Source: Modestobacter sp. L9-4 (GTDB taxonomy: Bacteria > Actinomycetota > Actinomycetes > Mycobacteriales > Geodermatophilaceae). From it: a stretch of 64,000 bases of DNA. The notes beneath the pieces are model-generated. The model did not search any database. It was not told where the DNA came from and worked only from the letters and a program-made list of their open reading frames with translations. Position numbers and translations under genes: made by a program. Location: contig NZ_CP077800.1 in the NCBI RefSeq assembly GCF_019112525.1, positions 2,790,001-2,854,000 on the forward strand, in the 5' to 3' direction. Below, one piece after another: positions 1 through 64,000 of this stretch (positions within the stretch are counted from its first letter, which is position 1; each line of letters begins with the position of its first letter).

Positions 1-452
1 TCCCGGAGTCGTCCCTGCCGCCGGTCGAGCCGGTGACCGTCGACCCCGGCATGCGCTGCACCGGTGAGGTGCTCACCCTGACCGGCGGGCCGCTGGCCTT
101 CCGGCCGGGTGAGCCGGCCCTGCTGGACCGGGCCGCGGCGACGCAGCTGCTGCGCCCCTACGCCGAGCAGCTCATCGCCCGCCCGGAGCTGATCGCGGAG
201 GTGTTCGGCACGTCCCCCGCGGTGGGCGAGGCCGCCGTGGACCGCCAGGTCAGCGAGGACCGGGCCCAGGAGGTGGCCTACGTCCTCATCGACCTCGGTG
301 TGCCTGTCCCACAGCTGCACGTGCTCGGCCTGGGCAGCGAGTTCGCGGGCCGGGTGCCCGACCGGGACGACACCGGGCACCTCCTGCCGGGGGCCGCGGC
401 CCTCAACCGCACGATCCGGATCGACTTCACCGAGCCCATCGAGTGTGTCTGA
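1..452 (+). CDS. OmpA-family C-terminal domain protein (5' end outside window)
   Basis: The reading frame is open to the left edge of the window, so only the C-terminal ~150 residues are seen. The segment VSEDRAQEVAYVLIDLGV followed by a hydrophobic beta strand (QLHVLGLGSEF) and the closing AALNRTIRIDF is the pattern of the OmpA/MotB peptidoglycan-associating fold: a helix after a conserved D/S-x-x-R-A, then a strand, then an N-R-x-I-x-I strand. In actinobacteria such domains sit at the C-terminus of envelope proteins and contact the cell wall. The stop is one base before the ATG of the downstream glycosyltransferase, so the two genes are probably co-transcribed. The N-terminal domain, and therefore the exact role, cannot be judged. 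Confidence 0.6.
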   Translation, partial: PESSLPPVEPVTVDPGMRCTGEVLTLTGGPLAFRPGEPALLDRAAATQLLRPYAEQLIARPELIAEVFGTSPAVGEAAVDRQVSEDRAQEVAYVLIDLGVPVPQLHVLGLGSEFAGRVPDRDDTGHLLPGAAALNRTIRIDFTEPIECV

Positions 453-453
453 C

Positions 454-1611
454 ATGACCGCACCTGGACCGAGCACCGCCGACGTGAGCACCGCCGCCGT
501 CCTGCCCCGGATCGCCGTCGGCTCCTCCTACGGGCCGGCCGGGGCCAGCACCCGGGTCCGGGTGCTGGAGTGGCTGCGGTTCCTCGGCCTGGAGGCCGAG
601 CAGGTGCTGCAGTACATGGGCACGCCGAACGTCCGACCGGGGACGCTGCTGCGCCGACCCCTGGAGGTCGTGCGGGCGGAGCGACGGCTGCGCCGGACCG
701 GCCACGGGCCGGGCTGGGAGCGGCTGCTCATCTCGCGCTCGCTGGGCCCGTTCACCCGCGGCCGGGTGGAGGCCGACCTGCTCCGGCGCTCCGGCTGGGG
801 GGTGTTCGACTTCGACGACGCCCTGTTCGCCGACGACCGTGGCGGGGTGCACCGCGTCTTCGGCGAGGCCGCCGGCTGGTCGACGGCGGTGCGCGCGGCG
901 GACCTGGTCATCGCGGGCAACGAGCTGCTCGCCGAGGGGGCTGCCCGGCTGAACCCCGAGGTGCGGGTCATCCCCAGCTGCGTGGAACCGGATGCCTACC
1001 CGCGGAAGCAGGACTACGGCGTCGGGGCGGTCCCGCGGGTCATCTGGGCGGGGTCGCCGTCGACCGAGCCCTACCTCGCCCACGTCACCCCCGCCCTCCT
1101 CGAGGTGCACCGCCGGACGGGGGCGCGGCTCACGGTGGTCAGCTCGGGCGACCGCTCGCTCGGCGACCTGGAGGTGATGGCCGACCGCGTCGCGTGGGCC
1201 GGCCGGGAGACCGACGCCCTCCTCGCCTCCGCCGACTGCGGGATCATGCCGCTGCCCGACATCCCCTTCACCCGGGGCAAGTGCGCCTACAAGCTGCTGC
1301 AGTACGGCGCGGCCGGGCTGCCCTCGGTGGCCACCCCGGTCGGCGTCAACGCCCGGGTCCTCGAGCACTTCGGCGCCCCCGCGGCCACCGGCACCGACGA
1401 GTGGGTGGACGCCCTGCTGACCGTCCTGCAGGAACCGGAGTCCGCCCGCCGCGCGCGGGGCGACGCCGCCCGCCGGGCGGTCGAGGAGCACTACAGCTAC
1501 ACCGCGTGGCGGGGCGCGTTCCTCGAGGCGCTGCACCTGCCCGCCGACACCGGTCCCGGGGTCACGTCGGACACCGCCGACGTGACGACCGGGCCGGGCG
1601 GAGGACCGTGA
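454..1611 (+). CDS. GT4-type glycosyltransferase
   Basis: This 385-residue protein looks like a GT-B fold glycosyltransferase. The N-terminal part has the start of a Rossmann lobe (RIAVGSSYGPAGASTRVRV) and the middle has a second lobe (PRVIWAGSPSTEPYLAHVTP, then LTVVSSGD). Near the end, ADCGIMPLPDIPFTRGKCAYKLLQY followed by GLPSVATPVGVN (about residues 255-300) matches the donor-binding E/K-x7-E region of GT4/Glyco_trans_1_4 proteins. It should transfer a sugar from an activated donor; donor and acceptor cannot be read from sequence. ATG 454 directly follows the upstream stop, and the 3' end overlaps the next GTG by 4 bp, so a coupled operon is likely. The context suggests surface polysaccharide assembly. 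Confidence 0.8.
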   Translation: MTAPGPSTADVSTAAVLPRIAVGSSYGPAGASTRVRVLEWLRFLGLEAEQVLQYMGTPNVRPGTLLRRPLEVVRAERRLRRTGHGPGWERLLISRSLGPFTRGRVEADLLRRSGWGVFDFDDALFADDRGGVHRVFGEAAGWSTAVRAADLVIAGNELLAEGAARLNPEVRVIPSCVEPDAYPRKQDYGVGAVPRVIWAGSPSTEPYLAHVTPALLEVHRRTGARLTVVSSGDRSLGDLEVMADRVAWAGRETDALLASADCGIMPLPDIPFTRGKCAYKLLQYGAAGLPSVATPVGVNARVLEHFGAPAATGTDEWVDALLTVLQEPESARRARGDAARRAVEEHYSYTAWRGAFLEALHLPADTGPGVTSDTADVTTGPGGGP

Positions 1612-3356
1612 GCCCGGACCACCGGAGTCCCCGGGGACGGTCGGCCGTCCCGACGGTCCACGGCACGTCCCCCGAGCCGATCGCCCCGGCCCGGCCGGAC
1701 GAGGAGGCGGGGCGCACGGGCCGGGGCCGGACACCCTCGCGGCGCGTGCTCGCCCGGACCGCTCTCGCCGTGGTGACCGCGGTCCTGGCGGGGACCGGCC
1801 TGTTCCTGCTCACCGGCGGCCCCGGCGAGGACGGGGGACAGCCGCCGCCGTACGCGGCCGCGCCGTCGTCCGTCGCGCCGGCGGTCCCGTCACCGCCGGC
1901 CCCGCGCGCCGGCGCACCGGGCACCGGCACGCCCGCGACACCGGGCGCGGTCGACGTCCGGTCCTTCGGCGCCACCGGCGACGGCGTGACCGACGACGCC
2001 CCGGCGTTGCGGCGGGCGCTGGCCGAGGCGAGCGACGTCCACGTGCCCGCCGGCACCTACCTGCTGGGCTCCTACGCCACCCCGCGGGACGACGTCGTCG
2101 GCGCGGACTTCGTGTTCCAGTTGCGCGACGGGCAGACCGTCACCGCCGACCCCGGCGCCGTCCTGGTCATGGCCGACGGCGTCATGGCCGCGTCCAGCGC
2201 CGAGTGGGGCGGGAACGTCTTCCTCGGCGACTCGGTCACCGACGTGCGGCTGTCCGGGCTGACGATCGACCTCAACGGCGCGGGCAACCTCGTCCCCGCC
2301 GGGCGGACCATCACCGGGTACGGCCTCTACCTGTACGGGGCGCAGGACGTCACCGTCGACGGCGTCACCATGCGCGACACCCCGGGGCAGAACTACGTCG
2401 TCGACCAGGGCGGCGGGAGCCGGATCGCGGTGCGGGACTCCACGTTCCTCAACGGCGGCACCTCGGTGCCGGGCAACTCCCACCAGGACGACTTCTCCGC
2501 GCTCTACTTCACCTCCTCCGACGTCTCGGTCGAGCGGATCGTCGTCGACCACGACCAGCAGCCGGCCGGCTTCAGTGGCGGCGTCGAGCTGCACGGCCCG
2601 CGCGAGGCCGTCACCGGCAGCGTCGTCAGCGACAGCTGGCCGGCCGTCTACATCGGTCCCGACGCCGCCTCGGACCTGCAGCTGCAGGACCAGGTCACCG
2701 TCTCCGGCAACCGGTTCCTCGACTGCGGCCGCGGGGTGGTGTTCAACGCGCTGGGCACCGGGGACATCGAGGGCGTCGACATCACCGGCAACGAGTTCCG
2801 GATGGCCTCCTTCGCGGCGTTCGGAGGCGAGCCCACCCGCGCCGTCGACCAGGACATGCCCCCCGACGGCAACTGGACCTACCACCACCTCATCACCGGG
2901 CTCACCGTCCGCGGCAACACGGTCACCGGTGACGGCGGGTGGAGCGACGCGGTCGTGCGCCTCTCCCAGGTCCACGGGGCGACCATCACCGGCAACCGCT
3001 TCGACGGCGTCGTCGGGTCGGCTCTGGTGCTCTACAGCTCGCCGTGGGCCACGACCGACGTCGTGTTCTCCGGCAACGACGTGACGTGGCGGCCCAGCCG
3101 CGGGGCGCCGCTGGTGGCGCTGTCCTTCGACGGCAGCTCCACCCAGCCGCAGCGTCCGGCCTTCGACGCCCGCGCCGTCACCGTGGCGGACAACAGGGTC
3201 CGGGTGACCGGGGACGGCACGGGGTCCTGCGGGGTCTACGCGGAGTGGCCGGAGGCGGCCGAGGTCCAGGACGTCGAGGTCCGGGGCAACGACCTGCCGG
3301 GGGTGGGGCAGAGGACGTGCGGTCCCCAGGCCGGGGAGCTCGCCGGCGGCTCCTGA
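1608..3356 (+). CDS. Membrane-anchored right-handed beta-helix protein (pectate-lyase-3-like)
   Basis: This 582-residue protein starts at the GTG overlapping the glycosyltransferase stop. Residues ~1-45 are Arg/Pro-rich and cytoplasmic, ~46-66 form one hydrophobic segment (ALAVVTAVLAGTGLFLLT), and a Pro/Ala linker leads to a large extracytoplasmic domain. That domain opens with VDVRSFGATGDGVTDDAPAL, the hallmark of the pectate_lyase_3/parallel beta-helix family, followed by many short turns such as VTVSGNRF, VDITGNEF and LTVRGNTV, each one coil of a beta-helix. Family members bind or cleave polysaccharides. With a glycosyltransferase immediately upstream, a role in trimming or binding the exported polymer is plausible but is inference. 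No catalytic residues were identified with confidence. Confidence 0.8.
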   Translation: MSPDHRSPRGRSAVPTVHGTSPEPIAPARPDEEAGRTGRGRTPSRRVLARTALAVVTAVLAGTGLFLLTGGPGEDGGQPPPYAAAPSSVAPAVPSPPAPRAGAPGTGTPATPGAVDVRSFGATGDGVTDDAPALRRALAEASDVHVPAGTYLLGSYATPRDDVVGADFVFQLRDGQTVTADPGAVLVMADGVMAASSAEWGGNVFLGDSVTDVRLSGLTIDLNGAGNLVPAGRTITGYGLYLYGAQDVTVDGVTMRDTPGQNYVVDQGGGSRIAVRDSTFLNGGTSVPGNSHQDDFSALYFTSSDVSVERIVVDHDQQPAGFSGGVELHGPREAVTGSVVSDSWPAVYIGPDAASDLQLQDQVTVSGNRFLDCGRGVVFNALGTGDIEGVDITGNEFRMASFAAFGGEPTRAVDQDMPPDGNWTYHHLITGLTVRGNTVTGDGGWSDAVVRLSQVHGATITGNRFDGVVGSALVLYSSPWATTDVVFSGNDVTWRPSRGAPLVALSFDGSSTQPQRPAFDARAVTVADNRVRVTGDGTGSCGVYAEWPEAAEVQDVEVRGNDLPGVGQRTCGPQAGELAGGS

Positions 3357-3373
3357 CCGGGCGCCCGGGTCGG

Positions 3374-4114
3374 TCAGTCGTCCGCAGGGGCGAGCCGGTG
3401 GACCACCCAGTCGCGGCCCCGGGCGTGGGTCGTGGCGCCCGGGAGGGTCGCGAACACCGCGTCGTGCACGGGGTTGACGTAGACGACCCAGACCGGGTCC
3501 GGGTCGCCCCGGCGGGCGCTGCGCAGGGACCGCAGGACGAGCTCGAGCGTGGTGGCACCGAAGGGGTTGAACATCATCACCACCAGCGGTCCCGACGGCA
3601 GCGGCTCGGTCGCGGCGTCGCCGTGGACGACCCGGACGTCGGCCGTCGCACCCTGCCCGGCCCGCCGCCGCCAGCGCCGGATGTTCTCCTGCGCCTCGGC
3701 GGCGAGGTGCTCGTCGAGCTCGACGCCGACCACGCGGCCGAAGCCGGCCTCGGCGGCCAGCAGCACCGCCCGTCCCCGTCCGGCACCGAGGTCGACCAGG
3801 GTGCTGCCGGCCCGGTCGACCGGGACGGTGGCCAGCGCCTCGCCCAGCGGACGCAGCCCGATGGGCTGGTAGAAGGTCGGGTCACCGCCCACCGAGCGGG
3901 CGGCGACGTGGTCCTCGTTGCGCACGAAGCCGCGGGTGCGGGTGCCGTGCCGCAGGTCGAAGACCAGCTCCCGGGTGAGGGCCACCGGGATGCCGCGCAG
4001 TTCCCCGGCCAGCCGCAGGCCCTCCGTGGCCAGCCCCCGGCTCCCGCTGCGCCCCCAGGCGGTGGTCAGCCGTCGCGTGGCCTGCTTCGTCTTCCACAGG
4101 GCGGTGGAGGTCAC
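3374..4114 (-). CDS. Class I SAM-dependent methyltransferase
   Basis: A 246-residue protein with a GTG start preceded by GGGAGG at suitable spacing. Residues ~107-135 contain the SAM-binding Rossmann motif (TLVDLGAGRGRAVLLAAEAGF) and the acidic end of strand 2 (VVGVELDEHLAAEA). Later, VVMMFNPFGA resembles the post-motif II loop with N/D-P-P-x-type character. The substrate is not recognisable. It is convergent with the beta-helix gene (17 bp apart) and divergent from the small membrane protein at 4305, so it is transcribed separately from the polysaccharide genes. Proteins of this type are usually annotated only as methyltransferase-domain proteins. Confidence 0.75.
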   Translation of the reverse strand: MTSTALWKTKQATRRLTTAWGRSGSRGLATEGLRLAGELRGIPVALTRELVFDLRHGTRTRGFVRNEDHVAARSVGGDPTFYQPIGLRPLGEALATVPVDRAGSTLVDLGAGRGRAVLLAAEAGFGRVVGVELDEHLAAEAQENIRRWRRRAGQGATADVRVVHGDAATEPLPSGPLVVMMFNPFGATTLELVLRSLRSARRGDPDPVWVVYVNPVHDAVFATLPGATTHARGRDWVVHRLAPADD

Positions 4115-4304
4115 CGGCCCTCCCGTCGGGTGCCGTGGACGCCGTCCCGCCGAGCTAAGCGGCTGGGAGCACCGGCGTCAACGGCTCCGGGCACGGGCCG
4201 GACGGTCGGCTGCGGACGCCTGGCAGTTGTCGGTCCCGCCGGCGCGGGGGACGATGGTGGACAACCGACCGTCCTCCCGGCCGGCGCCAGACCGAGGAGG
4301 GGCC

Positions 4305-4577
4305 GTGACCACTGCCCTCGTCATCGGGTTGTGCTGGCTGGTGTTCACCGGTGCGCTCGTCGTCGTCGTCGGTCGTGCGATCCGCGCCGCCGACCGCGCG
4401 GACGACGCGGACGCCCGGACCGCCCGACGGTCGCGCAGCCGGACCAGCGGCTCGTCCGCTGTCGCGCTCCCCGAACCCGCGCCGCCGCCGTCGGCCGAGG
4501 AGCTGGAGCAGTGGTTCCGCACCGGCTGGCGGCCACCGGCGGACCGCGGCCAGGAGCCCCCGGAGGACGCCGGCTGA
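4305..4577 (+). CDS. Small single-pass membrane protein, unknown function
   Basis: A 90-residue protein. The chosen GTG has a strong AGGAGG 5-10 bases upstream; a longer version from ATG 4254 has no ribosome-binding site. Residues ~3-22 are a transmembrane helix (ALVIGLCWLVFTGALVVVVG), followed by a basic, Ser/Arg-rich cytoplasmic stretch and a short Pro/Glu-rich tail (SAEELEQWFRTGW). I do not recognise a family. It lies between divergent and convergent neighbours and stands alone transcriptionally. Confidence 0.55.
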   Translation: MTTALVIGLCWLVFTGALVVVVGRAIRAADRADDADARTARRSRSRTSGSSAVALPEPAPPPSAEELEQWFRTGWRPPADRGQEPPEDAG

Positions 4578-4592
4578 CCGGGCGCCCCCCGT

Positions 4593-5147
4593 TCAGTCGA
4601 CCGGGCCCCGCACGGCCCGCCCGAGGGCCCGCCCGAGGATGAGCAGGTCCAGGCCGAGCGACCACTCGCGCAGGTAGCGGTCGACGACGGCCGAGGTGTC
4701 CTCGTCCGCCCGCCCCCGGGCGAGCGCACCGAGACCGGTCAGGCCGGGCCGCAGGGCCGAGCGCGCCAGGGTCGTCCCGTGCGGACGGGCGTGCCCCGGG
4801 GCCTCCGCGCGGGGGCCGACCAGGGACATCTCGCCGCGCAGCACGTTGATCAGCTGGGGCAGCTCGTCCAGACAGGTCCGCTGCAGCAGCGCGCCGACCC
4901 GGCCGGTGGTGAGGCCCGGGCCGGTGACGCGGAAGCGGAGCAGGTGGAACGGGCGGTCCCACTGGCCCAGTCGCGCTTCCCGGTGGAGGACCGGGCCGTC
5001 GTCGTGGCTCCACAGGACGACCGCCAGCGCGGCCATCCACGGCGCAGCCAGGAGCAGCAGGACGGCGGCGCCCAGGCGGTCGAGGGCGGTCTTGGTGAGG
5101 GGCAGTGGTCCGCGCGGGTGCAGGCCGTGGGAGACGGTCAGGGACAC
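4593..5147 (-). CDS. Bacterial sugar transferase (priming glycosyltransferase, short form)
   Basis: A 184-residue membrane protein of the undecaprenyl-phosphate sugar-1-phosphate transferase family (PglC/WcaJ catalytic domain). These enzymes load the first sugar onto the lipid carrier for polysaccharide synthesis at the inner face of the membrane. A hydrophobic re-entrant helix is seen at residues ~22-46 (AAVLLLLAAPWMAALAVVLW), then the conserved DELPQLINVLRGEMSLVGPR box at ~95-114 with its Glu-Leu-Pro-Gln and Ser-Leu-Val-Gly-Pro-Arg. The start is GTG 5147, preceded by GGAGGA; the frame extends ~47 codons further upstream without a better signal. Length is close to the minimal catalytic core, so the extra N-terminal membrane domain of WcaJ-type enzymes is absent. 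It supports the reading of this end as a polysaccharide locus. Confidence 0.85.
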   Translation of the reverse strand: MSLTVSHGLHPRGPLPLTKTALDRLGAAVLLLLAAPWMAALAVVLWSHDDGPVLHREARLGQWDRPFHLLRFRVTGPGLTTGRVGALLQRTCLDELPQLINVLRGEMSLVGPRAEAPGHARPHGTTLARSALRPGLTGLGALARGRADEDTSAVVDRYLREWSLGLDLLILGRALGRAVRGPVD

Positions 5148-5369
5148 GTTGTCCTCCCGGACTGGTGCAGGGTGGCGGCGGGACCGCGGCTGTGTGGGCC
5201 GGGTCCCTGACGCGCCGGGTGGAGGGGCGTCGCGGTCGTCCGCGACGGGCGGCCGCAGGACGGGCCGGGCGGCGCGGACCGCTCGCATCGGGTGGGTGCG
5301 GTCGGGAGCTGACGGCGCAGTGCGTCCGCGCGACTGCAGGGGTGGGGCAGGTGCGGGAGTCGCCGCAGC

Positions 5370-7367
5370 TCAGTCCGGGCGTGTGGCGGGATCGCCTGGG
5401 CGGGAGGTCGCCTGCGCCGCCGCTGCGGGCAGCACACGGACGTCCCGGGGAGCACCGTCACCGGCTCGGGCACCGGTGGGCAGGACGGCCGACGGGTCGC
5501 GCAGGCGCAGGCGCTCACCGGACCCGGACGCGCCCGGCCCGCACCCGCCGGCACCGGCGTTGGTCGGCGGGGCGGGCGACGGCGCGGCCGGTGGCGTGGT
5601 GGGCGACGGCAGGGCGGGCGGCGGCGGCACCAGGGGGACGGGATCAGCTGCGGCGGCGGGTTCGGGGGTGCCGGTCGCCGGCGGTTGCGGCTTGGCCGAG
5701 GTCGCCGCGGCCGGGGCGCTGGCTGCGCCGCCTGTCCGAGTACCTGTGGTCCACGGGCGACTGTCGTGGCGGGCCGGGGTCGGACAGGCGGGGCGCGGAC
5801 CGGCGGGCGCGGGTGTCACCCGTCGGGCATCGATGGGGGTGCCGACCGCGACCGCTCCCGCTGCGGTCTCGCTGGTGGGTGGTGGGTCGGTGGCTGTCCG
5901 GTGGGCTGTCGCTGGGAGTGCCGGCGTCTCGACGGTCGTGGCCGGCGCGGGCTCGGCGGTCACTGGCGGGGCCGTCGCGCCGGTCGTCCGGGTGTCCGCC
6001 GTGCTCGTGGCGTCGGCGTTGTCCTCGGCCGGGACGGTGCCGCCGGAGGGTGAGCAGGGTCGGGGCGGTGTGGTCGCGGCCGGGGCCGCGGGGTCCTCGG
6101 CGGCGAGCGGTCGTGGTGGCGTCACCGGGCACGCCGGTGCGGCGGCGGGCTCACGCGGGGGAGTCCCGGGGGTGGTGCCGCCGGTGTCCGTCCCCGAGGT
6201 CGGCGGCGGGCTCGGGACCGGGTTGGCAGTCGGAGCCGGAGCCGGGGCCTCTGTCGGAGTCTCTACCGGAGCCGGGGCCGGGGCCGGAGCCGGGGCCGGG
6301 GCCTCCGTCGCAGTCTTTGCCGGGGTCTGTGCCGGGGCCGGGCGCGGGTCCGGGCGCGGGTCCGGGGTGGTCGCCGACGGAGCGGGCTCGAACGGGGACT
6401 CGGACGTGACGTCGGTCGGGGGCTCCTGGAGAGGTGCGGGTTCCGGCGTTGGCTCGGGCGCAGCCTCGGCCTCCGCCCCGACGGCCTCATCGTGTCCCAC
6501 CGGAAGGGACCAGGTGGTGACGCCGGTGGCGGGCGGATCTCCGTCGATCGGCCCCGGACCGGGTTCCGCAGACGTCGAGGGCGACGGGACGTCGACGAGG
6601 TCAGGCCTGGTAGCCGCGCCGCCGGACCGGCCGCGGACGGGAGCGTCGGGGGTCTCGTGCCCTGTCCGGACCCAGACACCGCGGGTCGAGACGCCCTGGG
6701 CACCAGTCTCCGAGGCCGTCACGTCCGGTGTCGTCTCGTCCGGGGTCTCACCGTCCGGTGTCGTCAGGTCCGGTGTCGTCACGTCCGGTGTCGTCACGTC
6801 CGGGGTCGTTACGTGGGGGGTCTCAGCGTCCGGTGTCGTCAGGGCGGGGGCCGCCTGGTCGGGGGCCGCCTCGTCCAGGACTTTCTCGTCCGGGACTGCC
6901 TCGTCCGGGGGCGCCTTGTCCGGAGGCGTCTTGTCCGGAGGCGTCTTGTCCGGAGGTGCCTCGTCCGGAGGTGCCTCGTCCGGAGGTGCCTTGTCCGGGG
7001 CTGCCTTGTCCGGGGCCGCGGCATGCGGGGCCGGGGCGTCCGTGTCCGCGGCAGTCGTGTCGTCGGCGACCGGGACGTCGGCGACCGGGGCCGGTGCCGG
7101 TGCCGGTGCGGACGACGCGACGCCCACCTCGTGGGTCGCCTGCGGTGGGTCGCCGGCACGGGCGGGGGAGGCCCCGAGAGCGAGCAGCAGCCAGGCTCCG
7201 ACGGCCAACGCGGCCGCGGCGAGCGCCCGGCGCGGCGCGGCGCGGAGGCCGACCCCTGGGTGGTCCCGGACGGCGACGACCCCGGGCGGGATGCCGCTCA
7301 GCCCTGGGGACGTCACCGTGGGCACGCTGGCCCTCACCCGGATGGGCGTCAAGACCCTGCGGCGCGG
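5370..7367 (-). CDS. Secreted Pro/Thr/Ala-rich low-complexity protein with tandem repeats
   Basis: About 665 residues, translated on the minus strand. A typical signal peptide lies ~50 residues in (RRALAAAALAVGAWLLLALG, then ASPARAG as cleavage site). The mature protein is almost entirely low complexity: a PPDKA/PPDEA pentad run, a TTPDV pentad run, Glu/Pro/Ala stretches and APAPAP runs, ending in a Gly/Arg-rich tail. This resembles extended cell-wall spacer or mucin-like proteins rather than an enzyme. Start is uncertain: GTG 7367 is used, with in-frame GTGs at 7337, 7325 and 7316 closer to the signal peptide. The opposite strand is also open here, so strand assignment rests on the signal peptide and regular repeats. 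It sits 222 bp upstream of the sugar transferase on the same strand; that gap holds nothing recognisable. Confidence 0.6.
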   Translation of the reverse strand, partial: PRRRVLTPIRVRASVPTVTSPGLSGIPPGVVAVRDHPGVGLRAAPRRALAAAALAVGAWLLLALGASPARAGDPPQATHEVGVASSAPAPAPAPVADVPVADDTTAADTDAPAPHAAAPDKAAPDKAPPDEAPPDEAPPDKTPPDKTPPDKAPPDEAVPDEKVLDEAAPDQAAPALTTPDAETPHVTTPDVTTPDVTTPDLTTPDGETPDETTPDVTASETGAQGVSTRGVWVRTGHETPDAPVRGRSGGAATRPDLVDVPSPSTSAEPGPGPIDGDPPATGVTTWSLPVGHDEAVGAEAEAAPEPTPEPAPLQEPPTDVTSESPFEPAPSATTPDPRPDPRPAPAQTPAKTATEAPAPAPAPAPAPVETPTEAPAPAPTANPVPSPPPTSGTDTGGTTPGTPPREPAAAPACPVTPPRPLAAEDPAAPAATTPPRPCSPSGGTVPAEDNADATSTADTRTTGATAPPVTAEPAPATTVETPALPATAHRTATDPPPTSETAAGAVAVGTPIDARRVTPAPAGPRPACPTPARHDSRPWTTGTRTGGAASAPAAATSAKPQPPATGTPEPAAAADPVPLVPPPPALPSPTTPPAAPSPAPPTNAGAGGCGPGASGSGERLRLRDPSAVLPTGARAGDGAPRDVRVLPAAAAQATSRPGDPATRPD
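6724..6840 (-). repeat. 15-bp tandem repeats coding for TTPDV-type pentads
   Basis: Degenerate 15-bp units inside the Pro-rich secreted protein give successive Thr-Thr-Pro-Asp-Val/Leu/Gly pentapeptides. Units differ mostly at codon third positions and the last residue, as expected for slippage followed by divergence. Confidence 0.7.
6852..7015 (-). repeat. 15-bp tandem repeats coding for PPDK/PPDE pentads
   Basis: About ten 15-bp units encode Pro-Pro-Asp-Lys/Glu-Ala/Thr pentads with alternating Lys and Glu, producing a charged, extended, Pro-rich segment just after the mature N-terminus of the secreted protein. Confidence 0.7.
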
Positions 7368-7451
7368 CACCTGAGCGGCGGCGTGTCTCGTCACAGCTGG
7401 TGACCGGTCACGACTGGGGCGCGTGTCGGTCGGGTCCTGGAGCACCGCCCG

Positions 7452-8657
7452 ATGAGCGCCTGGCCCGCGCAGGGACCGGTGCACCGCCGTCCACATCCGG
7501 GTGCTGCGTCCACAGATGTGCCGGCGTCCTCCCGCCGACCGCTGTGGAGGACTGCGCTGGGTGGCGTGTCTGCTGCCTCCTCCACCACCGTCCCCGGGGC
7601 GGTCGCCCCCGCCCGCCCGCTCGTGGTCAGCACCGACCCGGTGCTGCTCGACGACCTGCTCCGGCTGCTCGCCGCCGCCGGCAGCACCGGCGAGCTCACC
7701 TCCGGCGGCGGTGCACTGCGCCGAGCGCACCGCAACGCCCCGCTGGTCCTCCTCGGCGTCGACGTGCTGGCCAGCGCCCCGGTGCGGGCGCTGCCGCGCA
7801 GGGCCGGCCTGCTCGTCGTCGCCGCAGGGGAGCCGTCCGCCGAGGTGTGGCCGGCCGCGGTCGAGCTGGGCGCCGAGCGGGTCGTCGTCCTGCCCCGGGA
7901 CGAGACCTGGCTGGTCGAGCGCGTGACGGCCGCGGTGCGGGCGCCGGGGTCACCGGGCTGGCTGGCGGTGGTGGGCGGTGCCTGCGGCGGCTCCGGGGCC
8001 AGCACGGTGGCCACCGCCCTGGCGCTCGCCGCCCGCCCCGGTGCGGACGGCGACGTGCTGCTGGTCGACGGCGACGGGTGGGCCGGTGGACTGGACCTGC
8101 TGCTGGGCGCCGAGCAGTCACCCGGGCTGCGCTGGCCGGAGCTGTCGGCCACCAGCGGGCGGGTGTCCGGGCCGGCGCTGGCTGCGGCGCTGCCCGAGGC
8201 CGCCGGTGTCGCGGTGCTGTCGGCCTCCCGGGAGCACCCGCAGGAGGTGCCTCCGGAGGCGCTGCTGGCCGTCGGCGCCGGCGCCCGCGACAGCGGCTGC
8301 GCGGTGGTCGTCGACCTGCCGCCGCGCAGCGCCGCCGCCGAACCGGTGCTGGCCGAGGCCGAGCTGGCGGTGCTGGTCGTCCCGGCCCGGCTGCGCGCCG
8401 TCGCCGCGGCGCGCGTCCTGCTGGAGGGCTCCCGGCCCTGGGCCCCGGCGCTGGTCGTCAGTCGGCCGGTGCCCGGTGGGCTGGCCCGCGCCGACGTCGC
8501 CGCCCTGCTGGGCCGGCCGGTGTTCGCCGAGCTGGCCGCCGACCGGTCCGCGGTGGCCCGTAGCGAGCGGGGCGAACCGCCCTCGGTCGCGGCGCGCTCG
8601 CCACTGGGCGTGCTGAGCCGGCAGCTGCTCGCCCAGCTGGCCGGGCGGGCGGCGTGA
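7452..8657 (+). CDS. ssd: CpaE/Ssd-like septum-site determining protein (MinD-like ATPase fold)
   Basis: Matches the actinobacterial CpaE/TadZ-like protein that opens Tad-type loci (M. tuberculosis Rv3660c, Ssd). The N-terminal part ([20 protein letters not shown]) resembles a degenerate receiver domain; at residues ~175-195 [18 protein letters not shown] is the deviant Walker A loop of MinD/ParA relatives, followed by [20 protein letters not shown]. It is thought to localise the pilus machinery or affect septation. ATG 7452 gives 401 residues; GTG 7566, just before the conserved part, is an equally plausible start. It overlaps tadA by 4 bp. The gap to the divergent Pro-rich gene is only about 85 bp. 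Confidence 0.8.
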
Positions 8658-9808
8658 CCGGGGAGTCGGCGTCCCCGCTGGTCGAGCGGGTGCGCGCCCG
8701 GCTCGCCGCCTCGGCCGGGGCGCCCAGCGCAGCGGCGGTGGCCGCGCTGGTCCGGGAGGAGTCCGGTGGGCTGCTCGGGAACCGGGCGGTGCTCGACGCG
8801 GTGCGCGCTGCCACCGACGAGCTGTCCGGTGCAGGCGTGCTGGAACCGCTGCTGCGGCTGCCCGGGGTCACCGACGTGCTGGTCAACGGCCCGGCGTCCG
8901 TCTGGGTCGACCGGGGTGGCGGGCTGGAGCCGGTCGACGTGCGCTTCCCCGACGAGGCCGCCGTGCGCCGGCTCGCCGTCCGGCTGGCCGCGGCGGCCGG
9001 GCGCCGGCTGGACGACGCCTCGCCGTGGGTGGACGCCGGGCTGCCCGACGGCACCCGGCTGCACGCCGTCCTCCCGCCGGTCTCCGGCTCGGGCACCTGC
9101 CTGTCGCTGCGGGTGCTGACCCGGGCCGAGCTGTCCTTCGCCGACCTGGCCGCCCGCGGTGCGCTGCCCGGCGCCGCTGCGGACCTGCTGCGGCACCTGG
9201 TCCGGGCGCGGTTGGCGTTCCTGGTGACCGGCGGGACGGGCACCGGCAAGACCACCGTGCTGTCGGCGCTGCTCGGGCTGGCCGACCCCGCCGAGCGGCT
9301 GCTGCTGTGCGAGGACGCCCCCGAGCTCACGCCGCGGCACCCGCACGTCGTCCGGCTGCTGACCCGCCCGCCCAACGTGGAGGCCGCCGGTGCGGTGACG
9401 CTGCGCGACCTGGTCCGGCAGGCCCTCCGGATGCGCCCGGACCGGCTGGTCGTGGGGGAGGTGCGAGGTGCGGAGGTGGTCGACCTGCTGGCTGCGCTCA
9501 ACACCGGGCACGACGGCGGTTGCGGCACCGTGCACGTCAACCGGCCAGCCGACCTGCCCGCCCGGCTCGAGGCGCTGGGCGGCGCGGCCGGTCTGGGCCG
9601 GGCGGCCGTGCACAGCCAGGCGGCGGCCGCGCTGTCGCTGGTCGTGCACCTGCAGCGCGGGGACGCCGGCCGGCACGTCGCCGAGCTGGGCGTGGTGCGG
9701 CGGCACGGCGAGCTGATCGAGGTGGCCGCCGGGTGGCGGGCCGACGGCGGCGACTGCCCGGCGCGCCCGGATCTCGCCGCCCTGCTCGGCGTCCGGGTGC
9801 CGGGGTGA
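8654..9808 (+). CDS. tadA: TadA-family secretion ATPase
   Basis: A 384-residue hexameric ATPase of the CpaF/TadA (VirB11-GspE) superfamily, which powers pilin assembly. Walker A is [15 protein letters not shown] (~residues 195-205). The Asp box is [10 protein letters not shown], Walker B lies around [15 protein letters not shown], and the His box is [12 protein letters not shown]. The N-terminal domain ends with [20 protein letters not shown], characteristic of this family. GTG start overlaps the upstream stop by 4 bp and the downstream tadB start by 4 bp. It is orthologous in position to Rv3659c. Confidence 0.92.
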
Positions 9809-10581
9809 CCGCGCTGCTGCTCTGCCTCGCCGCGGCACTGCTGTCCTGGCCGTCGGGTGTGCGGGGCAGCGCCGGCCGGCTCGACCCCACGCCGGGTCAC
9901 CGGGTCGATCCCACCCGGCTGGTGACCGGGCGGCTCGGGCTGGTGCTGCCCGCGCTGGTCGCCGCTGCTGCCGGACTGGTGCTGTCCACTCCCGTGGTCG
10001 CCGCGCTGGCGGCGGGCGTCGCGGCAGCGGTCGGGCGGGCCGTGCAGCAGCGGGCCCGGGCCGCCGCCGACGACCGCGGCACCCGGGCGCTGGCCGAGGC
10101 CCTCGGCGTCCTGGTCGCCGAGCTGCGGGCGGGGCGGCCGCTGGCCGACGCCACGGCCACCACGGTCACCGGCTGTCCGGAACCTGCGGTCGCCGGGGCG
10201 CTGGGCCCGGTGCTGCGGCTGGGCGAACCGCCCCCGGACGGCGACCCGGCGCTGGCGCGGATGGCCGCCGCCGTGCGGCTGAGCGCCCGCACCGGCTGCT
10301 CGCTGGCCGGGGTGACCGCCGCGGTGGAGGACGACCTCCGGGCGCGGCTGCGCGCGGAGGAGGAGCTGCGCTCGGCGGTCGCCGGGCCACGGGCCAGCGC
10401 GACCGTGCTCGCCGGCCTCCCCGTGCTCGGGCTGCTGATGGGCAGCGGGGTGGGCGCGGACCCCTGGCGGGTGCTGACCACCACCGGTCCGGGCACGGTC
10501 CTGCTGGTGCTCGGAGTGGCGCTCGAGCTCGCCGGCACGGCCTGGACGGGCCGGCTGGTGCGGCGCGCGGTGGCCGCGTGA
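9805..10581 (+). CDS. tadB: TadB-like inner-membrane platform protein (T2SS F family)
   Basis: A 258-residue membrane protein starting at the GTG that overlaps the tadA stop. Hydrophobic segments lie at ~1-15, ~38-65 and at the C-terminus ([22 protein letters not shown]). The cytoplasmic loop between ~85 and 195 has the T2SSF features: [21 protein letters not shown], then [13 protein letters not shown] and the Glu-rich helix. TadB and TadC form the membrane platform that works with TadA. Position equals Rv3658c. Confidence 0.85.
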
Positions 10582-11300
10582 GCGCATCGCTGGCGCTGCT
10601 CGCCGCTGGGCTGCTGGCCTGGCCCTCGTCCGCCACGGCCCGCCGGCAGCGCCTGCGCGCACTGCTGCCCACCGCCGCACCTGCTCGCCCGCGCCGGACA
10701 CCGAGCGGGCCACCGGGCGTCCGGCGTCGCTGGACAGAGGCGGTCGCCGGTGGGCTGGTGACGTACCTGCTCCTGGGCGGCGGGCTGCCGGCCGGGCTGC
10801 TGGCCGCCGGCGTGGTCGCCGGGCTGGAACGGCTGCTCCGGCGCTCCGGTGCACCGCCCGGGGACGCCGAGCAGTTGGGCCGTGACCTGCCGGTGGCCTG
10901 CGACCTGCTGGCCGTGTGCCTGCAGGCGGGCACCCCGGTGGGCACCGCGGTGGCCGCCGTCGCCGACGCGGTGCCCGGCCCGCTGGGGGAGCGGCTCACC
11001 GCGGTGGGCGGGCTGTACCGGCTCGGCGCGTCCCCGCAGCGGGCGTGGGCCGATGTGGCCGCACCGGTCGACGCGCTGGCCCGCACGGTGGTGCGGGCAG
11101 GGGAGTCCGGGTCCTCGGTCGTGCCCGCGCTGCAGCGGCTGGCCGCCGACCTGCGCGGGTCCGCGCGCAGCCGCACCGAGGCCGCCGTCCGCCGGGCCGG
11201 GGTGTGGGTGCTCGCGCCGCTGGGGCTGTGCTTCCTGCCGGCGTTCCTCTGCCTGGGCGTCGTGCCCCTCGTGCTCGGCATCGCCGGCGACGTGTTCTGA
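10578..11300 (+). CDS. tadC: TadC-like inner-membrane platform protein (T2SS F family)
   Basis: A 240-residue partner of TadB. GTG start overlaps the tadB stop by 4 bp. Residues ~97-130 contain [23 protein letters not shown], the core helix of T2SSF domains, followed by [21 protein letters not shown]. The C-terminus is hydrophobic ([20 protein letters not shown]). A 128-bp gap follows before the pilin-like gene, the only real break in the operon, consistent with a separate promoter or processing site for the pilin. Confidence 0.85.
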
Positions 11301-11428
11301 GCCCGTGCCCGCCGCCGTCCACATCCCGGGCCGCCGTCCACAGCTGCGGCCGGGCCCTGGAGCGGCGGCCCCGGCGGCAGCAGGGTCGGTGCGACGGACC
11401 GGCAGGCGGTCCGCAGGGAGGGTGGGAC

Positions 11429-11656
11429 ATGGACGAGGAACTGCAGGCCGGGACGACGACGCTCCGGACGGCGCTGGCGCGGCGGTGGGCGCAGGCGCAG
11501 GCCACCGACGAGGACGGCATGAGCACCGCCGAGTACGCGGTCGGCACGGTCGCGGCGTGCGCCTTCGCCGCGGTGCTCTACAAGGTGGTCACCGGCGGCT
11601 CGGTGGTCGCCGCGCTCGGCGACCTGGTCGAGTCGGCGCTGAGCACGCTGTCCTGA
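11429..11656 (+). CDS. Pilin-like DUF4244 protein
   Basis: A 75-residue protein with a strong AGGGAGG 7-13 bases before the ATG. After a charged N-terminus, DEDGMSTAEYAVGTVAACAF (~residues 27-47) has the Flp-pilin layout: Gly, then Glu at +5-like position, then Tyr and a hydrophobic helix. This is the DUF4244 type, in the same position as Rv3656c. It is probably the major subunit of the Tad-like apparatus. No prepilin peptidase is present in the window, so processing would need an enzyme encoded elsewhere. Confidence 0.8.
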   Translation: MDEELQAGTTTLRTALARRWAQAQATDEDGMSTAEYAVGTVAACAFAAVLYKVVTGGSVVAALGDLVESALSTLS

Positions 11657-11670
11657 GTCGACTCGTCGCC

Positions 11671-12039
11671 ATGTCGACACGGACCGCTCCCGACCGGGAG
11701 GCGGGCATGGTCACCGCGGAGACGGCCGTCGTGCTGCCGGTGCTGCTGATGGTGCTGGCCGGCGCCGTCGCCGCGGTGGTGGTCGTCGGTGCCCAGCTGC
11801 GCTGCGTCGACGCCGCCCGGGAGGGTGCCCGGGCCGCGGCCCGTGGCGAGCCGGCCGGGGTGGTCACCGACGTCGCCGGCCGGGCCGCGCCCGAGGGAGC
11901 GGTCACCGGTGTGGCGACGGCGGGGGAGACGGTGCAGGTCACCGTCTCGGCGACGGTCTCCCCGCTCGGGCCGCTGCCCTGGCACCTCGAGGTGTCGGCC
12001 ACGGCGACGGGTGCCCTCGAACCGGCGGCCCGGCCGTGA
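11671..12039 (+). CDS. tadE: TadE-like pseudopilin
   Basis: A 122-residue protein. MVTAETAVVLPVLLMVLAGAVAAVVVVGAQ carries the TadE signature: a short positively charged head, a Glu in the first turn of a hydrophobic helix, then CVDAAREGARAAARGE, typical of TadE/TadG proteins. ATG 11671 gives a 12-residue leader; ATG 11707 is an alternative start. It overlaps the following gene by 4 bp. Position equals Rv3655c. Confidence 0.8.
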   Translation: MSTRTAPDREAGMVTAETAVVLPVLLMVLAGAVAAVVVVGAQLRCVDAAREGARAAARGEPAGVVTDVAGRAAPEGAVTGVATAGETVQVTVSATVSPLGPLPWHLEVSATATGALEPAARP

Positions 12040-12542
12040 CCGGCGGCCCGACCAGGTTCGGCTCGACCGTGACCGACGGCTCGGCCGTGACCCACGACCC
12101 GACCACGTCCGGCTCGACCGTGACCGACGGCCTGACCGGGTACGGCGATCCGACCGGGTCCGGCGGCCCGGTCGTGACCGACGGGGAGCGGGGTTCGGCG
12201 ACCGTGTGGACGGTCGCGCTGGCCGGCGTGCTCGCGCTGGTCGGCGCGGCCGTGCTGCTCGTCGGCGCCGCGGTCGTCGCCCGGCACCGGGCGACCTCGG
12301 CCGCCGACCTGGCCGCGCTCGCCGCCGCGGGCGCCGCCGTGCAGGGCGACCCCGCGGCCTGCGCGGTCGCCGCACGGCTGGCGGAGGCGAACGCCGCGAC
12401 GCTCGACTCCTGCGGCGTCAGCGCCGGCGCGGTGGTCGAGCTGCACGTGCACGTCCCGGTCCGGCTCGGCCCGCTCGGGGTGCTCGACGCCCGGGCACGC
12501 GCACGCGCCGGTCCGGCGCCGCCCGACGTCCGGCCCGTGGGG
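12036..12542 (+). CDS. TadG/Rv3654c-like pseudopilin; 3' end undefined (no in-frame stop)
   Basis: Starts at the GTG overlapping the tadE stop. After a Gly/Thr/Asp-rich N-terminus (~45 residues, two direct repeats) comes GSATVWTVALAGVLALVGAA and a hydrophobic helix, then [20 protein letters not shown], the conserved Tad-like signature, and a short domain containing two cysteines (DPAACAVA, DSCGVS). Relatives end soon after the equivalent of RARAGPAP (~12505). Here no stop occurs in frame and the phase stays open through the convergent helicase to 16304. The end given is the point where the helicase stop begins, not a seen stop. A lost stop, frameshift or sequence error is likely. GTG 12174 is an alternative start just before the conserved part. 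Confidence 0.55.
12060..12131 (+). repeat. Pair of 21-bp direct repeats
   Basis: Two identical 21-bp copies, 12060-12080 and 12111-12131, lie 51 bp apart (17 codons, in frame) in the variable N-terminal region of the Rv3654c-like gene. A third, shorter match (GTGACCGACGGGG) follows at ~12174. Confidence 0.75.
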
Positions 12543-15053
12543 TCAGAAGACGAGGTCCTCGGGGTCGGGCCCCGGCGTGGGCTCGGGGACCAGGTCGTCG
12601 GCCGGCTCGCCGGACGGCGCGTCCTCGGCCGCCGGTGCACCCGGACCGGAGGTGCCGAACAGCCCCGACCGCGGCGCCGGGGGCCGGGTCATCACCGCCT
12701 CCTCGGCCGTCAGCTCCGGGGCGCGCGCCAGCTCGTCGAGGACGACGTCCAGCACCCGCACCGCGCCGGCCTTGTCCAGCGGGTCGTTGCCGTTGCCGCA
12801 CTTGGGCGACTGCACGCACGAGGGGCAGCCGGACTCGCACTCGCAGCTGGCGACCGTCGCCCGGGTGGCCTGCAACCAGTCCCGCAGCACCGCATAGCCG
12901 CGCTCGGCGAAGCCCGCACCACCGGGGTGCCCGTCGTAGACGACGATCGTGGCCGCACCGGTGTCCGGGTGCAGCGCGGTGGAGATCCCGCCGAGGTCCC
13001 AGCGGTCGCAGGTGGCCAGCAGCGGCAGGATCCCGATCGAGGCGTGCTCGGCGGCGTGCAGCGAACCGGGCAGCGCCACGTCGTCCACGTCGGCCCGGGC
13101 CACGGCCCGGTCGTCGAGGGTCAGCCACACCGCGCGGGTGCGCAGCTGGCGGGCGGGCAGGTCCAGCGGGAACTCCGCGAGCACCTCACCGGTGCCCAGC
13201 CGTCGCCGCTGGTAGGCCACCACCTGGTTGGTCACGTCCACCACGCCGGTGTGCGCGGTGACCGCGCCGAGCGGCCGGGTCCGGTCGACCGAGACGATGG
13301 ACAGGTCGACGGTGTCCCGGGCGACCGTCGTCCACTCCGGGCTCTCCTGGTGCACGACGGCGCAGGCGTCCTCGACGTCGAACTCGTCGACCACCCAGGT
13401 CTCGCCGCGGTGCACGTACAGCGCGCCGGTGTGCACGGTGGCGTGCGAGGCGTCGCCGTCCACGGTGCCCAGCAGCCGGCCGGTCGAGCCCTCGATGATC
13501 GACACCGGCGGCTCGCCGCTGCCCCGGATGTCGACGTCCGGGCGCCCGCGGCCGGCCCAGTACCAGCCGGTGGGGCGCGAGCGCAGCAGCCCGTCGGCCA
13601 CCAGCTGCTCGACCTGCGCGGCCGCGACGTCGCCGCCGAAGTCGGCCAGGTCGTCCGGGGCCAGCGGCAGCTCGGCGGCCGCGCAGCACAGCTGCGGGCC
13701 GAGCACGTAGGGGTTGGCCGGGTCGGTCACCGTCGCCTCGACGGGCCGGCCGAACACCGCCCGCGGGTGGTGGGCCAGGTAGTGGTCCAGCGGGTCGTCG
13801 CGGGCGACGAAGACGACCAGGGACTCCGTCTGCGCGCGCCCGGCCCGCCCGGCCTGCTGCCACAGCGAGGCGAGCGTGCCCGGGTAGCCGGCCAGCACCA
13901 CGGCGTCCAGGCCGGCGATGTCGATGCCCAGCTCCAGGGCGTTGGTCGTCGCGACGCCCAGCAGCTTCCCGGTCGACAGCGACCGCTCCAGCTCCCGCCG
14001 CTCCTCGGGGAGGTATCCGCCGCGGTAGGAGTCGACCCGCGGCACCAGGTCCGACCGGCCCCGCGACCGCAGGATCGCGCGGGCCTGCTCGGCGACGGAC
14101 TCCGCGCCGCGGCGGGAGCGGACGAAGGCCAGCGTGCGGGCGTTCTGCTCGACCAGGTCGGCCAGCAGCCCGGCGGCGTCCGCGGCGGCGGAGCGGCGCA
14201 GCGGGGCGCCGTGCTCACCGGTCTTCTCCGTCAGCGGCGGCTCCCACAGCGCGAAGGTCGCCCCCGGCCGCGGCGAACCGTCGTCGGTCACGGCCGTGAC
14301 GGGCGCGCCGACCAGCCGGCTCGCCGCCGCAGCGGGCTCGGCGACGGTGGCCGAGGCCAGCACGAACACCGGCTCGGCGCCGTACCGCCGGCAGATCCGC
14401 CGCAGCCGCCGCAGCACGTGCCCGACGTGGGAGCCGAAGACACCGCGGTAGGCGTGGCACTCGTCGATGACCACGTAGGCCACCCGGCGCAGCGTGCTCG
14501 ACCACTTCTGGTGGGCGGGCAGGATCCCGCGGTGCAGCATGTCCGGGTTGGTGACGATCCAGCGCGAGTGCCGCCGCACCCACTCCCGCTCCTCCTGCGG
14601 GGTGTCCCCGTCGTAGGCGGCCGGGCGCACCGAGGAGTCCGCGAGCGCCGCCACCGAGGCCAGCTGGTCGCGGGCCAGCGCCTTGGTCGGGGCCAGGTAG
14701 AGGACGCAGGCCCGCGGGTCCTCGGCCAGCGCGGTCAGCGCCGGCAGCTGGTAGGCCAGCGACTTGCCCGACGCCGTCCCGGTCGCCACGACCACGTGCT
14801 GACCGGCCCGGGCCAGCTCGGCGGCGCCCACCTGGTGGCTGAACGGGGCGAGCACCCCGCGCTCGGCCAGCTTCTCCCGCAGCGGCGCCGCCACCCAGGC
14901 CGGCCACTCCGCCGTCCGGCTGGGGCGCGCCGGCAGCCGGTGGACGTGGGTGACCGGGTCGTCCTCGGGGTCGGTGCCGGCGAGCAGGGCGTCCAGCAGC
15001 TCGGTGCCGGGGAGGGCGGCCGGGTCGGCGCCGGCGGGGCGCAGGGACGTCAC
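12543..15053 (-). CDS. DEAD/DEAH-box helicase of the MrfA / Rv3649 type (DUF1998-like C-terminus)
   Basis: An 836-residue SF2 helicase. The N-terminal RecA domain has the Walker A variant ATGTASGKSLAYQLPAL (~residues 90-105), DECH in VVIDECHAYRG, and motif III VLASATVAEP. The second domain has LGVATTNALELGIDIAGLDAV and motif VI WQQAGRAGR. The C-terminal domain ends with a four-Cys cluster, CECESGCPSCVQSPKCGN (~752-769), as in Bacillus MrfA, a DNA-repair helicase for mitomycin adducts, where it binds zinc. M. tuberculosis Rv3649 occupies the same place beside the Tad genes. It is convergent with the Tad operon and its stop lies inside the open frame of the preceding gene. GTG start; the 81-bp gap to the next gene on the same strand holds nothing clear. 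Confidence 0.9.
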   Translation of the reverse strand: MTSLRPAGADPAALPGTELLDALLAGTDPEDDPVTHVHRLPARPSRTAEWPAWVAAPLREKLAERGVLAPFSHQVGAAELARAGQHVVVATGTASGKSLAYQLPALTALAEDPRACVLYLAPTKALARDQLASVAALADSSVRPAAYDGDTPQEEREWVRRHSRWIVTNPDMLHRGILPAHQKWSSTLRRVAYVVIDECHAYRGVFGSHVGHVLRRLRRICRRYGAEPVFVLASATVAEPAAAASRLVGAPVTAVTDDGSPRPGATFALWEPPLTEKTGEHGAPLRRSAAADAAGLLADLVEQNARTLAFVRSRRGAESVAEQARAILRSRGRSDLVPRVDSYRGGYLPEERRELERSLSTGKLLGVATTNALELGIDIAGLDAVVLAGYPGTLASLWQQAGRAGRAQTESLVVFVARDDPLDHYLAHHPRAVFGRPVEATVTDPANPYVLGPQLCCAAAELPLAPDDLADFGGDVAAAQVEQLVADGLLRSRPTGWYWAGRGRPDVDIRGSGEPPVSIIEGSTGRLLGTVDGDASHATVHTGALYVHRGETWVVDEFDVEDACAVVHQESPEWTTVARDTVDLSIVSVDRTRPLGAVTAHTGVVDVTNQVVAYQRRRLGTGEVLAEFPLDLPARQLRTRAVWLTLDDRAVARADVDDVALPGSLHAAEHASIGILPLLATCDRWDLGGISTALHPDTGAATIVVYDGHPGGAGFAERGYAVLRDWLQATRATVASCECESGCPSCVQSPKCGNGNDPLDKAGAVRVLDVVLDELARAPELTAEEAVMTRPPAPRSGLFGTSGPGAPAAEDAPSGEPADDLVPEPTPGPDPEDLVF

Positions 15054-15134
15054 CCCACCACTGTCACACCTCCGGGTGACGGTCGGGGCCCGTTGACCGG
15101 GTGGGTGTGCACCAGATCACCGCCCGGTCGTCGG

Positions 15135-15806
15135 TCACCGCCAGTCGAGCTGGACGTGCGGCGCCGTGGGGCTGGTCAGCACCCCGTCGTACTGCTGCTC
15201 GATGCCCGTGCCGCCGGTCTCGTAGCGGTCCTGCAGGACGAACCCGTTGTTGAGCCCGGTGGCGTACTGCTGCCGCACCTCGTCCGTCACGCCCCAGACC
15301 TGGGTGCCCGGTGCGGTCATGATGCTGCCGCCGATCCCCGTCCCGAGGCCGCTCGGCTGGTCGTCCCAGGTGATCGTGCCCGGCGTCCAGGTCGGCGCGG
15401 CCGGGTCACCGAGGAACGCGTCGACGATGGTCGGGCTCCCCGGCACCAGGTTCTGCAGGCGCATGGTCGCCGCCAGCAGGGTGCAGCCCGGCTTCGCCGG
15501 GGGCAGGTCGAAGCGGACCCAGGTCCGTGCGCCGGCCGCCGTCCGCGACCGCACGCGCAGCGTCCCGGTGTCCGGCTGGTTGGTCGTGGGGGCGGCCTGG
15601 TCGGTCCACGCCACGGCGGACGCGGTGACGAACTCGGTCTTCTCGCAGAAGTTCGCGGCGGTGCCGACCCGGTTGGTGCCGTCGACGGTCGTGGCGGTGA
15701 ACGTGGCGCCGACCGGCACCTGCGCCAGCAGCACGGTCAGCGCTCCGGCCACCCCGACGGTGAGGGCGCGGACGGCCAGCCGGACGGCGCGTGGACGGCG
15801 CCTCAC
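15135..15806 (-). CDS. Secreted DNRLRE-domain-like protein, last gene of the TasA/SipW-like operon
   Basis: A 223-residue exported protein. A signal peptide spans residues ~5-33 (LAVRALTVGVAGALTVLLAQ), followed by VGATFTATTVDGTNRVGTA, a pattern close to the start of SipW-processed proteins (A-T-F-x-A-T-x, then N-x-V). The body has paired beta strands typical of DNRLRE/CBM96-like adhesive or carbohydrate-binding domains: RTWVRFDLPP, CTLLAATMRLQN, WTPGTITWDDQPSGLG, then NNGFVLQDRYE. Two cysteines may form a disulphide. Start GTG 15806 overlaps the GGDEF stop by 4 bp. It probably is a surface component co-secreted with the TasA-like protein. Confidence 0.7.
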   Translation of the reverse strand: MRRRPRAVRLAVRALTVGVAGALTVLLAQVPVGATFTATTVDGTNRVGTAANFCEKTEFVTASAVAWTDQAAPTTNQPDTGTLRVRSRTAAGARTWVRFDLPPAKPGCTLLAATMRLQNLVPGSPTIVDAFLGDPAAPTWTPGTITWDDQPSGLGTGIGGSIMTAPGTQVWGVTDEVRQQYATGLNNGFVLQDRYETGGTGIEQQYDGVLTSPTAPHVQLDWR

Positions 15807-17293
15807 GCCGGTGCCCCGGTCAGTTCGGCGCGGCCGGACCTGCGGGTCGCCCGGCTCCGCTTGACCTCGTACATGAGCCGATCGGCCTGGGTCAGCAGCG
15901 CCTCGAGGTCCTGCTCCCCGACGGCGGTGGACGCCGCCCCGATGCTGACGCCGATGACGGCCGTGCCCGCGGGCAGGACGAAGGACCGCGCCAGCTCCCC
16001 TTCGATGCGCAGGCCCAGGTCGGTCAGGTCGACCTCCGACGCGCCGGGCACGACGACGACGAACTCGTCGCCGCCCATGCGCCCGAGCACACCGGTCGGT
16101 CCGACGCACCGCTCCAGGCGGTGGGCCACCTCGGTGAGGAGCTCGTCACCCGCAGCGTGGCCGAGTGTGTCGTTGACGGCCTTGAAGCCGTCCAGGTCGC
16201 AGAACAGGACGCCCAGCCGGCCGGGCAGCTGCTCGGCCCGCAGCACCAGTCCGCGCCGGTTGAGCAGCCCGGTCAGCTGGTCGCGGGTGGCCTGCTCCTC
16301 GTAGGTCTGCTTCAGCCGCTCGAGTTGCCGCACCAGGACCGCGTTGGCCAGGCCGACCCGCGCCTGTGCCACCAGGAGGTCCAGGGCCTCGACGCGCCGG
16401 GCGACCTCGTCGGCGGAGCCGGTGACCAGCGCCCGGAAGGCGTACGGCGTGCCACCGGGCACGGCGAGCTCCCGGCGCAGCACCGTGGACCCCCCGGGCG
16501 GCGCGGACCCCGGGCCGTCGGTGGACGCCGCGTCACCCACCGGTGCCGCCACGGTCACCTCGACCGCGCCCAGCTGCTGGGCGCCGCGGACCAGCTGGGA
16601 CAGGACCGACTCGACGTCCAGCGGGAAGATGTCCGCGGTGATCGCGGACAGGTCACCGAGCAGCCGGGCGCGGTCGTCGGCCGCGGCCCGGGCCGTCCCC
16701 AGCCGGCCCACCTGCGCGACGAGGTGCTCGGCGAGCATCGCCACCGGGATGGTCGCCAGCAGCAGCGTCGGCATCGCGACCACGAGGACGCCGAGCGCGC
16801 CGTCCGGGATGCTCGTCGGGTCCGTGACGACCAGGACGCCGAGCGCGGCCGAGCACAGCGTCCACAGCACGGCGAGCCCGACGAGGCCGAACCACAGGGC
16901 CGCCTCCAGCAGCGGCAGCATCAGCAGGACCAGGGCCATCGACCGCGGCGGCAGGCCCGCGGTCCCGACGACGCCGAGCACCACGAGGGCGTCGGCGGCG
17001 GTGGCCACGAGGGCGAGCGTCGACCGCCGTCCGGTCCGGGCACGCCCGGCGCGCGAGGAGACGACGCTGACCAGCAGGAGGACCACGGCCGCAACGGCGA
17101 CCAGGACCAGGGCCTGACCCCGGTCGAGGGTCGCCCCGGGGGCGGGGTGGTGGCCGGCTCCGCCGACGAGCAGCAGTGCCACCGCGACGAGACGGATCTG
17201 CCCCAGCGCCCGCTCGGCCACCGACCGACCGCCGTGCCGGCTGCCGGCGTCGAGGCGGCGGTCCCGGGTCGTGGCACCACGGTGGCGGGTCAT
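15803..17293 (-). CDS. Membrane-bound GGDEF diguanylate cyclase
   Basis: A 496-residue protein. Residues ~28-215 contain about six hydrophobic segments, followed by a helical linker, a GAF-like region (~225-320), a coiled stretch (LKQTYEEQATRDQLTGLLNRRG) and a GGDEF domain (~335-480). The active-site motif is intact, GRMGGDEFVVVVPG at ~404, and the metal/substrate motif LGVLFCDLDGFKAVNDTLGH precedes it. It should make cyclic di-GMP from two GTP. No RxxD inhibitory site was recognised. It overlaps the signal peptidase gene by 4 bp upstream and the DNRLRE gene by 4 bp downstream, so a second messenger enzyme is built into a surface-protein operon. Confidence 0.88.
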   Translation of the reverse strand: MTRHRGATTRDRRLDAGSRHGGRSVAERALGQIRLVAVALLLVGGAGHHPAPGATLDRGQALVLVAVAAVVLLLVSVVSSRAGRARTGRRSTLALVATAADALVVLGVVGTAGLPPRSMALVLLMLPLLEAALWFGLVGLAVLWTLCSAALGVLVVTDPTSIPDGALGVLVVAMPTLLLATIPVAMLAEHLVAQVGRLGTARAAADDRARLLGDLSAITADIFPLDVESVLSQLVRGAQQLGAVEVTVAAPVGDAASTDGPGSAPPGGSTVLRRELAVPGGTPYAFRALVTGSADEVARRVEALDLLVAQARVGLANAVLVRQLERLKQTYEEQATRDQLTGLLNRRGLVLRAEQLPGRLGVLFCDLDGFKAVNDTLGHAAGDELLTEVAHRLERCVGPTGVLGRMGGDEFVVVVPGASEVDLTDLGLRIEGELARSFVLPAGTAVIGVSIGAASTAVGEQDLEALLTQADRLMYEVKRSRATRRSGRAELTGAPA

Positions 17294-18012
17294 GACAGTC
17301 CTTCCAGCAGGTGGGTGGTCCGGTCGGAGACCGCGGCGCTCTGCCTGGCCAGGCGGGCGTGCACGAGGTCGTGGAGCTCGGCGGGCAGCAGCCCGTCCGT
17401 CCGTCGGTCGCCGGGGGTCCGGCCCAGCAGCACCTCGGCGGGGTTCACCCGCTGCGTCGCGCCCCAGGGGTCGAAGGCGGGGTCGACGGCGCGCGGAGCG
17501 AGCCCGACCAGCAGCAGGAGGACCGTCCCGGTGGCGGTGAGGGGGAGCGGCTCGCCGTCACGGAGCCACAGGGAGGGGTGGCCCACCCACGGCACGGCGA
17601 GGACGGCGACGCCCCGGACGTCGACCGGCCGGACCGGGGCGCTGTCGGGGACGTCGTTGGCGTCGCCCTGCGTCCGGAAGGTGCCGTCGGGGAGCACGGC
17701 CACGATCCGGTGCAGGACGCGTCCGGTCTCGGGCCGGTCGTAGAGCACCACAGTGTCGATGCCCAGCTCGTCGGTGGGCACGGGTCGGACCACGACCACG
17801 TCGCCGGGGGACACCAGGGGCGCCATCGACCCGGAGACGATCAGGGTGGGCGACCAGCCGAGCAGCGCCCACGGCAGGCCGATCCACAGCCCGAGGCTGG
17901 CCGTCATCGACAGGACCAGCATGCTCACCGTGCCGGCGGCGTACAGCGCCACCCGGTGCCGGGCGTGCGCGGCCGCGCCGCCCGCAGCGGTCAGCTGGTC
18001 CGTGTTTCCCAC
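17290..18012 (-). CDS. ER-type (SipW-like) signal peptidase I
   Basis: A 240-residue membrane protease of family S26B. A transmembrane pair lies at ~22-52. The nucleophile Ser62 is in VSGSMAPLVSPGDVVVV, and His101 in VLHRIVAVLPDG takes the place of the lysine base used by ordinary bacterial LepB; this Ser/His arrangement defines the ER/archaeal/SipW class. A box with conserved Asp follows (TQGDANDVPD, ~115-124). Another membrane helix lies at ~157-172 and a soluble tail follows. In Bacillus, SipW matures TasA and TapA. Here the gene overlaps the TasA-like gene by 22 bp, so the substrate is probably its immediate neighbour. Confidence 0.88.
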   Translation of the reverse strand: MGNTDQLTAAGGAAAHARHRVALYAAGTVSMLVLSMTASLGLWIGLPWALLGWSPTLIVSGSMAPLVSPGDVVVVRPVPTDELGIDTVVLYDRPETGRVLHRIVAVLPDGTFRTQGDANDVPDSAPVRPVDVRGVAVLAVPWVGHPSLWLRDGEPLPLTATGTVLLLLVGLAPRAVDPAFDPWGATQRVNPAEVLLGRTPGDRRTDGLLPAELHDLVHARLARQSAAVSDRTTHLLEGLS

Positions 18013-18617
18013 GTGAACCCGAACTCCGTGGCCAGCCCCTGCGCGCCCGGGGTGTCCTGGACCTGGAGCCGGAAGCGGAAGACCCGCGTCTCGGGGGTGC
18101 CGGCCGGCTGCCAGGTGCTCAGTCCGGTGGTCCAGTCGCTCCGCGTGGAGGCCAGGCTGGAGAGCGTCCCGGAGAAGAGCCGCTGGCCGGTGCCGAAGCC
18201 GGTGCAGGACCCGGGGCCGGCGGCGTTGTCGGGGGCGATGTCGACGGTGAGGTCGAGGAAGGGCGCCAGGGCGCCGGTCGGTGCGGACGGGACGTAGAGG
18301 CGGACGTCACCGGCGTCGACCGTGCCGGTGTACGTGACCTTGATGCACCGCTCCTGCACGTTGCCCGGCGTGAGGCCGTCGACGGCGAACATCGCGTAGC
18401 CGGAGTCGTCGTCGGCCAGGTGGACGGCACCGGCACCCACGTGGTTCCGGGGGTTGTCCGTCTGCGCGACGAAGGCGGCGTGCGAGGCGGTGACGACCAG
18501 CAGCGAGACCAGGATGAAGGACAGCGCGACGGCCGACAGCTGCAGCGCCAGGCCGTTGAGCGACCGGCGCCGAGCGGCAGGTGCCGTGGCCGTGACCTGC
18601 GGGTCCATCGATCTCAT
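17991..18617 (-). CDS. TasA/camelysin-like exported protein (SipW-type substrate)
   Basis: A 208-residue protein. After a basic N-terminus, residues ~26-45 are hydrophobic (LSAVALSFILVSLLVVTA) with cleavage likely after ASHA and the mature protein starting AFVAQTDN. The next segment, VGAGAVHLADDDSGYAMF then LTPGNVQERCIKVTYTGTVDAGD, follows the TasA/CalY pattern: an N-x-A-G-T-L-x-L-like strand, a short aromatic stretch, L-x-P-G, then V-x-x-x-G-T-x-x-A. TasA-type proteins form biofilm fibres. Two Cys residues occur in the mature part. It is first in the operon, 247 bp from the divergent hydrolase locus. Start ATG 18617, with ATG 18608 as alternative. Confidence 0.72.
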   Translation of the reverse strand: MRSMDPQVTATAPAARRRSLNGLALQLSAVALSFILVSLLVVTASHAAFVAQTDNPRNHVGAGAVHLADDDSGYAMFAVDGLTPGNVQERCIKVTYTGTVDAGDVRLYVPSAPTGALAPFLDLTVDIAPDNAAGPGSCTGFGTGQRLFSGTLSSLASTRSDWTTGLSTWQPAGTPETRVFRFRLQVQDTPGAQGLATEFGFTWETRTS

Positions 18618-18864
18618 GGGCTCTTGGTCGGCCGGACGAGCCGCCTGCTTGAGCGTCTCGGAGACATCTTCTCCACCCGATCGGGTGGGACGGGTGGCGC
18701 AGGGCTCGCGCGACGGGCCGACGTGTGCCCCCGGCGGGGCGCCGGAGCGTGGGTTGTGGACGACGCCACGGGGTGTGGACGACGGTGCCCGGGCGGTCCC
18801 GAGGCGTTCCTAACGTCCTGCCCGTCGGTCCCCTCCAGGGTCCGCTGCCGCGCCGGGAGGCCCC

Positions 18865-19188
18865 GTGTCCCATCTGATCTCCGTCCAGCTCGACGCCCTC
18901 GCGGCGCTGCTGGCGGAGCTGTCCGCACTGGGCGTGGAGCTCGCACAGGAGGGCGAGCTCTGCGCGGCCACCGGCCGCTCGCTGACGGGTGCCCTCGAGG
19001 GCCCGGTCGGCGTCGATGCCGGTCTCGCCGGCGCCGGGTGGACCGAACTGGTCACCACGCTGGCCGCCCGGACGCTGGCGGTCGCGGCGAGCCTCGAGGC
19101 CGCCGTCGCCACCTACCGCGCGGCCGACGCGGGGATCGCCGGGCAGCTCGACCCGGGCTGGGCCGGCCGGGTCCCGGTGCCCCGGTGA
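18865..19188 (+). CDS. Small helical ESX/WXG-like protein paired with hydrolase
   Basis: A 107-residue, almost wholly alpha-helical Ala/Leu-rich protein. GTG start has GGGAGG just upstream. Heptad-like hydrophobics run through LDALAALLAELSALGVELA and TLAARTLAVAASLEAAVATY, joined by a short turn containing GAGWTEL, which resembles the W-x-G turn of the ESX/WXG100 helical hairpin but is not a strict match. It overlaps the DUF1023 hydrolase by 4 bp. Such small partners often precede DUF1023 proteins in actinobacteria. Function unknown; export by a type VII system is only a possibility. Confidence 0.6.
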   Translation: MSHLISVQLDALAALLAELSALGVELAQEGELCAATGRSLTGALEGPVGVDAGLAGAGWTELVTTLAARTLAVAASLEAAVATYRAADAGIAGQLDPGWAGRVPVPR

Positions 19189-20726
19189 CCGCCACCCCAC
19201 TGGCCGCGCTCGCCGGCTGGGACCTGCCGCTGCTGCGTGGCTCCGTCGGCACGCTGGACGTCGTCGCCGAGCGGCTGCTGCCCTGGCGGTACCGGCTCGA
19301 CGACCTCGGCCGCCGGCTCGGCGACGCCGACTGCTGGTCGGGCCCGGCAGGTACGGCAGCCGAGGCAGCGCTCGTCGAGCTGTCCTCGGCGACCGCCGCG
19401 GTCACCGGCGCGCTCACCGGTGCACTGGAGGACCTGCACGGGCTGGCCGGCGCCGCGGCAGCAGCCCAGGAGCTGGCTGAGCAGGCCCGCGTCGTGGCCG
19501 CCTCCGCCAGCATCGGGCTGGACGACGGCGGCCGGGTGACCGGGGTGCCGTCGTCGCACCCGGCGATGTCCCCGGACCAGGTCGCCGACGTGGCCGCGGC
19601 CTCCCGCGCCGGGGTATCGGCAGCTGCCGCCGCCGAGGACGCCTTCGCCGCCGCGGCACGCGCAGGGGAGTGCGCGCGGGCCGCGGCCGGGCCACTGGCC
19701 GCGCTGGGTGCGGTCGCGCTGCCGGGACCGGTCCCCTTCGCCGACCTGGTGGCCCGGCTGCCCGCGACCGCACTGCCCGTGGCGCCGGCCGGCGGTGCAC
19801 CGCAGACCGTCGCGACCTGGTGGTCGGCCCTGACGGTGGCCCAGCAGGAGGCGGCGATCACCACGGAGCCGGGCGCGATCGGCGCGCTCGACGGGCTGCC
19901 CGGCTGGGCCCGGGACCAGGCCAACCGGGCCAACGTGAGGGCCGCCCTCCAGCACCTGCCGCCGGGGTCGGACGGCCACCGGACGGCTCTGGCGGTGCAG
20001 GCGGTCCTGACCGCCGTCGAGGCGGCCGGCTCGGTGGCCCAGCTCCTGCAGTTCGACCCGGCCGAGGACCTGGTGGCGCTGTCCGTGGGGGACGTCGACA
20101 CCGCGGCCGCCGTGGGCGTGCTCGTCCCGGGGATCGAGACGACCCCCGCCGGTGACCTCGGCGGCCTGGTCGGTGACGCCCGGGACGTGGCGGCCGCGGC
20201 CGCGGTCGCCGCGCCGGGGCTGGCGGTCGCCACGATCGCGTGGCTGGGCTACCGGACGCCGCGCTGGTCCACCGCGTGGCAGCCGGTCGACGCACTGCGG
20301 GGCGGACGGGCGCTGGACCGGGCGCTGGACGGGTTCGCTGCCGCCCGGTCTGCCTCGCCGGCCCTCGTGCGCGCTGCCCCACCGAGGACGACGGTGCTGG
20401 CGCACAGCTACGGCACGGTCGTCACCGGGGTGGCGGCCCGGGCTCCCGGGCAGCTGGCCGCCGACGCCGTCGTCCTGCTGGGGAGCCCCGGGGTGCCCGC
20501 CGGGGACGCCGAGGACCTCGAGGCCGAGGAGGTCTACGGCGCCTGGTCGCCCACCGACCCGGTCTCCTGGCTGGACTGGTTCGGGGACACCCCCTCGGAC
20601 CCCGGCTTCGGTGACGTCGACCTGCCCACCGACGTGACCCAGTGGCACACCCAGTACTACGACCGGGACCGCCCGACGCTGGCCGCGATCGGCGAGGTCG
20701 TCGCCGGCACCCGCCCGCACGGATGA
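19185..20726 (+). CDS. DUF1023-type alpha/beta hydrolase with helical N-terminal half
   Basis: A 513-residue protein from the GTG overlapping the upstream stop. The N-terminal ~200 residues are Ala-rich helices with a WSGPAGTAAEAALVELSSAT segment like an ESX-type helical hairpin. From ~215 the alpha/beta hydrolase appears. The nucleophile elbow is TVLAHSYGTVV (~residues 404-415, S in A-H-S-Y-G), preceded by LAVATIAWLGYRTP; acid and base would lie near the end (WFGDTPSD, QWHTQYYD with candidate His). No signal peptide is seen. It may be esterase/lipase-like; substrate unknown. It is the last gene before the topA promoter region. Confidence 0.75.
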   Translation: MTATPLAALAGWDLPLLRGSVGTLDVVAERLLPWRYRLDDLGRRLGDADCWSGPAGTAAEAALVELSSATAAVTGALTGALEDLHGLAGAAAAAQELAEQARVVAASASIGLDDGGRVTGVPSSHPAMSPDQVADVAAASRAGVSAAAAAEDAFAAAARAGECARAAAGPLAALGAVALPGPVPFADLVARLPATALPVAPAGGAPQTVATWWSALTVAQQEAAITTEPGAIGALDGLPGWARDQANRANVRAALQHLPPGSDGHRTALAVQAVLTAVEAAGSVAQLLQFDPAEDLVALSVGDVDTAAAVGVLVPGIETTPAGDLGGLVGDARDVAAAAAVAAPGLAVATIAWLGYRTPRWSTAWQPVDALRGGRALDRALDGFAAARSASPALVRAAPPRTTVLAHSYGTVVTGVAARAPGQLAADAVVLLGSPGVPAGDAEDLEAEEVYGAWSPTDPVSWLDWFGDTPSDPGFGDVDLPTDVTQWHTQYYDRDRPTLAAIGEVVAGTRPHG

Positions 20727-20828
20727 GCCGCCCCGGGAGCCCGGGAACAGCTGCCGTCGCCGTGCGTTGGACGACCGACGGCGCGCCCGGTGACGGTCGC
20801 CGCCCGGGCTCTTCTACGGGCGGTGGCC

Positions 20829-20834
20829 TACCGT
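20829..20834 (+). promoter_or_regulatory. Candidate -10 element for topA
   Basis: TACCGT fits the actinobacterial SigA-type TAnnnT -10 box and would give a leader of about 80 nt before the topA GTG. No convincing -35 is seen at 16-18 bp. It is the best candidate in the 194-bp gap after the hydrolase. Confidence 0.35.
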
Positions 20835-20920
20835 GGCCTCGCCGAACGGGTGCAGCTCACACTGCCCCGTGTGCGCCCGGGTCCTCCCGGCGCCTGCACC
20901 AGCACCCCGACAGGAGCACC

Positions 20921-23821
20921 GTGCCGCCCACCAAGACCGCGAAGTCCGCCGCCACCACCGGTACCGCCACGCCGCGCAAGCGCGCGGCCGCCACCGGTGG
21001 CAAGCCCCTCGTCATCGTCGAGTCGCCCACCAAGGCGACGAAGATCGCGGGGTACCTGGGCAGCGACTACGTCGTCGAGGCCTCCGTGGGGCACATCCGC
21101 GACCTCCCGCGCAACGCCGCCGACGTGCCCGCCGCCCACAAGGGCGAGTCCTGGGCCCGGCTCGGCGTCGACGTCGACCACGGCTTCGCCCCGCTCTACG
21201 TGGTCAGCCCCGACCGCAGGCAGCAGGTCACCCGGCTCAAGCAGCTGGTGAAGGAGGCCAGCGAGATCTACCTCGCGACCGATGAGGACCGCGAGGGCGA
21301 GGCCATCGCCTGGCACCTGATCGACGCGCTCAAGCCCACCGTGCCGATCCGCCGGATGGTCTTCCACGAGATCACCCGCGAGGCGATCGCCCGCGCGGTG
21401 GCCAACCCGCGCGAGCTCGACACCGCCCTGGTCGACGCCCAGGAGACCCGCCGCATCCTCGACCGGCTCTACGGCTACGAGGTCAGCCCCGTGCTGTGGA
21501 AGAAGGTGCTGCCGAAGCTGTCGGCCGGCCGCGTCCAGTCGGTGGCCACCCGCATCGTCGTCGAGCGGGAGCGCGCCCGGATGCGCTTCACCGCCGCCGA
21601 CTACTGGAGCCTGGACGGGGTGTTCGAGGTCGCGCAGCAGCGCGCCGGCGCCGACGCCGGTGAGCCCACCAGCCTGCGCGCCCGGCTGGTCAGCGTCGAC
21701 GACAGCCGGGTCGCCACCGGCAAGGACTTCGACGCCGACACCGGCACGGTCACCAGCAACGTGGTGCACCTCGACGAGGCCGGCGCCCGCGGTCTGGCCG
21801 CCCGGCTGGAAGGCCGCGCGGTCACCGTCAGCCGCGTCGACGAGCGCGACTACACGCGCAAGCCCTACGCGCCCTTCATCACCTCGAGCCTGCAGATGGA
21901 GGCCGGTCGCAAGTTCGGCTGGTCCTCGGCCCAGGTGATGCGGGTGGCCCAGCGGCTGTACGAGAACGGTCACATCACCTACATGCGCACCGACTCGACG
22001 AACCTGTCGAACGAGGCGATCACCGCCGCGCGCCGTCAGGCCGCCGAGCTCTACGGCGACGCGTACGTGCCCACCGAGCCGCGCCGCTACGACAAGAAGG
22101 CCAAGGGCGCCCAGGAGGCGCACGAGGCCATCCGCCCCGCCGGTGACTCCTTCCGCACCCCCGGGCAGCTCGCCTCGCAGCTGGCCCGCGACGAGTTCCG
22201 GCTCTACGAGCTGATCTGGCAGCGCACGATCGCCTCCCAGATGGCCAACGCCGTGGGCAAGACGCTGAGCATCCGGCTGGCGGGGCGCTCCAGCACCGAC
22301 GAGGCCGTGGAGTTCACCGCCTCGGGCCGCACGATCACCTTCCCCGGGTTCCTGCGCGCCTACGTCGAGGGCAAGGACGACGACCACACCGACGACGCCG
22401 AGAGCGACGACAGCGAGCGCCGGCTGCCGCGGGTCGAGCGCGGTCAGACCCTCGACACCCGCGAGCTGGACCCCAAGGGGCACACCACCAGCCCGCCGGC
22501 GCGCTACACCGAGCCGAGCCTCACCGCCCGGCTGCAGGAGCTGGAGATCGGCCGCCCGTCGACCTACGCGTCGATCATGCAGACCATCCAGGACCGCGGC
22601 TACGTGTGGAAGAAGGGCTCGGCACTGGTGCCGACCTTCATCGCCTTCGCCGTGGTCAACCTGCTGGAGCAGCACTTCGCCGCCCTGGTCGACTACGACT
22701 TCACCGCCCTGCTGGAGCGCGAGCTCGACGAGATCGCCGCCGGGCAGCTGGGCCGCGTCGACTGGCTGACCGAGTTCTACTTCGGCGGCGCGGGCGGGCA
22801 CGCCGGCGGGATCGGCGCCTCCGGTGGCCTCAAGTCCGTCGTGGGTCAGCGCCTGGAGGAGATCGACGCCCGCGGGGTGAACTCCATCCCGCTGCGCGCG
22901 GTCACGCCCAACGGCGAGCCGGTCGTCGTCCGGGTCGGCCGTTACGGGCCCTACCTGCAGGCCGGCGGTGAGGAGGGCGCGCGGATCAGCATCCCCGACG
23001 ACATCGCCCCCGACGAGCTGACCAGCGCGAAGGTCACCGAGCTGCTCGACGCGCCCTCGAGCGACCGGGAGCTGGGCACCGACCCGGAGTCCGGGTTCCC
23101 GGTGGCGGTCAAGGCCGGCCGCTACGGCCCCTACGTCACCACCGTGCTGCCCGAGGGCAGCAAGGAGACCCCCCGCACCGCCAGCCTGTTCAAGACGATG
23201 ACGCCGGAGACGGTGACGCTGGAGCAGGCCCTGCAGCTGCTGACCCTGCCCCGCACGATCGGCAAGGACGCCGACGGCGAGGAGATCCAGGCGCTCAACG
23301 GCCGGTACGGGCCCTACGTCAAGAAGGGCACCGACTCCCGCTCGCTGGAGAGCGAGGAGGCGCTGTTCACCGTCACCCTCGACGAGGCGCTGGCGATCTT
23401 CGCCCAGCCCAAGCAGCGCGGCCGGGCCGCCGCCAAGCCGCCGCTCAAGGAGCTCGGCCCCGACCCGGTCAGCCAGGGGCAGGTCACGGTGCGGGAGGGC
23501 CGCTTCGGTCCCTACGTGACCGACGGCGAGCACAACGCCAGCCTGCGCAAGGGCGACGAGATCGAGACGCTGACCCTTGAGCGGGCCGCCGAGCTGCTGG
23601 CCGACCGCCGCGAGCGGGCGCCGGTGAAGAAGAAGGCCGCCGCCAAGAAGGCCCCGGCGAAGAAGGCCCCCGCCAAGAAGGCGGTCGCCAAGAAGGCCAC
23701 GGCCACCAAGACGGCGGCCACGAAGACGACGGCCACCAAGGCCGCGACCGCGAAGAAGGCGCCGGTGAAGAAGAAGGCGACCACCGCCGCGGCGGTCACC
23801 GAGCCGGTCGCCGCCAGCTGA
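20921..23821 (+). CDS. topA: DNA topoisomerase I
   Basis: A 966-residue type IA topoisomerase that relaxes negative supercoils. The Toprim domain starts at KPLVIVESPTKATKIAGYLG, with the metal-binding acidic motif TDEDREGEAIAWHL at ~residue 119. The active-site Tyr is in HITYMRTDSTN (Tyr354). The C-terminal part contains repeated GRYGPY modules, as in Streptomyces and Mycobacterium TopA, rather than Cys4 zinc fingers. It ends in a long Lys/Ala-rich tail (~897-966, AKKAPAKK-type repeats) that is known in actinobacterial enzymes to support DNA binding. GTG 20921 is chosen because AGGAG lies 5 bases upstream and conserved sequence begins ~25 residues later. It overlaps the next gene by 1 bp. Confidence 0.97.
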   Translation: MPPTKTAKSAATTGTATPRKRAAATGGKPLVIVESPTKATKIAGYLGSDYVVEASVGHIRDLPRNAADVPAAHKGESWARLGVDVDHGFAPLYVVSPDRRQQVTRLKQLVKEASEIYLATDEDREGEAIAWHLIDALKPTVPIRRMVFHEITREAIARAVANPRELDTALVDAQETRRILDRLYGYEVSPVLWKKVLPKLSAGRVQSVATRIVVERERARMRFTAADYWSLDGVFEVAQQRAGADAGEPTSLRARLVSVDDSRVATGKDFDADTGTVTSNVVHLDEAGARGLAARLEGRAVTVSRVDERDYTRKPYAPFITSSLQMEAGRKFGWSSAQVMRVAQRLYENGHITYMRTDSTNLSNEAITAARRQAAELYGDAYVPTEPRRYDKKAKGAQEAHEAIRPAGDSFRTPGQLASQLARDEFRLYELIWQRTIASQMANAVGKTLSIRLAGRSSTDEAVEFTASGRTITFPGFLRAYVEGKDDDHTDDAESDDSERRLPRVERGQTLDTRELDPKGHTTSPPARYTEPSLTARLQELEIGRPSTYASIMQTIQDRGYVWKKGSALVPTFIAFAVVNLLEQHFAALVDYDFTALLERELDEIAAGQLGRVDWLTEFYFGGAGGHAGGIGASGGLKSVVGQRLEEIDARGVNSIPLRAVTPNGEPVVVRVGRYGPYLQAGGEEGARISIPDDIAPDELTSAKVTELLDAPSSDRELGTDPESGFPVAVKAGRYGPYVTTVLPEGSKETPRTASLFKTMTPETVTLEQALQLLTLPRTIGKDADGEEIQALNGRYGPYVKKGTDSRSLESEEALFTVTLDEALAIFAQPKQRGRAAAKPPLKELGPDPVSQGQVTVREGRFGPYVTDGEHNASLRKGDEIETLTLERAAELLADRRERAPVKKKAAAKKAPAKKAPAKKAVAKKATATKTAATKTTATKAATAKKAPVKKKATTAAAVTEPVAAS

Positions 23822-24570
23822 TGACCGTGCCCGGCTGGCAGGAGTTCCGCACCTCCTTCGGTGAGGTCGCGGCCGAGTACGCCGCCCTCCGGCCGGGCTA
23901 CCCGGCGGGGGTGGTGCCGTTCCTGCTGGGCGCGGCACCCCGCCGGGTGGCCGACCTCGGTGCCGGCACCGGGCTGTTCACCGACCGGCTGGTCGAGGCC
24001 GGGCACGAGGTGGTCGCCGTCGACATCTCCGCCGGCATGCTCGACCAGCTGCGCGCCCGGCTGCCGCAGGTGCGCGTGGAGGTCGGGGGAGCGGAGGCGC
24101 TCCCGCTGGCCGACGCCTCCGTCGACGCGGTCGTCGCCGGCCAGGCCGCCCACTGGTTCGAGATCGAGCCCGCCGCGGCCGAGCTGCGCCGGGTGCTGCG
24201 GCCCGGTGGCGTCGTCGGCTTCGTCTGGAACACCCGGGACGAGCGGGTGCCGTGGGTGCGGGCGCTGGGCGAGCTGATCGTCGAGGAGGCCCGCGGCCAC
24301 GAGGCCGACCAGGGCGTGGTCGAGCGGTTCGCCGCCGCGCTGCCGGCCGACGTCGAGGTGCTCGACGACGCCGTGGTCCAGTCGCTGACCCCGGAGCAGG
24401 TGGTGGGCGGCATCGGCACGCGCAGCTACGTCGCCGTCAAGGACGCCGCCGGCCGGGCGGAGTTCCTCGGCCGGGTCCGCGAGCTGCTGGCCACCCACCC
24501 CGACACCCGGGGCCGCGAGCTGCTGGACCTGCCATACACGACCCGGGCGTACCGGCTTACCCCGCGGTGA
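23821..24570 (+). CDS. Class I SAM-dependent methyltransferase (methyltransf_11 type)
   Basis: A 249-residue protein whose ATG shares its A with the topA stop (TGATG). Motif I is RVADLGAGTGLFTDRLVEAG (~residues 41-60), motif post-I VVAVDISAGMLDQLRAR, and LRRVLRPGGVVGFVWNTRD is the usual motif III region. FGEVAAEYAALRPGYP at the start is common in this group. Substrate unknown. Coupling with topA is probably positional rather than functional. Confidence 0.8.
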   Translation: MTVPGWQEFRTSFGEVAAEYAALRPGYPAGVVPFLLGAAPRRVADLGAGTGLFTDRLVEAGHEVVAVDISAGMLDQLRARLPQVRVEVGGAEALPLADASVDAVVAGQAAHWFEIEPAAAELRRVLRPGGVVGFVWNTRDERVPWVRALGELIVEEARGHEADQGVVERFAAALPADVEVLDDAVVQSLTPEQVVGGIGTRSYVAVKDAAGRAEFLGRVRELLATHPDTRGRELLDLPYTTRAYRLTPR

Positions 24571-24588
24571 CGGCAGCGCTCACCGGCC

Positions 24589-24618
24589 CGGCCGCGGGGT
24601 CCACGCACCCCGCGGCCG
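24589..24618. terminator. Bidirectional hairpin terminator
   Basis: A perfect 12-bp inverted repeat (CGGCCGCGGGGT at 24589-24600 and its complement at 24607-24618) lies between two convergent methyltransferase genes. There is no U-tract, as is usual in high-GC actinobacteria. Confidence 0.65.
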
Positions 24619-24646
24619 CGCGCTGACCCCACCGCCGGCCCTGGGC

Positions 24647-25450
24647 TCAGTCGGGCCGGTGGCCGACGGCGAACACCCGGCGGAAGGGGAGCACCGTCGT
24701 CCCGTCGGGGCGGGCCGGGTAGGCCGCGCGCAGGGCGTCGGCGTACTCGGTGGTGAACTCGTCGGCGTCCCCGGGTGACAGCCGGGCCAGCACCGGACGC
24801 AGCACCGTCCCCGACACCCAGCGCAGCACCGGGTCGACGCCGGTCAGCACGTGCAGGTACGTCGTCTCCCACGCGTCGGCGGACAGCCCGGCGGCGGTGA
24901 GGACGTCGAGGTACCCGGCCGGGTCCAGGACGGCGGCCGGGTCGAGCACGGTGTCCACGCCCGGGGCCAGCCGGCCGGCCCAGCGGTGGCCGCCGACCAG
25001 GTCGGCGAGCAGGGCGTGGGTGGGAGCGGCCTGGTTGCCGGGCACCTGCACCGCCAGCCAGCCGCCGGGCGCGAGGTCCCCGGCCCAGCGGGTGAGCAGC
25101 CCGGTGTGCCCGGGCACCCAGTGCAGCACCGCGTTGCTGACCAGGACGTCGACCGGTGCCGCCGGCCGCCAGTCCCGGACGTCGCCGGCGGTGAACTCCA
25201 GCCGGCCGGGCACGGCCAGGGCGGCAGCGGCGGCGAGCATGGCGGGGGAGCTGTCCACGCCGCTCACCCGGGCGTCGGGCCAGCGCTGCGCCAGGGTGGC
25301 GGTGGCGGATCCGTCACCGCAGCCGAGGTCGACGACCTCGTCGGGGTCCAGAACGCCGATCCGGGCCAGCAGGTCGCCGAAGGGCCGGGCCCGCTCGTCG
25401 GCGAAGCGCAGGTAGGTGGTCGGGTCCCAGCCCGTGGCGCTGTCCACCAC
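24647..25450 (-). CDS. tam: Trans-aconitate 2-methyltransferase-like protein
   Basis: A 267-residue methyltransferase. WDPTTYLRFADERARPFGDL at the N-terminus is the diagnostic Tam opening (W-d-p-x-x-Y-l-x-F-x-x-x-R-x-r-P). SAM motif is VVDLGCGDGSATATLAQRWP, followed by GVDSSPAMLAAA. NAVLHWVPGHTGLL and LAPGGWLAVQVPGN, then ETTYLHVLTG, also fit Tam. It uses SAM to methylate trans-aconitate, detoxifying a by-product that inhibits aconitase. Start is the first of two adjacent GTG codons. It is convergent with the preceding methyltransferase. Confidence 0.88.
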   Translation of the reverse strand: MVDSATGWDPTTYLRFADERARPFGDLLARIGVLDPDEVVDLGCGDGSATATLAQRWPDARVSGVDSSPAMLAAAAALAVPGRLEFTAGDVRDWRPAAPVDVLVSNAVLHWVPGHTGLLTRWAGDLAPGGWLAVQVPGNQAAPTHALLADLVGGHRWAGRLAPGVDTVLDPAAVLDPAGYLDVLTAAGLSADAWETTYLHVLTGVDPVLRWVSGTVLRPVLARLSPGDADEFTTEYADALRAAYPARPDGTTVLPFRRVFAVGHRPD

Positions 25451-25539
25451 GGGAGGCTACGGCCTGCGGCCGGGGAGGACGCCGGCTGGACGCGCCCGGT
25501 CTCGGGTCGCGACGGCCCCGTCCTGTCCGACCCGGCCGG

Positions 25540-25545
25540 TACGGT
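25540..25545 (+). promoter_or_regulatory. Candidate -10 element for the MFS-tmk gene
   Basis: TACGGT matches TAnnnT and lies between the divergent tam gene and the MFS-tmk fusion. If used, the transcript would begin near 25552, making GTG 25544 unavailable and favouring the ATG at 25658 as start. Confidence 0.35.
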
Positions 25546-25657
25546 GACCGGGTCCGGCCGAGACCCGGCCGGGCACCGCGCGCCCCGTGCGCCGCCCACA
25601 CCCCGGGGGGTCTCGATCAGCTCCGACCAGGCTGACGGCCCGTCCACGGCCGGCGCC

Positions 25658-27967
25658 ATGCCCGGTGCCGGTTCCGGTGGCGTCGCCGGGCCCCCCGCGG
25701 CTCCCCGGCCCTCCTCCGGTGCCGTGCCCACCGACGGGCTGCCGCCGGCCGGCACGCCGACGCCCGACGGCGCCGGGGTCCCGCTGGCCGACCTGCTCGA
25801 CGGCGGCGCCGCCTGGACCGACCGCTCCGGCGCGGCCCCGGTGGAGGCCGACGACGGCGAGGCGCACGAGGGTCCCGGGGCGGTCGGTCTCGGTGCGAAG
25901 GTCCGCGCCGTGCTGCGGGTGCGCGACTTCCGCCGGCTGTGGCTGTCGATGACGCTGTCCAGCTTCGGCGACTGGCTCGGCCTGCTGGCGATCACCGCGA
26001 CCGCGACCTCGCTGGTCGACGGGTTCGCCGCGGCCAACTTCGCCCTCGGCGGCGTGCTGCTCTTCCGGCTGCTCCCCGCGATCGTCCTCGGCCCGCTGGC
26101 CGGCGCCTTCGCCGACCGCTTCGACCGGCGCCGCACGATGGTGGTCTCCGACGTCCTGCGGTTCGCGCTCTTCGCCTCGATCCCGGTCGTCGACGACCTG
26201 GTGTGGCTGTTCATCGCCCAGTTCCTCATCGAGGCGATCAGCCTGTTCTGGATCCCGGCCAAGGAGGCCGCCGTCCCGAACATGCTCCGCAAGGACCAGC
26301 TGGAGCCGGCGAACCAGCTGTCGCTGGTCACCACCTACGGGCTCACCCCGGTCGCCGCGGCTGCGGTGTTCGCCCTGCTCGCCTCCCTCGGCGGCGGGCT
26401 CAGCGACGTCCTGCCCGGCGTCGACGAGGTCGACCTGGCGCTCTACCTGAACGCGCTGACCTTCCTGGTCGCGGCCGTGGTCATCTGGAACCTGCCCTCG
26501 ATCAGCGGGCGGCGGGCGGCGGGCGTGCAGGTCACCGGGGAGAGCTTCTTCGGCTCGCTGCGCGAGGGCTTCTCCTTCGCCGGGCACACCCCCCTGGTGC
26601 GCGGGCTGGTCGTGGGCATCACCGGCGCCTTCGTCGCCGCCGGCGTCGTGATCGCCACCGGCCAGGCGTTCGTCGAGGCGCTCGGCGGCGGGCAGGCGGC
26701 CTACGGCGTGCTGTTCGGTGCCGTGTTCGTCGGCCTGGGTCTCGGGATCGCGCTCGGCCCCAGCGTGGCCCACGACCTGTCCCGCGAGCGGCTGTTCGGC
26801 ATCGCCATCGTCGGGGCCGGCGGCACGCTGCTGGTGCTGGGCTCCACGGTCGCGCTGTGGATCGCCCTGCTGCTGGTCGTGCTCATGGGCTTCTTCGCCG
26901 GCGTCGCCTACCTGTCCGGCTTCACCCTGCTCGGCACCGAGATCGACGACGCGATCCGCGGCCGCACGTTCGCCCTGGTCCAGTCGCTGGTCCGCGCCGC
27001 GCTCATCGTGTCGCTGGGCCTGACGCCGCTCCTGGTGGGCGTGATCGGCCAGCGCCGCGTCGACCTCGGCGCGTTCACCCTGCCGGTGACGGGGGAGCGG
27101 GTCCTGCTCCTGGTGGCCGGCCTGCTGGCCGTGCTCGTCGGCCTGCTGGCCTACCGGCAGATGGACGACGGCCGCCCGGTGCCGCTGGTCGCCGACGTGA
27201 TGACCGCGCTGCGGCGTGACACCACCGCCCGCCGCCGCCTGGCCGGGGGCGGGGTGTTCATCGCCTTCGAGGGCGGGGAGGGCGCGGGCAAGTCCACCCA
27301 GGTGCGCCGGCTGCAGGAGTGGCTGACCGAGGAGGGCCTGGTCGCCAGCACCACCCGCGAGCCCGGCGGGACGGCGCTGGGCGGCAAGATCCGCGCGATG
27401 CTGCTGGACCCGGCGAGCGCCGGGCTCTCCCCGCGCGCCGAGGCGCTGATGTACGCCGCCGACCGCGCCCAGCACGTGCACGACGTGCTGCGCCCGGCCC
27501 TCGACGCCGGCGAGGTGGTCATCACCGATCGGTTCGTCGACAGCTCGCTGGCCTACCAGGGCGCCGGCCGCACCATCCCCATGGACGACGTCCGGTCCAT
27601 CTCCCGCTGGGCCACCCAGGGGCTGCGGCCCGACCTGACCGTGCTGCTCGACCTGCCCCCCGAGGTGGGGCTGGCCCGGGCCCGGGGGCGCGCCGTGGCC
27701 GACCGGCTCGAGTCGGAGTCCCTGGACTTCCACCAGCGCGTGCGGCGCACGTTCCAGGCCCTGGCCGAGGCCGAGCCCGACCGCTACCTGGTGCTGGACG
27801 CCCGGCAGACCCCCGAGGAGCTCGCCGCGTCCATCCGGGTGCGCACCAGCACGCTGCTGGAGGGGCTGCCGCTGCAGCAGCTGCCCACCGACGCGGAGGT
27901 CCCGCGCAGCCGCCGGCACGCCGACCACGTCGTCCAGACCGGCCCGACGCCGGAGCTGCACCCGTGA
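25658..27967 (+). CDS. tmk: MFS transporter fused to thymidylate kinase
   Basis: From ATG 25658 the protein is 769 residues (GTG 25544 would add 38). Residues ~85-505 form an MFS-type permease: RDFRRLWLSMTLSSFGDWLG, then PLAGAFADRFDRRRTMVVSD as the loop 2-3 motif, and about 11-12 hydrophobic helices. After a short linker the C-terminal ~235 residues are dTMP kinase: P-loop FEGGEGAGKSTQ (~537), the DR-x motif ITDRFVDSSLAYQGAGR, and LLDLPPEVGLARARGR in the lid region. It phosphorylates dTMP to dTDP. A fused MFS module is known in actinobacterial annotations; its substrate is not. The arrangement topA-tmk-holB is typical of actinobacteria. Confidence 0.9.
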   Translation: MPGAGSGGVAGPPAAPRPSSGAVPTDGLPPAGTPTPDGAGVPLADLLDGGAAWTDRSGAAPVEADDGEAHEGPGAVGLGAKVRAVLRVRDFRRLWLSMTLSSFGDWLGLLAITATATSLVDGFAAANFALGGVLLFRLLPAIVLGPLAGAFADRFDRRRTMVVSDVLRFALFASIPVVDDLVWLFIAQFLIEAISLFWIPAKEAAVPNMLRKDQLEPANQLSLVTTYGLTPVAAAAVFALLASLGGGLSDVLPGVDEVDLALYLNALTFLVAAVVIWNLPSISGRRAAGVQVTGESFFGSLREGFSFAGHTPLVRGLVVGITGAFVAAGVVIATGQAFVEALGGGQAAYGVLFGAVFVGLGLGIALGPSVAHDLSRERLFGIAIVGAGGTLLVLGSTVALWIALLLVVLMGFFAGVAYLSGFTLLGTEIDDAIRGRTFALVQSLVRAALIVSLGLTPLLVGVIGQRRVDLGAFTLPVTGERVLLLVAGLLAVLVGLLAYRQMDDGRPVPLVADVMTALRRDTTARRRLAGGGVFIAFEGGEGAGKSTQVRRLQEWLTEEGLVASTTREPGGTALGGKIRAMLLDPASAGLSPRAEALMYAADRAQHVHDVLRPALDAGEVVITDRFVDSSLAYQGAGRTIPMDDVRSISRWATQGLRPDLTVLLDLPPEVGLARARGRAVADRLESESLDFHQRVRRTFQALAEAEPDRYLVLDARQTPEELAASIRVRTSTLLEGLPLQQLPTDAEVPRSRRHADHVVQTGPTPELHP

Positions 27968-28039
27968 GCGACGCCTTCCCCCGCGAGCCCGGGGTGGGCC
28001 TCGGGACGGGGCCGGGCCCGGCTGAGGGACGATGAGGGC

Positions 28040-29218
28040 GTGACCGCGACCGGGGTGTGGGCCGACGTCGTCGGGCAGCCGGCGGTCGTCGCCGAGCTGC
28101 AGGCCGCGGTGGCCTCGCCGTCCGCGATGACCCACGCCTGGCTGTTCACCGGCCCGCCCGGCTCGGGCCGGTCGGTGGCCGCGCGTGCCTTCGCTGCGGC
28201 GCTGCAGTGCCCCAACGGCGGCGACGGCACCTGCCACGAGTGCCGCACGGTGCTCGCCGGCAGCCACGCCGACGTGCACCGGATCGTGCCCGAGGGGCTG
28301 TCGATCAGTGCCGCGGAGGTGCGCGCCATCGTCGGCACCGCAGCGCGCGCCCCGTCGCGGGGGCGCTGGCAGATCGTGCTGGTCGAGGACGCCGACCGGA
28401 TGACCGAGGCGGCGTCCAACGCGGTGCTCAAGACCCTGGAGGAGCCGCCGGCGCGCGCGGTGATCCTGCTCTGCGCGCCCTCGCTGCACCCCGACGACGT
28501 CTCGGTCACCATCCGGTCGCGCTGCCGGGTCGTGCCGCTGCGCACCCCCACGATCGAGGCGGTCACCGAGGTGCTGGTCCGCCGCGACGGCATCGACCCC
28601 GCGCTGGCCTCGTGGGCGGCGGCGGCCGCCGCCGGGCACGTCGGGCGCGCCCGGCACCTGGCCCGCGACGAGTCGGCCCGGCTGGCCCGCAAGGCGGTGC
28701 TGGACATCCCGCTGTCGCTGGTCTCGCTGGCCGCCTGCCTTAACGCCGCCGACGACCTGGTCGGCACGGCGAAGGAGGAGACCGACAAGGCCGTGGCCGA
28801 GGTCGACGTCCCCGAGACGGAGGCGGTGAAGGCCAGCCTGGGCATGGGGGCCCGCGGGCCGGGCGTGGCCGCGGCCAGCCGCGGCGCCGGCCAGCTCAAG
28901 GAGCTGGAGAAGCGGCAGAAGTCCCGGGCCACCCGGATCGGCCGTGACTCCCTGGACCGGGCGCTGGTCGACCTGGCCGCGATGTACCGCGACGCGCTGG
29001 TGGTCAGCGCGGCGTCGGCGGCCTCGGCCGAGCTGACCGTGCCGCTGGCCCACCCCGACCGGCGTGCCGACGCCGTCGAGCTGGCCCGCCGGATCGGTGC
29101 CGACGGTGCGCTGCGCCGGATCGACGCGGTGCTGGCCGCCCGCACCGCGCTGGAGCAGAACGTGAAGCCGCAGATCGCGGTCGAGGCGCTCACCGTGGCG
29201 CTGCGGCTGCCTGCCTGA
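28040..29218 (+). CDS. holB: DNA polymerase III subunit delta'
   Basis: A 392-residue clamp-loader subunit. VWADVVGQPAVVAELQAAVA opens the AAA+ domain. The P-loop region is FTGPPGSGRSVAARAFAAAL (~residues 35-54; the usual K is R, as in many delta' subunits). A zinc cluster follows, LQCPNGGDGTCHECRTV (CxnC-x2-C), and sensor-like VEDADRMTEAASNAVLKTLEEPP and TIRSRC(R) are conserved. It loads the sliding clamp with DnaX and HolA. GTG start, 72 bp after tmk, in the standard tmk-holB order. Confidence 0.93.
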   Translation: MTATGVWADVVGQPAVVAELQAAVASPSAMTHAWLFTGPPGSGRSVAARAFAAALQCPNGGDGTCHECRTVLAGSHADVHRIVPEGLSISAAEVRAIVGTAARAPSRGRWQIVLVEDADRMTEAASNAVLKTLEEPPARAVILLCAPSLHPDDVSVTIRSRCRVVPLRTPTIEAVTEVLVRRDGIDPALASWAAAAAAGHVGRARHLARDESARLARKAVLDIPLSLVSLAACLNAADDLVGTAKEETDKAVAEVDVPETEAVKASLGMGARGPGVAAASRGAGQLKELEKRQKSRATRIGRDSLDRALVDLAAMYRDALVVSAASAASAELTVPLAHPDRRADAVELARRIGADGALRRIDAVLAARTALEQNVKPQIAVEALTVALRLPA

Positions 29219-29267
29219 GCTCCGCCCGTCCCGGCGGGGGCGTCGCAGCCGGACCGGGACGGTGCCG

Positions 29268-29273
29268 TAAGCT
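29268..29273 (+). promoter_or_regulatory. Candidate -10 element for tRNA-Thr
   Basis: TAAGCT matches TAnnnT and places the transcription start about 7-8 nt before the mature tRNA 5' end, as is common for actinobacterial tRNA genes. Confidence 0.45.
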
Positions 29274-29287
29274 CACCCGCGCAGTCC

Positions 29288-29360
29288 GCCGCCTTAGCTC
29301 AGTCGGTAGAGCGTCTCACTCGTAATGAGAAGGTCGTCGGTTCGATTCCGACAGGCGGCT
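29288..29360 (+). tRNA. tRNA-Thr (CGT anticodon)
   Basis: A 73-nt cloverleaf is seen. The acceptor stem pairs GCCGCCT (29288-29294) with AGGCGGC (29353-29359), discriminator T. The D arm is GCTC-AGTCGGTA-GAGC. The anticodon stem is TCTCA/TGAGA with loop CTCGTAA, giving anticodon CGT, which reads the Thr codon ACG. The T arm is GTCGG-TTCGATT-CCGAC. The 3' CCA is not encoded. The 68 bp to the next, convergent gene shows no strong terminator. Confidence 0.97.
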
Positions 29361-29428
29361 CGCACCTGGCCGGTCAGCCCTCTGCTGGCAGGTCGGTCGC
29401 GGGTGAGGAGTCCCCGTGGCCGGACGGG

Positions 29429-31990
29429 TCAGAGGGCGTGCAGCACCGAGCGCGCCTCGGGGCGGCCGGGCCCGCGCAGCCAGGCGGGCAGGTCCTCGAC
29501 CGGCATGGGTCTGCCCAGGTGCCAGCCCTGCACCAGGTCGCAGCCGGTGGAGGCGATGAGGTCCCAGGTCGTGCCGTCCTCGACGCCCTCGGCCACGACC
29601 TCCAGGCCCATGTGCCGGCCCAGGTCGACGATGGCGCGGACGATCCCGAGGTCCTCGCCGGTCTCCCGCAGCCCCGTGACGAAGCTCTGGTCGATCTTCA
29701 CCTCGTGCACCGGCAGCCGCTTGAGGTAGGACAACGAGGAGTAGCCCGTCCCGAAGTCGTCGACCGACAGCCGGCAGCCCAGGTCACGCAGCCGGTGCAG
29801 CAGGGCGATGGCGCGGGTCGGGTCGGCCATCACCGAGCCCTCGGTCACCTCGAGGGTCAGCCGGGCGGCGGGCACGTCGTGCCGGCGGAGGAGGCGCTGC
29901 ACCTCGTCGACGAGATCGGCGTCGTGCAGGCTGCGGGTGGAGAGGTTCACCGCGATGCCCAGGTCGATGCCCTGCCGCCGCCAGGCGGCGACCGCGGCGA
30001 GGGACTGGTCGAGCACCACGGTCGTCAGCGGGCCGATGAGACCGCTGCGCTCGGCGATCGGGATGAACTCCGCCGGGGAGATCCAGCCGAGCTCGGCGTG
30101 CTCCCACCGGACGAGGGCCTCGACGCTCACGGTCGTCCCGGTGTCCGCGCGGGCCTGGGGCTGCACGTGCACCCGCAGGTCGCCGCGGGTGAGGGCGGAG
30201 CGCAGCTCGGCCACCAGGGTGAGCCGGCGCGGGTCGGTGGAGTCCAGGTCGGCGTCGTAGACCCGCAGGCCACGGCCGGAGGCCTTGGCGTCGTACATGG
30301 CCAGGTCCGCCCTCTTGAGCAGGCCGGCGGGGTCGCCGGCGTGCTGCGGGGCGAGCGCGAGGCCCAGGGAGCCACCGATCTCGACCTCCATGCCGTCGAG
30401 CACCACCGGGTGCTCCAGGACGCGCAGCGCGCGGCGGGCGATCCGGACGACGGCGTCCTCGTCGCCGCTGGCCCCGACCAGGACGGCGAACTCGTCGCCG
30501 CCGAGGCGGGCGACCACGCCGGCGGTCCCGATGGCCGCGGTCAGCCGGGCGCCGACCTCGATGAGCAGCAGGTCGCCCTGCTGGTGGCCGAGGGTGTCGT
30601 TGACCTCCTTGAACCCGTCGAGGTCCAGGATCATCACGGTCGCACCCGCCGACGCCCCGGCGGCGACCTCGTCCAGCGCGCCGGACAGCCGGCGCATCAG
30701 CATCGCCCGGTTGGGCAGCCCGGTCAGCGCGTCGTGCAGCGCCTCGTGCCGCAGCTGGTCGACCAGCTCGCCGTTCTGCAGGGCGACGCTGGCGTGGTTG
30801 GCGACGGTCTCCATGATCAGGACGTCGTCCTGGTCGTAGCTGCGGACGTCCCCGAGCCGGTCGGTGACGATCAGTGCGCCGAGCACGCCGGCCCCGCCGC
30901 GGAGCGGGACGGCCAGGGCTTCGCGGGCCTTGTGCCCGTCGAGCCAGGCGCGCATCTCCGGGTCACGGGTGCCGCGGGGGATCAGCACGGTGGCACCGTC
31001 GTCGACGACCTGGGAGAGCAGCCACCCGTCCTCGGCGCTCTGCGGGGCCTCCGCGCGGGTGAGCCGGTCGGTCGCCCCGAGCCGGACGGTGGCGACGTCG
31101 CCCTGCGCGGAGGCGAGGAACGCGACCTCGGCGCGCTCGGAGTGCAGCAGCTCCTTGGCCTCGCCCAGCACGCTGCCGAGCACCTGCTCGACCTCCGGTG
31201 AGCTGCTGACCGCCTGGGTGAAGCGGAAGAGCCGTTCCAGGTTGAGGTGGCGGTCGGTGAGCGAGGCGTGGGCGCGGTAGCCGAGCAGGAGCCCGGCGAA
31301 GGTGGGCACGAGCAGCCAGGCGTTGGCGGGGGAGGCGTCGAGGCTGGTGACGGCGACCAGCGCGAGGGTGATCACGACCGGGGCGGCGGGCTCGCCGCGC
31401 AGCAGGTCGCGCAGCAGCTCGCGCACGTGGACGCCCCGCTCGTACACCGCGATGACGAGGGTGAGGGCGATCGTGCCGATGCAGTTGGCGGCGATCGGCC
31501 CCAGGTAGGCGCCGAGCCAGAGCCACGGGACGTCGGGGTGCACGGAGGCGAGCAACCGGAACAGTGCGACGGCGACGGCCGTCTGCAGGCTGATCAGCGC
31601 CAGGTTCCAGACGGTCTTCAGCGGCGCCGAGCGCCGGTGCAGCACGAACACGGCGGCCGAGCCGACCAGCCGGCCGGCCAGCAGCGCGAGCGGACCGGCG
31701 AAGACGAGCCCGAGGACGAGCGGCAGCTCGCTCACCGAGACCGTCTGCGCCTCGCGTCTGGTCTGCAGGTGGAAGACGCAGGCCTCGGTGGCGGCGAAGC
31801 CGACGGCGAGCAGCCACCAGGGCAGCGTCACCGTCGTCCGGAACGGCCCGTCGTCGAGCAGGGGGCCGCCGACGGCGGCGGCGAGCGCCAGGAGCACCGC
31901 GGTCTGCAGCAGCACCAGGACGCTCTTGAGGTGCCCACGGAGCCACGGCAGCCGCGCGGTCGCGGTCCCGGTCCCCTCACTGGTGCCCAC
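29429..31990 (-). CDS. Membrane GAF-GGDEF-EAL cyclic-di-GMP signalling protein
   Basis: An 853-residue protein. GTG 31990 is chosen because AGGAGG lies ~9 bases upstream; an upstream GTG would add 24 residues across the terminator of the preceding gene. Residues ~1-240 hold about 8 membrane helices (a MASE-like sensor). A GAF domain follows (~265-415, EREAVAFLASA region and ALAVPLRGGAGVLGALIVTD). The GGDEF domain is intact (ARLGGDEFAVLVG, ~493) and so is the EAL domain (VSVEALVRWEHAELGWISP, ~622; later DDFGTGYSSLSYLKRLP and KIDQSF). It may synthesise, degrade or both. It is the second c-di-GMP protein in the window and is not in an operon. Confidence 0.93.
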   Translation of the reverse strand: MGTSEGTGTATARLPWLRGHLKSVLVLLQTAVLLALAAAVGGPLLDDGPFRTTVTLPWWLLAVGFAATEACVFHLQTRREAQTVSVSELPLVLGLVFAGPLALLAGRLVGSAAVFVLHRRSAPLKTVWNLALISLQTAVAVALFRLLASVHPDVPWLWLGAYLGPIAANCIGTIALTLVIAVYERGVHVRELLRDLLRGEPAAPVVITLALVAVTSLDASPANAWLLVPTFAGLLLGYRAHASLTDRHLNLERLFRFTQAVSSSPEVEQVLGSVLGEAKELLHSERAEVAFLASAQGDVATVRLGATDRLTRAEAPQSAEDGWLLSQVVDDGATVLIPRGTRDPEMRAWLDGHKAREALAVPLRGGAGVLGALIVTDRLGDVRSYDQDDVLIMETVANHASVALQNGELVDQLRHEALHDALTGLPNRAMLMRRLSGALDEVAAGASAGATVMILDLDGFKEVNDTLGHQQGDLLLIEVGARLTAAIGTAGVVARLGGDEFAVLVGASGDEDAVVRIARRALRVLEHPVVLDGMEVEIGGSLGLALAPQHAGDPAGLLKRADLAMYDAKASGRGLRVYDADLDSTDPRRLTLVAELRSALTRGDLRVHVQPQARADTGTTVSVEALVRWEHAELGWISPAEFIPIAERSGLIGPLTTVVLDQSLAAVAAWRRQGIDLGIAVNLSTRSLHDADLVDEVQRLLRRHDVPAARLTLEVTEGSVMADPTRAIALLHRLRDLGCRLSVDDFGTGYSSLSYLKRLPVHEVKIDQSFVTGLRETGEDLGIVRAIVDLGRHMGLEVVAEGVEDGTTWDLIASTGCDLVQGWHLGRPMPVEDLPAWLRGPGRPEARSVLHAL

Positions 31991-32021
31991 CTGGCCCCAC
32001 CTCCTGCGGGGACCAACGGCA

Positions 32022-32053
32022 GAGCGGGGTGGGCCCTTGAGCCCACCCCGCTC
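32022..32053 (-). terminator. Hairpin terminator after the subtilase gene
   Basis: A perfect 13-bp stem (GAGCGGGGTGGGC at 32022-32034 with its complement at 32041-32053) and a 6-nt loop lie 84 bp past the subtilase stop and just before the ribosome-binding site of the GGDEF-EAL gene, so they should insulate the two. Confidence 0.65.
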
Positions 32054-32136
32054 CGACGTCACCCGCGTGGGTCAGGACGCGGGTCGACCACCGCTGCCCG
32101 GACGCTTGGTCCGGCCGCCCCAGGTGGTCGCCACGC

Positions 32137-33654
32137 TCAGCGCCAACCCTCGTCGCGCCAGGTGCGGGCCGACCAGGAGTCGTCCCGCCAGGTGCGGGCC
32201 GACCACGAGTCGTCACGCCAGGTGCGGGCCGACCACTGGTCGGAGGTGTAGGACACCCCGCTCCAGTCGTTGCCGGTCCACGTGGCGGTCGGCCAGACGC
32301 CCCGGTTCCACGCGCCGCCGGTCAGCGCCGCGCCGCGCCAGTTGCCGCCGTTCCAGGCGGTGCCGTCGCTGGTCGACCGGGCCCAGGCGGCCCCGTTCCA
32401 GGCGCGGCCGAACAGGTCGACCTCGCCGGTCAGCTCGGTGCTGCCGTTCGAGACGTGCGACGACCCGCGGGAGGCCTCCAGCGAGCCGGTGCCCCGGCTC
32501 CACCCGATCGCCGGGGCGATCGGCTGCGGCAGCGGCGCCTTCGGCAGCTTCTGCGCCGTGACGACGTCGATCGTGCCGGCACCGGCCAGCTTCGTCGGGG
32601 CCGTGGACACACCGCTCGCCGAGTGGGTGATCACGCCCTTGACCTGGTCGGGGGTCAGCAGCGGGAACGCCTGCAGCAGCAGGGCGACCTCGCCGCTGAC
32701 GACCGCGGCGGCCTGCGAGGTGCCCGAGGCGCGGGCGAACCGGTCACCGACACGGGCCTGCGGGTTCGCGACGTCGGCGGTGCCGCCCGGCACGCGCAGA
32801 CCCAGCACCGAGACGCCCGGGGCGACCACGTCGACGTGCCGGCCGTCGGTCCCGTGCGTCGACCAGCTGGGGACCGTGTCGTCGGAGCGGGTGACCGTGC
32901 CGGCGTCGTCCATGGCGCCGACGGCGAGCACGAAGGGGTCGCTGGCGGGGTTGGCGAGGGTCTTGGTCGTGTCGCCCTCATTGCCGCCGGCCACCACGAC
33001 GACGATGCCGTGCTTCCAGGCGTTCTCCACCGCGTAGGCGAGCGGGTCGACGCTGCTGCTCTGCAGCGAGTCGGTGCCGTAGGACAGGTTGATGACCCGG
33101 ATGTTGAGGCCCGGGTCCTTCGCGTGCTCGACGGTCCAGTCGATCCCGGCGATGACCTGGGTGACGTCGACGGCACCGTTGCCGGCGCCGACCTTGACGT
33201 TGACCAGGGTGGAGTCCGGCGCGATGCCGGCGAAACGGCCCGGGTTCGCGTAGGACGCCGGTGTGCCGGCGACGTCGCGGCCGGCGATGATCGAGGCCAG
33301 GTGCGTGCCGTGGCCGAAGCCGTCGACGTGCGCGGCGTCCCGGTCCTGGCTGTCGAAGGACAGGTCCGGGCCGGTGACGACGTTGCCGCTGGTGAGACCC
33401 GGCACCGGTGCGACGCCGGTGTCGATGAGGGCGACGCCGATGCCCCGCCCGGTGATCCCGCTGGCGTAGGAGGTGTGCGCGCCGAGCACCTCGGCGACGT
33501 TGTAGAGCGAGCCCTTGTCCGCGACCGCGTCGTACCCGAGGGAGCCGGTCGCCGCGTTCGCGGGGACGGCGCCCAGGACGACGGCGGCGAGGGTGGAGCC
33601 GGCGACGACGGCAGCGCTCGTGCGCCGGCTGCGGGGCAGTGCGGACGAGCTCAT
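32137..33654 (-). CDS. Secreted subtilisin-like serine protease with Trp-rich C-terminal repeats
   Basis: A 505-residue S8 protease. ATG 33654 begins a clear signal peptide (basic RSRRTS, then AAVVAGSTLAAVVLGAVPANA). The catalytic triad is complete: Asp in GIGVALIDTGVAPV (~residue 78), His in GFGHGTHLASIIAG (~115), Ser in ASGTSQAAAVVSGEVALLL (~316); the oxyanion Asn is in VVVAGGNEGD. After the protease domain (~380) come Trp-rich repeats: several WNG-x-x-W units, then near-identical WSARTWRDD units at the extreme C-terminus. Such tails are seen in some actinobacterial subtilases and probably bind wall or surface. Upstream 275 bp (33655-33929) contain no gene and no firm promoter. Confidence 0.92.
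   Translation of the reverse strand: MSSSALPRSRRTSAAVVAGSTLAAVVLGAVPANAATGSLGYDAVADKGSLYNVAEVLGAHTSYASGITGRGIGVALIDTGVAPVPGLTSGNVVTGPDLSFDSQDRDAAHVDGFGHGTHLASIIAGRDVAGTPASYANPGRFAGIAPDSTLVNVKVGAGNGAVDVTQVIAGIDWTVEHAKDPGLNIRVINLSYGTDSLQSSSVDPLAYAVENAWKHGIVVVVAGGNEGDTTKTLANPASDPFVLAVGAMDDAGTVTRSDDTVPSWSTHGTDGRHVDVVAPGVSVLGLRVPGGTADVANPQARVGDRFARASGTSQAAAVVSGEVALLLQAFPLLTPDQVKGVITHSASGVSTAPTKLAGAGTIDVVTAQKLPKAPLPQPIAPAIGWSRGTGSLEASRGSSHVSNGSTELTGEVDLFGRAWNGAAWARSTSDGTAWNGGNWRGAALTGGAWNRGVWPTATWTGNDWSGVSYTSDQWSARTWRDDSWSARTWRDDSWSARTWRDEGWR
32151..32240 (-). repeat. Three 30-bp tandem repeats coding for the WSARTWRDD(S) tail
   Basis: Three consecutive 30-bp units (32151-32180, 32181-32210, 32211-32240) share CCAGGTGCGGGCCGACCA and differ at a few positions. 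They encode ten-residue units at the C-terminus of the subtilase. Confidence 0.85.
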
Positions 33655-33929
33655 GAGCGCATCCGTGTGAGGTGACCTGATGACATTCCGTTGTCCCATC
33701 TGTGCGGTCTGCTGACGGTGTCCAGCCGTCCGTGGCATGACGACACTGTGAGTAGCGCACCGGCGACTGTCGGTGTCATCACCCCGGGGGTGCTTGTCAT
33801 CCCTGCGGGCGACCACCGCGGGGGCCGGAACCCCGAACGGGTCGCCACGGTGAGCTCGCGGGCTGACGGGTGAGCCCTCGACAGGCAGGTGGGGACGGGG
33901 ACCCGACGCGCGCCGGGCAGGCGGTCCGG

Positions 33930-34340
33930 TCAGGGGACGACGGGTTCGACGTCGCGGGTGCAGAACATGCACACCGAGGCGTCGACCGGGATGAAGCTCT
34001 TGCAGTGGTCGCACTCGCGACTGCCCTGCGCGCCTGCCGCCTCACGTCCGGTCGCGCGACGGACCGCCTGCACCAGCAGCATGATCGTGAAGGCCAGCAG
34101 GAGGAACGAGACGAACGACGTCAGGAACGACCCGTAACGGATGTCGGAGCCGTTCACCGTCAGCACCAGGGCACTGAAGTCCGGGGTGCCGAACACAGCG
34201 GCGACCAGCGGGAGGATGACGTCCCCGACCAGGGACTCGACGACCGCCGCGAAGGCGGCGCCGATCGCCAGGCCCACGGCGAGGTCGATCAGGCTCCCGG
34301 AGAAGGCGAAGTTCTTGAAGCTGGTCAGCATCGAGCGCAT
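33930..34340 (-). CDS. mscL: Large-conductance mechanosensitive channel with C-terminal zinc ribbon
   Basis: A 136-residue MscL. LTSFKNFAFSGSLIDLAVGLAIGAAFAAVVESLV is the conserved N-terminal helix and TM1, and FLTSFVSFLLLAFTIMLLVQAV is TM2. It opens under membrane tension to release solutes during osmotic downshock. In place of the usual helical C-terminal bundle the tail is CDHCKSFIPVDASVCMFCTRDV, two CxxC pairs that should bind a metal such as zinc. Start ATG 34340 has GAGGAG 5 bases upstream; ATG 34331 is an alternative. Confidence 0.95.
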   Translation of the reverse strand: MRSMLTSFKNFAFSGSLIDLAVGLAIGAAFAAVVESLVGDVILPLVAAVFGTPDFSALVLTVNGSDIRYGSFLTSFVSFLLLAFTIMLLVQAVRRATGREAAGAQGSRECDHCKSFIPVDASVCMFCTRDVEPVVP

Positions 34341-34371
34341 GAGGACTCCTCGCCGGTGCGGGTGGGCGCGA

Positions 34372-34377
34372 AGACTA
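34372..34377 (-). promoter_or_regulatory. Candidate -10 element for mscL
   Basis: On the minus strand TAGTCT (TAnnnT) lies ~31 bases before the mscL ATG. No clear -35 is visible at 17 bp. Confidence 0.35.
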
Positions 34378-34485
34378 ACGGTTCTGCGCCCAGTCCGCAG
34401 ACGGGTGCAGGACCCGGGCGCCGTCCCCTGCGCGGGTCGGGCGGCGTGGGGCCCGCAGCACCGACGTCACCCCGCAGACGCGGAA

Positions 34486-34516
34486 CGGCGGCGCACCCCG
34501 GTGGGGTGCGCCGCCG
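34486..34516 (-). terminator. Hairpin terminator after ppa
   Basis: A perfect 14-bp inverted repeat (CGGCGGCGCACCCC, loop GGT, then its complement) lies 40 bp past the ppa stop. It has no U-tract but is very stable. Confidence 0.75.
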
Positions 34517-34555
34517 TCTGGTCGGTGCGCGTTCGGCGGGAGGACCGCCGAGGGG

Positions 34556-35044
34556 TCAGTAGCCGGCGTCGAGCGCGCGCTTGCGGGAGGCCTCGATCTC
34601 GGCCTCGGCCTCGGCGCGGCCGACCCACTCGGCACCCTCGACGGACTTGCCCGGCTCGAGGTCCTTGTAGGTCTCGAAGAAGTGCTGGATCTCCAGCCGG
34701 TCGAACTCGGACACGTCGGTGATGTCCTGCAGGTGGGCCACCCGCGGGTCGGTCGCCGGGACGGTGAGGACCTTGTCGTCCCCGCCCGCCTCGTCGGTCA
34801 TCCGGAACATCCCGATGGCCCGGCAGGTGATGAGGCACCCGGGGAAGGTCGGCTCCTCCAGCAGGACGAGCGCGTCGAGGGGGTCACCGTCCATCCCGAG
34901 CGTCTCCTCGATGTACCCGTAGTCGGCGGGGTACCGGGTCGAGGTGAACAGCATCCGGTCCAGGCGGATGCGTCCGGTGGCGTGGTCCAGCTCGTACTTG
35001 TTCCGCTGGCCCTTGGGAATTTCTACCGTCACGTCGAACTGCAC
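34556..35044 (-). CDS. ppa: Inorganic pyrophosphatase
   Basis: A 162-residue family I soluble pyrophosphatase that hydrolyses PPi to two phosphates. Conserved features: [14 protein letters not shown] near the N-terminus, [32 protein letters not shown] with the signature D-x-D-P-x-D metal-binding aspartates (~residues 52-60), and [13 protein letters not shown]. Length is normal for the bacterial enzyme. GTG start. It is divergent from dacB with only 54 bp between the start codons, the same arrangement as Rv3628/Rv3627c. Confidence 0.97.
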
Positions 35045-35049
35045 GTCGA

Positions 35050-35055
35050 TAGTGT
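35050..35055 (+). promoter_or_regulatory. Candidate -10 element for dacB in the ppa-dacB divergent gap
   Basis: TAGTGT fits TAnnnT and would start transcription near 35062, ahead of GTG 35099. The divergent ppa promoter must share this 54-bp gap or lie inside dacB. Confidence 0.35.
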
Positions 35056-35098
35056 GACCTACGACCGGCCGCTGTGTGGGCGGAGGTCACCCCAGGGG

Positions 35099-37969
35099 GT
35101 GGAGAAGATCTCGTCAGGACCGCGCGAGGAGCCCGCGGAGGTCCCCCGGTCGGGTGTCGACGGGATCGTTCCCGGACCCGCTGCGACGACTCCGGACGAC
35201 GGCGCCACCGCCCAGGACGTGAGCGCAGCCGGCGGTGCGACGGCTGCCCGGCCCGCGGCCGCCGAGGAGTCCGACGCACCCCAGCCGTCGACCGCAGCCG
35301 ATGAGGAGTCGCCCGCCGGCGAGTCCCCAGCCGTTCCCGAGGCTGGCGACCTGCCGGCGGGACCGGTGCCCGGTGCGGACGCCGGGGCGCGGCCGGACCA
35401 CGGGCCTGCGGCGGACGCCGTGGACCTCCCGGCGCCCGAGGACGACGCCCCGGAGGATCCGTTGCCCACCGCGGTCGACGCGGACAGTGCCGTCGTCCCG
35501 GATGCCGTCGAGAACGCACCCCTGCTGCCGGTCACCGAGGCCGAGCCGGCGACCGACGTCACCGACGTCGAGCCCGCGGCCGACGGGTCCGAGGCGGCCC
35601 CGGTCGCCGACGACGGCGCGGCGACCCCGGCCGGTGCCGTCCCGGACGTAGAGCAGCCCGCCATCCCGGACGACGAGCAGCTGGCCGTCCCGGATGACGA
35701 GCAGTTGGCCGTCCCGGACGCGGAGCAGCTGGCCGTCCCGGACGACGAGCAGCCGGCCGTCCCGGACGACGTCTCGGCCGAGGACCCGGTGGCGGCTGCC
35801 CGCCGTGCCGCCGCCGCTGCCCAGGCCGCGGCCGACCTGGCCGCCGTCAAGGAGTGGGCCGCCCAGCGCGCCGCGGAGCAGGCCGCGGCGGCGTCGCGCG
35901 CAGCCGACCAGGCGACGCTCGGCGAGGACGAGATCGCCCGGCTGGCCGCGGAGCAGGCAGCCGCCGACCTGGCCGCGGTCCGGGAGTGGGCAGCCCAGCG
36001 GGCTGCCGAGGACCAGGCCGCGGCGGACCAGGCGGCGGCCCAGCGCGCCGAGGCCGACCGCGTCGAGGCTGAGCGGCTGGCTGCCGAGCGTGCCGCCGCG
36101 GAGCGTGCGGCGGCGGAGCGTGCTGCCGCCGAGCAGGCCGAGGCCGACCGTCTCGCCGCCGAGCTGGCCACCGCACAGCAGGCCGAGTCCGACCGTGCCG
36201 CCGCAGCGGCCGCCGTGGCCGCGGAACGGGCGGCCCTCGAGCAGGAGGCCGCGGACCGGGCTGCTGCGCAGCAGGCCGCGGCAGCGGAGCAGGCGCTCGC
36301 GGCCGAGCGGGCGGCCGTCGAGCGCGAGGCCGTGGAGCGAGAGGCCGCTCAACAGGCGGCGGCCCAGGCGGCGGCGGAGCAGGCAGCGGACCTGGCCGCC
36401 GCGCAGGCCGCCGCCGACCAGGTCGCCGCCGATCGCGCCGCGGCCGAGCAGGCGGCCGAGCGCGAAGCGGGGGAGTGGGCTGCCGCCCGCCCGTCGCCGC
36501 GACCGGCGACCTCCACCGCCGCACCGGCCGTGGTTGGGGCCACCGCGGCACCGGTCCGGGGGCGACGCCGGGCGCGAGCGGGCAGCCGGGGCGGCCGGCT
36601 CGCGAAGGTCCTGGTGGCCGCCGTCCTCGCCGTCGCCCTGCTGGCCGGCGGCGTCTGGCTCGCCCTCGACCGGACCGGTGGGCGCGACGCCGGCCCCGCG
36701 GCACCCCAGGCCGAGCAGGTCCCCGACGCGGTCCTGCCCGCACTCACCGACCCGCAGCCGGTGCTCGCCGAACTCGCCGGCACCGCGCCCGTCCCCGACC
36801 CGGGCGTCCTGTCCGCCACCCTGGCGCCGTTGCTCGCCGCACCCGCGCTGGGCAGCGGCCTGTCGGCCCAGGTCGTCGACGTGGCCACCGGCCAGGTGCT
36901 CCTCGACCGGGACGCCGCCGACCCGGGCACCCCGGCGTCGACGAACAAGCTGCTCACCTCGCTGGCCGTGCTGACCACGCTGGACCCGACCGACACGATC
37001 GCCACCACGGTCGTGGCCGGCAGCACCCCCGGCGAGGTCGTCCTGGTGGGCGGCGGTGACCCGACGCTGTCGACCACCGCGCCCTCGACCGACTACCCGG
37101 GCGCGGCGACCGTGGCCGACCTCGCCGACCAGGTCCGCACGGCGCTGGGCGGCACCCCGGTCACCCGGGTCGTGGTCGACGGCTCGCTGTTCACCGGCCC
37201 GGAGACCGCGCCCGCCTGGGGCCCGGGCGACGCCCCGTCCACCTACGCCGCCCCGGTGACCGCGGTGGCCGTCGACGGCGCCCGCGTCCGTCCCGGCCGG
37301 GACCCGCGCAGCGGCCGGCCCGCGGCCGACGCCGGCGCCGCCCTCGCCGCTGCGCTCGGTGCACCCGGCGTCCCGGTGGCCGCGGGCGTCGCCCCGGCCG
37401 GCGCCCGGACGCTGGGGCGGGTCGAGTCCGCGCCGGTCTCCCGGCTGGTCGAGCAGGCGCTGAACGCCTCGGACAACCTGCTCGCCGAGGACCTCGCCCG
37501 CCAGGTCGCGCTGCGCCGGGGCCTGCCCGCCGGCTTCGACGGCGCCGCCCAGGCCGTCACCGCCGCGCTCGGCGAGGCCGGGCTGGACACGACCGGGGTG
37601 TCGCTCACCGACGGCAGCGGGCTGGCCGCGGACGACCGGGTGCCGGCCCGGCTGCTCGTCGACGTCCTCCGCGGTGCCGCCGACGGCAGCATCCCCGGCG
37701 TCGGTGCCCTGCTCTCCGGCCTCCCGGTGGCCGGCTACGACGGCACCCTGGCCGATCGCGCGGCCGACGGCACCGGCGCCCCCGCCGCCGTCCGTGCCAA
37801 GACCGGCACGCTCGGCGGCGTCAACGACCTCGCCGGCACCGTGCTCACCGCCGACGGCCGGCTGCTGGCCTTCGCCGTCCTCGCCGACGGCACCACCGGC
37901 GGGCCGGTCGCGAGCGAGGCGGCGCTGGACCGGGTGGCGGCGGCGCTCGCGGGCTGCGGCTGCCGCTGA
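35099..37969 (+). CDS. dacB: D-Ala-D-Ala carboxypeptidase/endopeptidase (PBP4) with giant cytoplasmic coiled-coil N-terminus
   Basis: 956 residues from GTG 35099, twice the usual PBP4 length. Residues ~1-225 are acidic, Pro/Ala/Asp-rich, with nine-residue VPDDEQLA-type repeats near ~190-225. Residues ~230-460 are an uninterrupted Ala/Glu/Arg coiled coil (AAAERAAAERAAAEQ-like). A basic patch (RGRRRARAGSRGGRL) and one membrane helix (LVAAVLAVALLAGGVWLAL, ~503-522) follow. The periplasmic peptidase S13 domain has all three motifs: SxxK as STNK (~614), SxN as SDN (~791) and KTG (~901). It trims peptidoglycan cross-links. The N-terminus should face the cytoplasm. Neighbours match Rv3627c-Rv3624c. 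Confidence 0.9.
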   Translation: MEKISSGPREEPAEVPRSGVDGIVPGPAATTPDDGATAQDVSAAGGATAARPAAAEESDAPQPSTAADEESPAGESPAVPEAGDLPAGPVPGADAGARPDHGPAADAVDLPAPEDDAPEDPLPTAVDADSAVVPDAVENAPLLPVTEAEPATDVTDVEPAADGSEAAPVADDGAATPAGAVPDVEQPAIPDDEQLAVPDDEQLAVPDAEQLAVPDDEQPAVPDDVSAEDPVAAARRAAAAAQAAADLAAVKEWAAQRAAEQAAAASRAADQATLGEDEIARLAAEQAAADLAAVREWAAQRAAEDQAAADQAAAQRAEADRVEAERLAAERAAAERAAAERAAAEQAEADRLAAELATAQQAESDRAAAAAAVAAERAALEQEAADRAAAQQAAAAEQALAAERAAVEREAVEREAAQQAAAQAAAEQAADLAAAQAAADQVAADRAAAEQAAEREAGEWAAARPSPRPATSTAAPAVVGATAAPVRGRRRARAGSRGGRLAKVLVAAVLAVALLAGGVWLALDRTGGRDAGPAAPQAEQVPDAVLPALTDPQPVLAELAGTAPVPDPGVLSATLAPLLAAPALGSGLSAQVVDVATGQVLLDRDAADPGTPASTNKLLTSLAVLTTLDPTDTIATTVVAGSTPGEVVLVGGGDPTLSTTAPSTDYPGAATVADLADQVRTALGGTPVTRVVVDGSLFTGPETAPAWGPGDAPSTYAAPVTAVAVDGARVRPGRDPRSGRPAADAGAALAAALGAPGVPVAAGVAPAGARTLGRVESAPVSRLVEQALNASDNLLAEDLARQVALRRGLPAGFDGAAQAVTAALGEAGLDTTGVSLTDGSGLAADDRVPARLLVDVLRGAADGSIPGVGALLSGLPVAGYDGTLADRAADGTGAPAAVRAKTGTLGGVNDLAGTVLTADGRLLAFAVLADGTTGGPVASEAALDRVAAALAGCGCR
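35655..35775 (+). repeat. 27-bp tandem repeats in dacB N-terminal region
   Basis: Four to five units of about 27 bp encode VPDDEQLA-like nonapeptides in the acidic N-terminus of the PBP4 protein. Confidence 0.7.
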
Positions 37970-37996
37970 CGAGGGGCCGGGCACGGGCCCGGTGGG

Positions 37997-38002
37997 TACG
38001 GT
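37997..38002 (+). promoter_or_regulatory. Candidate -10 element giving a leaderless metalloprotease mRNA
   Basis: TACGGT ends 6 bp before the ATG at 38009 and no ribosome-binding site is seen. This spacing is the usual signature of leaderless transcription in actinobacteria. Confidence 0.5.
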
Positions 38003-38008
38003 CGGTGC

Positions 38009-39103
38009 ATGAGCCGCCCCTCGTCACTGGTCGACTGGGACCTCGCCGGCCGCACCGCCCGGCGCCTGGTGAAGCCCGGTCCGCCGACGACGCGCGCGGA
38101 GGCCGGCGCGGTCGTCGCGGAGCTGCACCGGGCCGCCGCCACCGCCGTCGCACACGTCGAGGAGCTCACCGGGATGCGCCCCGTGCCCGGCGGCCCGCAG
38201 CCCACCGTCGCCGTCGTCGACCGCCCCGGCTGGGTCGACGCCAACACCGCGGGCATGAGCGCCCTGCTGGACCCGCTGGCCGCCGGCATCCAGGCCGCGA
38301 CCGGCAAGACGCCCGGCGCGCTGGCCACCGCCGTGGGCTCGCGGGTCACCGGCGCCCAGGCCGGCGGCGTGCTGGCCTTCCTCTGCACCCGGGTGCTGGG
38401 CCAGTACGAGGTGTTCGGCAGCGGCGGGCGGCTGCTGCTCGTGGCCCCGAACATCGTCGAGACCGAGCGCCGGCTGGGCGTCGACCCGACCGACTTCCGG
38501 CTCTGGGTGTGCCTGCACGAGGTCACCCACCAGCTGCAGTTCACCGCCGTCCCGTGGCTGCGCGGCTACCTCGAGGACCAGATGGCCCTCTTCGCCGAGG
38601 CCACCGACCTGGACTCCGACGTCCTGCTCGACCGGCTGCAGGAGGTCCTGCGCAGCGTCGTGGACGCCGTCCGCGGCGGCGGGTCCGACGACGACGGCCC
38701 GCAGGGGCTGATGAGCCTGGTCACCCACCCCGAGCAGCGCGCCGTGCTCGACCGGGTCACCGCGGTGATGAGCCTGGTCGAGGGGCACGCCGAGTACGTG
38801 ATGGACAACGTCGGACCGGACGTCGTCCCCTCGGTGCGGGTGCTGCGCCAGCGGTTCGCCCAGCGCCGCAAGGGCCGCAGCCCGGTCGACCGCGTGCTGC
38901 GCCGGCTGCTGGGGCTGGAGCAGAAGATGCAGCAGTACGCCGACGGCCGGGTGTTCGTCGCCGGCGTCGTCGACCTGGTCGGCATGGACGGGTTCAACCA
39001 GGTCTGGGCCGGCCCGGAGAACCTCCCGCACCGCGACGAGCTCCGCGACCCCGCCCGCTGGGTGACGCGGGTGCTGGAGACCCGGCCGGCCTTCCCGGGC
39101 TGA
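38009..39103 (+). CDS. Zinc-dependent metalloprotease (DUF2342 / Rv3626c family)
   Basis: A 364-residue protein. VDWDLAGRTARRLVKPGP at the start and LWVCLHEVTHQLQFTAVPWLRGYL in the middle (HEVTH zincin motif, ~residues 172-176) define the DUF2342 family, historically labelled coenzyme F420 biosynthesis-associated. MSLVEGHAEYVMDNVG supplies the likely third metal ligand (Glu). A C-terminal segment, YADGRVFVAGVVDLVGMDGFNQVW, is also family-typical. Cytoplasmic, no signal peptide. It always sits between dacB and tilS in this block; the substrate is unknown. Confidence 0.93.
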   Translation: MSRPSSLVDWDLAGRTARRLVKPGPPTTRAEAGAVVAELHRAAATAVAHVEELTGMRPVPGGPQPTVAVVDRPGWVDANTAGMSALLDPLAAGIQAATGKTPGALATAVGSRVTGAQAGGVLAFLCTRVLGQYEVFGSGGRLLLVAPNIVETERRLGVDPTDFRLWVCLHEVTHQLQFTAVPWLRGYLEDQMALFAEATDLDSDVLLDRLQEVLRSVVDAVRGGGSDDDGPQGLMSLVTHPEQRAVLDRVTAVMSLVEGHAEYVMDNVGPDVVPSVRVLRQRFAQRRKGRSPVDRVLRRLLGLEQKMQQYADGRVFVAGVVDLVGMDGFNQVWAGPENLPHRDELRDPARWVTRVLETRPAFPG

Positions 39104-39113
39104 GCCGCACCGC

Positions 39114-40139
39114 ATGGCCGGTCCCGACCCCGCCGTCGCCGCGCTGCGCAGCGCCGTGCGACCGGGCCTCGCCGCGACCACCGGCCCGGTCCTGGTGGCC
39201 TGCAGCGGGGGAGCGGACTCCGTCGCCCTGGCCGCGGCGCTGGCCTTCGAGGCCCCCCGCGCCGGCCGCCCGGTCGGCGCGGTGACCGTCGACCACGGGC
39301 TGCAGGCCGGCTCGGCCGACCAAGCCCGGCGCACCGCGGAGCTGCTGCGGTCGCTGCGGCTGTCCCCGGTCCTCGTCGTCCCGGTGACCGTCGGCACCGC
39401 CGGGGGCCCGGAGGGCGCCGCCCGGGACGCGCGTGCCGCCGCGCTGGCCGCGGCCGCCGCCGAGCACCGGGCCACGGTCGCGCTCGGCCACACCCTCGAC
39501 GACCAGGCCGAGACCGTGCTGCTCGGGCTCGCCCGCGGCTCCGGCCCCCGGTCGGTCGCCGGCATGGTCGAGCACCGGCCGCCGTTCTGGCGGCCCCTGC
39601 TCGGGCTGCGCCGGGAGACCACCCGGGCCGCGTGCGCCGCCCAGCAGCTGCCGGTCTGGGACGACCCGTGGAACACCGACCCCGCCTACACCCGGGTGCG
39701 GCTGCGCACCGAGGTGCTGCCGCTGCTGGAGGAGGTGCTCGGCGGCGGGGTGGCGCCGGCGCTGGGCCGCACCGCGGCGATGCTCCGGGAGGACCTCGAC
39801 GCGCTGGACTCCCTCGCCGCCGCCGAGCTCGACGCCCTGCAGGGCCCCGACGGCGGCCTGCCGGCCGGCCCGCTGGCCGAGCTGCCCGCGGCGCTGCGCC
39901 GCCGGGTGCTGCGCGGCTGGCTGCACCGGTCCGGGGTGCGCGACCTGCAGGCGGTGCACCTGGCCGCCGTCGACGCCCTCCTCACCCGGTGGAGGGGGCA
40001 GGGGCGGGCAGACCTGCCGGGCGGTACGGGGGTGGTCCGCACGTCTGGCAGGCTGGAGGTGCAGCGCGGCGCCGTGCCCGGTCCCCGGACCGGACGGCAG
40101 CCCGCCCGTCCCACCGCCGTCCCCCCTGAGGAGCACTGA
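39114..40139 (+). CDS. tilS: tRNA(Ile)-lysidine synthetase
   Basis: A 341-residue N-type ATP pyrophosphatase that makes lysidine at C34 of tRNA-Ile(CAU), so that it reads AUA. The PP-loop SGGADS is at ~30-35 ([18 protein letters not shown]). [32 protein letters not shown] and [17 protein letters not shown] are TilS motifs. The C-terminal region is shorter than in E. coli, as usual for actinobacteria. It ends 4 bp before hpt and the pair should be co-transcribed. Confidence 0.95.
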
Positions 40140-40143
40140 GCCC

Positions 40144-40740
40144 GTGACCGAGCCCGCCACCCCCGCAGCGCAGGCCGCCGGACCACTGGGCCACGACCAC
40201 GGGTACGGCCCGGACATCGACCACGTGCTGCTGAGCGAGCAGCAGATCCAGGACAAGATCTCCGAGCTCGCCGCGCAGGTGGCCGTGGACTACGCCGGCC
40301 GCGAGGTGCTGCTGGTCGGCGTCCTCAAGGGCGCGGTGCTCTTCATGTCCGACTTCGCCCGCACGCTGCAGCTGCCCACGCAGATGGAGTTCATGGCGGT
40401 CTCCTCCTACGGCAGCTCGACCAGCTCCTCCGGCGTCGTGCGGATCCTCAAGGACCTCGACCGGGACATCACCGGCAAGCACGTGCTGGTGCTCGAGGAC
40501 ATCATCGACTCCGGCCTGACGCTGTCCTGGCTGCTGAAGAACCTGGGCAGCCGCGGGCCGGCCAGCCTCGAGGTCTGCACCCTGCTGCGCAAGCCCGACG
40601 CGGTGAAAGTCGACGTGCCGGTGCGCTACGTCGGCTTCGACATCCCGAACGAGTTCGTCGTCGGCTACGGCCTCGACTACGCCGAGCGGTACCGCGACCT
40701 GCCCTACATCGCCACGCTCAAGCCCGAGGTCTACCAGTAA
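40144..40740 (+). CDS. hpt: Hypoxanthine phosphoribosyltransferase
   Basis: A 198-residue purine-salvage enzyme converting hypoxanthine or guanine plus PRPP to IMP or GMP. The PRPP-binding motif is [18 protein letters not shown] (~residues 117-134). The flexible loop holds [16 protein letters not shown], and [22 protein letters not shown] is the C-terminal signature. GTG 40144 is used; its GAGGAGC site overlaps the tilS stop. The stop codon is followed directly by a structured intergenic repeat. Confidence 0.96.
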
Positions 40741-40801
40741 AGGACCCTGCTGCCCCCCACCACCTCGCTCCGCTCGGCGGCGGGCCCCTGCAGCAGGGCC
40801 G
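40739..40801. repeat. Intergenic covarying hairpin element, copy 1
   Basis: About 60 bp directly after the hpt stop. Outer arms are AGGACC-CTGC-TG and CA-GCAG-GGCC; the inner arms CCCCCCACC and GGCGGGCCCC are shared with the copies at 45864 and 49742. It can fold into a long hairpin and could act as a terminator or processing signal for the tilS-hpt transcript. Confidence 0.75.
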
Positions 40802-40989
40802 AGGGCCGGGGACGGGACCGACGGCGGGGACGGTGCGCAGGGAACTGTGGCGGGGGTCCCGACGTGTACCTTCGAGGGAACGACGTCGCCCTGCCGCGGG
40901 GTGCCACCCGGGGTCGCGGGCGGCGTCCTGCGACGATCAGGAGGGTCGACGGGCAACGCCGGGCTCGCCCCGGTGCCCGGACACGGTGT

Positions 40990-42986
<1,997 letters not shown>

Positions 42987-42990
<4 letters not shown>

Positions 42991-43658
42991 CGGGCGCACC
43001 CGGGGGAGCAGGGCAGGACCGCACGTCCGAGGTCGACGGCCTCGGCCAGGACCCGGTGACCGGTGACCCGGTCGCCGACCTGGCCGAGGGCCGCATCGAC
43101 GCGCCCCGCATCGAGGCCGCCGTGCGGGAGATCCTGCTCGCCATCGGCGAGGACCCCGACCGTCCCGGTCTGGTGGACACCCCGGCCCGGGTCGCCCGGG
43201 CCTACGGGGAGACCTTCGCCGGCCTGTCCCAGGACCCCCGCGACGTGCTCGCCACGACCTTCGACGAGGGCCACGACGAGCTCGTGCTGGTGCGGGACAT
43301 CCCGATGTACTCGACCTGCGAGCACCACCTGGTGCCCTTCCACGGCAAGGCGCACGTCGGCTACATCCCGGGCCCCGACGGCCGGGTGACCGGCCTGTCG
43401 AAGCTGGCCCGGCTGGTCGAGGTCTACGCCCGGCGCCCGCAGGTGCAGGAGCGGATGACGCGCCAGATCGCGGACTCCCTGTTCGAGGTGCTCGCACCGC
43501 GGGGGGTCATCGTCGTGATCGAGGCCGAGCACCTGTGCATGGCGATGCGGGGCGTGCGCAAGGCAGGCACCACCACGGTCACCTCGGCGGTGCGCGGGGC
43601 CTTCCGCGACAACGCCGTCACCCGCGGCGAGGCGATGAGCCTCATCCTGGGCCGGTGA
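42987..43658 (+). CDS. folE: GTP cyclohydrolase I
   Basis: A 223-residue enzyme converting GTP to dihydroneopterin triphosphate, first step of folate synthesis. Zinc and active-site motifs: [21 protein letters not shown] (Cys and two His) and [16 protein letters not shown]. The first ~30 residues are variable. GTG start overlaps the ftsH stop by 4 bp, and the gene ends overlapping folP by 4 bp. Confidence 0.97.
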
Positions 43659-44518
43659 CCGGCCCGATCCCGCTGCCGCGCCCGCAGCGCTGCCTGGTGA
43701 TGGGCGTCCTGAACGTCACCCCGGACTCCTTCTCCGACGGCGGCACGTTCGCCGACCAGACCGTCGCGATCGAGCACGGGCTGGCGATGCACGCCGCCGG
43801 TGCCGACTACGTCGACGTGGGCGGGGAGTCGACCCGGCCGGGCGCCGACCGGGTCGACGCCGACGAGGAGTGCCGCCGGGTCGTCCCCGTCGTGCGCGAG
43901 CTGGCCGCCGCGGGTGTGCGGGTCAGCGTCGACACCACCCGCGCCGAGGTCGCCGCCGCGGCGCTGGCCGCGGGTGCGGAGCTGGTCAACGACGTCAGCG
44001 GCGGGCTGGCCGACCAGGGCATGGCCCGGCTCGTCGCCGAGACCGGCGTGCCGTGGGTGCTCATGCACTGGCGTGGCCACAGCCGGGAGATGCAGGCCGC
44101 GGCCCGCTACGGCGACGTGGTCACCGAGGTCGCCGCCGAGCTCACCGCCCGGGTGGAGGACGTCGTGGCCGCCGGCGTCGACCCCGGCCAGCTCGTGCTG
44201 GACCCCGGGCTGGGGTTCGCCAAGAACGCCGAGCACAACTGGGCGCTGCTGGCCGGGCTGGACCGGCTCGTCAGGCTCGGCCTCCCGGTGCTGGTCGGCG
44301 CCTCGCGCAAGACCTTCCTCGGCCGGCTGCTGGCCGCCCCCGACGGCACCGTGCGCCCGGTCGAGGGCCGCGAGGCGGCCACCGTGGCCATCTCGGTGCT
44401 CGCCGCCCAGGCCGGTGCCTGGGGCGTGCGGGTGCACGACCCGCGGCAGTCGCTGGACGCCATCGCCACCGTCGACGCCGTGCGCGCCGCCCGAACAGCT
44501 GGAGGAACCCGTGGCTGA
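43655..44518 (+). CDS. folP: Dihydropteroate synthase
   Basis: A 287-residue TIM-barrel enzyme joining p-aminobenzoate to dihydropterin pyrophosphate; the target of sulfonamides. [16 protein letters not shown] and [12 protein letters not shown] are the two signature motifs; [17 protein letters not shown] and [14 protein letters not shown] complete the site. GTG overlaps the folE stop; the 3' end overlaps folB by 8 bp. Confidence 0.97.
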
Positions 44519-44891
44519 TGCAGGACCCCGTCCCGACCGGATCACCGTGCACGGGCTGACCGGCCACGGCTTCCACGGCGTCTACCCCGCCGAGCGCGAG
44601 CACGGCCAGACCTTCCGGGTCGACGCGACCCTGGAGCTGGACACCGCCCCGGCCGCCGCCACCGACGACCTCGCCCGCACCGTGAACTACGCCGCGCTGG
44701 CGCAGGCGCTGCACGCGGTGCTGGTCGGCGAGCCGGTCGACCTGCTGGAGACCCTCGCCCAGCGGCTCGCCGACCGGTGCCTGGCCGACCCGCTCGTGGA
44801 CGCGGTGGAGATCACCGTGCACAAGCCCGACGCGGACCTGGGCGTGCCCGCCGACGACGTCACCGTGGCCATCCGCCGCACCCGCCGGTGA
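44511..44891 (+). CDS. folB: Dihydroneopterin aldolase
   Basis: A 126-residue aldolase converting dihydroneopterin to 6-hydroxymethyl-dihydropterin plus glycolaldehyde. ITVHGLTGHGFHGVYPAERE carries the conserved GxHGVxPxE, and TVNYAALAQAL and LLETLAQRLAD follow. GTG 44511 is preceded by GGAGGA, which sits within the end of folP. Length is normal. Confidence 0.95.
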   Translation: MADAGPRPDRITVHGLTGHGFHGVYPAEREHGQTFRVDATLELDTAPAAATDDLARTVNYAALAQALHAVLVGEPVDLLETLAQRLADRCLADPLVDAVEITVHKPDADLGVPADDVTVAIRRTRR

Positions 44892-45379
44892 CCACCGCCG
44901 TCCTGTCCCTGGGTGGCAACCTCGGCGACCGGGAGGCCACGCTGCGCACCGCGCTGGACGCCCTCGCCGGGCACGGGCTGGTCACCGCCTCGCGGCTGTA
45001 CGAGACCCCGCCGTGGGGGCCGGTCGAGCAGCCGCCCTACCTGAACGCGGTCGCCGTCGTCACCGGCGACCGGGACGCCGCGGGCTGGCTGGCCCTGGCC
45101 CACCAGCTGGAGGAGGCGGCCGGTCGCACCCGCGAGGTGCGCTGGGGCGCCCGGACGCTGGACGTCGACGTCGTCACCGTCACCGCCGACGACGGGACGC
45201 CGGTGCGCTCGGCCGACCCCGAGCTGCTGCTGCCGCACCCGCGCGCCGCCGAGCGGGCGTTCGTGCTGGTGCCGTGGCTGGCGCTCGACCCCTCGGCGGT
45301 GCTGCCCGGGCACGGTCCCGTCGCCGGGCTGGTGGCGGCGCTGCCCCCGGCGGACGTGGCCGCGGTGGTGCCGGCGTGA
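44888..45379 (+). CDS. folK: 2-amino-4-hydroxy-6-hydroxymethyldihydropteridine diphosphokinase
   Basis: A 163-residue HPPK. AVLSLGGNLGDREATL at the start is the family opening, YETPPWGPVEQPPYLNAVAVV follows, and WGARTLDVDVVTV holds the R-x-L-D-x-D magnesium motif. It pyrophosphorylates hydroxymethyl-dihydropterin from ATP, giving the FolP substrate. 4-bp overlaps on both sides. Confidence 0.95.
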   Translation: MTTAVLSLGGNLGDREATLRTALDALAGHGLVTASRLYETPPWGPVEQPPYLNAVAVVTGDRDAAGWLALAHQLEEAAGRTREVRWGARTLDVDVVTVTADDGTPVRSADPELLLPHPRAAERAFVLVPWLALDPSAVLPGHGPVAGLVAALPPADVAAVVPA

Positions 45380-45861
45380 ACCAGGTCAGCCGCCGCGACC
45401 TGGTCGCCCTCGCGCTCGGGCTGACGTTCGCCAGCTGGCTGGTCGTGCGGGCCGCCTACGGCGAGCTCGCGGCGCTGCGCTGGTGGCTGCCGGTGCCCGT
45501 CGGGCTGCTCGCCCTCGCCGAGGCCGGCGCCGCCCGCAGCCTCGCGGCCCGGCTGGCGGCCCAGCGCGAGCGGCGGCTGCTGCCGGGGCGCGGGCCGGTG
45601 GAGCCGCTGCTGGTCGCCCGGCTGGTGGTGCTCGCCCAGGCGAGTGCGTACGTGGGTGCCGTCCTGACCGGCGTCTGGGCCGGCGTGCTGCTGCACACCG
45701 TCCCCGCCCTCGACCGGCTCACCGCCGCCCGGGGCGACACGGTCACCGCCGTGCTGGGCGTCGTCCTCGCCGTCGCCCTGACCGTGGCGGCGCTCTGGCT
45801 CGAGCACGTGTGCAAGGTGCCGCTGGACGACGACGACCCGCCCGGCGGCATCCGCGCCTAG
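45376..45861 (+). CDS. DUF3180 membrane protein
   Basis: A 161-residue protein with four membrane segments (~8-25, ~36-55, ~85-108, ~125-147) and a basic loop (ARLAAQRERRLLPGRGPVE). It matches the DUF3180 family that follows folK in actinobacteria (Rv3605c position). The end LEHVCKVPLDDDDPPGG is acidic. Function unknown; constant linkage to fol genes is the only clue. It is followed at once by the second copy of the intergenic hairpin. Confidence 0.88.
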   Translation: MNQVSRRDLVALALGLTFASWLVVRAAYGELAALRWWLPVPVGLLALAEAGAARSLAARLAAQRERRLLPGRGPVEPLLVARLVVLAQASAYVGAVLTGVWAGVLLHTVPALDRLTAARGDTVTAVLGVVLAVALTVAALWLEHVCKVPLDDDDPPGGIRA

Positions 45862-45863
45862 TT

Positions 45864-45923
45864 GAAGGACCCCCGTGCCCCCCACCGCTCGCGAGCTCGC
45901 GGCGGGCCCCTGCACGGGGGCCT
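45864..45923. repeat. Intergenic covarying hairpin element, copy 2
   Basis: About 60 bp between the convergent DUF3180 and opuCA genes, touching both stop codons. Outer arms AGGACC-CCCG-TG and CA-CGGG-GGCC; same inner arms as copy 1; the loop region has a GCGAGCTCGC palindrome. It probably terminates both transcripts. Confidence 0.78.
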
Positions 45924-47109
45924 AGACGGCGCCGGCGGTCTCGGGGACGGTGCCCTCCACGGAGCGGCGCAGGGCGGCGTGCAGCGACTCGGGGGTCAGC
46001 ACCCCGCAGAAGCGGTCGCCGTCCAGCACCGCGACCCAGCCGGCCTCCAGCTGCAGCATGGTGGAGAACGCCGTCTTCAGGGTGGCGTCGATCGGCACCC
46101 AGGCCTCCATCCGCTTGCCCGCCGCCCGCACCGTGCCCACGCCGGCGGCCCGCTCGGCGGAGATCCAGCCGTGCAGCGTCTGGCGGTCGTCCAGCACGAC
46201 CGCCCACCGGGCGCCCGCGCGCTGCATCGCCGCGCGCGCGTCGGCGAGGGAGTCGTCGACGTGCACCACCGGCGGCTGCTCCAGGTCGGCCATGTCGATG
46301 CCGGTGACCGCCAGCCGCTTGAGCCCGCGATCTGCGCCGACGAAGTCGGCCACGAACGGGGTCGCGGGGGAGCCGAGCAGCTCGGCGGGCGGGGCGAACT
46401 GCTCGACGGTGCCGCCGTAGCTCATCACCGCGATCCGGTCGCCGAGGCGCACGGCCTCCTCGATGTCGTGGGTGACGAACACGATGGTCTTGCGCACGGT
46501 GTCCTGCAGCCGCAGGAACTCCGTCTGCAGGCGCTCGCGCACGATCGGGTCGACGGCGGAGAACGGCTCGTCCATCAGCAGCACCGACGGGTCGGCGGCC
46601 AGCGCCCGGGCCACCCCGGCGCGCTGGCGCTGGCCGCCGGAGAGCTGGTGCGGGTAGCGGTCGCCGAAGGTCGCCGGGTCCAGACCGACCAGGTCCAGCA
46701 GCTCCTCGACCCGGTCGCGGGTGCGGCGCTTGTCCCAGCCCAGCAGCCGGGGGACCGTGGCCACGTTGCGGCGCACCGTCTGGTGCGGGAACAGGCCCAC
46801 GTTCTGGATGACGTAGCCGATCCGCCGGCGCAGCTGTACCGGGTCGACCCGGGTGACGTCGTCGGCGCCGAGCAGGATCCGTCCGGTGCTCGGCTCGATG
46901 ACCCGGTTGATCATCTTCATCGTGGTGGTCTTGCCGCAGCCCGAGGGGCCGACCAGCACGGTCAGCTCGCCGGCGGCGAAGGTCAGGTCCAGCTCGCGGA
47001 CGCCGACGGTGCCGTCGGGGTAGGTCTTGGACACCCCGTCCAGCCGGATCTCCTCCGCGCCGGACCCCTGGGTGGGTGCGGGCGAGGAGGAGGGGGCAGT
47101 AGCGTCCAC
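45922..47109 (-). CDS. opuCA: Osmoprotectant ABC transporter ATPase with CBS pair
   Basis: A 395-residue ABC ATPase of the glycine-betaine/choline OpuA/OpuC/ProV group. Walker A is GPSGCGKTTTMKMINR (~53-60), the Q-loop IQNVGLFPHQTV, signature LSGGQRQRAGVARALA, Walker B VLLMDEPFSAVDP, and the H-loop THD. The C-terminal ~110 residues contain two CBS-like halves (VVHVDDSLADARAAMQRAGA and EAWVPIDATLKTAF...GVLTPESL), which in OpuA sense ionic strength. It is divergent from the two permeases, with 26 bp between starts. The stop lies inside the intergenic hairpin. Confidence 0.93.
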   Translation of the reverse strand: MDATAPSSSPAPTQGSGAEEIRLDGVSKTYPDGTVGVRELDLTFAAGELTVLVGPSGCGKTTTMKMINRVIEPSTGRILLGADDVTRVDPVQLRRRIGYVIQNVGLFPHQTVRRNVATVPRLLGWDKRRTRDRVEELLDLVGLDPATFGDRYPHQLSGGQRQRAGVARALAADPSVLLMDEPFSAVDPIVRERLQTEFLRLQDTVRKTIVFVTHDIEEAVRLGDRIAVMSYGGTVEQFAPPAELLGSPATPFVADFVGADRGLKRLAVTGIDMADLEQPPVVHVDDSLADARAAMQRAGARWAVVLDDRQTLHGWISAERAAGVGTVRAAGKRMEAWVPIDATLKTAFSTMLQLEAGWVAVLDGDRFCGVLTPESLHAALRRSVEGTVPETAGAV

Positions 47110-47135
47110 GGCGTGGCCTTCCTGGCAGGCGCCCG

Positions 47136-47834
47136 GTGCTGAGCGCGACGAGCGGTGACGTCCTTGCGCTGGACGCCGCGCCGAACCCCTGGTTCGACCC
47201 GTCCTACGTGTCCGGCAACTGGGACACCATCATGGCCCTCCTCGGTGAGCACGTGCGGCTGACGGTCGCCGCGGTGGTGCTCGGCGCGCTGATCGCGCTG
47301 CCGCTGGCGCTGCTCGCCCGGCGCAGCCGGTACCTCGCCGGCCCGGTGCTCGGCCTGTCGACGCTGATCTACACGATCCCGTCGCTGGCGATGTTCGCCT
47401 TCGTCGCGCCGGTGACCGGGCTGTCCGACCGCACCGTGCTCGTCGGCCTGGTGCTGTACTCACTGGTCATCCTGGTGCGCAACTTCCTGGCCGGGTTGCA
47501 GTCGGTGCCCGCCGACGTGCGCGAGGCCGCGGTCGGGATGGGCTACGGCCGCGCCCGGCTGCTCTGGCAGGTCGACCTGCCGCTGGCGCTGCCCTCGGTG
47601 ATGGCCGGGCTCCGGGTGGCCACCGTGTCCACGGTCGCGCTGGTCACCGTCGGGGTGATCGTCGGCCACGGCGGGCTCGGGCAGCTGATCACCGGCGGCT
47701 TCAACTCCAACTTCTACCGGGCGGAGATCGTCACCGGGGCGCTGGGCTGCGTGCTGCTCGCGCTGGTCGCGGACCTGCTGCTGGCCGGGGCCGAGCGCCT
47801 GCTCACCCCCTGGAGCCGGAGGGCCCGGGCATGA
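47136..47834 (+). CDS. opuCB: Osmoprotectant ABC transporter permease
   Basis: A 232-residue permease. Five to six hydrophobic segments and the coupling loop VPADVREAAVGMGYGRARLLWQVDLPLALPSVMAGL (~residues 128-163), with the E-A-A-x3-G-x9-LP layout for contact with the ATPase. GTG start. It shares a very short divergent promoter region with opuCA and overlaps the second permease by 4 bp. Confidence 0.93.
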   Translation: MLSATSGDVLALDAAPNPWFDPSYVSGNWDTIMALLGEHVRLTVAAVVLGALIALPLALLARRSRYLAGPVLGLSTLIYTIPSLAMFAFVAPVTGLSDRTVLVGLVLYSLVILVRNFLAGLQSVPADVREAAVGMGYGRARLLWQVDLPLALPSVMAGLRVATVSTVALVTVGVIVGHGGLGQLITGGFNSNFYRAEIVTGALGCVLLALVADLLLAGAERLLTPWSRRARA

Positions 47835-48559
47835 GCGTGTGGCACCAGGCCTACCTGTACCTCAACGACCCGCTCAACTGGTCGAAGAGCGGCGGCATCC
47901 TCGACCTGCTGGTCGAGCACCTGCGGATCTCCGTGGTCGCCGTGCTGGTGGCGATGGTGGTCGCCCTGCCGGTCGGCGTCCTGCTGGGCCACACCGGGCG
48001 GGGTGGTGGGTTCACCGTGGCGCTGTCCAACGTCTCCCGCGCCGTGCCGACGCTGGCCCTGCTCACGGTGTTCGCGGTGACCCCCATCGGCTTCGGCCCG
48101 ACCGCGACGACGATCGCGCTGGCGCTGTTCGCCGTCCCGCCGATCCTGACCAACGCCTACGTCGGCTTCCGGGAGGTCGACCGGGACGTCGTCGAGGCCT
48201 CGCGCGCCATGGGGCTCAACGGCCGCCAGGTCGTGTTCCAGGCCGAGCTGCCGCTGGCCGCGCCGCTGCTGATGACCGGGGTCCGCACCGCCGCGGTGCA
48301 GGTGGTGGCCACCGCGACCCTGGCCGCGCTCGTCGCCGGCGGTGGGCTCGGCGAGATCATCAGCCTGGGTTTCGGCCAGCAGGACTACGGCGCGGTGCTG
48401 GCCGGTGCCGTGCTGGTCGCCGCACTGGCGGTGCTCACCGAGCTGGTGCTGTCGGTGGTGTCGTTCCTGCTGACCCCGGGGCAGAAGCGGCTGCCGTTCC
48501 TGCACGCCCGGGCGCAGCGTCCCGGCCGGCCCGCCGAGGTGGCGGCGTCCCCGCTCTGA
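47831..48559 (+). CDS. opuCD: Osmoprotectant ABC transporter permease (second subunit)
   Basis: A 242-residue permease, related to the previous one. Membrane segments start at ~28 and the coupling loop is VDRDVVEASRAMGLNGRQVVFQAELPLAAPLLMTG (~117-151). TLAALVAGGGLGEIISLGF is typical of OpuCB/CD C-terminal parts. ATG overlaps the upstream stop by 4 bp. The stop codon lies in a 14-bp palindrome. Confidence 0.93.
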   Translation: MSVWHQAYLYLNDPLNWSKSGGILDLLVEHLRISVVAVLVAMVVALPVGVLLGHTGRGGGFTVALSNVSRAVPTLALLTVFAVTPIGFGPTATTIALALFAVPPILTNAYVGFREVDRDVVEASRAMGLNGRQVVFQAELPLAAPLLMTGVRTAAVQVVATATLAALVAGGGLGEIISLGFGQQDYGAVLAGAVLVAALAVLTELVLSVVSFLLTPGQKRLPFLHARAQRPGRPAEVAASPL

Positions 48560-48569
48560 TCGCGATCAG
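48556..48569. promoter_or_regulatory. 14-bp perfect palindrome between permease and binding-protein genes
   Basis: CTGATCGCGATCAG spans the stop of the second permease. It may be an operator or a small mRNA stem; neither can be decided from sequence. The following 140 bp lead to the binding protein, whose ATG has a weak AGAAGG site 8 bases upstream. Confidence 0.35.
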
Positions 48570-48708
48570 GTGACGGTTCGGGCACGTCGTGCACAACGCA
48601 CTTGATCACGGGCGCCGCGGGGAGTTGAGTGTGCAGCGCGGGACACCTCTCGCCAGACACGCGTGGCCCGTCCAGAAGCGGGCGCCACGGGACACAGAAG
48701 GCGGACAC

Positions 48709-49740
48709 ATGCGCGTACGCGCCCATCTCCTCACCACCCTCGCCGTCGCCGCCGTCCTGACCACCGCCGCGTGCGGTGAGTCCGGCTCGTCGTCCGGCTC
48801 GGCCACCGGCGGCACGGCCGCCGCCAGCGGGGCAGCCACCTCCGCCGCCTCCGGGGACGCCTGCGCCCCCGTCGCCGGCAAGGAGCTCGTCGTCCTCGAC
48901 GACGACAAGGACCTGCAGAACGCCGACAACATCATCCCGGCGGTCAACGCGGCAGCAGCCAGCGCCAGCCCGGCGCTGCTGGAGACGCTGAACAAGGTCT
49001 CCACGGTGCTCACCACCGACGACCTCGTCCAGATGAACGCCGACGTGGACGTCCAGCGCAAGAGCGCCACGGACGTCGCCTCCGCCTACGTGGCGGACAA
49101 GGGCCTGGACTCCGGGGTCTCCGGCGGCAGCGGCGCCGTCGTCGTCGGCGGCTCGAACTTCACCGAGTCCACCGTGCTGGCCAACGTCTACGCCGACGTG
49201 CTGAACGCCGCGGGCTTCACCGCGACGGTGCAGGCCGTGGGCAACCGGGAGCTCTACCTCCCGGCGCTGGAGAAGGGGGACATCCAGGTCTTCCCCGAGT
49301 ACCTCTCCACGGCCACCGAGTTCCTCAACAAGGCGGCCAACGGCGCCTCGGCCTCGCCGGTCGCCTCCGGGGACGTCGACGCCACGGTCACCGCGCTCAC
49401 CCCGCTGGCCCAGGCCGCGGGCCTGACCTTCGGCACCCCGTCGGAGGCTGCGGACCAGAACGCCTTCGCCGTGACCAAGGCCTTCGCGGACAAGCTCGGC
49501 GTCACGACGCTGTCGGACCTCACCGCGGCCTGCGGTGACGGCTCCCTGGTGCTCACCGGCCCGCCGGAGTGCCCGGAGCGTCCGTTCTGCCAGCCGGGTC
49601 TGGAGGACACCTACGGGCTGTCCTTCGCCAGCTTCGAGGGCACCGACGCCGGCGGCCCGCTGGCCAAGGCCGCCATCCAGCAGGGCAAGGCCTCCATCGG
49701 CCTGGTCTTCAGCTCCGACGGCGCCCTCGCCCAGGGCTGA
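48709..49740 (+). CDS. opuCC: Glycine-betaine-type substrate-binding lipoprotein, apparently circularly permuted
   Basis: A 343-residue lipoprotein: signal peptide LLTTLAVAAVLTTAAC with lipidated Cys22, then a Gly/Ser/Ala linker. Residues ~58-132 (ELVVLDDDKDLQNADNIIPA, then LTTDDLVQMNADVDVQRKSA) match what is normally the C-terminal end of OpuCC/ProX proteins. Residues ~141-343 (VVVGGSNFTESTVLANVYAD, then RELYLPALEKGDIQVFPEYL, ending GLVFSSDGALAQ) match the normal N-terminal and middle parts. Canonical proteins continue from the last motif into the first, so the order appears permuted. It should bind betaine-like solutes for the opuC permeases. Its stop abuts the third intergenic hairpin. Confidence 0.87.
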   Translation: MRVRAHLLTTLAVAAVLTTAACGESGSSSGSATGGTAAASGAATSAASGDACAPVAGKELVVLDDDKDLQNADNIIPAVNAAAASASPALLETLNKVSTVLTTDDLVQMNADVDVQRKSATDVASAYVADKGLDSGVSGGSGAVVVGGSNFTESTVLANVYADVLNAAGFTATVQAVGNRELYLPALEKGDIQVFPEYLSTATEFLNKAANGASASPVASGDVDATVTALTPLAQAAGLTFGTPSEAADQNAFAVTKAFADKLGVTTLSDLTAACGDGSLVLTGPPECPERPFCQPGLEDTYGLSFASFEGTDAGGPLAKAAIQQGKASIGLVFSSDGALAQG

Positions 49741-49741
49741 G

Positions 49742-49803
49742 GAAGGACCTCCCTGCCCCCCACCACGAGCAAGCTCGCGGCGGGCCCCCTGCAGGGAGGC
49801 CGA
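49742..49803. repeat. Intergenic covarying hairpin element, copy 3
   Basis: About 60 bp right after the binding-protein stop. Outer arms AGGACC-TCCC-TG and CA-GGGA-GGCC, same inner arms as the other two copies, and a CGAGC/GCTCG inner stem. Confidence 0.78.
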
Positions 49804-49806
49804 CAC

Positions 49807-49845
49807 GACGAAGGCCCGCTCCCCGTCCGGGGGCGGGCCTTCGTC
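49807..49845. terminator. Bidirectional terminator between opuCC and DUF1684 gene
   Basis: GACGAAGGCCCG-CT-CCCC pairs with GGGGCGGGCCTTCGTC (16 bp with a 2-nt bulge) between convergent genes, directly beside hairpin copy 3. Confidence 0.75.
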
Positions 49846-49848
49846 GCG

Positions 49849-50457
49849 TCAGTACCAGCTGCCGGACGCCGGGAGCTGCTCACCCGCGGCCACGACCGTG
49901 GTCACCCGGTTGCCCTCGGGGGCGAGCGGGCAGGTCCACCGCGGGTCGTAGGTGCACGACGGGTGGTAGGCGAAGTTGAGGTCGACGACGAGCCGGCCGT
50001 CCGTGCCGCCGAGGTCGGCGCTCTTCACGGTGTCGAGCAGGTAGCGGCCGCCGCCGTAGGTCGTCGTCCCGGCGCTGCCGTCGCGCAGCGGCAGGAAGAC
50101 CCCGCCGCCGTAGCCGCCGGTCCACCACACGTCGAGCCGGCCGACGTCGCCGAGGGTGAGGCGGCCGATCCGGGACAGGGTGAGACCGCCCTCGCCGGTG
50201 GGCACCCCGAGCTGCAGCGGCTCCACGTCGGTGTCGACCCGGACGTCGAAGCGCAGCGCCGGGTCGTAGGGGGCGACCGGGGCCCCGGGAAAGGCCTGCC
50301 GGGCCGCGGCGTCCAGCGGTGAGTCGGGGTGGGTCCCCAGCAGCGCGTCCCGCCCGGTGCGCCACCGCTGCCAGCCCGACTCGGGGTCGTCGGCGGCCCG
50401 GACGTCGGCGTAGAGGGCAGCGACGCGGCGTCGCCAGTCGAGGAGGGTGAGCGTCAC
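49849..50457 (-). CDS. DUF1684 protein
   Basis: A 202-residue cytoplasmic protein. WRRRVAALYADVRA at the start, RDALLGTHPDSPLD, and the end LVVDLNFAYHPSCTYDPRWTCPLAPEGNRV are the family signature of DUF1684 (a beta-rich domain with conserved Asn-Phe-Ala-Y-x-P-x-C). GTG 50457 fits the conserved start; the frame runs 54 codons further upstream without support. Function unknown. It is convergent with the opuC binding-protein gene and divergent from the DUF6779-like gene, and lies inside the stretch that interrupts the fol-pan synteny. Confidence 0.88.
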   Translation of the reverse strand: MTLTLLDWRRRVAALYADVRAADDPESGWQRWRTGRDALLGTHPDSPLDAAARQAFPGAPVAPYDPALRFDVRVDTDVEPLQLGVPTGEGGLTLSRIGRLTLGDVGRLDVWWTGGYGGGVFLPLRDGSAGTTTYGGGRYLLDTVKSADLGGTDGRLVVDLNFAYHPSCTYDPRWTCPLAPEGNRVTTVVAAGEQLPASGSWY

Positions 50458-50534
50458 CGCCCCACTGTTCCACCGCACCGGGGGAGCGGTGCACCGCACG
50501 GCCGCCGACCACTCGCCGAGACCTCTCCAGCCCG

Positions 50535-50540
50535 TAGAGT
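50535..50540 (+). promoter_or_regulatory. Candidate -10 element giving a leaderless mRNA
   Basis: TAGAGT ends 6 bp before the ATG at 50547 and no ribosome-binding site lies between them. Confidence 0.5.
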
Positions 50541-50546
50541 GACGGC

Positions 50547-52397
50547 ATGGGAGGTCGCCGGGACGACGACGCTCCGGCCCGTGGCGCGCTGCCCGCAGTG
50601 CCCCCGCGCCCGGCCCCACGCCGCCCGGGTCCGGTGCCGCGCCCGGCCCAGCAGCCCCGCGCCGCCCGCCTGCCCCGGGCCGACCAGCCGTCCGGCAGGG
50701 CCCGGAAGGCGTGGCTGGCCGTCGGGCTGGTGCTGGCCGCCGTCGCCACCGCGGCGGTCGTCGTCACCGATAACCCGCTGGTGCTGCGGATCGTGCTGCT
50801 CGCCGTCTGCTGGGCCTTCGTCCTCGCCGCCTTCCTGAGCAGCGGCCGCGGCGGTGACGAGGGCGACGCCGCGGCCCGGGAGGCCGAGCTGCGGGCCGCC
50901 TACGAGCTCGAGCTCGAGCGCGAGGTCACCGCCCGGCACGCCCACGAGGCCGAGCTGGAGGGCCGCCTGCGCCGGGAGTCCGAGGAGTCGATGCGCGGTG
51001 AGCTGCAGCAGCTGCGCTCCCAGCTCAGCGGCCTGGGCCGGCTCCAGGACGACCTCGCCGCGGTCGGCCGGCTCTCGGCACAGCTGACCGACCTGGCCGA
51101 GCTGCGAGGGGAGCTCGCCGCCCTGGCCCAGCTGCGCGCCCAGCTCACCGGTGTCGGCGACCTGCGGGCGGAGCTGGGACGACTGCACCCCGAGGGCGTC
51201 GAGCAGCTGTCCGGCGAGGTGCTCGTCGAGCGGATGGTGATGCGCGCGCAGTCGGTGCGCGGCCCCGCCCAGAACGGTCCTGCCCCGGCCGTCGAGGGGT
51301 TCGCCGGCCGCACGCTCGAGGGCACGCCCGACTGGTCGGCCGAGCCGGAGCCGCGGGCCGGCGGCTGGGACGTCGACTCCCGGGCCACCCGGGTCGACGC
51401 CGACCCGGCCGCGGACGACGCCGAGCCCCGTCCGCCCACCGCGCCGCCGCCCGCCGAGCCGACCCGCACCTTCGCCGTGGTCGACGAGGAGCAGGTGTCC
51501 CGCCACCGCCCGCCCTCCCCGGTGGAGTGGCTGGTGGGGGAGTCGCTGGTCGGGCCGTGGGTCGAGCCGAGTCCCCGGTCACCGCGCGAGTGGCTGGACG
51601 AGCAGTCGCTGGTCGGCACCGGGGACGCGACCGGCGAGCTGCCGGTCACCGAGGACCCCGACGGCTCGGCGGCGACCGGTCGGTCGCCGGCGCCGGACGC
51701 CCCGCGGCGGCACCGCCGGGCAGCCGAGCCCGACGACGACCACGTCTCCTGGACCGACCGGCTGCGCGGCACGACCCCGGACGAGCCGGCCGACACCGAC
51801 GTCCCGTCCCACGCCGCACCGTCGTCCGGGTCGTCGTCCTCCGACCCCGCGTCCGGTGGGTCGTCGTACGGGTCCCCGTCCTACGAGAGCTCTCCGTACG
51901 AGAGCCCGTCGTACGTGAGCCCGTCCCAGGAGGGCCCCGAGGACCCGACAGCCCTCGCGAACCCGTCGTTCGGGGGCTTCTCGAACGACTCCCCGTCCTA
52001 CCCGAGCCCGTCGTACGCGAGCCCGTCGTACGGGAGCACCGCCTACCCGAGCCCCTCCTACGACAGCGCTCCCGCCGAGGACCGGGGGACCGAGTCGTAC
52101 GGGAACGGGTCCCACGAGCCGCCGTCGTGGCTGGACAGGGACCCCCTGACGATCGGAAGCACGGCCACCCGGGACGGTTCCGCGGCCCCCGACGAGGACG
52201 GGCCGGACGACGGCGGTCCCACCCACCAGCCGGCCGGCGCACCGCCGGAGCACGCCGGCCACGCCCGGCTCGAGCAGATCCTGGCCGAGAGCGGCCTCGC
52301 CGCCCCCAGCGGCGGCCGGTCGGGGCGGCGCCGCTACCGCGAGGAGGGGCAGGACGACGGGGACGACGTCCTGGCCCGGGTGCTCGGCCGCGACTGA
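50547..52397 (+). CDS. Large membrane protein of the DUF6779 / Rv3604c type with Ser-Tyr-Pro repeats
   Basis: A 616-residue protein. A basic Pro/Arg-rich N-terminus (~1-53), two membrane helices (AWLAVGLVLAAVATAAVVV and LVLRIVLLAVCWAFVLAAFL, ~55-98), then a coiled coil (~105-220) with LGRLQDDLAAVGRLSAQLTD heptads. The remaining ~400 residues are disordered and acidic, with repeated SPSY/PSYE units at ~435-510, and end in a conserved-looking RLEQILAESG and RRRYRE. Position between DUF3180/fol and DUF2520/panC equals Rv3604c, whose family I recall as DUF6779. Function unknown. Confidence 0.75.
   Translation: MGGRRDDDAPARGALPAVPPRPAPRRPGPVPRPAQQPRAARLPRADQPSGRARKAWLAVGLVLAAVATAAVVVTDNPLVLRIVLLAVCWAFVLAAFLSSGRGGDEGDAAAREAELRAAYELELEREVTARHAHEAELEGRLRRESEESMRGELQQLRSQLSGLGRLQDDLAAVGRLSAQLTDLAELRGELAALAQLRAQLTGVGDLRAELGRLHPEGVEQLSGEVLVERMVMRAQSVRGPAQNGPAPAVEGFAGRTLEGTPDWSAEPEPRAGGWDVDSRATRVDADPAADDAEPRPPTAPPPAEPTRTFAVVDEEQVSRHRPPSPVEWLVGESLVGPWVEPSPRSPREWLDEQSLVGTGDATGELPVTEDPDGSAATGRSPAPDAPRRHRRAAEPDDDHVSWTDRLRGTTPDEPADTDVPSHAAPSSGSSSSDPASGGSSYGSPSYESSPYESPSYVSPSQEGPEDPTALANPSFGGFSNDSPSYPSPSYASPSYGSTAYPSPSYDSAPAEDRGTESYGNGSHEPPSWLDRDPLTIGSTATRDGSAAPDEDGPDDGGPTHQPAGAPPEHAGHARLEQILAESGLAAPSGGRSGRRRYREEGQDDGDDVLARVLGRD
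51850..52080 (+). repeat. Degenerate 12-24-bp repeats coding for SPSY units
   Basis: Imperfect short repeats of the type CCGTCGTACG(A/G)GAGC encode Ser-Pro-Ser-Tyr and Ser-Pro-Tyr-Glu units in the disordered tail of the membrane protein. Confidence 0.6.
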
Positions 52398-52477
52398 CCC
52401 GGCACGGCCGGTGACCCAGCACACACCGGTCGGGCGTTGCCGCTGCGCGCGCCCGGTAACACACTCGCCTCAGACGG

Positions 52478-52491
52478 GTCACGCGCGTGAC
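52478..52491. promoter_or_regulatory. 14-bp palindrome upstream of the DUF2520-pan-nad operon
   Basis: GTCACGCGCGTGAC is a perfect palindrome 147 bp before the operon start. A -10-like TAACAC lies just upstream (~52457). It could be an operator for the CoA/NAD operon. The rest of the 240-bp gap is coding-like in GC3 but shows no conserved domain. Confidence 0.4.
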
Positions 52492-52637
52492 ACACCCGCT
52501 CCGGGTGGTCGCAGCACGTGCCCCCGTCGCTCGACGAGCACCAGCTCGACCTGCACCACCCAGCGGTCCACGACGACGTGGGCCGACGCGACCTGAGTCC
52601 GGTACCCGCACGGGACTGGAACGAGAGGTGCACCGGG

Positions 52638-53594
52638 ATGACCGTCGGTCCCCGCGCGGCCGCCGCTGCGCCCTCCGCCGTGCCCGCCGCAGGCCTGCCC
52701 CCTGCCGGCCGGGCCCCCGCCCGCCTGCGCGTGGGCGTCATCGGCGCCGGCCGGGTGGGCGCCGTGCTGGGCGCCGCCCTCGCCGCCGCCGGTCACGAGG
52801 TGGTCGCGGCCGCGGGCCTGTCCGCCGCCTCGCGTGCCCGCGCCGCCCGGCTGCTGCCCGGTGTGCCGCTGGTGCCCGCCGAGGAGGTCGTGGCCGCCGG
52901 CGACCTCGTCGTGCTCGCCGTCCCCGACGACACCCTCGCCGGCCTGGTCGCCGGCCTGGCCGGGACCGGGGCCTGGCGCCTCGGCCAGTTGGCCTTCCAC
53001 ACCTCCGGTGCCGCCGGGCTGGCCGTGCTCGCCCCGGCCGAGGACGCCGGTGTGCTGCCCCTGGCCCTGCACCCGGCGATGACCTTCACCGGCGCCCCCG
53101 AGGACGTGCACCGGCTGCTCGCCGCCCCGTTCGGGGTGACCAGCCGGCCCGAGCACCGCCCGGTCGCCGAGGCCCTCGTGCTGGAGATGGGCGGCGAGCC
53201 CTGGTGGGTCGCCGAGGCCGACCGCGGGCTGTACCACGCGGCGCTGGCCAGCGGCGCCAACCACCTGGTCACCCTGGTCGCCGAGGCCGCCGACCTGCTG
53301 CGTACCGCCGGCGTCGAGGAGCCCGCCCGGGTCCTCACCCCGCTGCTCACCGCGGCGCTCGACGGCGCGCTGCGCGGCGGCGACCGCGCGCTCACCGGTC
53401 CGGTCAGCCGCGGCGACGTGGGCACGGTCGCCGCGCACCTGCAGACCCTCGGCGAGCGGGCACCGGACGCCGTCGACGCCTACGTCGCGCTGGCCCGGCG
53501 CACCACCGAGCGCGCCCTGGCGGCCGGGCGCCTGCGGCCGCACGAGGGCGCCCCGCTGCTGGACCTGCTGCGCGCCGAGGAGGCCGCCCGATGA
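52638..53594 (+). CDS. Rossmann-like/DUF2520 oxidoreductase-type protein
   Basis: A 318-residue protein. The N-terminal NAD(P)-binding fold has [25 protein letters not shown] (~residues 31-55). [30 protein letters not shown] and [16 protein letters not shown] follow the Rv3603c pattern, and the C-terminal DUF2520 part has [34 protein letters not shown], similar to ketopantoate-reductase-like helical domains. In actinobacteria it always precedes panC. Pantoate formation is a tempting but unproven role. ATG 52638 has GAGAGG 9 bases upstream; GTG 52518 would extend it by 40 codons. Confidence 0.88.
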
Positions 53595-54433
53595 CGATCG
53601 CCGTCGCCGAGACCACCGCCGAGCTGCGCCGGCTGCGGGCCGCGCTGCCCGCGCCGGTGGTGCTCGTGCCGACCATGGGCGCGCTGCACGAGGGGCACCG
53701 CACCCTCGTGCGCGCCGCCCGCGAGCGCGGCGGCAGCGTCGTCGTCTCGGTCTTCGTCAACCCCACCCAGTTCGCGCCGGGGGAGGACTTCGACCGCTAC
53801 CCGCGGACCTGGGACGCCGACCTCGCCGCGCTGGCCGCCGAGGGCGCCGACCTGGTCTTCCACCCGCCCGTCGAGGAGGTCTACCCGCCGGGCGCGGTCG
53901 GGGTCTCCGTGCACCCCGGCCCGCTGGGCGACGTCCTCGAGGGCGCCGTCCGGCCCGGCCACTTCGCCGGCGTGCTCACCGTGGTCGCGAAGCTGTTCGG
54001 CCTGGTGCGCCCCGACGTGGCCGTCTTCGGCGAGAAGGACTACCAGCAGCTGACCCTCATCCGGGCCATGGCCCACGAACTGGCGCTGGGCGTGGACGTC
54101 GTCGGCGTCCCCACTGTCCGGGAGGACGACGGCCTGGCGCTGTCCAGCCGCAACCGGTACCTCTCCGCGGAACAGCGGGCGACCGCCGCGGCGTTGTCCG
54201 CGGCGCTGCGCGCCGGGGCGGAGGCCGGGTCGCGTGGCGCCGACGCCGTCCTGCCCGCCGCCCGGGCGGTGCTCGCCGGAGCACCCGAGCTGGTGCCGGA
54301 CTACCTGGAGCTCACCGACCCGGAGCTGGGCCCGCCCCCGGCCGCCGGACCCGCCCGCCTGCTGGTCGCCGCCCGCGCCGGCAGCACCCGACTGATCGAC
54401 AACACCGCTGTGACCCTGGGGAGCCCCCGATGA
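53591..54433 (+). CDS. panC: Pantothenate synthetase
   Basis: A 280-residue enzyme condensing pantoate with beta-alanine using [23 protein letters not shown] holds the HxGH adenylate motif (HEGH), [35 protein letters not shown] (KDYQQ) and LSSRNRYLS (the KMSKS-like region) complete the site. ATG overlaps the upstream stop (ATGA) and the gene overlaps panD by 4 bp. Confidence 0.97.
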
Positions 54434-54855
54434 TGCGCACCATGCTCAAGAGCAAGATCCACCGGGCCACGGTGACCCAGGCCGACCTGCACTACGTCGG
54501 CTCGGTGACCGTCGACGAGGACCTGATGGACGCCGCGGACCTGCTGGCCGGCGAGCAGGTGGCCATCGTCGACGTGACCAACGGCGCCCGGCTGGAGACC
54601 TACGTGATCCCCGGCGAGCGCGGCAGCGGCGTGCTGGGCATCAACGGTGCCGCCGCGCACCTGGTGCACCCCGGTGACCTGGTCATCCTGATCACCTACG
54701 GCCTCATGGACGAGACCGAGGCCAAGTCGTACCTGCCGCGCGTGGTGCACGTCGACGCCGCCAACCGGGTCGTCGAGCTGGGTGCGGACCCCTCGGCCCC
54801 GGTGCCGGGTGCTGCCGACCAGCAGCGCAGCCCCCAGGGCGTACCGGTCCGATGA
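54430..54855 (+). CDS. panD: Aspartate 1-decarboxylase
   Basis: A 141-residue pyruvoyl enzyme that makes beta-alanine from aspartate for Pan[31 protein letters not shown] has the Gly24-Ser25 self-cleavage site (YVGS) that yields the pyruvoyl group. [17 protein letters not shown] and [19 protein letters not shown] are conserved. Overlaps of 4 bp on both sides. Confidence 0.97.
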
Positions 54856-56498
54856 CCGGTCTGCCGTCGCGGCTGAGCGCCCCCGAGCCCGGCTGGGAGC
54901 TCACCGCCGACGTCTGCGTGGTCGGCTCCGGGGTGGCCGGGCTGTGCGTGGCGCTGCACGCCCGCGCCGCCGGGCTGTCGGTCGCCGTCGTCACCAAGGT
55001 CGAGGTGGACGACGGCTCGACCCGCTGGGCGCAGGGCGGGATCGCCGCCGTGCTGTCCGCGACCGACACCCCCGGCGCGCACGCCCGGGACACCGAGGTC
55101 GCCGGCGTCGGGCTCTGCGACGCCGACGCCGTGCGCGCGCTGGTCACCGAGGGGCCGGAGCGGCTGCACCAGCTGATCAGCTGGGGCGCGGCCTTCGACC
55201 GCGACGGCGCCGGCCACCTGCTGCTCACCCGCGAGGGCGGGCACTCCACCGACCGGATCGTGCACGCCGGCGGCGACGCCACCGGCGCGGAGGTGCAGCG
55301 CGCGCTGCACGACGCCGTCGCCGCCGACCCGGGCATCACCCTGGTCGAGCACGCGATGGTGCTCGACCTGCTCACCGACGTCGAGGGCCGCGCCGCGGGG
55401 GTCACCCTGCACGTGCTCGGCGAGGGCAGCGCCGACGGCGTCGGGGCCGTGCGCGCCCGCGCGGTCGTGCTGGCCACCGGCGGCATGGGGCAGGTCTACG
55501 CCGCCACCACCAACCCCTCGGTCTCCACCGGGGACGGCGTCGCACTGGGTCTGCGGGCCGGCGCGGTCGCCACCGACCTGGAGTTCGTCCAGTTCCACCC
55601 CACCGCGCTCTACCTGGGCCCGGACTCCCGCGGCCAGCAGCCGCTGGTGTCCGAGGCGCTGCGCGGCGAGGGGGCCGTGCTGCGCGACGGCGCGGGGGAG
55701 CGGTTCATGGTCGGCGCGCACGAGCTGGCCGAGCTGGCCCCGCGCGACGTCGTGGCCAAGGCGATCACCCGGGTGCAGCTGCGCGACGGCGTCGACCACG
55801 TGTGGCTCGACGCCCGCGGCATCCCGGGCCTGGCCGAGCGGTTCCCGACCATCGTGGCCCGCTGCCGGGAGGCCGGCGTCGACCCGGTCACCGAGCTCGT
55901 GCCGGTCACCCCCGCCGCGCACTACGCCTCGGGCGGGCTGGCCACCGACCTGTCCGGGCGCACCACCGTCCCCGGGCTCTACGCCTGCGGCGAGGTCGCC
56001 TGCACCGGCGTCCACGGGGCCAACCGGCTGGCGTCGAACTCGCTGCTCGAGGGGCTGGTGTTCGCCGGCCGGATCGGCGAGGCGCTCGCCCGCGAGCTGC
56101 CCGTGCCCGCCGCCCCCGCCCCGGTCGACCCCCGCCCCCAGGGGCTGGTCGACGCCGCGGCCCGCGGTCCGCTCACGGCCACGATGTCCGCGCGGGTCGG
56201 CGCGCTGCGCACCGGAGCGGGCCTGGCCGCGGCGGCCGGGGAGCTCACCGCCCTCCAGCAGCGCACCACCGCCGTCCCCGGTGTGCCCGGGTGGGAGGCC
56301 ACCGACCTGCTCACCGTGGCCACCGCGATCACCGCCGCAGCGGCCGCCCGCGAGGAGACCCGCGGCTGCCACTGGCGCGAGGACCACCCCGACGCCGAGG
56401 ACGCGTGGCGGGTGCACCTCGACGTCCGGCTGGACGACGACGGGGGAGTCACCCTGGCCCGTCGCCGGGTCGGCCGTCCGGTCGAGGTGCAGTGGTGA
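54852..56498 (+). CDS. nadB: L-aspartate oxidase
   Basis: A 548-residue FAD enzyme oxidising aspartate to iminoaspartate, the first step of NAD synthesis. The dinucleotide fold is [22 protein letters not shown] (~residues 13-34). [32 protein letters not shown], and [43 protein letters not shown] are the succinate dehydrogenase/NadB signatures. ATG overlaps panD. nadA is not in the immediate operon, unlike many actinobacterial nadA-B-C clusters. Confidence 0.96.
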
Positions 56499-57451
56499 CC
56501 GACGGGGACGGGGGAGCGGTGACCGGCAGGATGGACGGCGTGACCAGCCACCCCACCGACCTGACCGGCACCGGGCTGAGCGCGGCCTGGGTCGACGAGC
56601 TGGTCGAGCGCACCCTCACCGAGGACCTCACCGGCGGCCCGCCGCTGCCCAGCGCGCCCGACGTCGCGGTCGGCTACGACGTCACCAGCGCCGCCACCGT
56701 GCCCGGCACCCAGTTCGGGACGGCGGACCTGGTCGCCCGGGCCGACGGCGTGGTCGCCGGCCTCCCGGTGGCCGCCCGGGTCTTCGCCCGGCTCGCCCCG
56801 GGCGCCACGATCACCGCCTCGGCCGCCGACGGTGACCGGGTGCGGCGCGGCGACGTGCTGCTGACCGTGCGCGGGCCGGTGCGGGCGCTGCTGGCCGCCG
56901 AGCGCAGCGCGCTGAACATCGCCAGCCGGGCCAGCGGCATCGCCACGCACACCCGGGCCTGGGCCGACGCGATCGCCGGCACGGGGGCCACCGTCCTGGA
57001 CACCCGCAAGACCACGCCGGGCCTGCGCCCGCTGGAGAAGTACGCGGTGCGCTGCGGCGGCGGGGCGAACAAGCGGATGGGCCTCTACGACGTCGCGATG
57101 GTCAAGGACAACCACGTCACCGCGGCCGGCTCGGTGGCCGCGGCCGTCGCGCTGGTCCGCGAGCGCGCGCCACGGGTCCCGGTGCAGGTCGAGTGCGACA
57201 CCGTCGCGCAGGTCTCCGAGGCCGTCGAGGCGGGCGCGGACTTCCTGCTGCTGGACAACATGACCCCCGACCAGCTGCGGCAGGCCGTGGCGGTCGTGGG
57301 CGACCGCGACGTCGAGCTGGAGGCCACCGGTGGACTGACCCTGGCCGTGGCCCGGGAGTACGCCGAGACCGGCGTCGACTTCCTGTCCGTGGGTGCGCTG
57401 ACCCACTCCTCGCCGATCCTGGACCTGGCCCTCGACCTGCGGGTGGGCTGA
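56495..57451 (+). CDS. nadC: Nicotinate-nucleotide diphosphorylase (carboxylating)
   Basis: A 318-residue quinolinate phosphoribosyltransferase producing nicotinate mononucleotide. RTLTEDLTGG, ERSALNIASRASGIATHTR, LDTRKTTPGLRPLEKYAVRCGGGANKRMGLYDVAMVKDNH and the barrel end FLSVGALTHSS are diagnostic. GTG 56495 overlaps the nadB stop; ATG 56531 is an alternative start closer to conserved sequence. It ends 3 bp before coaX. Confidence 0.96.
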   Translation: MTDGDGGAVTGRMDGVTSHPTDLTGTGLSAAWVDELVERTLTEDLTGGPPLPSAPDVAVGYDVTSAATVPGTQFGTADLVARADGVVAGLPVAARVFARLAPGATITASAADGDRVRRGDVLLTVRGPVRALLAAERSALNIASRASGIATHTRAWADAIAGTGATVLDTRKTTPGLRPLEKYAVRCGGGANKRMGLYDVAMVKDNHVTAAGSVAAAVALVRERAPRVPVQVECDTVAQVSEAVEAGADFLLLDNMTPDQLRQAVAVVGDRDVELEATGGLTLAVAREYAETGVDFLSVGALTHSSPILDLALDLRVG

Positions 57452-57454
57452 GCG

Positions 57455-58267
57455 GTGCTGCTCGCCGTCGACGTCGGCAACAGCCAGACGGTGCTGGCCA
57501 CCTTCGACGGCGAGCGGCGGGTCGACGGCTGGCGGGTCACCACCCGGGCCCGGTCCACCGCCGACGAGCTGCGCTTGCTGTGGCGCGGGCTGCTGGACGG
57601 CACCGAGCTGACCGGGGTCGCGGCCTGCTCCACGGTCCCCGCGCTCCTGCCGGCGCTGCGCGAGCTGCTGGGCTCCCTCGCCGTCCCGGTGACCCTGATC
57701 GGGCCCGGCGTGCGCACCGGGGTGCCGCTGCACGTCGACAACCCCCGCGAGGTGGGTGCCGACCGGGTGGTCACCGCGCTGGCCGCGCACGAGCTGTTCG
57801 GCACCGCCCCCGACGGCAGCCGGCGTCCGGTGGTGGTCGTGGACTTCGGCACGTCCACCAACGTCGACGCCGTCGGCCCGGACGGGCAGTTCCTCGGCGG
57901 CGCGCTGGCCCCCGGGGTCGAGGTCAGCCTGGACGCGCTGGCCTCCCGCGCCGCCCAGCTGCGCTCGGTGGAGCTGCGGGTGCCGCCGCACGCGATCGGC
58001 AAGAACACCGTCACCGCGCTGCAGTCCGGGCTGGTGCTGGGCTTCGCCGGCCTGGTCGACGGGCTGGTGGGCCGGATCGCCGCCGAGCTGGTCGCCCAGT
58101 TCGGCGTCGAGCCGGTGGTCGTCGCCACGGGCGGCCTGCACCCGCTGGTGGCCGACAGCTGCACCTCGATCGGGGTCCGTGAGCCCGATCTCACCGTGCA
58201 CGGCCTGCGTCTGGCGTTCGCCCGCGATCAGGCCAGCGGTGGCGGGGCGGCGTCCCGGCGCCCGTAG
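57455..58267 (+). CDS. coaX: Type III pantothenate kinase
   Basis: A 270-residue ASKHA-fold kinase making 4'-phosphopantothenate. [18 protein letters not shown] is the phosphate-1 motif, [19 protein letters not shown] with [15 protein letters not shown] is the central motif, and [14 protein letters not shown] is the adenosine motif. It uses the product of PanC, so it completes the CoA side of the operon. Its stop codon overlaps the -10 element of lysS. Confidence 0.95.
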
Positions 58268-58270
58268 TCT
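58265..58270 (+). promoter_or_regulatory. -10 element of lysS overlapping the coaX stop codon
   Basis: TAGTCT begins with the coaX TAG stop and ends 7 bp before the lysS GTG, with no ribosome-binding site between. This is the pattern of a leaderless transcript. Confidence 0.6.
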
Positions 58271-58277
58271 GAGGCCC

Positions 58278-59807
58278 GTGAGTCAGGAAGCGGTCCCGTC
58301 CGACGAGAGCCCCAACCCCAGCGCCCCCGACGACGAGCTGCCCGAGCAGCTGCGGGTCCGCCGGGCCAAGCTGGACCGGATGCGCGAGTCGGGCATCGAC
58401 CCCTACCCGGTCACCGTTGCCCGCACCACCTCGCTGGCCGAGGTCCGCGCCGGCCACCCCGACCTCGAGCCGGACACCATGACCGGTGAGCAGGTCGGCG
58501 TCACCGGCCGGGTCATCTTCTCCCGCAACACCGGCAAGCTCTGCTTCGCGACGCTGCGCGAGGGCGACACCGAGCTGCAGGTCATGCTCTCGGTCGACCG
58601 GGTCGGCCCCGAGGCGCTGGCCGCCTGGAAGTCCGACGTCGACCTGGGTGACCACGTGCTGGTGACCGGCGAGGTCGGGACGTCGCGGCGCGGCGAGCTG
58701 TCGGTCTTCGCCGACGCCTGGGAGATGACGTCGAAGTCGCTGCGCCCGCTGCCCGTGGCGCACAAGCCGATGAGCGAGGAGCTGCGGGTCCGCCGCCGCT
58801 ACGTCGACCTCATCGTCCGCGACGAGGCCCGGCGCACCGTGCGCCAGCGCGCCGCGGTGATGACCGCGCTGCGCGCCGGGCTCACCGCGCGGGACTTCCT
58901 CGAGGTCGAGACGCCGATGCTGCAGAACGTGCACGGTGGCGCCACCGCGCGTCCTTTCCGGACGCACATGAACGCCTTCGACCTCGACCTCTACCTGCGC
59001 ATCGCCCCCGAGTTGTTCCTCAAGCGCTGCATCGTCGGTGGACTCGACCGCGTGTTCGAGATCAACCGCAACTTCCGGAACGAGGGTGCGGACTCCTCGC
59101 ACTCGCCGGAGTTCGCGATGCTGGAGTTCTACGCCGCCTACGGCGATTACTCCGACGGTGCCCGGATCACCCGCGAGCTCATCCAGGAATGCTGTGCGGC
59201 GTTGTTCGGTGACCAGGTCGCCCGGCACCACGACGGCACCGAGATCGACCTGTCCGGGGAATGGCCGCAGGTCAAGCTGTACTCGGTCGTCTCGGAAGCG
59301 GTCGGGGAGCAGGTCACCCCGCAGACGCCGATCGAGCGGCTGCGCGAGCTCGCCGAGGCGCACGAGATCGGCGTCGACCCCGCCTGGCTGCCCGGCAAGC
59401 TCGTCGAGGAGCTGTTCGAGGCGCTGGTCCAGCACACGCTGCAGGCGCCGACGTTCGTCATCGACTACCCGGTCGACACCTCACCGCTCACCCGCGCCCA
59501 CCGCACCGACCCGGGTGTGGCGGAGAAGTGGGACCTCTACATCGGCGGGATCGAGCGCGGCACCGGCTACTCCGAGCTCGTCGACCCGGTGGTCCAGCGT
59601 GAGCGGCTCACCCAGCAGTCGCTGCTCGGCGCGGCCGGCGACGCCGAGGCGATGGCGCTGGACGAGGACTTCCTGGAGGCCCTCGAGTACGGCATGCCGC
59701 CGACCGCCGGGGTCGGCATCGGCATCGACCGGTTGATGATGACGCTCACCGGACTCGGCATCCGGGAGACGATCCTGTTCCCATTGGTGCGTCCGCTCCA
59801 CCAATGA
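58278..59807 (+). CDS. lysS: Lysyl-tRNA synthetase (class II)
   Basis: A 509-residue synthetase. The N-terminal OB-fold anticodon domain (~55-165, [22 protein letters not shown]) and the class II core follow. Motif 2 is [26 protein letters not shown] and motif 3 [41 protein letters not shown] is LysS-specific. GTG 58278 is placed directly after the TAGTCT box. Position coaX-lysS-lsr2-clpC equals Rv3600c-Rv3596c. Confidence 0.97.
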
Positions 59808-59823
59808 CCTGCACTCTCGGGTG

Positions 59824-59916
59824 AATTCCTGTGATGTGCGCCGAGGAATTGGCACAACACATCCGGAATGTGGTGCACTGGCTCCGCGAACACGGGGGCC
59901 AATCGCACCAGTGCAC
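59824..59916. promoter_or_regulatory. Inverted-repeat array in the lsr2 upstream region
   Basis: Within 139 bp of relatively AT-richer DNA are AATTCCT/AGGAATT (59824-59830 and 59844-59850), a CACATCCGGAATGTG-like dyad around 59857-59873, and a perfect 9-bp pair GTGCACTGG/CCAGTGCAC (59873-59881 and 59908-59916). It is a candidate operator set, possibly for Lsr2 autoregulation. Confidence 0.45.
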
Positions 59917-59946
59917 GAACGCACAGCAACGGAAGTGGGCAGACGA

Positions 59947-60318
59947 ATGGCACGCAAGGTCCAGGTGATCCTGAGCGACGACCTCGACGACAGCATCGCT
60001 GCTGACGAGACGGTCTCCTTTGCACTCGACGGCACGACGTACGAGATCGACCTGTCGGACAAGAACGCCGCAGAACTGCGCGACGTGTTCGCGAAGTACG
60101 TCGACGCCGCACGCAAGGTGAGCGGGCGCGGCAACCGGGCATCGGGTGCCGGCCGCTCCAAGGCGACCGGCGGGGCTGCCGGCACCGGTGGCGGCGGCCG
60201 GATGGACCGCGAGCAGGCCGGCGCCATCCGCGACTGGGCCCGCAAGAACGGCCACGAGGTCAGCGACCGCGGCCGCATCCCCGGCAGCGTCGTCGAGGCC
60301 TACGAGGCCGCGCACTAG
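59947..60318 (+). CDS. lsr2: Lsr2 nucleoid-associated protein
   Basis: A 123-residue H-NS-like protein. [29 protein letters not shown] and [17 protein letters not shown] form the N-terminal oligomerisation domain. A Gly-rich linker (~65-85) leads to the DNA-binding domain [26 protein letters not shown] with the RGR minor-groove hook (~107-109). It silences AT-rich, often horizontally acquired, DNA. GGAAG lies 11 bases before the ATG. It is followed by a strong terminator. Confidence 0.97.
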
Positions 60319-60404
60319 GCCTCGTCCGGAGGCTCGCGGCGTGCGGAGCGCGTCGTGAGGAGGACGAGGTCCTTCCTCTGAGCGGCTGGACGGCGACACA
60401 CGTT

Positions 60405-60440
60405 CGACGACCCGGTCCCCTCCCAGGGACCGGGTCGTCG
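60405..60440 (+). terminator. Hairpin terminator after lsr2
   Basis: A perfect 15-bp stem (CGACGACCCGGTCCC at 60405-60419, complement at 60426-60440) with a 6-nt loop lies 86 bp after the lsr2 stop. Confidence 0.8.
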
Positions 60441-60693
60441 TGCGTCCGGAGGTCCTCGCCGTCCGCTGACGGCGTAATGGTGGCGCGGGAGCGGCGGAAC
60501 ACCCCCAGTGGGACGACAGTTGTCCCCATCGAGCCCCCGACCACACCCGACGGCCTCGTCTGGACGGTGAGTCGGTGGCGCGAACTACAGTGGAACGACC
60601 GGTGCCCAGCGCGCCGACGCACGTCGGGTGTCCACCGCACCCGCCAGGGGTCACGAGCACAGCAGGTCCAGCCGGTCAGAGGGGAAACAGCAG
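60441..60693 (+). promoter_or_regulatory. clpC upstream region
   Basis: Part of the 375-bp stretch between lsr2 and clpC. It contains a -10-like TACAGT at 60586-60591 with a weak TGGACG at 60561-60566 (19-bp spacing), which would give a ~95-nt leader, and GAGGGG before the ATG. Heat-shock or ClgR control of clpC is known in actinobacteria but no clear operator was identified. Short open frames here lack any homology. Confidence 0.4.
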
Positions 60694-63237
<2,544 letters not shown>

Positions 63238-63254
63238 TCCCCAGCAGGTCCTGA

Positions 63255-63299
63255 CGAGGCCGCCTCCCGCTCTCCGGAGCGGGGGGCGGCCTTCGTCGT
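63255..63299 (+). terminator. Hairpin terminator after clpC
   Basis: GGCCGCCTCCCGCTC pairs with GAGCGGGGGGCGGCC around a TCCG loop, followed by CTTCGTCGT, ~20 bp past the clpC stop. Confidence 0.8.
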
Positions 63300-63334
63300 C
63301 CCGGGGCCCGGTCGAGCACATCCAGGAGGACGAC

Positions 63335-63553
63335 ATGGCCCGAGGTGACCACCCGATGCGGACGCCGGCCTACGGCGGGCTGCTGATCGCGGTCGCGATG
63401 ATCGGCGCGACCGTGGCGGTGCGGCGGGGGAGCGGCTGGCCCGGCTGGGTGGAGCCGGTGATCGTGGTCGTGGCCGTGGTGGCCTGCCTGACCGGCGCGC
63501 TGCTCACCCTGCGGGACCGCACCCCACCCCGTCGGCCGGGGCCCCGCCCGTAG
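63335..63553 (+). CDS. Small two-helix membrane protein, unknown function
   Basis: A 72-residue protein with AGGAGG 6 bases before the ATG. Two hydrophobic segments (YGGLLIAVAMIGATVAV, ~13-29, and VEPVIVVVAVVACLTGALLTL, ~39-59), a short loop, and a basic Pro-rich end. No family recognised. It lies after the clpC terminator and is convergent with mutY. Confidence 0.65.
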   Translation: MARGDHPMRTPAYGGLLIAVAMIGATVAVRRGSGWPGWVEPVIVVVAVVACLTGALLTLRDRTPPRRPGPRP

Positions 63554-63571
63554 GTCGCCGCGCGGGCGACG

Positions 63572-64000
63572 TCAGGCGGGCAGGGTGAAGCGGCCGTCCT
63601 CGGTCTGGGCGACCAGCCCGTCCACCAGCAGCGAGTCCAGGCAGCGGGAGCGCTGCACGGCGTCGTCCCAGGCCGGCGTCAGCGCCTCGGCCGGCACCGG
63701 CTCGGACGCCGCCCGCAGCACGTCCAGCAGCCGGCCGCGCACCTGCCGGTCGGTGCCGGCGAACTTCTGCACCCGGCGCGGGGGGCCGTCGTGGGCCGGG
63801 GACCCGGCCAGCCGCCAGGCGCAGCGGTCGCGCACCGGGCAGGCCCCGCACCGCGGGGTGCCGGCGACGCAGACCAGGGCGCCCAGCTCCATGACGGCGA
63901 CCGAGAAGCGCACCGCGCGGTCGTGGTCCTCCGGGGCCAGCTCCGCGATGTCGGCCAGGTCGGCGGCGCGCGCCGGCGCGGCTTCGGCCTTCCCGTGCAC
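63572..64000 (-). CDS. mutY: A/G-specific adenine glycosylase, C-terminal part (5' end outside window)
   Basis: The last ~142 residues of MutY, which removes adenine mispaired with 8-oxoguanine. FSVAVMELGALVC followed by VAGTPRCGACPVRDRC gives the C-x6-C-x2-C-x5-C iron-sulfur cluster motif of MutY/EndoIII. PPRRVQKFAGTDRQVRGRLLDVLRAA then leads into a short winged-helix-like C-terminus (SRCLDSLLVDGLVAQTEDGRFTL), as in actinobacterial MutY. The frame continues past the right edge. Position corresponds to Rv3589. Confidence 0.9.
   Translation of the reverse strand: MHGKAEAAPARAADLADIAELAPEDHDRAVRFSVAVMELGALVCVAGTPRCGACPVRDRCAWRLAGSPAHDGPPRRVQKFAGTDRQVRGRLLDVLRAASEPVPAEALTPAWDDAVQRSRCLDSLLVDGLVAQTEDGRFTLPA

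Follow-up and report, generated by a model that had tools for sequence, protein, structure and literature searches.

By sequence comparison, the protein encoded at 48709-49740 of the window (the whole 64,000-nucleotide stretch of DNA analysed here) is confirmed as a natural circular permutant of an OpuAC/ProX-type (PF04069) substrate-binding protein. Taken as a whole, the best explanation, in which we place high confidence, is that of a permuted, lipid-anchored receptor of an OsmU/OpuC-type importer, conserved within its clade, in a family in which rotation has recurred and the anchor would have shifted. The gene would thus supply the lipid-anchored binding protein of such an ABC importer, and two permeases and an ATPase adjoin it. 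The features are as follows, with S1 to S4 denoting the blocks of the canonical chain in their native order and type A the order found here:

48709..49740, + strand, gene of the permuted substrate-binding lipoprotein, type A order S4-S1-S2-S3 (from sequence, PDB matches and the rotation scan)
48709..48774, + strand, signal peptide and lipobox Cys22 (lipobox identified by eye)
48775..48876, + strand, Ser/Gly/Ala-rich linker, including the type A-specific Cys52 (48862-48864)
48877..49110, + strand, block S4, residues 57-134, C-terminal in the native order and here close to the N-terminus
49111..49131, + strand, linker, residues 135-141, connecting the two native termini (C to N)
49132..49527, + strand, block S1, residues 142-273, the native N-terminal block
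49531..49533, + strand, type A-specific Cys275 at the S1/S2 joint
49537..49632, + strand, block S2, residues 277-308, with the PPECPxRPFC motif
49633..49731, + strand, block S3, residues 309-341, with the new C-terminus at its end
47136..47834, + strand, importer permease 1 (PF00528)
47831..48559, + strand, importer permease 2 (PF00528)
45922..47109, - strand, ProV-like ATPase with CBS domains, divergently transcribed (PF00005 and PF00571)

The open reading frame is intact, and the earlier statement that a proper signal peptide and a single frame argue against a frameshift was borne out, with 343 residues read in one frame and a Cys22 that is invariant in 38 of 38 aligned sequences. The lipobox signal peptide and the adjacent permeases and ATPase are those of a lipid-anchored ABC binding protein, with lipidation predicted. 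The ATPase scored 321.7 bits against TIGR01186, just under the cut-off of 326.6. Directly 3' of the gene, a terminator-like GC-rich inverted repeat (gaaggcccgc...gcgggccttc, window 49807-49843) was recognized by eye.

A Pfam search (E up to 1) returned PF04069 (OpuAC) as the sole family, at 146.1 bits against a gathering cut-off of 21.2 and in two stretches; a canonical relative (L153) has one such stretch, at 44-311. Against EgtUC chains in the PDB, residues 53-133 match positions 194-274 (i-Evalue 0.0016-0.0019, four alignments shown) and residues 144-338 match positions 8-194 (1.2e-9 to 1.5e-9). The two halves are therefore complementary and swapped, giving S4-S1-S2-S3 instead of the canonical S1-S2-S3-S4 topology in one stretch. 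When the protein was rotated back in silico, it yielded a single EgtUC match (7-281 against 8-274, E 2.8e-21), and the unrotated protein matched in two pieces (E 2.1e-16). We further performed a rotation scan, in which each chain was opened at every third residue and scored against a profile built from 80 canonical relatives. The best single domain of the window protein rose from 236.1 to 314.0 bits upon opening at residues 134-143, and those of two other permuted types, B and C, described below, rose from 207.0 to 376.5 and from 205.0 to 317.7 bits, respectively. Two canonical controls reached their highest score without rotation, with equal scores for openings within a few residues, and are not independent, since they or identical copies were part of the profile. 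The maximum among 100 shuffled sequences was 8.2 bits, and chance is excluded as the source of the swapped-half match. The block matches, the in silico rotation and the scan together establish the swapped order that the original prediction had read in this gene, and its proposed junction, which joined the end back to residue ~58, is right within a few residues. With complementary halves exchanged within the same, predicted, fold, the protein bears the hallmarks of a natural circular permutant.

The swapped order recurs across a clade. Scanning one genome per species yielded 331 candidate stretches and 194 relatives, of which 80 were kept, and all 80, together with the window's own copy, display the order S4-S1-S2-S3. 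Going by their labels, the type A sequences belong to Geodermatophilaceae, Cellulomonadaceae, Demequinaceae, Motilibacteraceae, Micromonosporaceae and Sporichthyaceae. Among the matches listed, at least 17 of 394 evenly drawn genomes of the class carry type A, and 162 of the 394 have any match at 1e-25; within the window's family, full-length type A matches occur in 91 of 112 genomes and any match at 1e-15 in 105. Two sequences carry unexpected labels: one assigned to a Spirochaetaceae MAG (L056) yet grouping within actinobacterial type A in the tree, and one assigned to Bacillus sp. (L014) yet resembling actinobacterial type A in sequence; both are probably mis-binned or mislabelled. At most loci a permease-like reading frame precedes the binding-protein gene on its own strand (type A, 94 of 99; type B, 18 of 20; type C, 4 of 4; canonical, 56 of 64), in a set in which loci are redundant and many are short. 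Where it is missing, the binding protein stands alone, except in L129 and L155 (the same gene, both from genome G728), where the ATPase precedes the binding protein and, in L155, the permeases lie on the opposite strand. Type A is thus shown to be clade-conserved and to reside in the same kind of operon as its canonical relatives.

Other actinobacteria carry the same family rotated at two further cut points, as S2-S3-S4-S1 (type B) and S3-S4-S1-S2 (type C). In trees for which every sequence was put into the standard order first, the three types fall on separate branches. The 107-row tree required five changes of order (one for A, with support 90/75, three for B and one for C), and the 128-row tree, which includes the type B sequences of the window's genus, required seven (one for A, with support 69/19, five for B and one for C). 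Seven changes were also counted in a 123-row tree (two for A, four for B and one for C), in which the bootstrap was not fully settled and from which five long or odd rows were left out (canonical L254, L217 and L210; type B L220 and L221); its second A change reflects the divergent L129 moving, with weak support. The divergent L129/L155 gene has an uncertain place in the tree, yet it possesses both of the cysteines specific to type A. One origin for type A is therefore likely but not firm, and a single origin of type B was rejected in the 107-row tree only (AU p 1.5e-5). From its spread, we infer that the canonical order is ancestral, with the count of events open to change by losses or transfers. 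Matches at 55-273 with an internal stop were considered as two neighbouring canonical genes and rejected, as the reading frames that were read proved to be single type B or C proteins and the stop their own end. Two lipoproteins (L220:3095-5005, + strand; L221:1570-3825, - strand) fuse a binding domain of type B order (PF04069) to two others, a peptidoglycan-binding domain (PF01471) and a polysaccharide deacetylase (PF01522), possibly forming a wall enzyme with a ligand-sensing domain.

In the window's genus, alternative permutants occupy one chromosomal site. Among 23 genomes, 14 carry type A, eight type B (block order read for all eight) and one has no match, and none carries both types at 1e-15. 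In nucleotide comparison, all eight type B operons have the left flank (window about 38.4-45.8 kb) beside them, and four of the eight loci (L229-L232) also extend to the right flank (52.2-52.4 kb onward); three further type B loci match at about 50.7-51.6 kb, and L236 gave no right-flank match within the stretch compared. The gene at window 52518-53594 neighbours both types, at a distance of about 3 kb from type A (four genomes) and of 6-7 kb from type B (five genomes), in 9 of 9 tested. The ATPase region (window 45922-47109, - strand; L229-L236) keeps its place and strand in 8 of 8 type B loci, with 75-76% identity over about 720 bases. Relative to this ATPase, the type A cassette of two permeases and the binding protein is divergent, and its type B counterpart is co-directional. 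The common flanks, neighbouring gene and ATPase therefore identify a single site that holds alternative permutants.

How the permutants arose may be sketched from their relatives. We infer that they emerged when the gene was duplicated in tandem and the outer parts were then lost, a route supported by the occurrence of tandem genes: canonical binding-protein genes adjoin each other in L219 (19 bases apart by the chosen start), and pairs of type A genes lie behind one permease pair in L237:4731-7030 and L238:4073-6685. Such tandem genes represent a precedent in relatives and not an observed intermediate of the window gene. Type A pairs are suggested in five genomes of one genus (G910, G911, G912, G914 and G916), two of which were read. 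A further candidate for a canonical tandem pair, L254, was rejected, since its reading frames (912-2132, - strand; 1912-2829, + strand) overlap on opposite strands; both frames score as canonical blocks, and the + strand one is very divergent (branch length 3.4) and may be spurious.

In EgtU, lobe D1 comprises residues 232-331 and 445-503, and lobe D2 residues 341-432 (PMC9732360, in the part available). Mapped onto EgtU by alignment, the cuts fall near 425-427 (type A), 363-366 (type B) and 394-397 (type C), which places all three inside D2. No cut in D1 appeared among the matches listed or in 263 classified reading frames (from 259 partly redundant loci, selected as matches), though rare ones could be missed, since the listings end before the weakest matches and the first scoring covered only some of the candidates. 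With a uniform choice of cut (D2 being about 92 of 267 mapped residues), three of three in D2 has a probability of about 0.04, a calculation that ignores loop tolerance; the clustering is thus only suggestive of a non-random choice, and it may reflect nothing but permissive loops. Since the new N-terminus would lie in D2, the lipid anchor should shift from D1 to D2. Opening the chain there would leave the ligand cleft and transport intact, and the tethered two-lobed receptor should deliver its ligand to the two permeases as usual.

Type A carries, in addition, a cysteine pair of its own. C52, before the first strand, and C275, at the S1/S2 joint, are present in 100 of 100 distinct type A sequences (93 of 93 in an earlier count on fewer loci). 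A cysteine at the S1/S2 joint is found in 0 of 93 canonical, 0 of 22 type B and 0 of 2 type C sequences, and one within 13 residues before S4 in 2 of 93 canonical (L177 and L178) and 1 of 22 type B sequences (L148); the pair is exclusive to type A. We predict a C52-C275 disulfide, which would pin the new N-terminus.

Why rotation recurred is a separate matter. A neutral account accepts the permutation and disputes its cause only: repeated tandem duplication would yield permuted survivors by chance, because the loops of D2 tolerate new ends, and the rotation would have no functional meaning. We give this account about even chances. The adjacent binding-protein genes, both canonical (L219) and type A (L237, L238), are what it would predict, as is the recurrence of the B cut at one place on three to five branches, expected of a permissive site, and the operon content is mostly unchanged. 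The confinement of all three kinds of cut to D2 and type A's own conserved cysteine pair speak against it, neither decisively. A selective cause, to which we attach rather less belief and which we offer only tentatively, would be that actinobacteria permuted this one family repeatedly (five to seven changes), at three points all seen in D2, because selection favours membrane tethering through D2 over D1. If so, permutation would be an evolutionary way of re-anchoring a surface receptor with its cleft unchanged.

Two further readings deny the permutation itself. In the first, very improbable in our estimate, the linker is followed by ~80 mature residues that form an unrelated domain merely resembling the OpuAC C-terminus, and the remainder is a truncated binding protein. 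It could appeal to the sequential structure alignment to canonical chains, which spans only 138..343 of the AlphaFold2 model (rows drawn from Foldseek's top 1000; the EgtUC chains are 28-29% identical over about 192 aligned residues), and is already contradicted by the complementary EgtUC blocks, the rotation scan and the model itself, which folds residues 51-340 confidently (pTM 0.81), leaves residues 12-48 at pLDDT under 50 and displays no unrelated N-terminal domain in the first ~75 residues. The type A chain is accordingly modelled, as a prediction, as a two-lobed binding protein, and the circular permutation proposed at the outset gains support from sequence, confident predicted fold and same-order clade alike. 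The second, that the window holds an assembly error or a frameshift artefact, is hardly credible given the single open frame, the same order in all 80 relatives kept, which come from other assemblies and among which no close homologue with canonical order was found, and the full-length matches across the family.

The name OpuCC given by the original prediction proved too specific, as two of the four aromatic cage positions are replaced and the OsmF equivalog model (NCBIfam NF049931) gave 87.2 bits, far below its cut-off of 400, a score lowered by the permutation itself since the model is order-dependent. A four-residue aromatic cage is described for EgtUC, AfProX, OpuBC and OpuCC (PMC9732360, same part). 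In the alignment, the window protein retains Y198 and F334 as aromatic positions, and the other two are occupied by N251 and D73. Y198, N251 and D73 do not vary among the 38 sequences aligned, and position 334 is Phe in 79 and Leu in 15 of 100 distinct type A sequences. N and D occupy these positions in the canonical sister L153 as well, so the unusual pocket is a trait of the subfamily and not of the permutation. A small quaternary or polar compound is the probable ligand, though not one enclosed by a full aromatic cage.

To our knowledge, natural permutants are mostly single cases between distant proteins. Here, a single family includes the canonical arrangement as well as three rotated ones, together with unpermuted sisters, operons of the same kind and, within one genus, alternative rotations at a shared site. 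It thus allows direct tests of how permutation originates, which cut sites are tolerated and whether the position of the anchor bears on ABC import, and provides a natural test, with three cut points and seemingly several origins in related bacteria, of how far protein ends can move. It also allows one to gauge how far annotation and phylogeny methods mis-score permuted proteins, and supplies naturally permuted scaffolds for binding-protein sensors.

Permuted binding proteins as such are already known, and the earlier supposition that none had been described in this transporter class holds in part only. CPSARST reported circular-permutation relations among the betaine-binding proteins 2B4L, 1R9L and 1SW1 in 2008 (PMC2395249, in the part available), and no description of types A and C, or of recurrent permutation within the family, was found in the open-licence literature searched, in the portions available (including PMC2395249, PMC4990184, PMC10087775, PMC12667903, PMC9732360 and PMC3688454); these appear to be new. 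The canonical cluster F-III proteins (EgtUC, A. fulgidus ProX and OpuBC/OpuCC, as well as YehZ/OsmF) resemble the window protein in PF04069, fold blocks and type of importer operon, and differ in their S1-S2-S3-S4 order, with ends in lobe D1. B. subtilis OpuAC (2B4L, 2B4M, 3CHG), whose pocket is Trp-based (PMC9732360, same part), has a sequential chain that, judged from alignment ranges, corresponds to the type B order S2-S3-S4-S1; its identity in the structure alignments is 15-18%, and it has the order of neither type A nor type C. Types B and C, in turn, are permuted members of the same family in the same kind of operon as type A, with other cut points and without the C52/C275 pair. A parallel in anchoring is TpMglB-2, the Treponema pallidum glucose-binding lipoprotein described in 2016 as a lipid-anchored natural permutant among ABC binding proteins and proposed as type Ic/cluster Bc, for which the authors raised anchoring as a possible cause of permutation; it differs in belonging to the cluster B sugar-binding family and in having a single permuted topology described (PMC4990184, in the part available).
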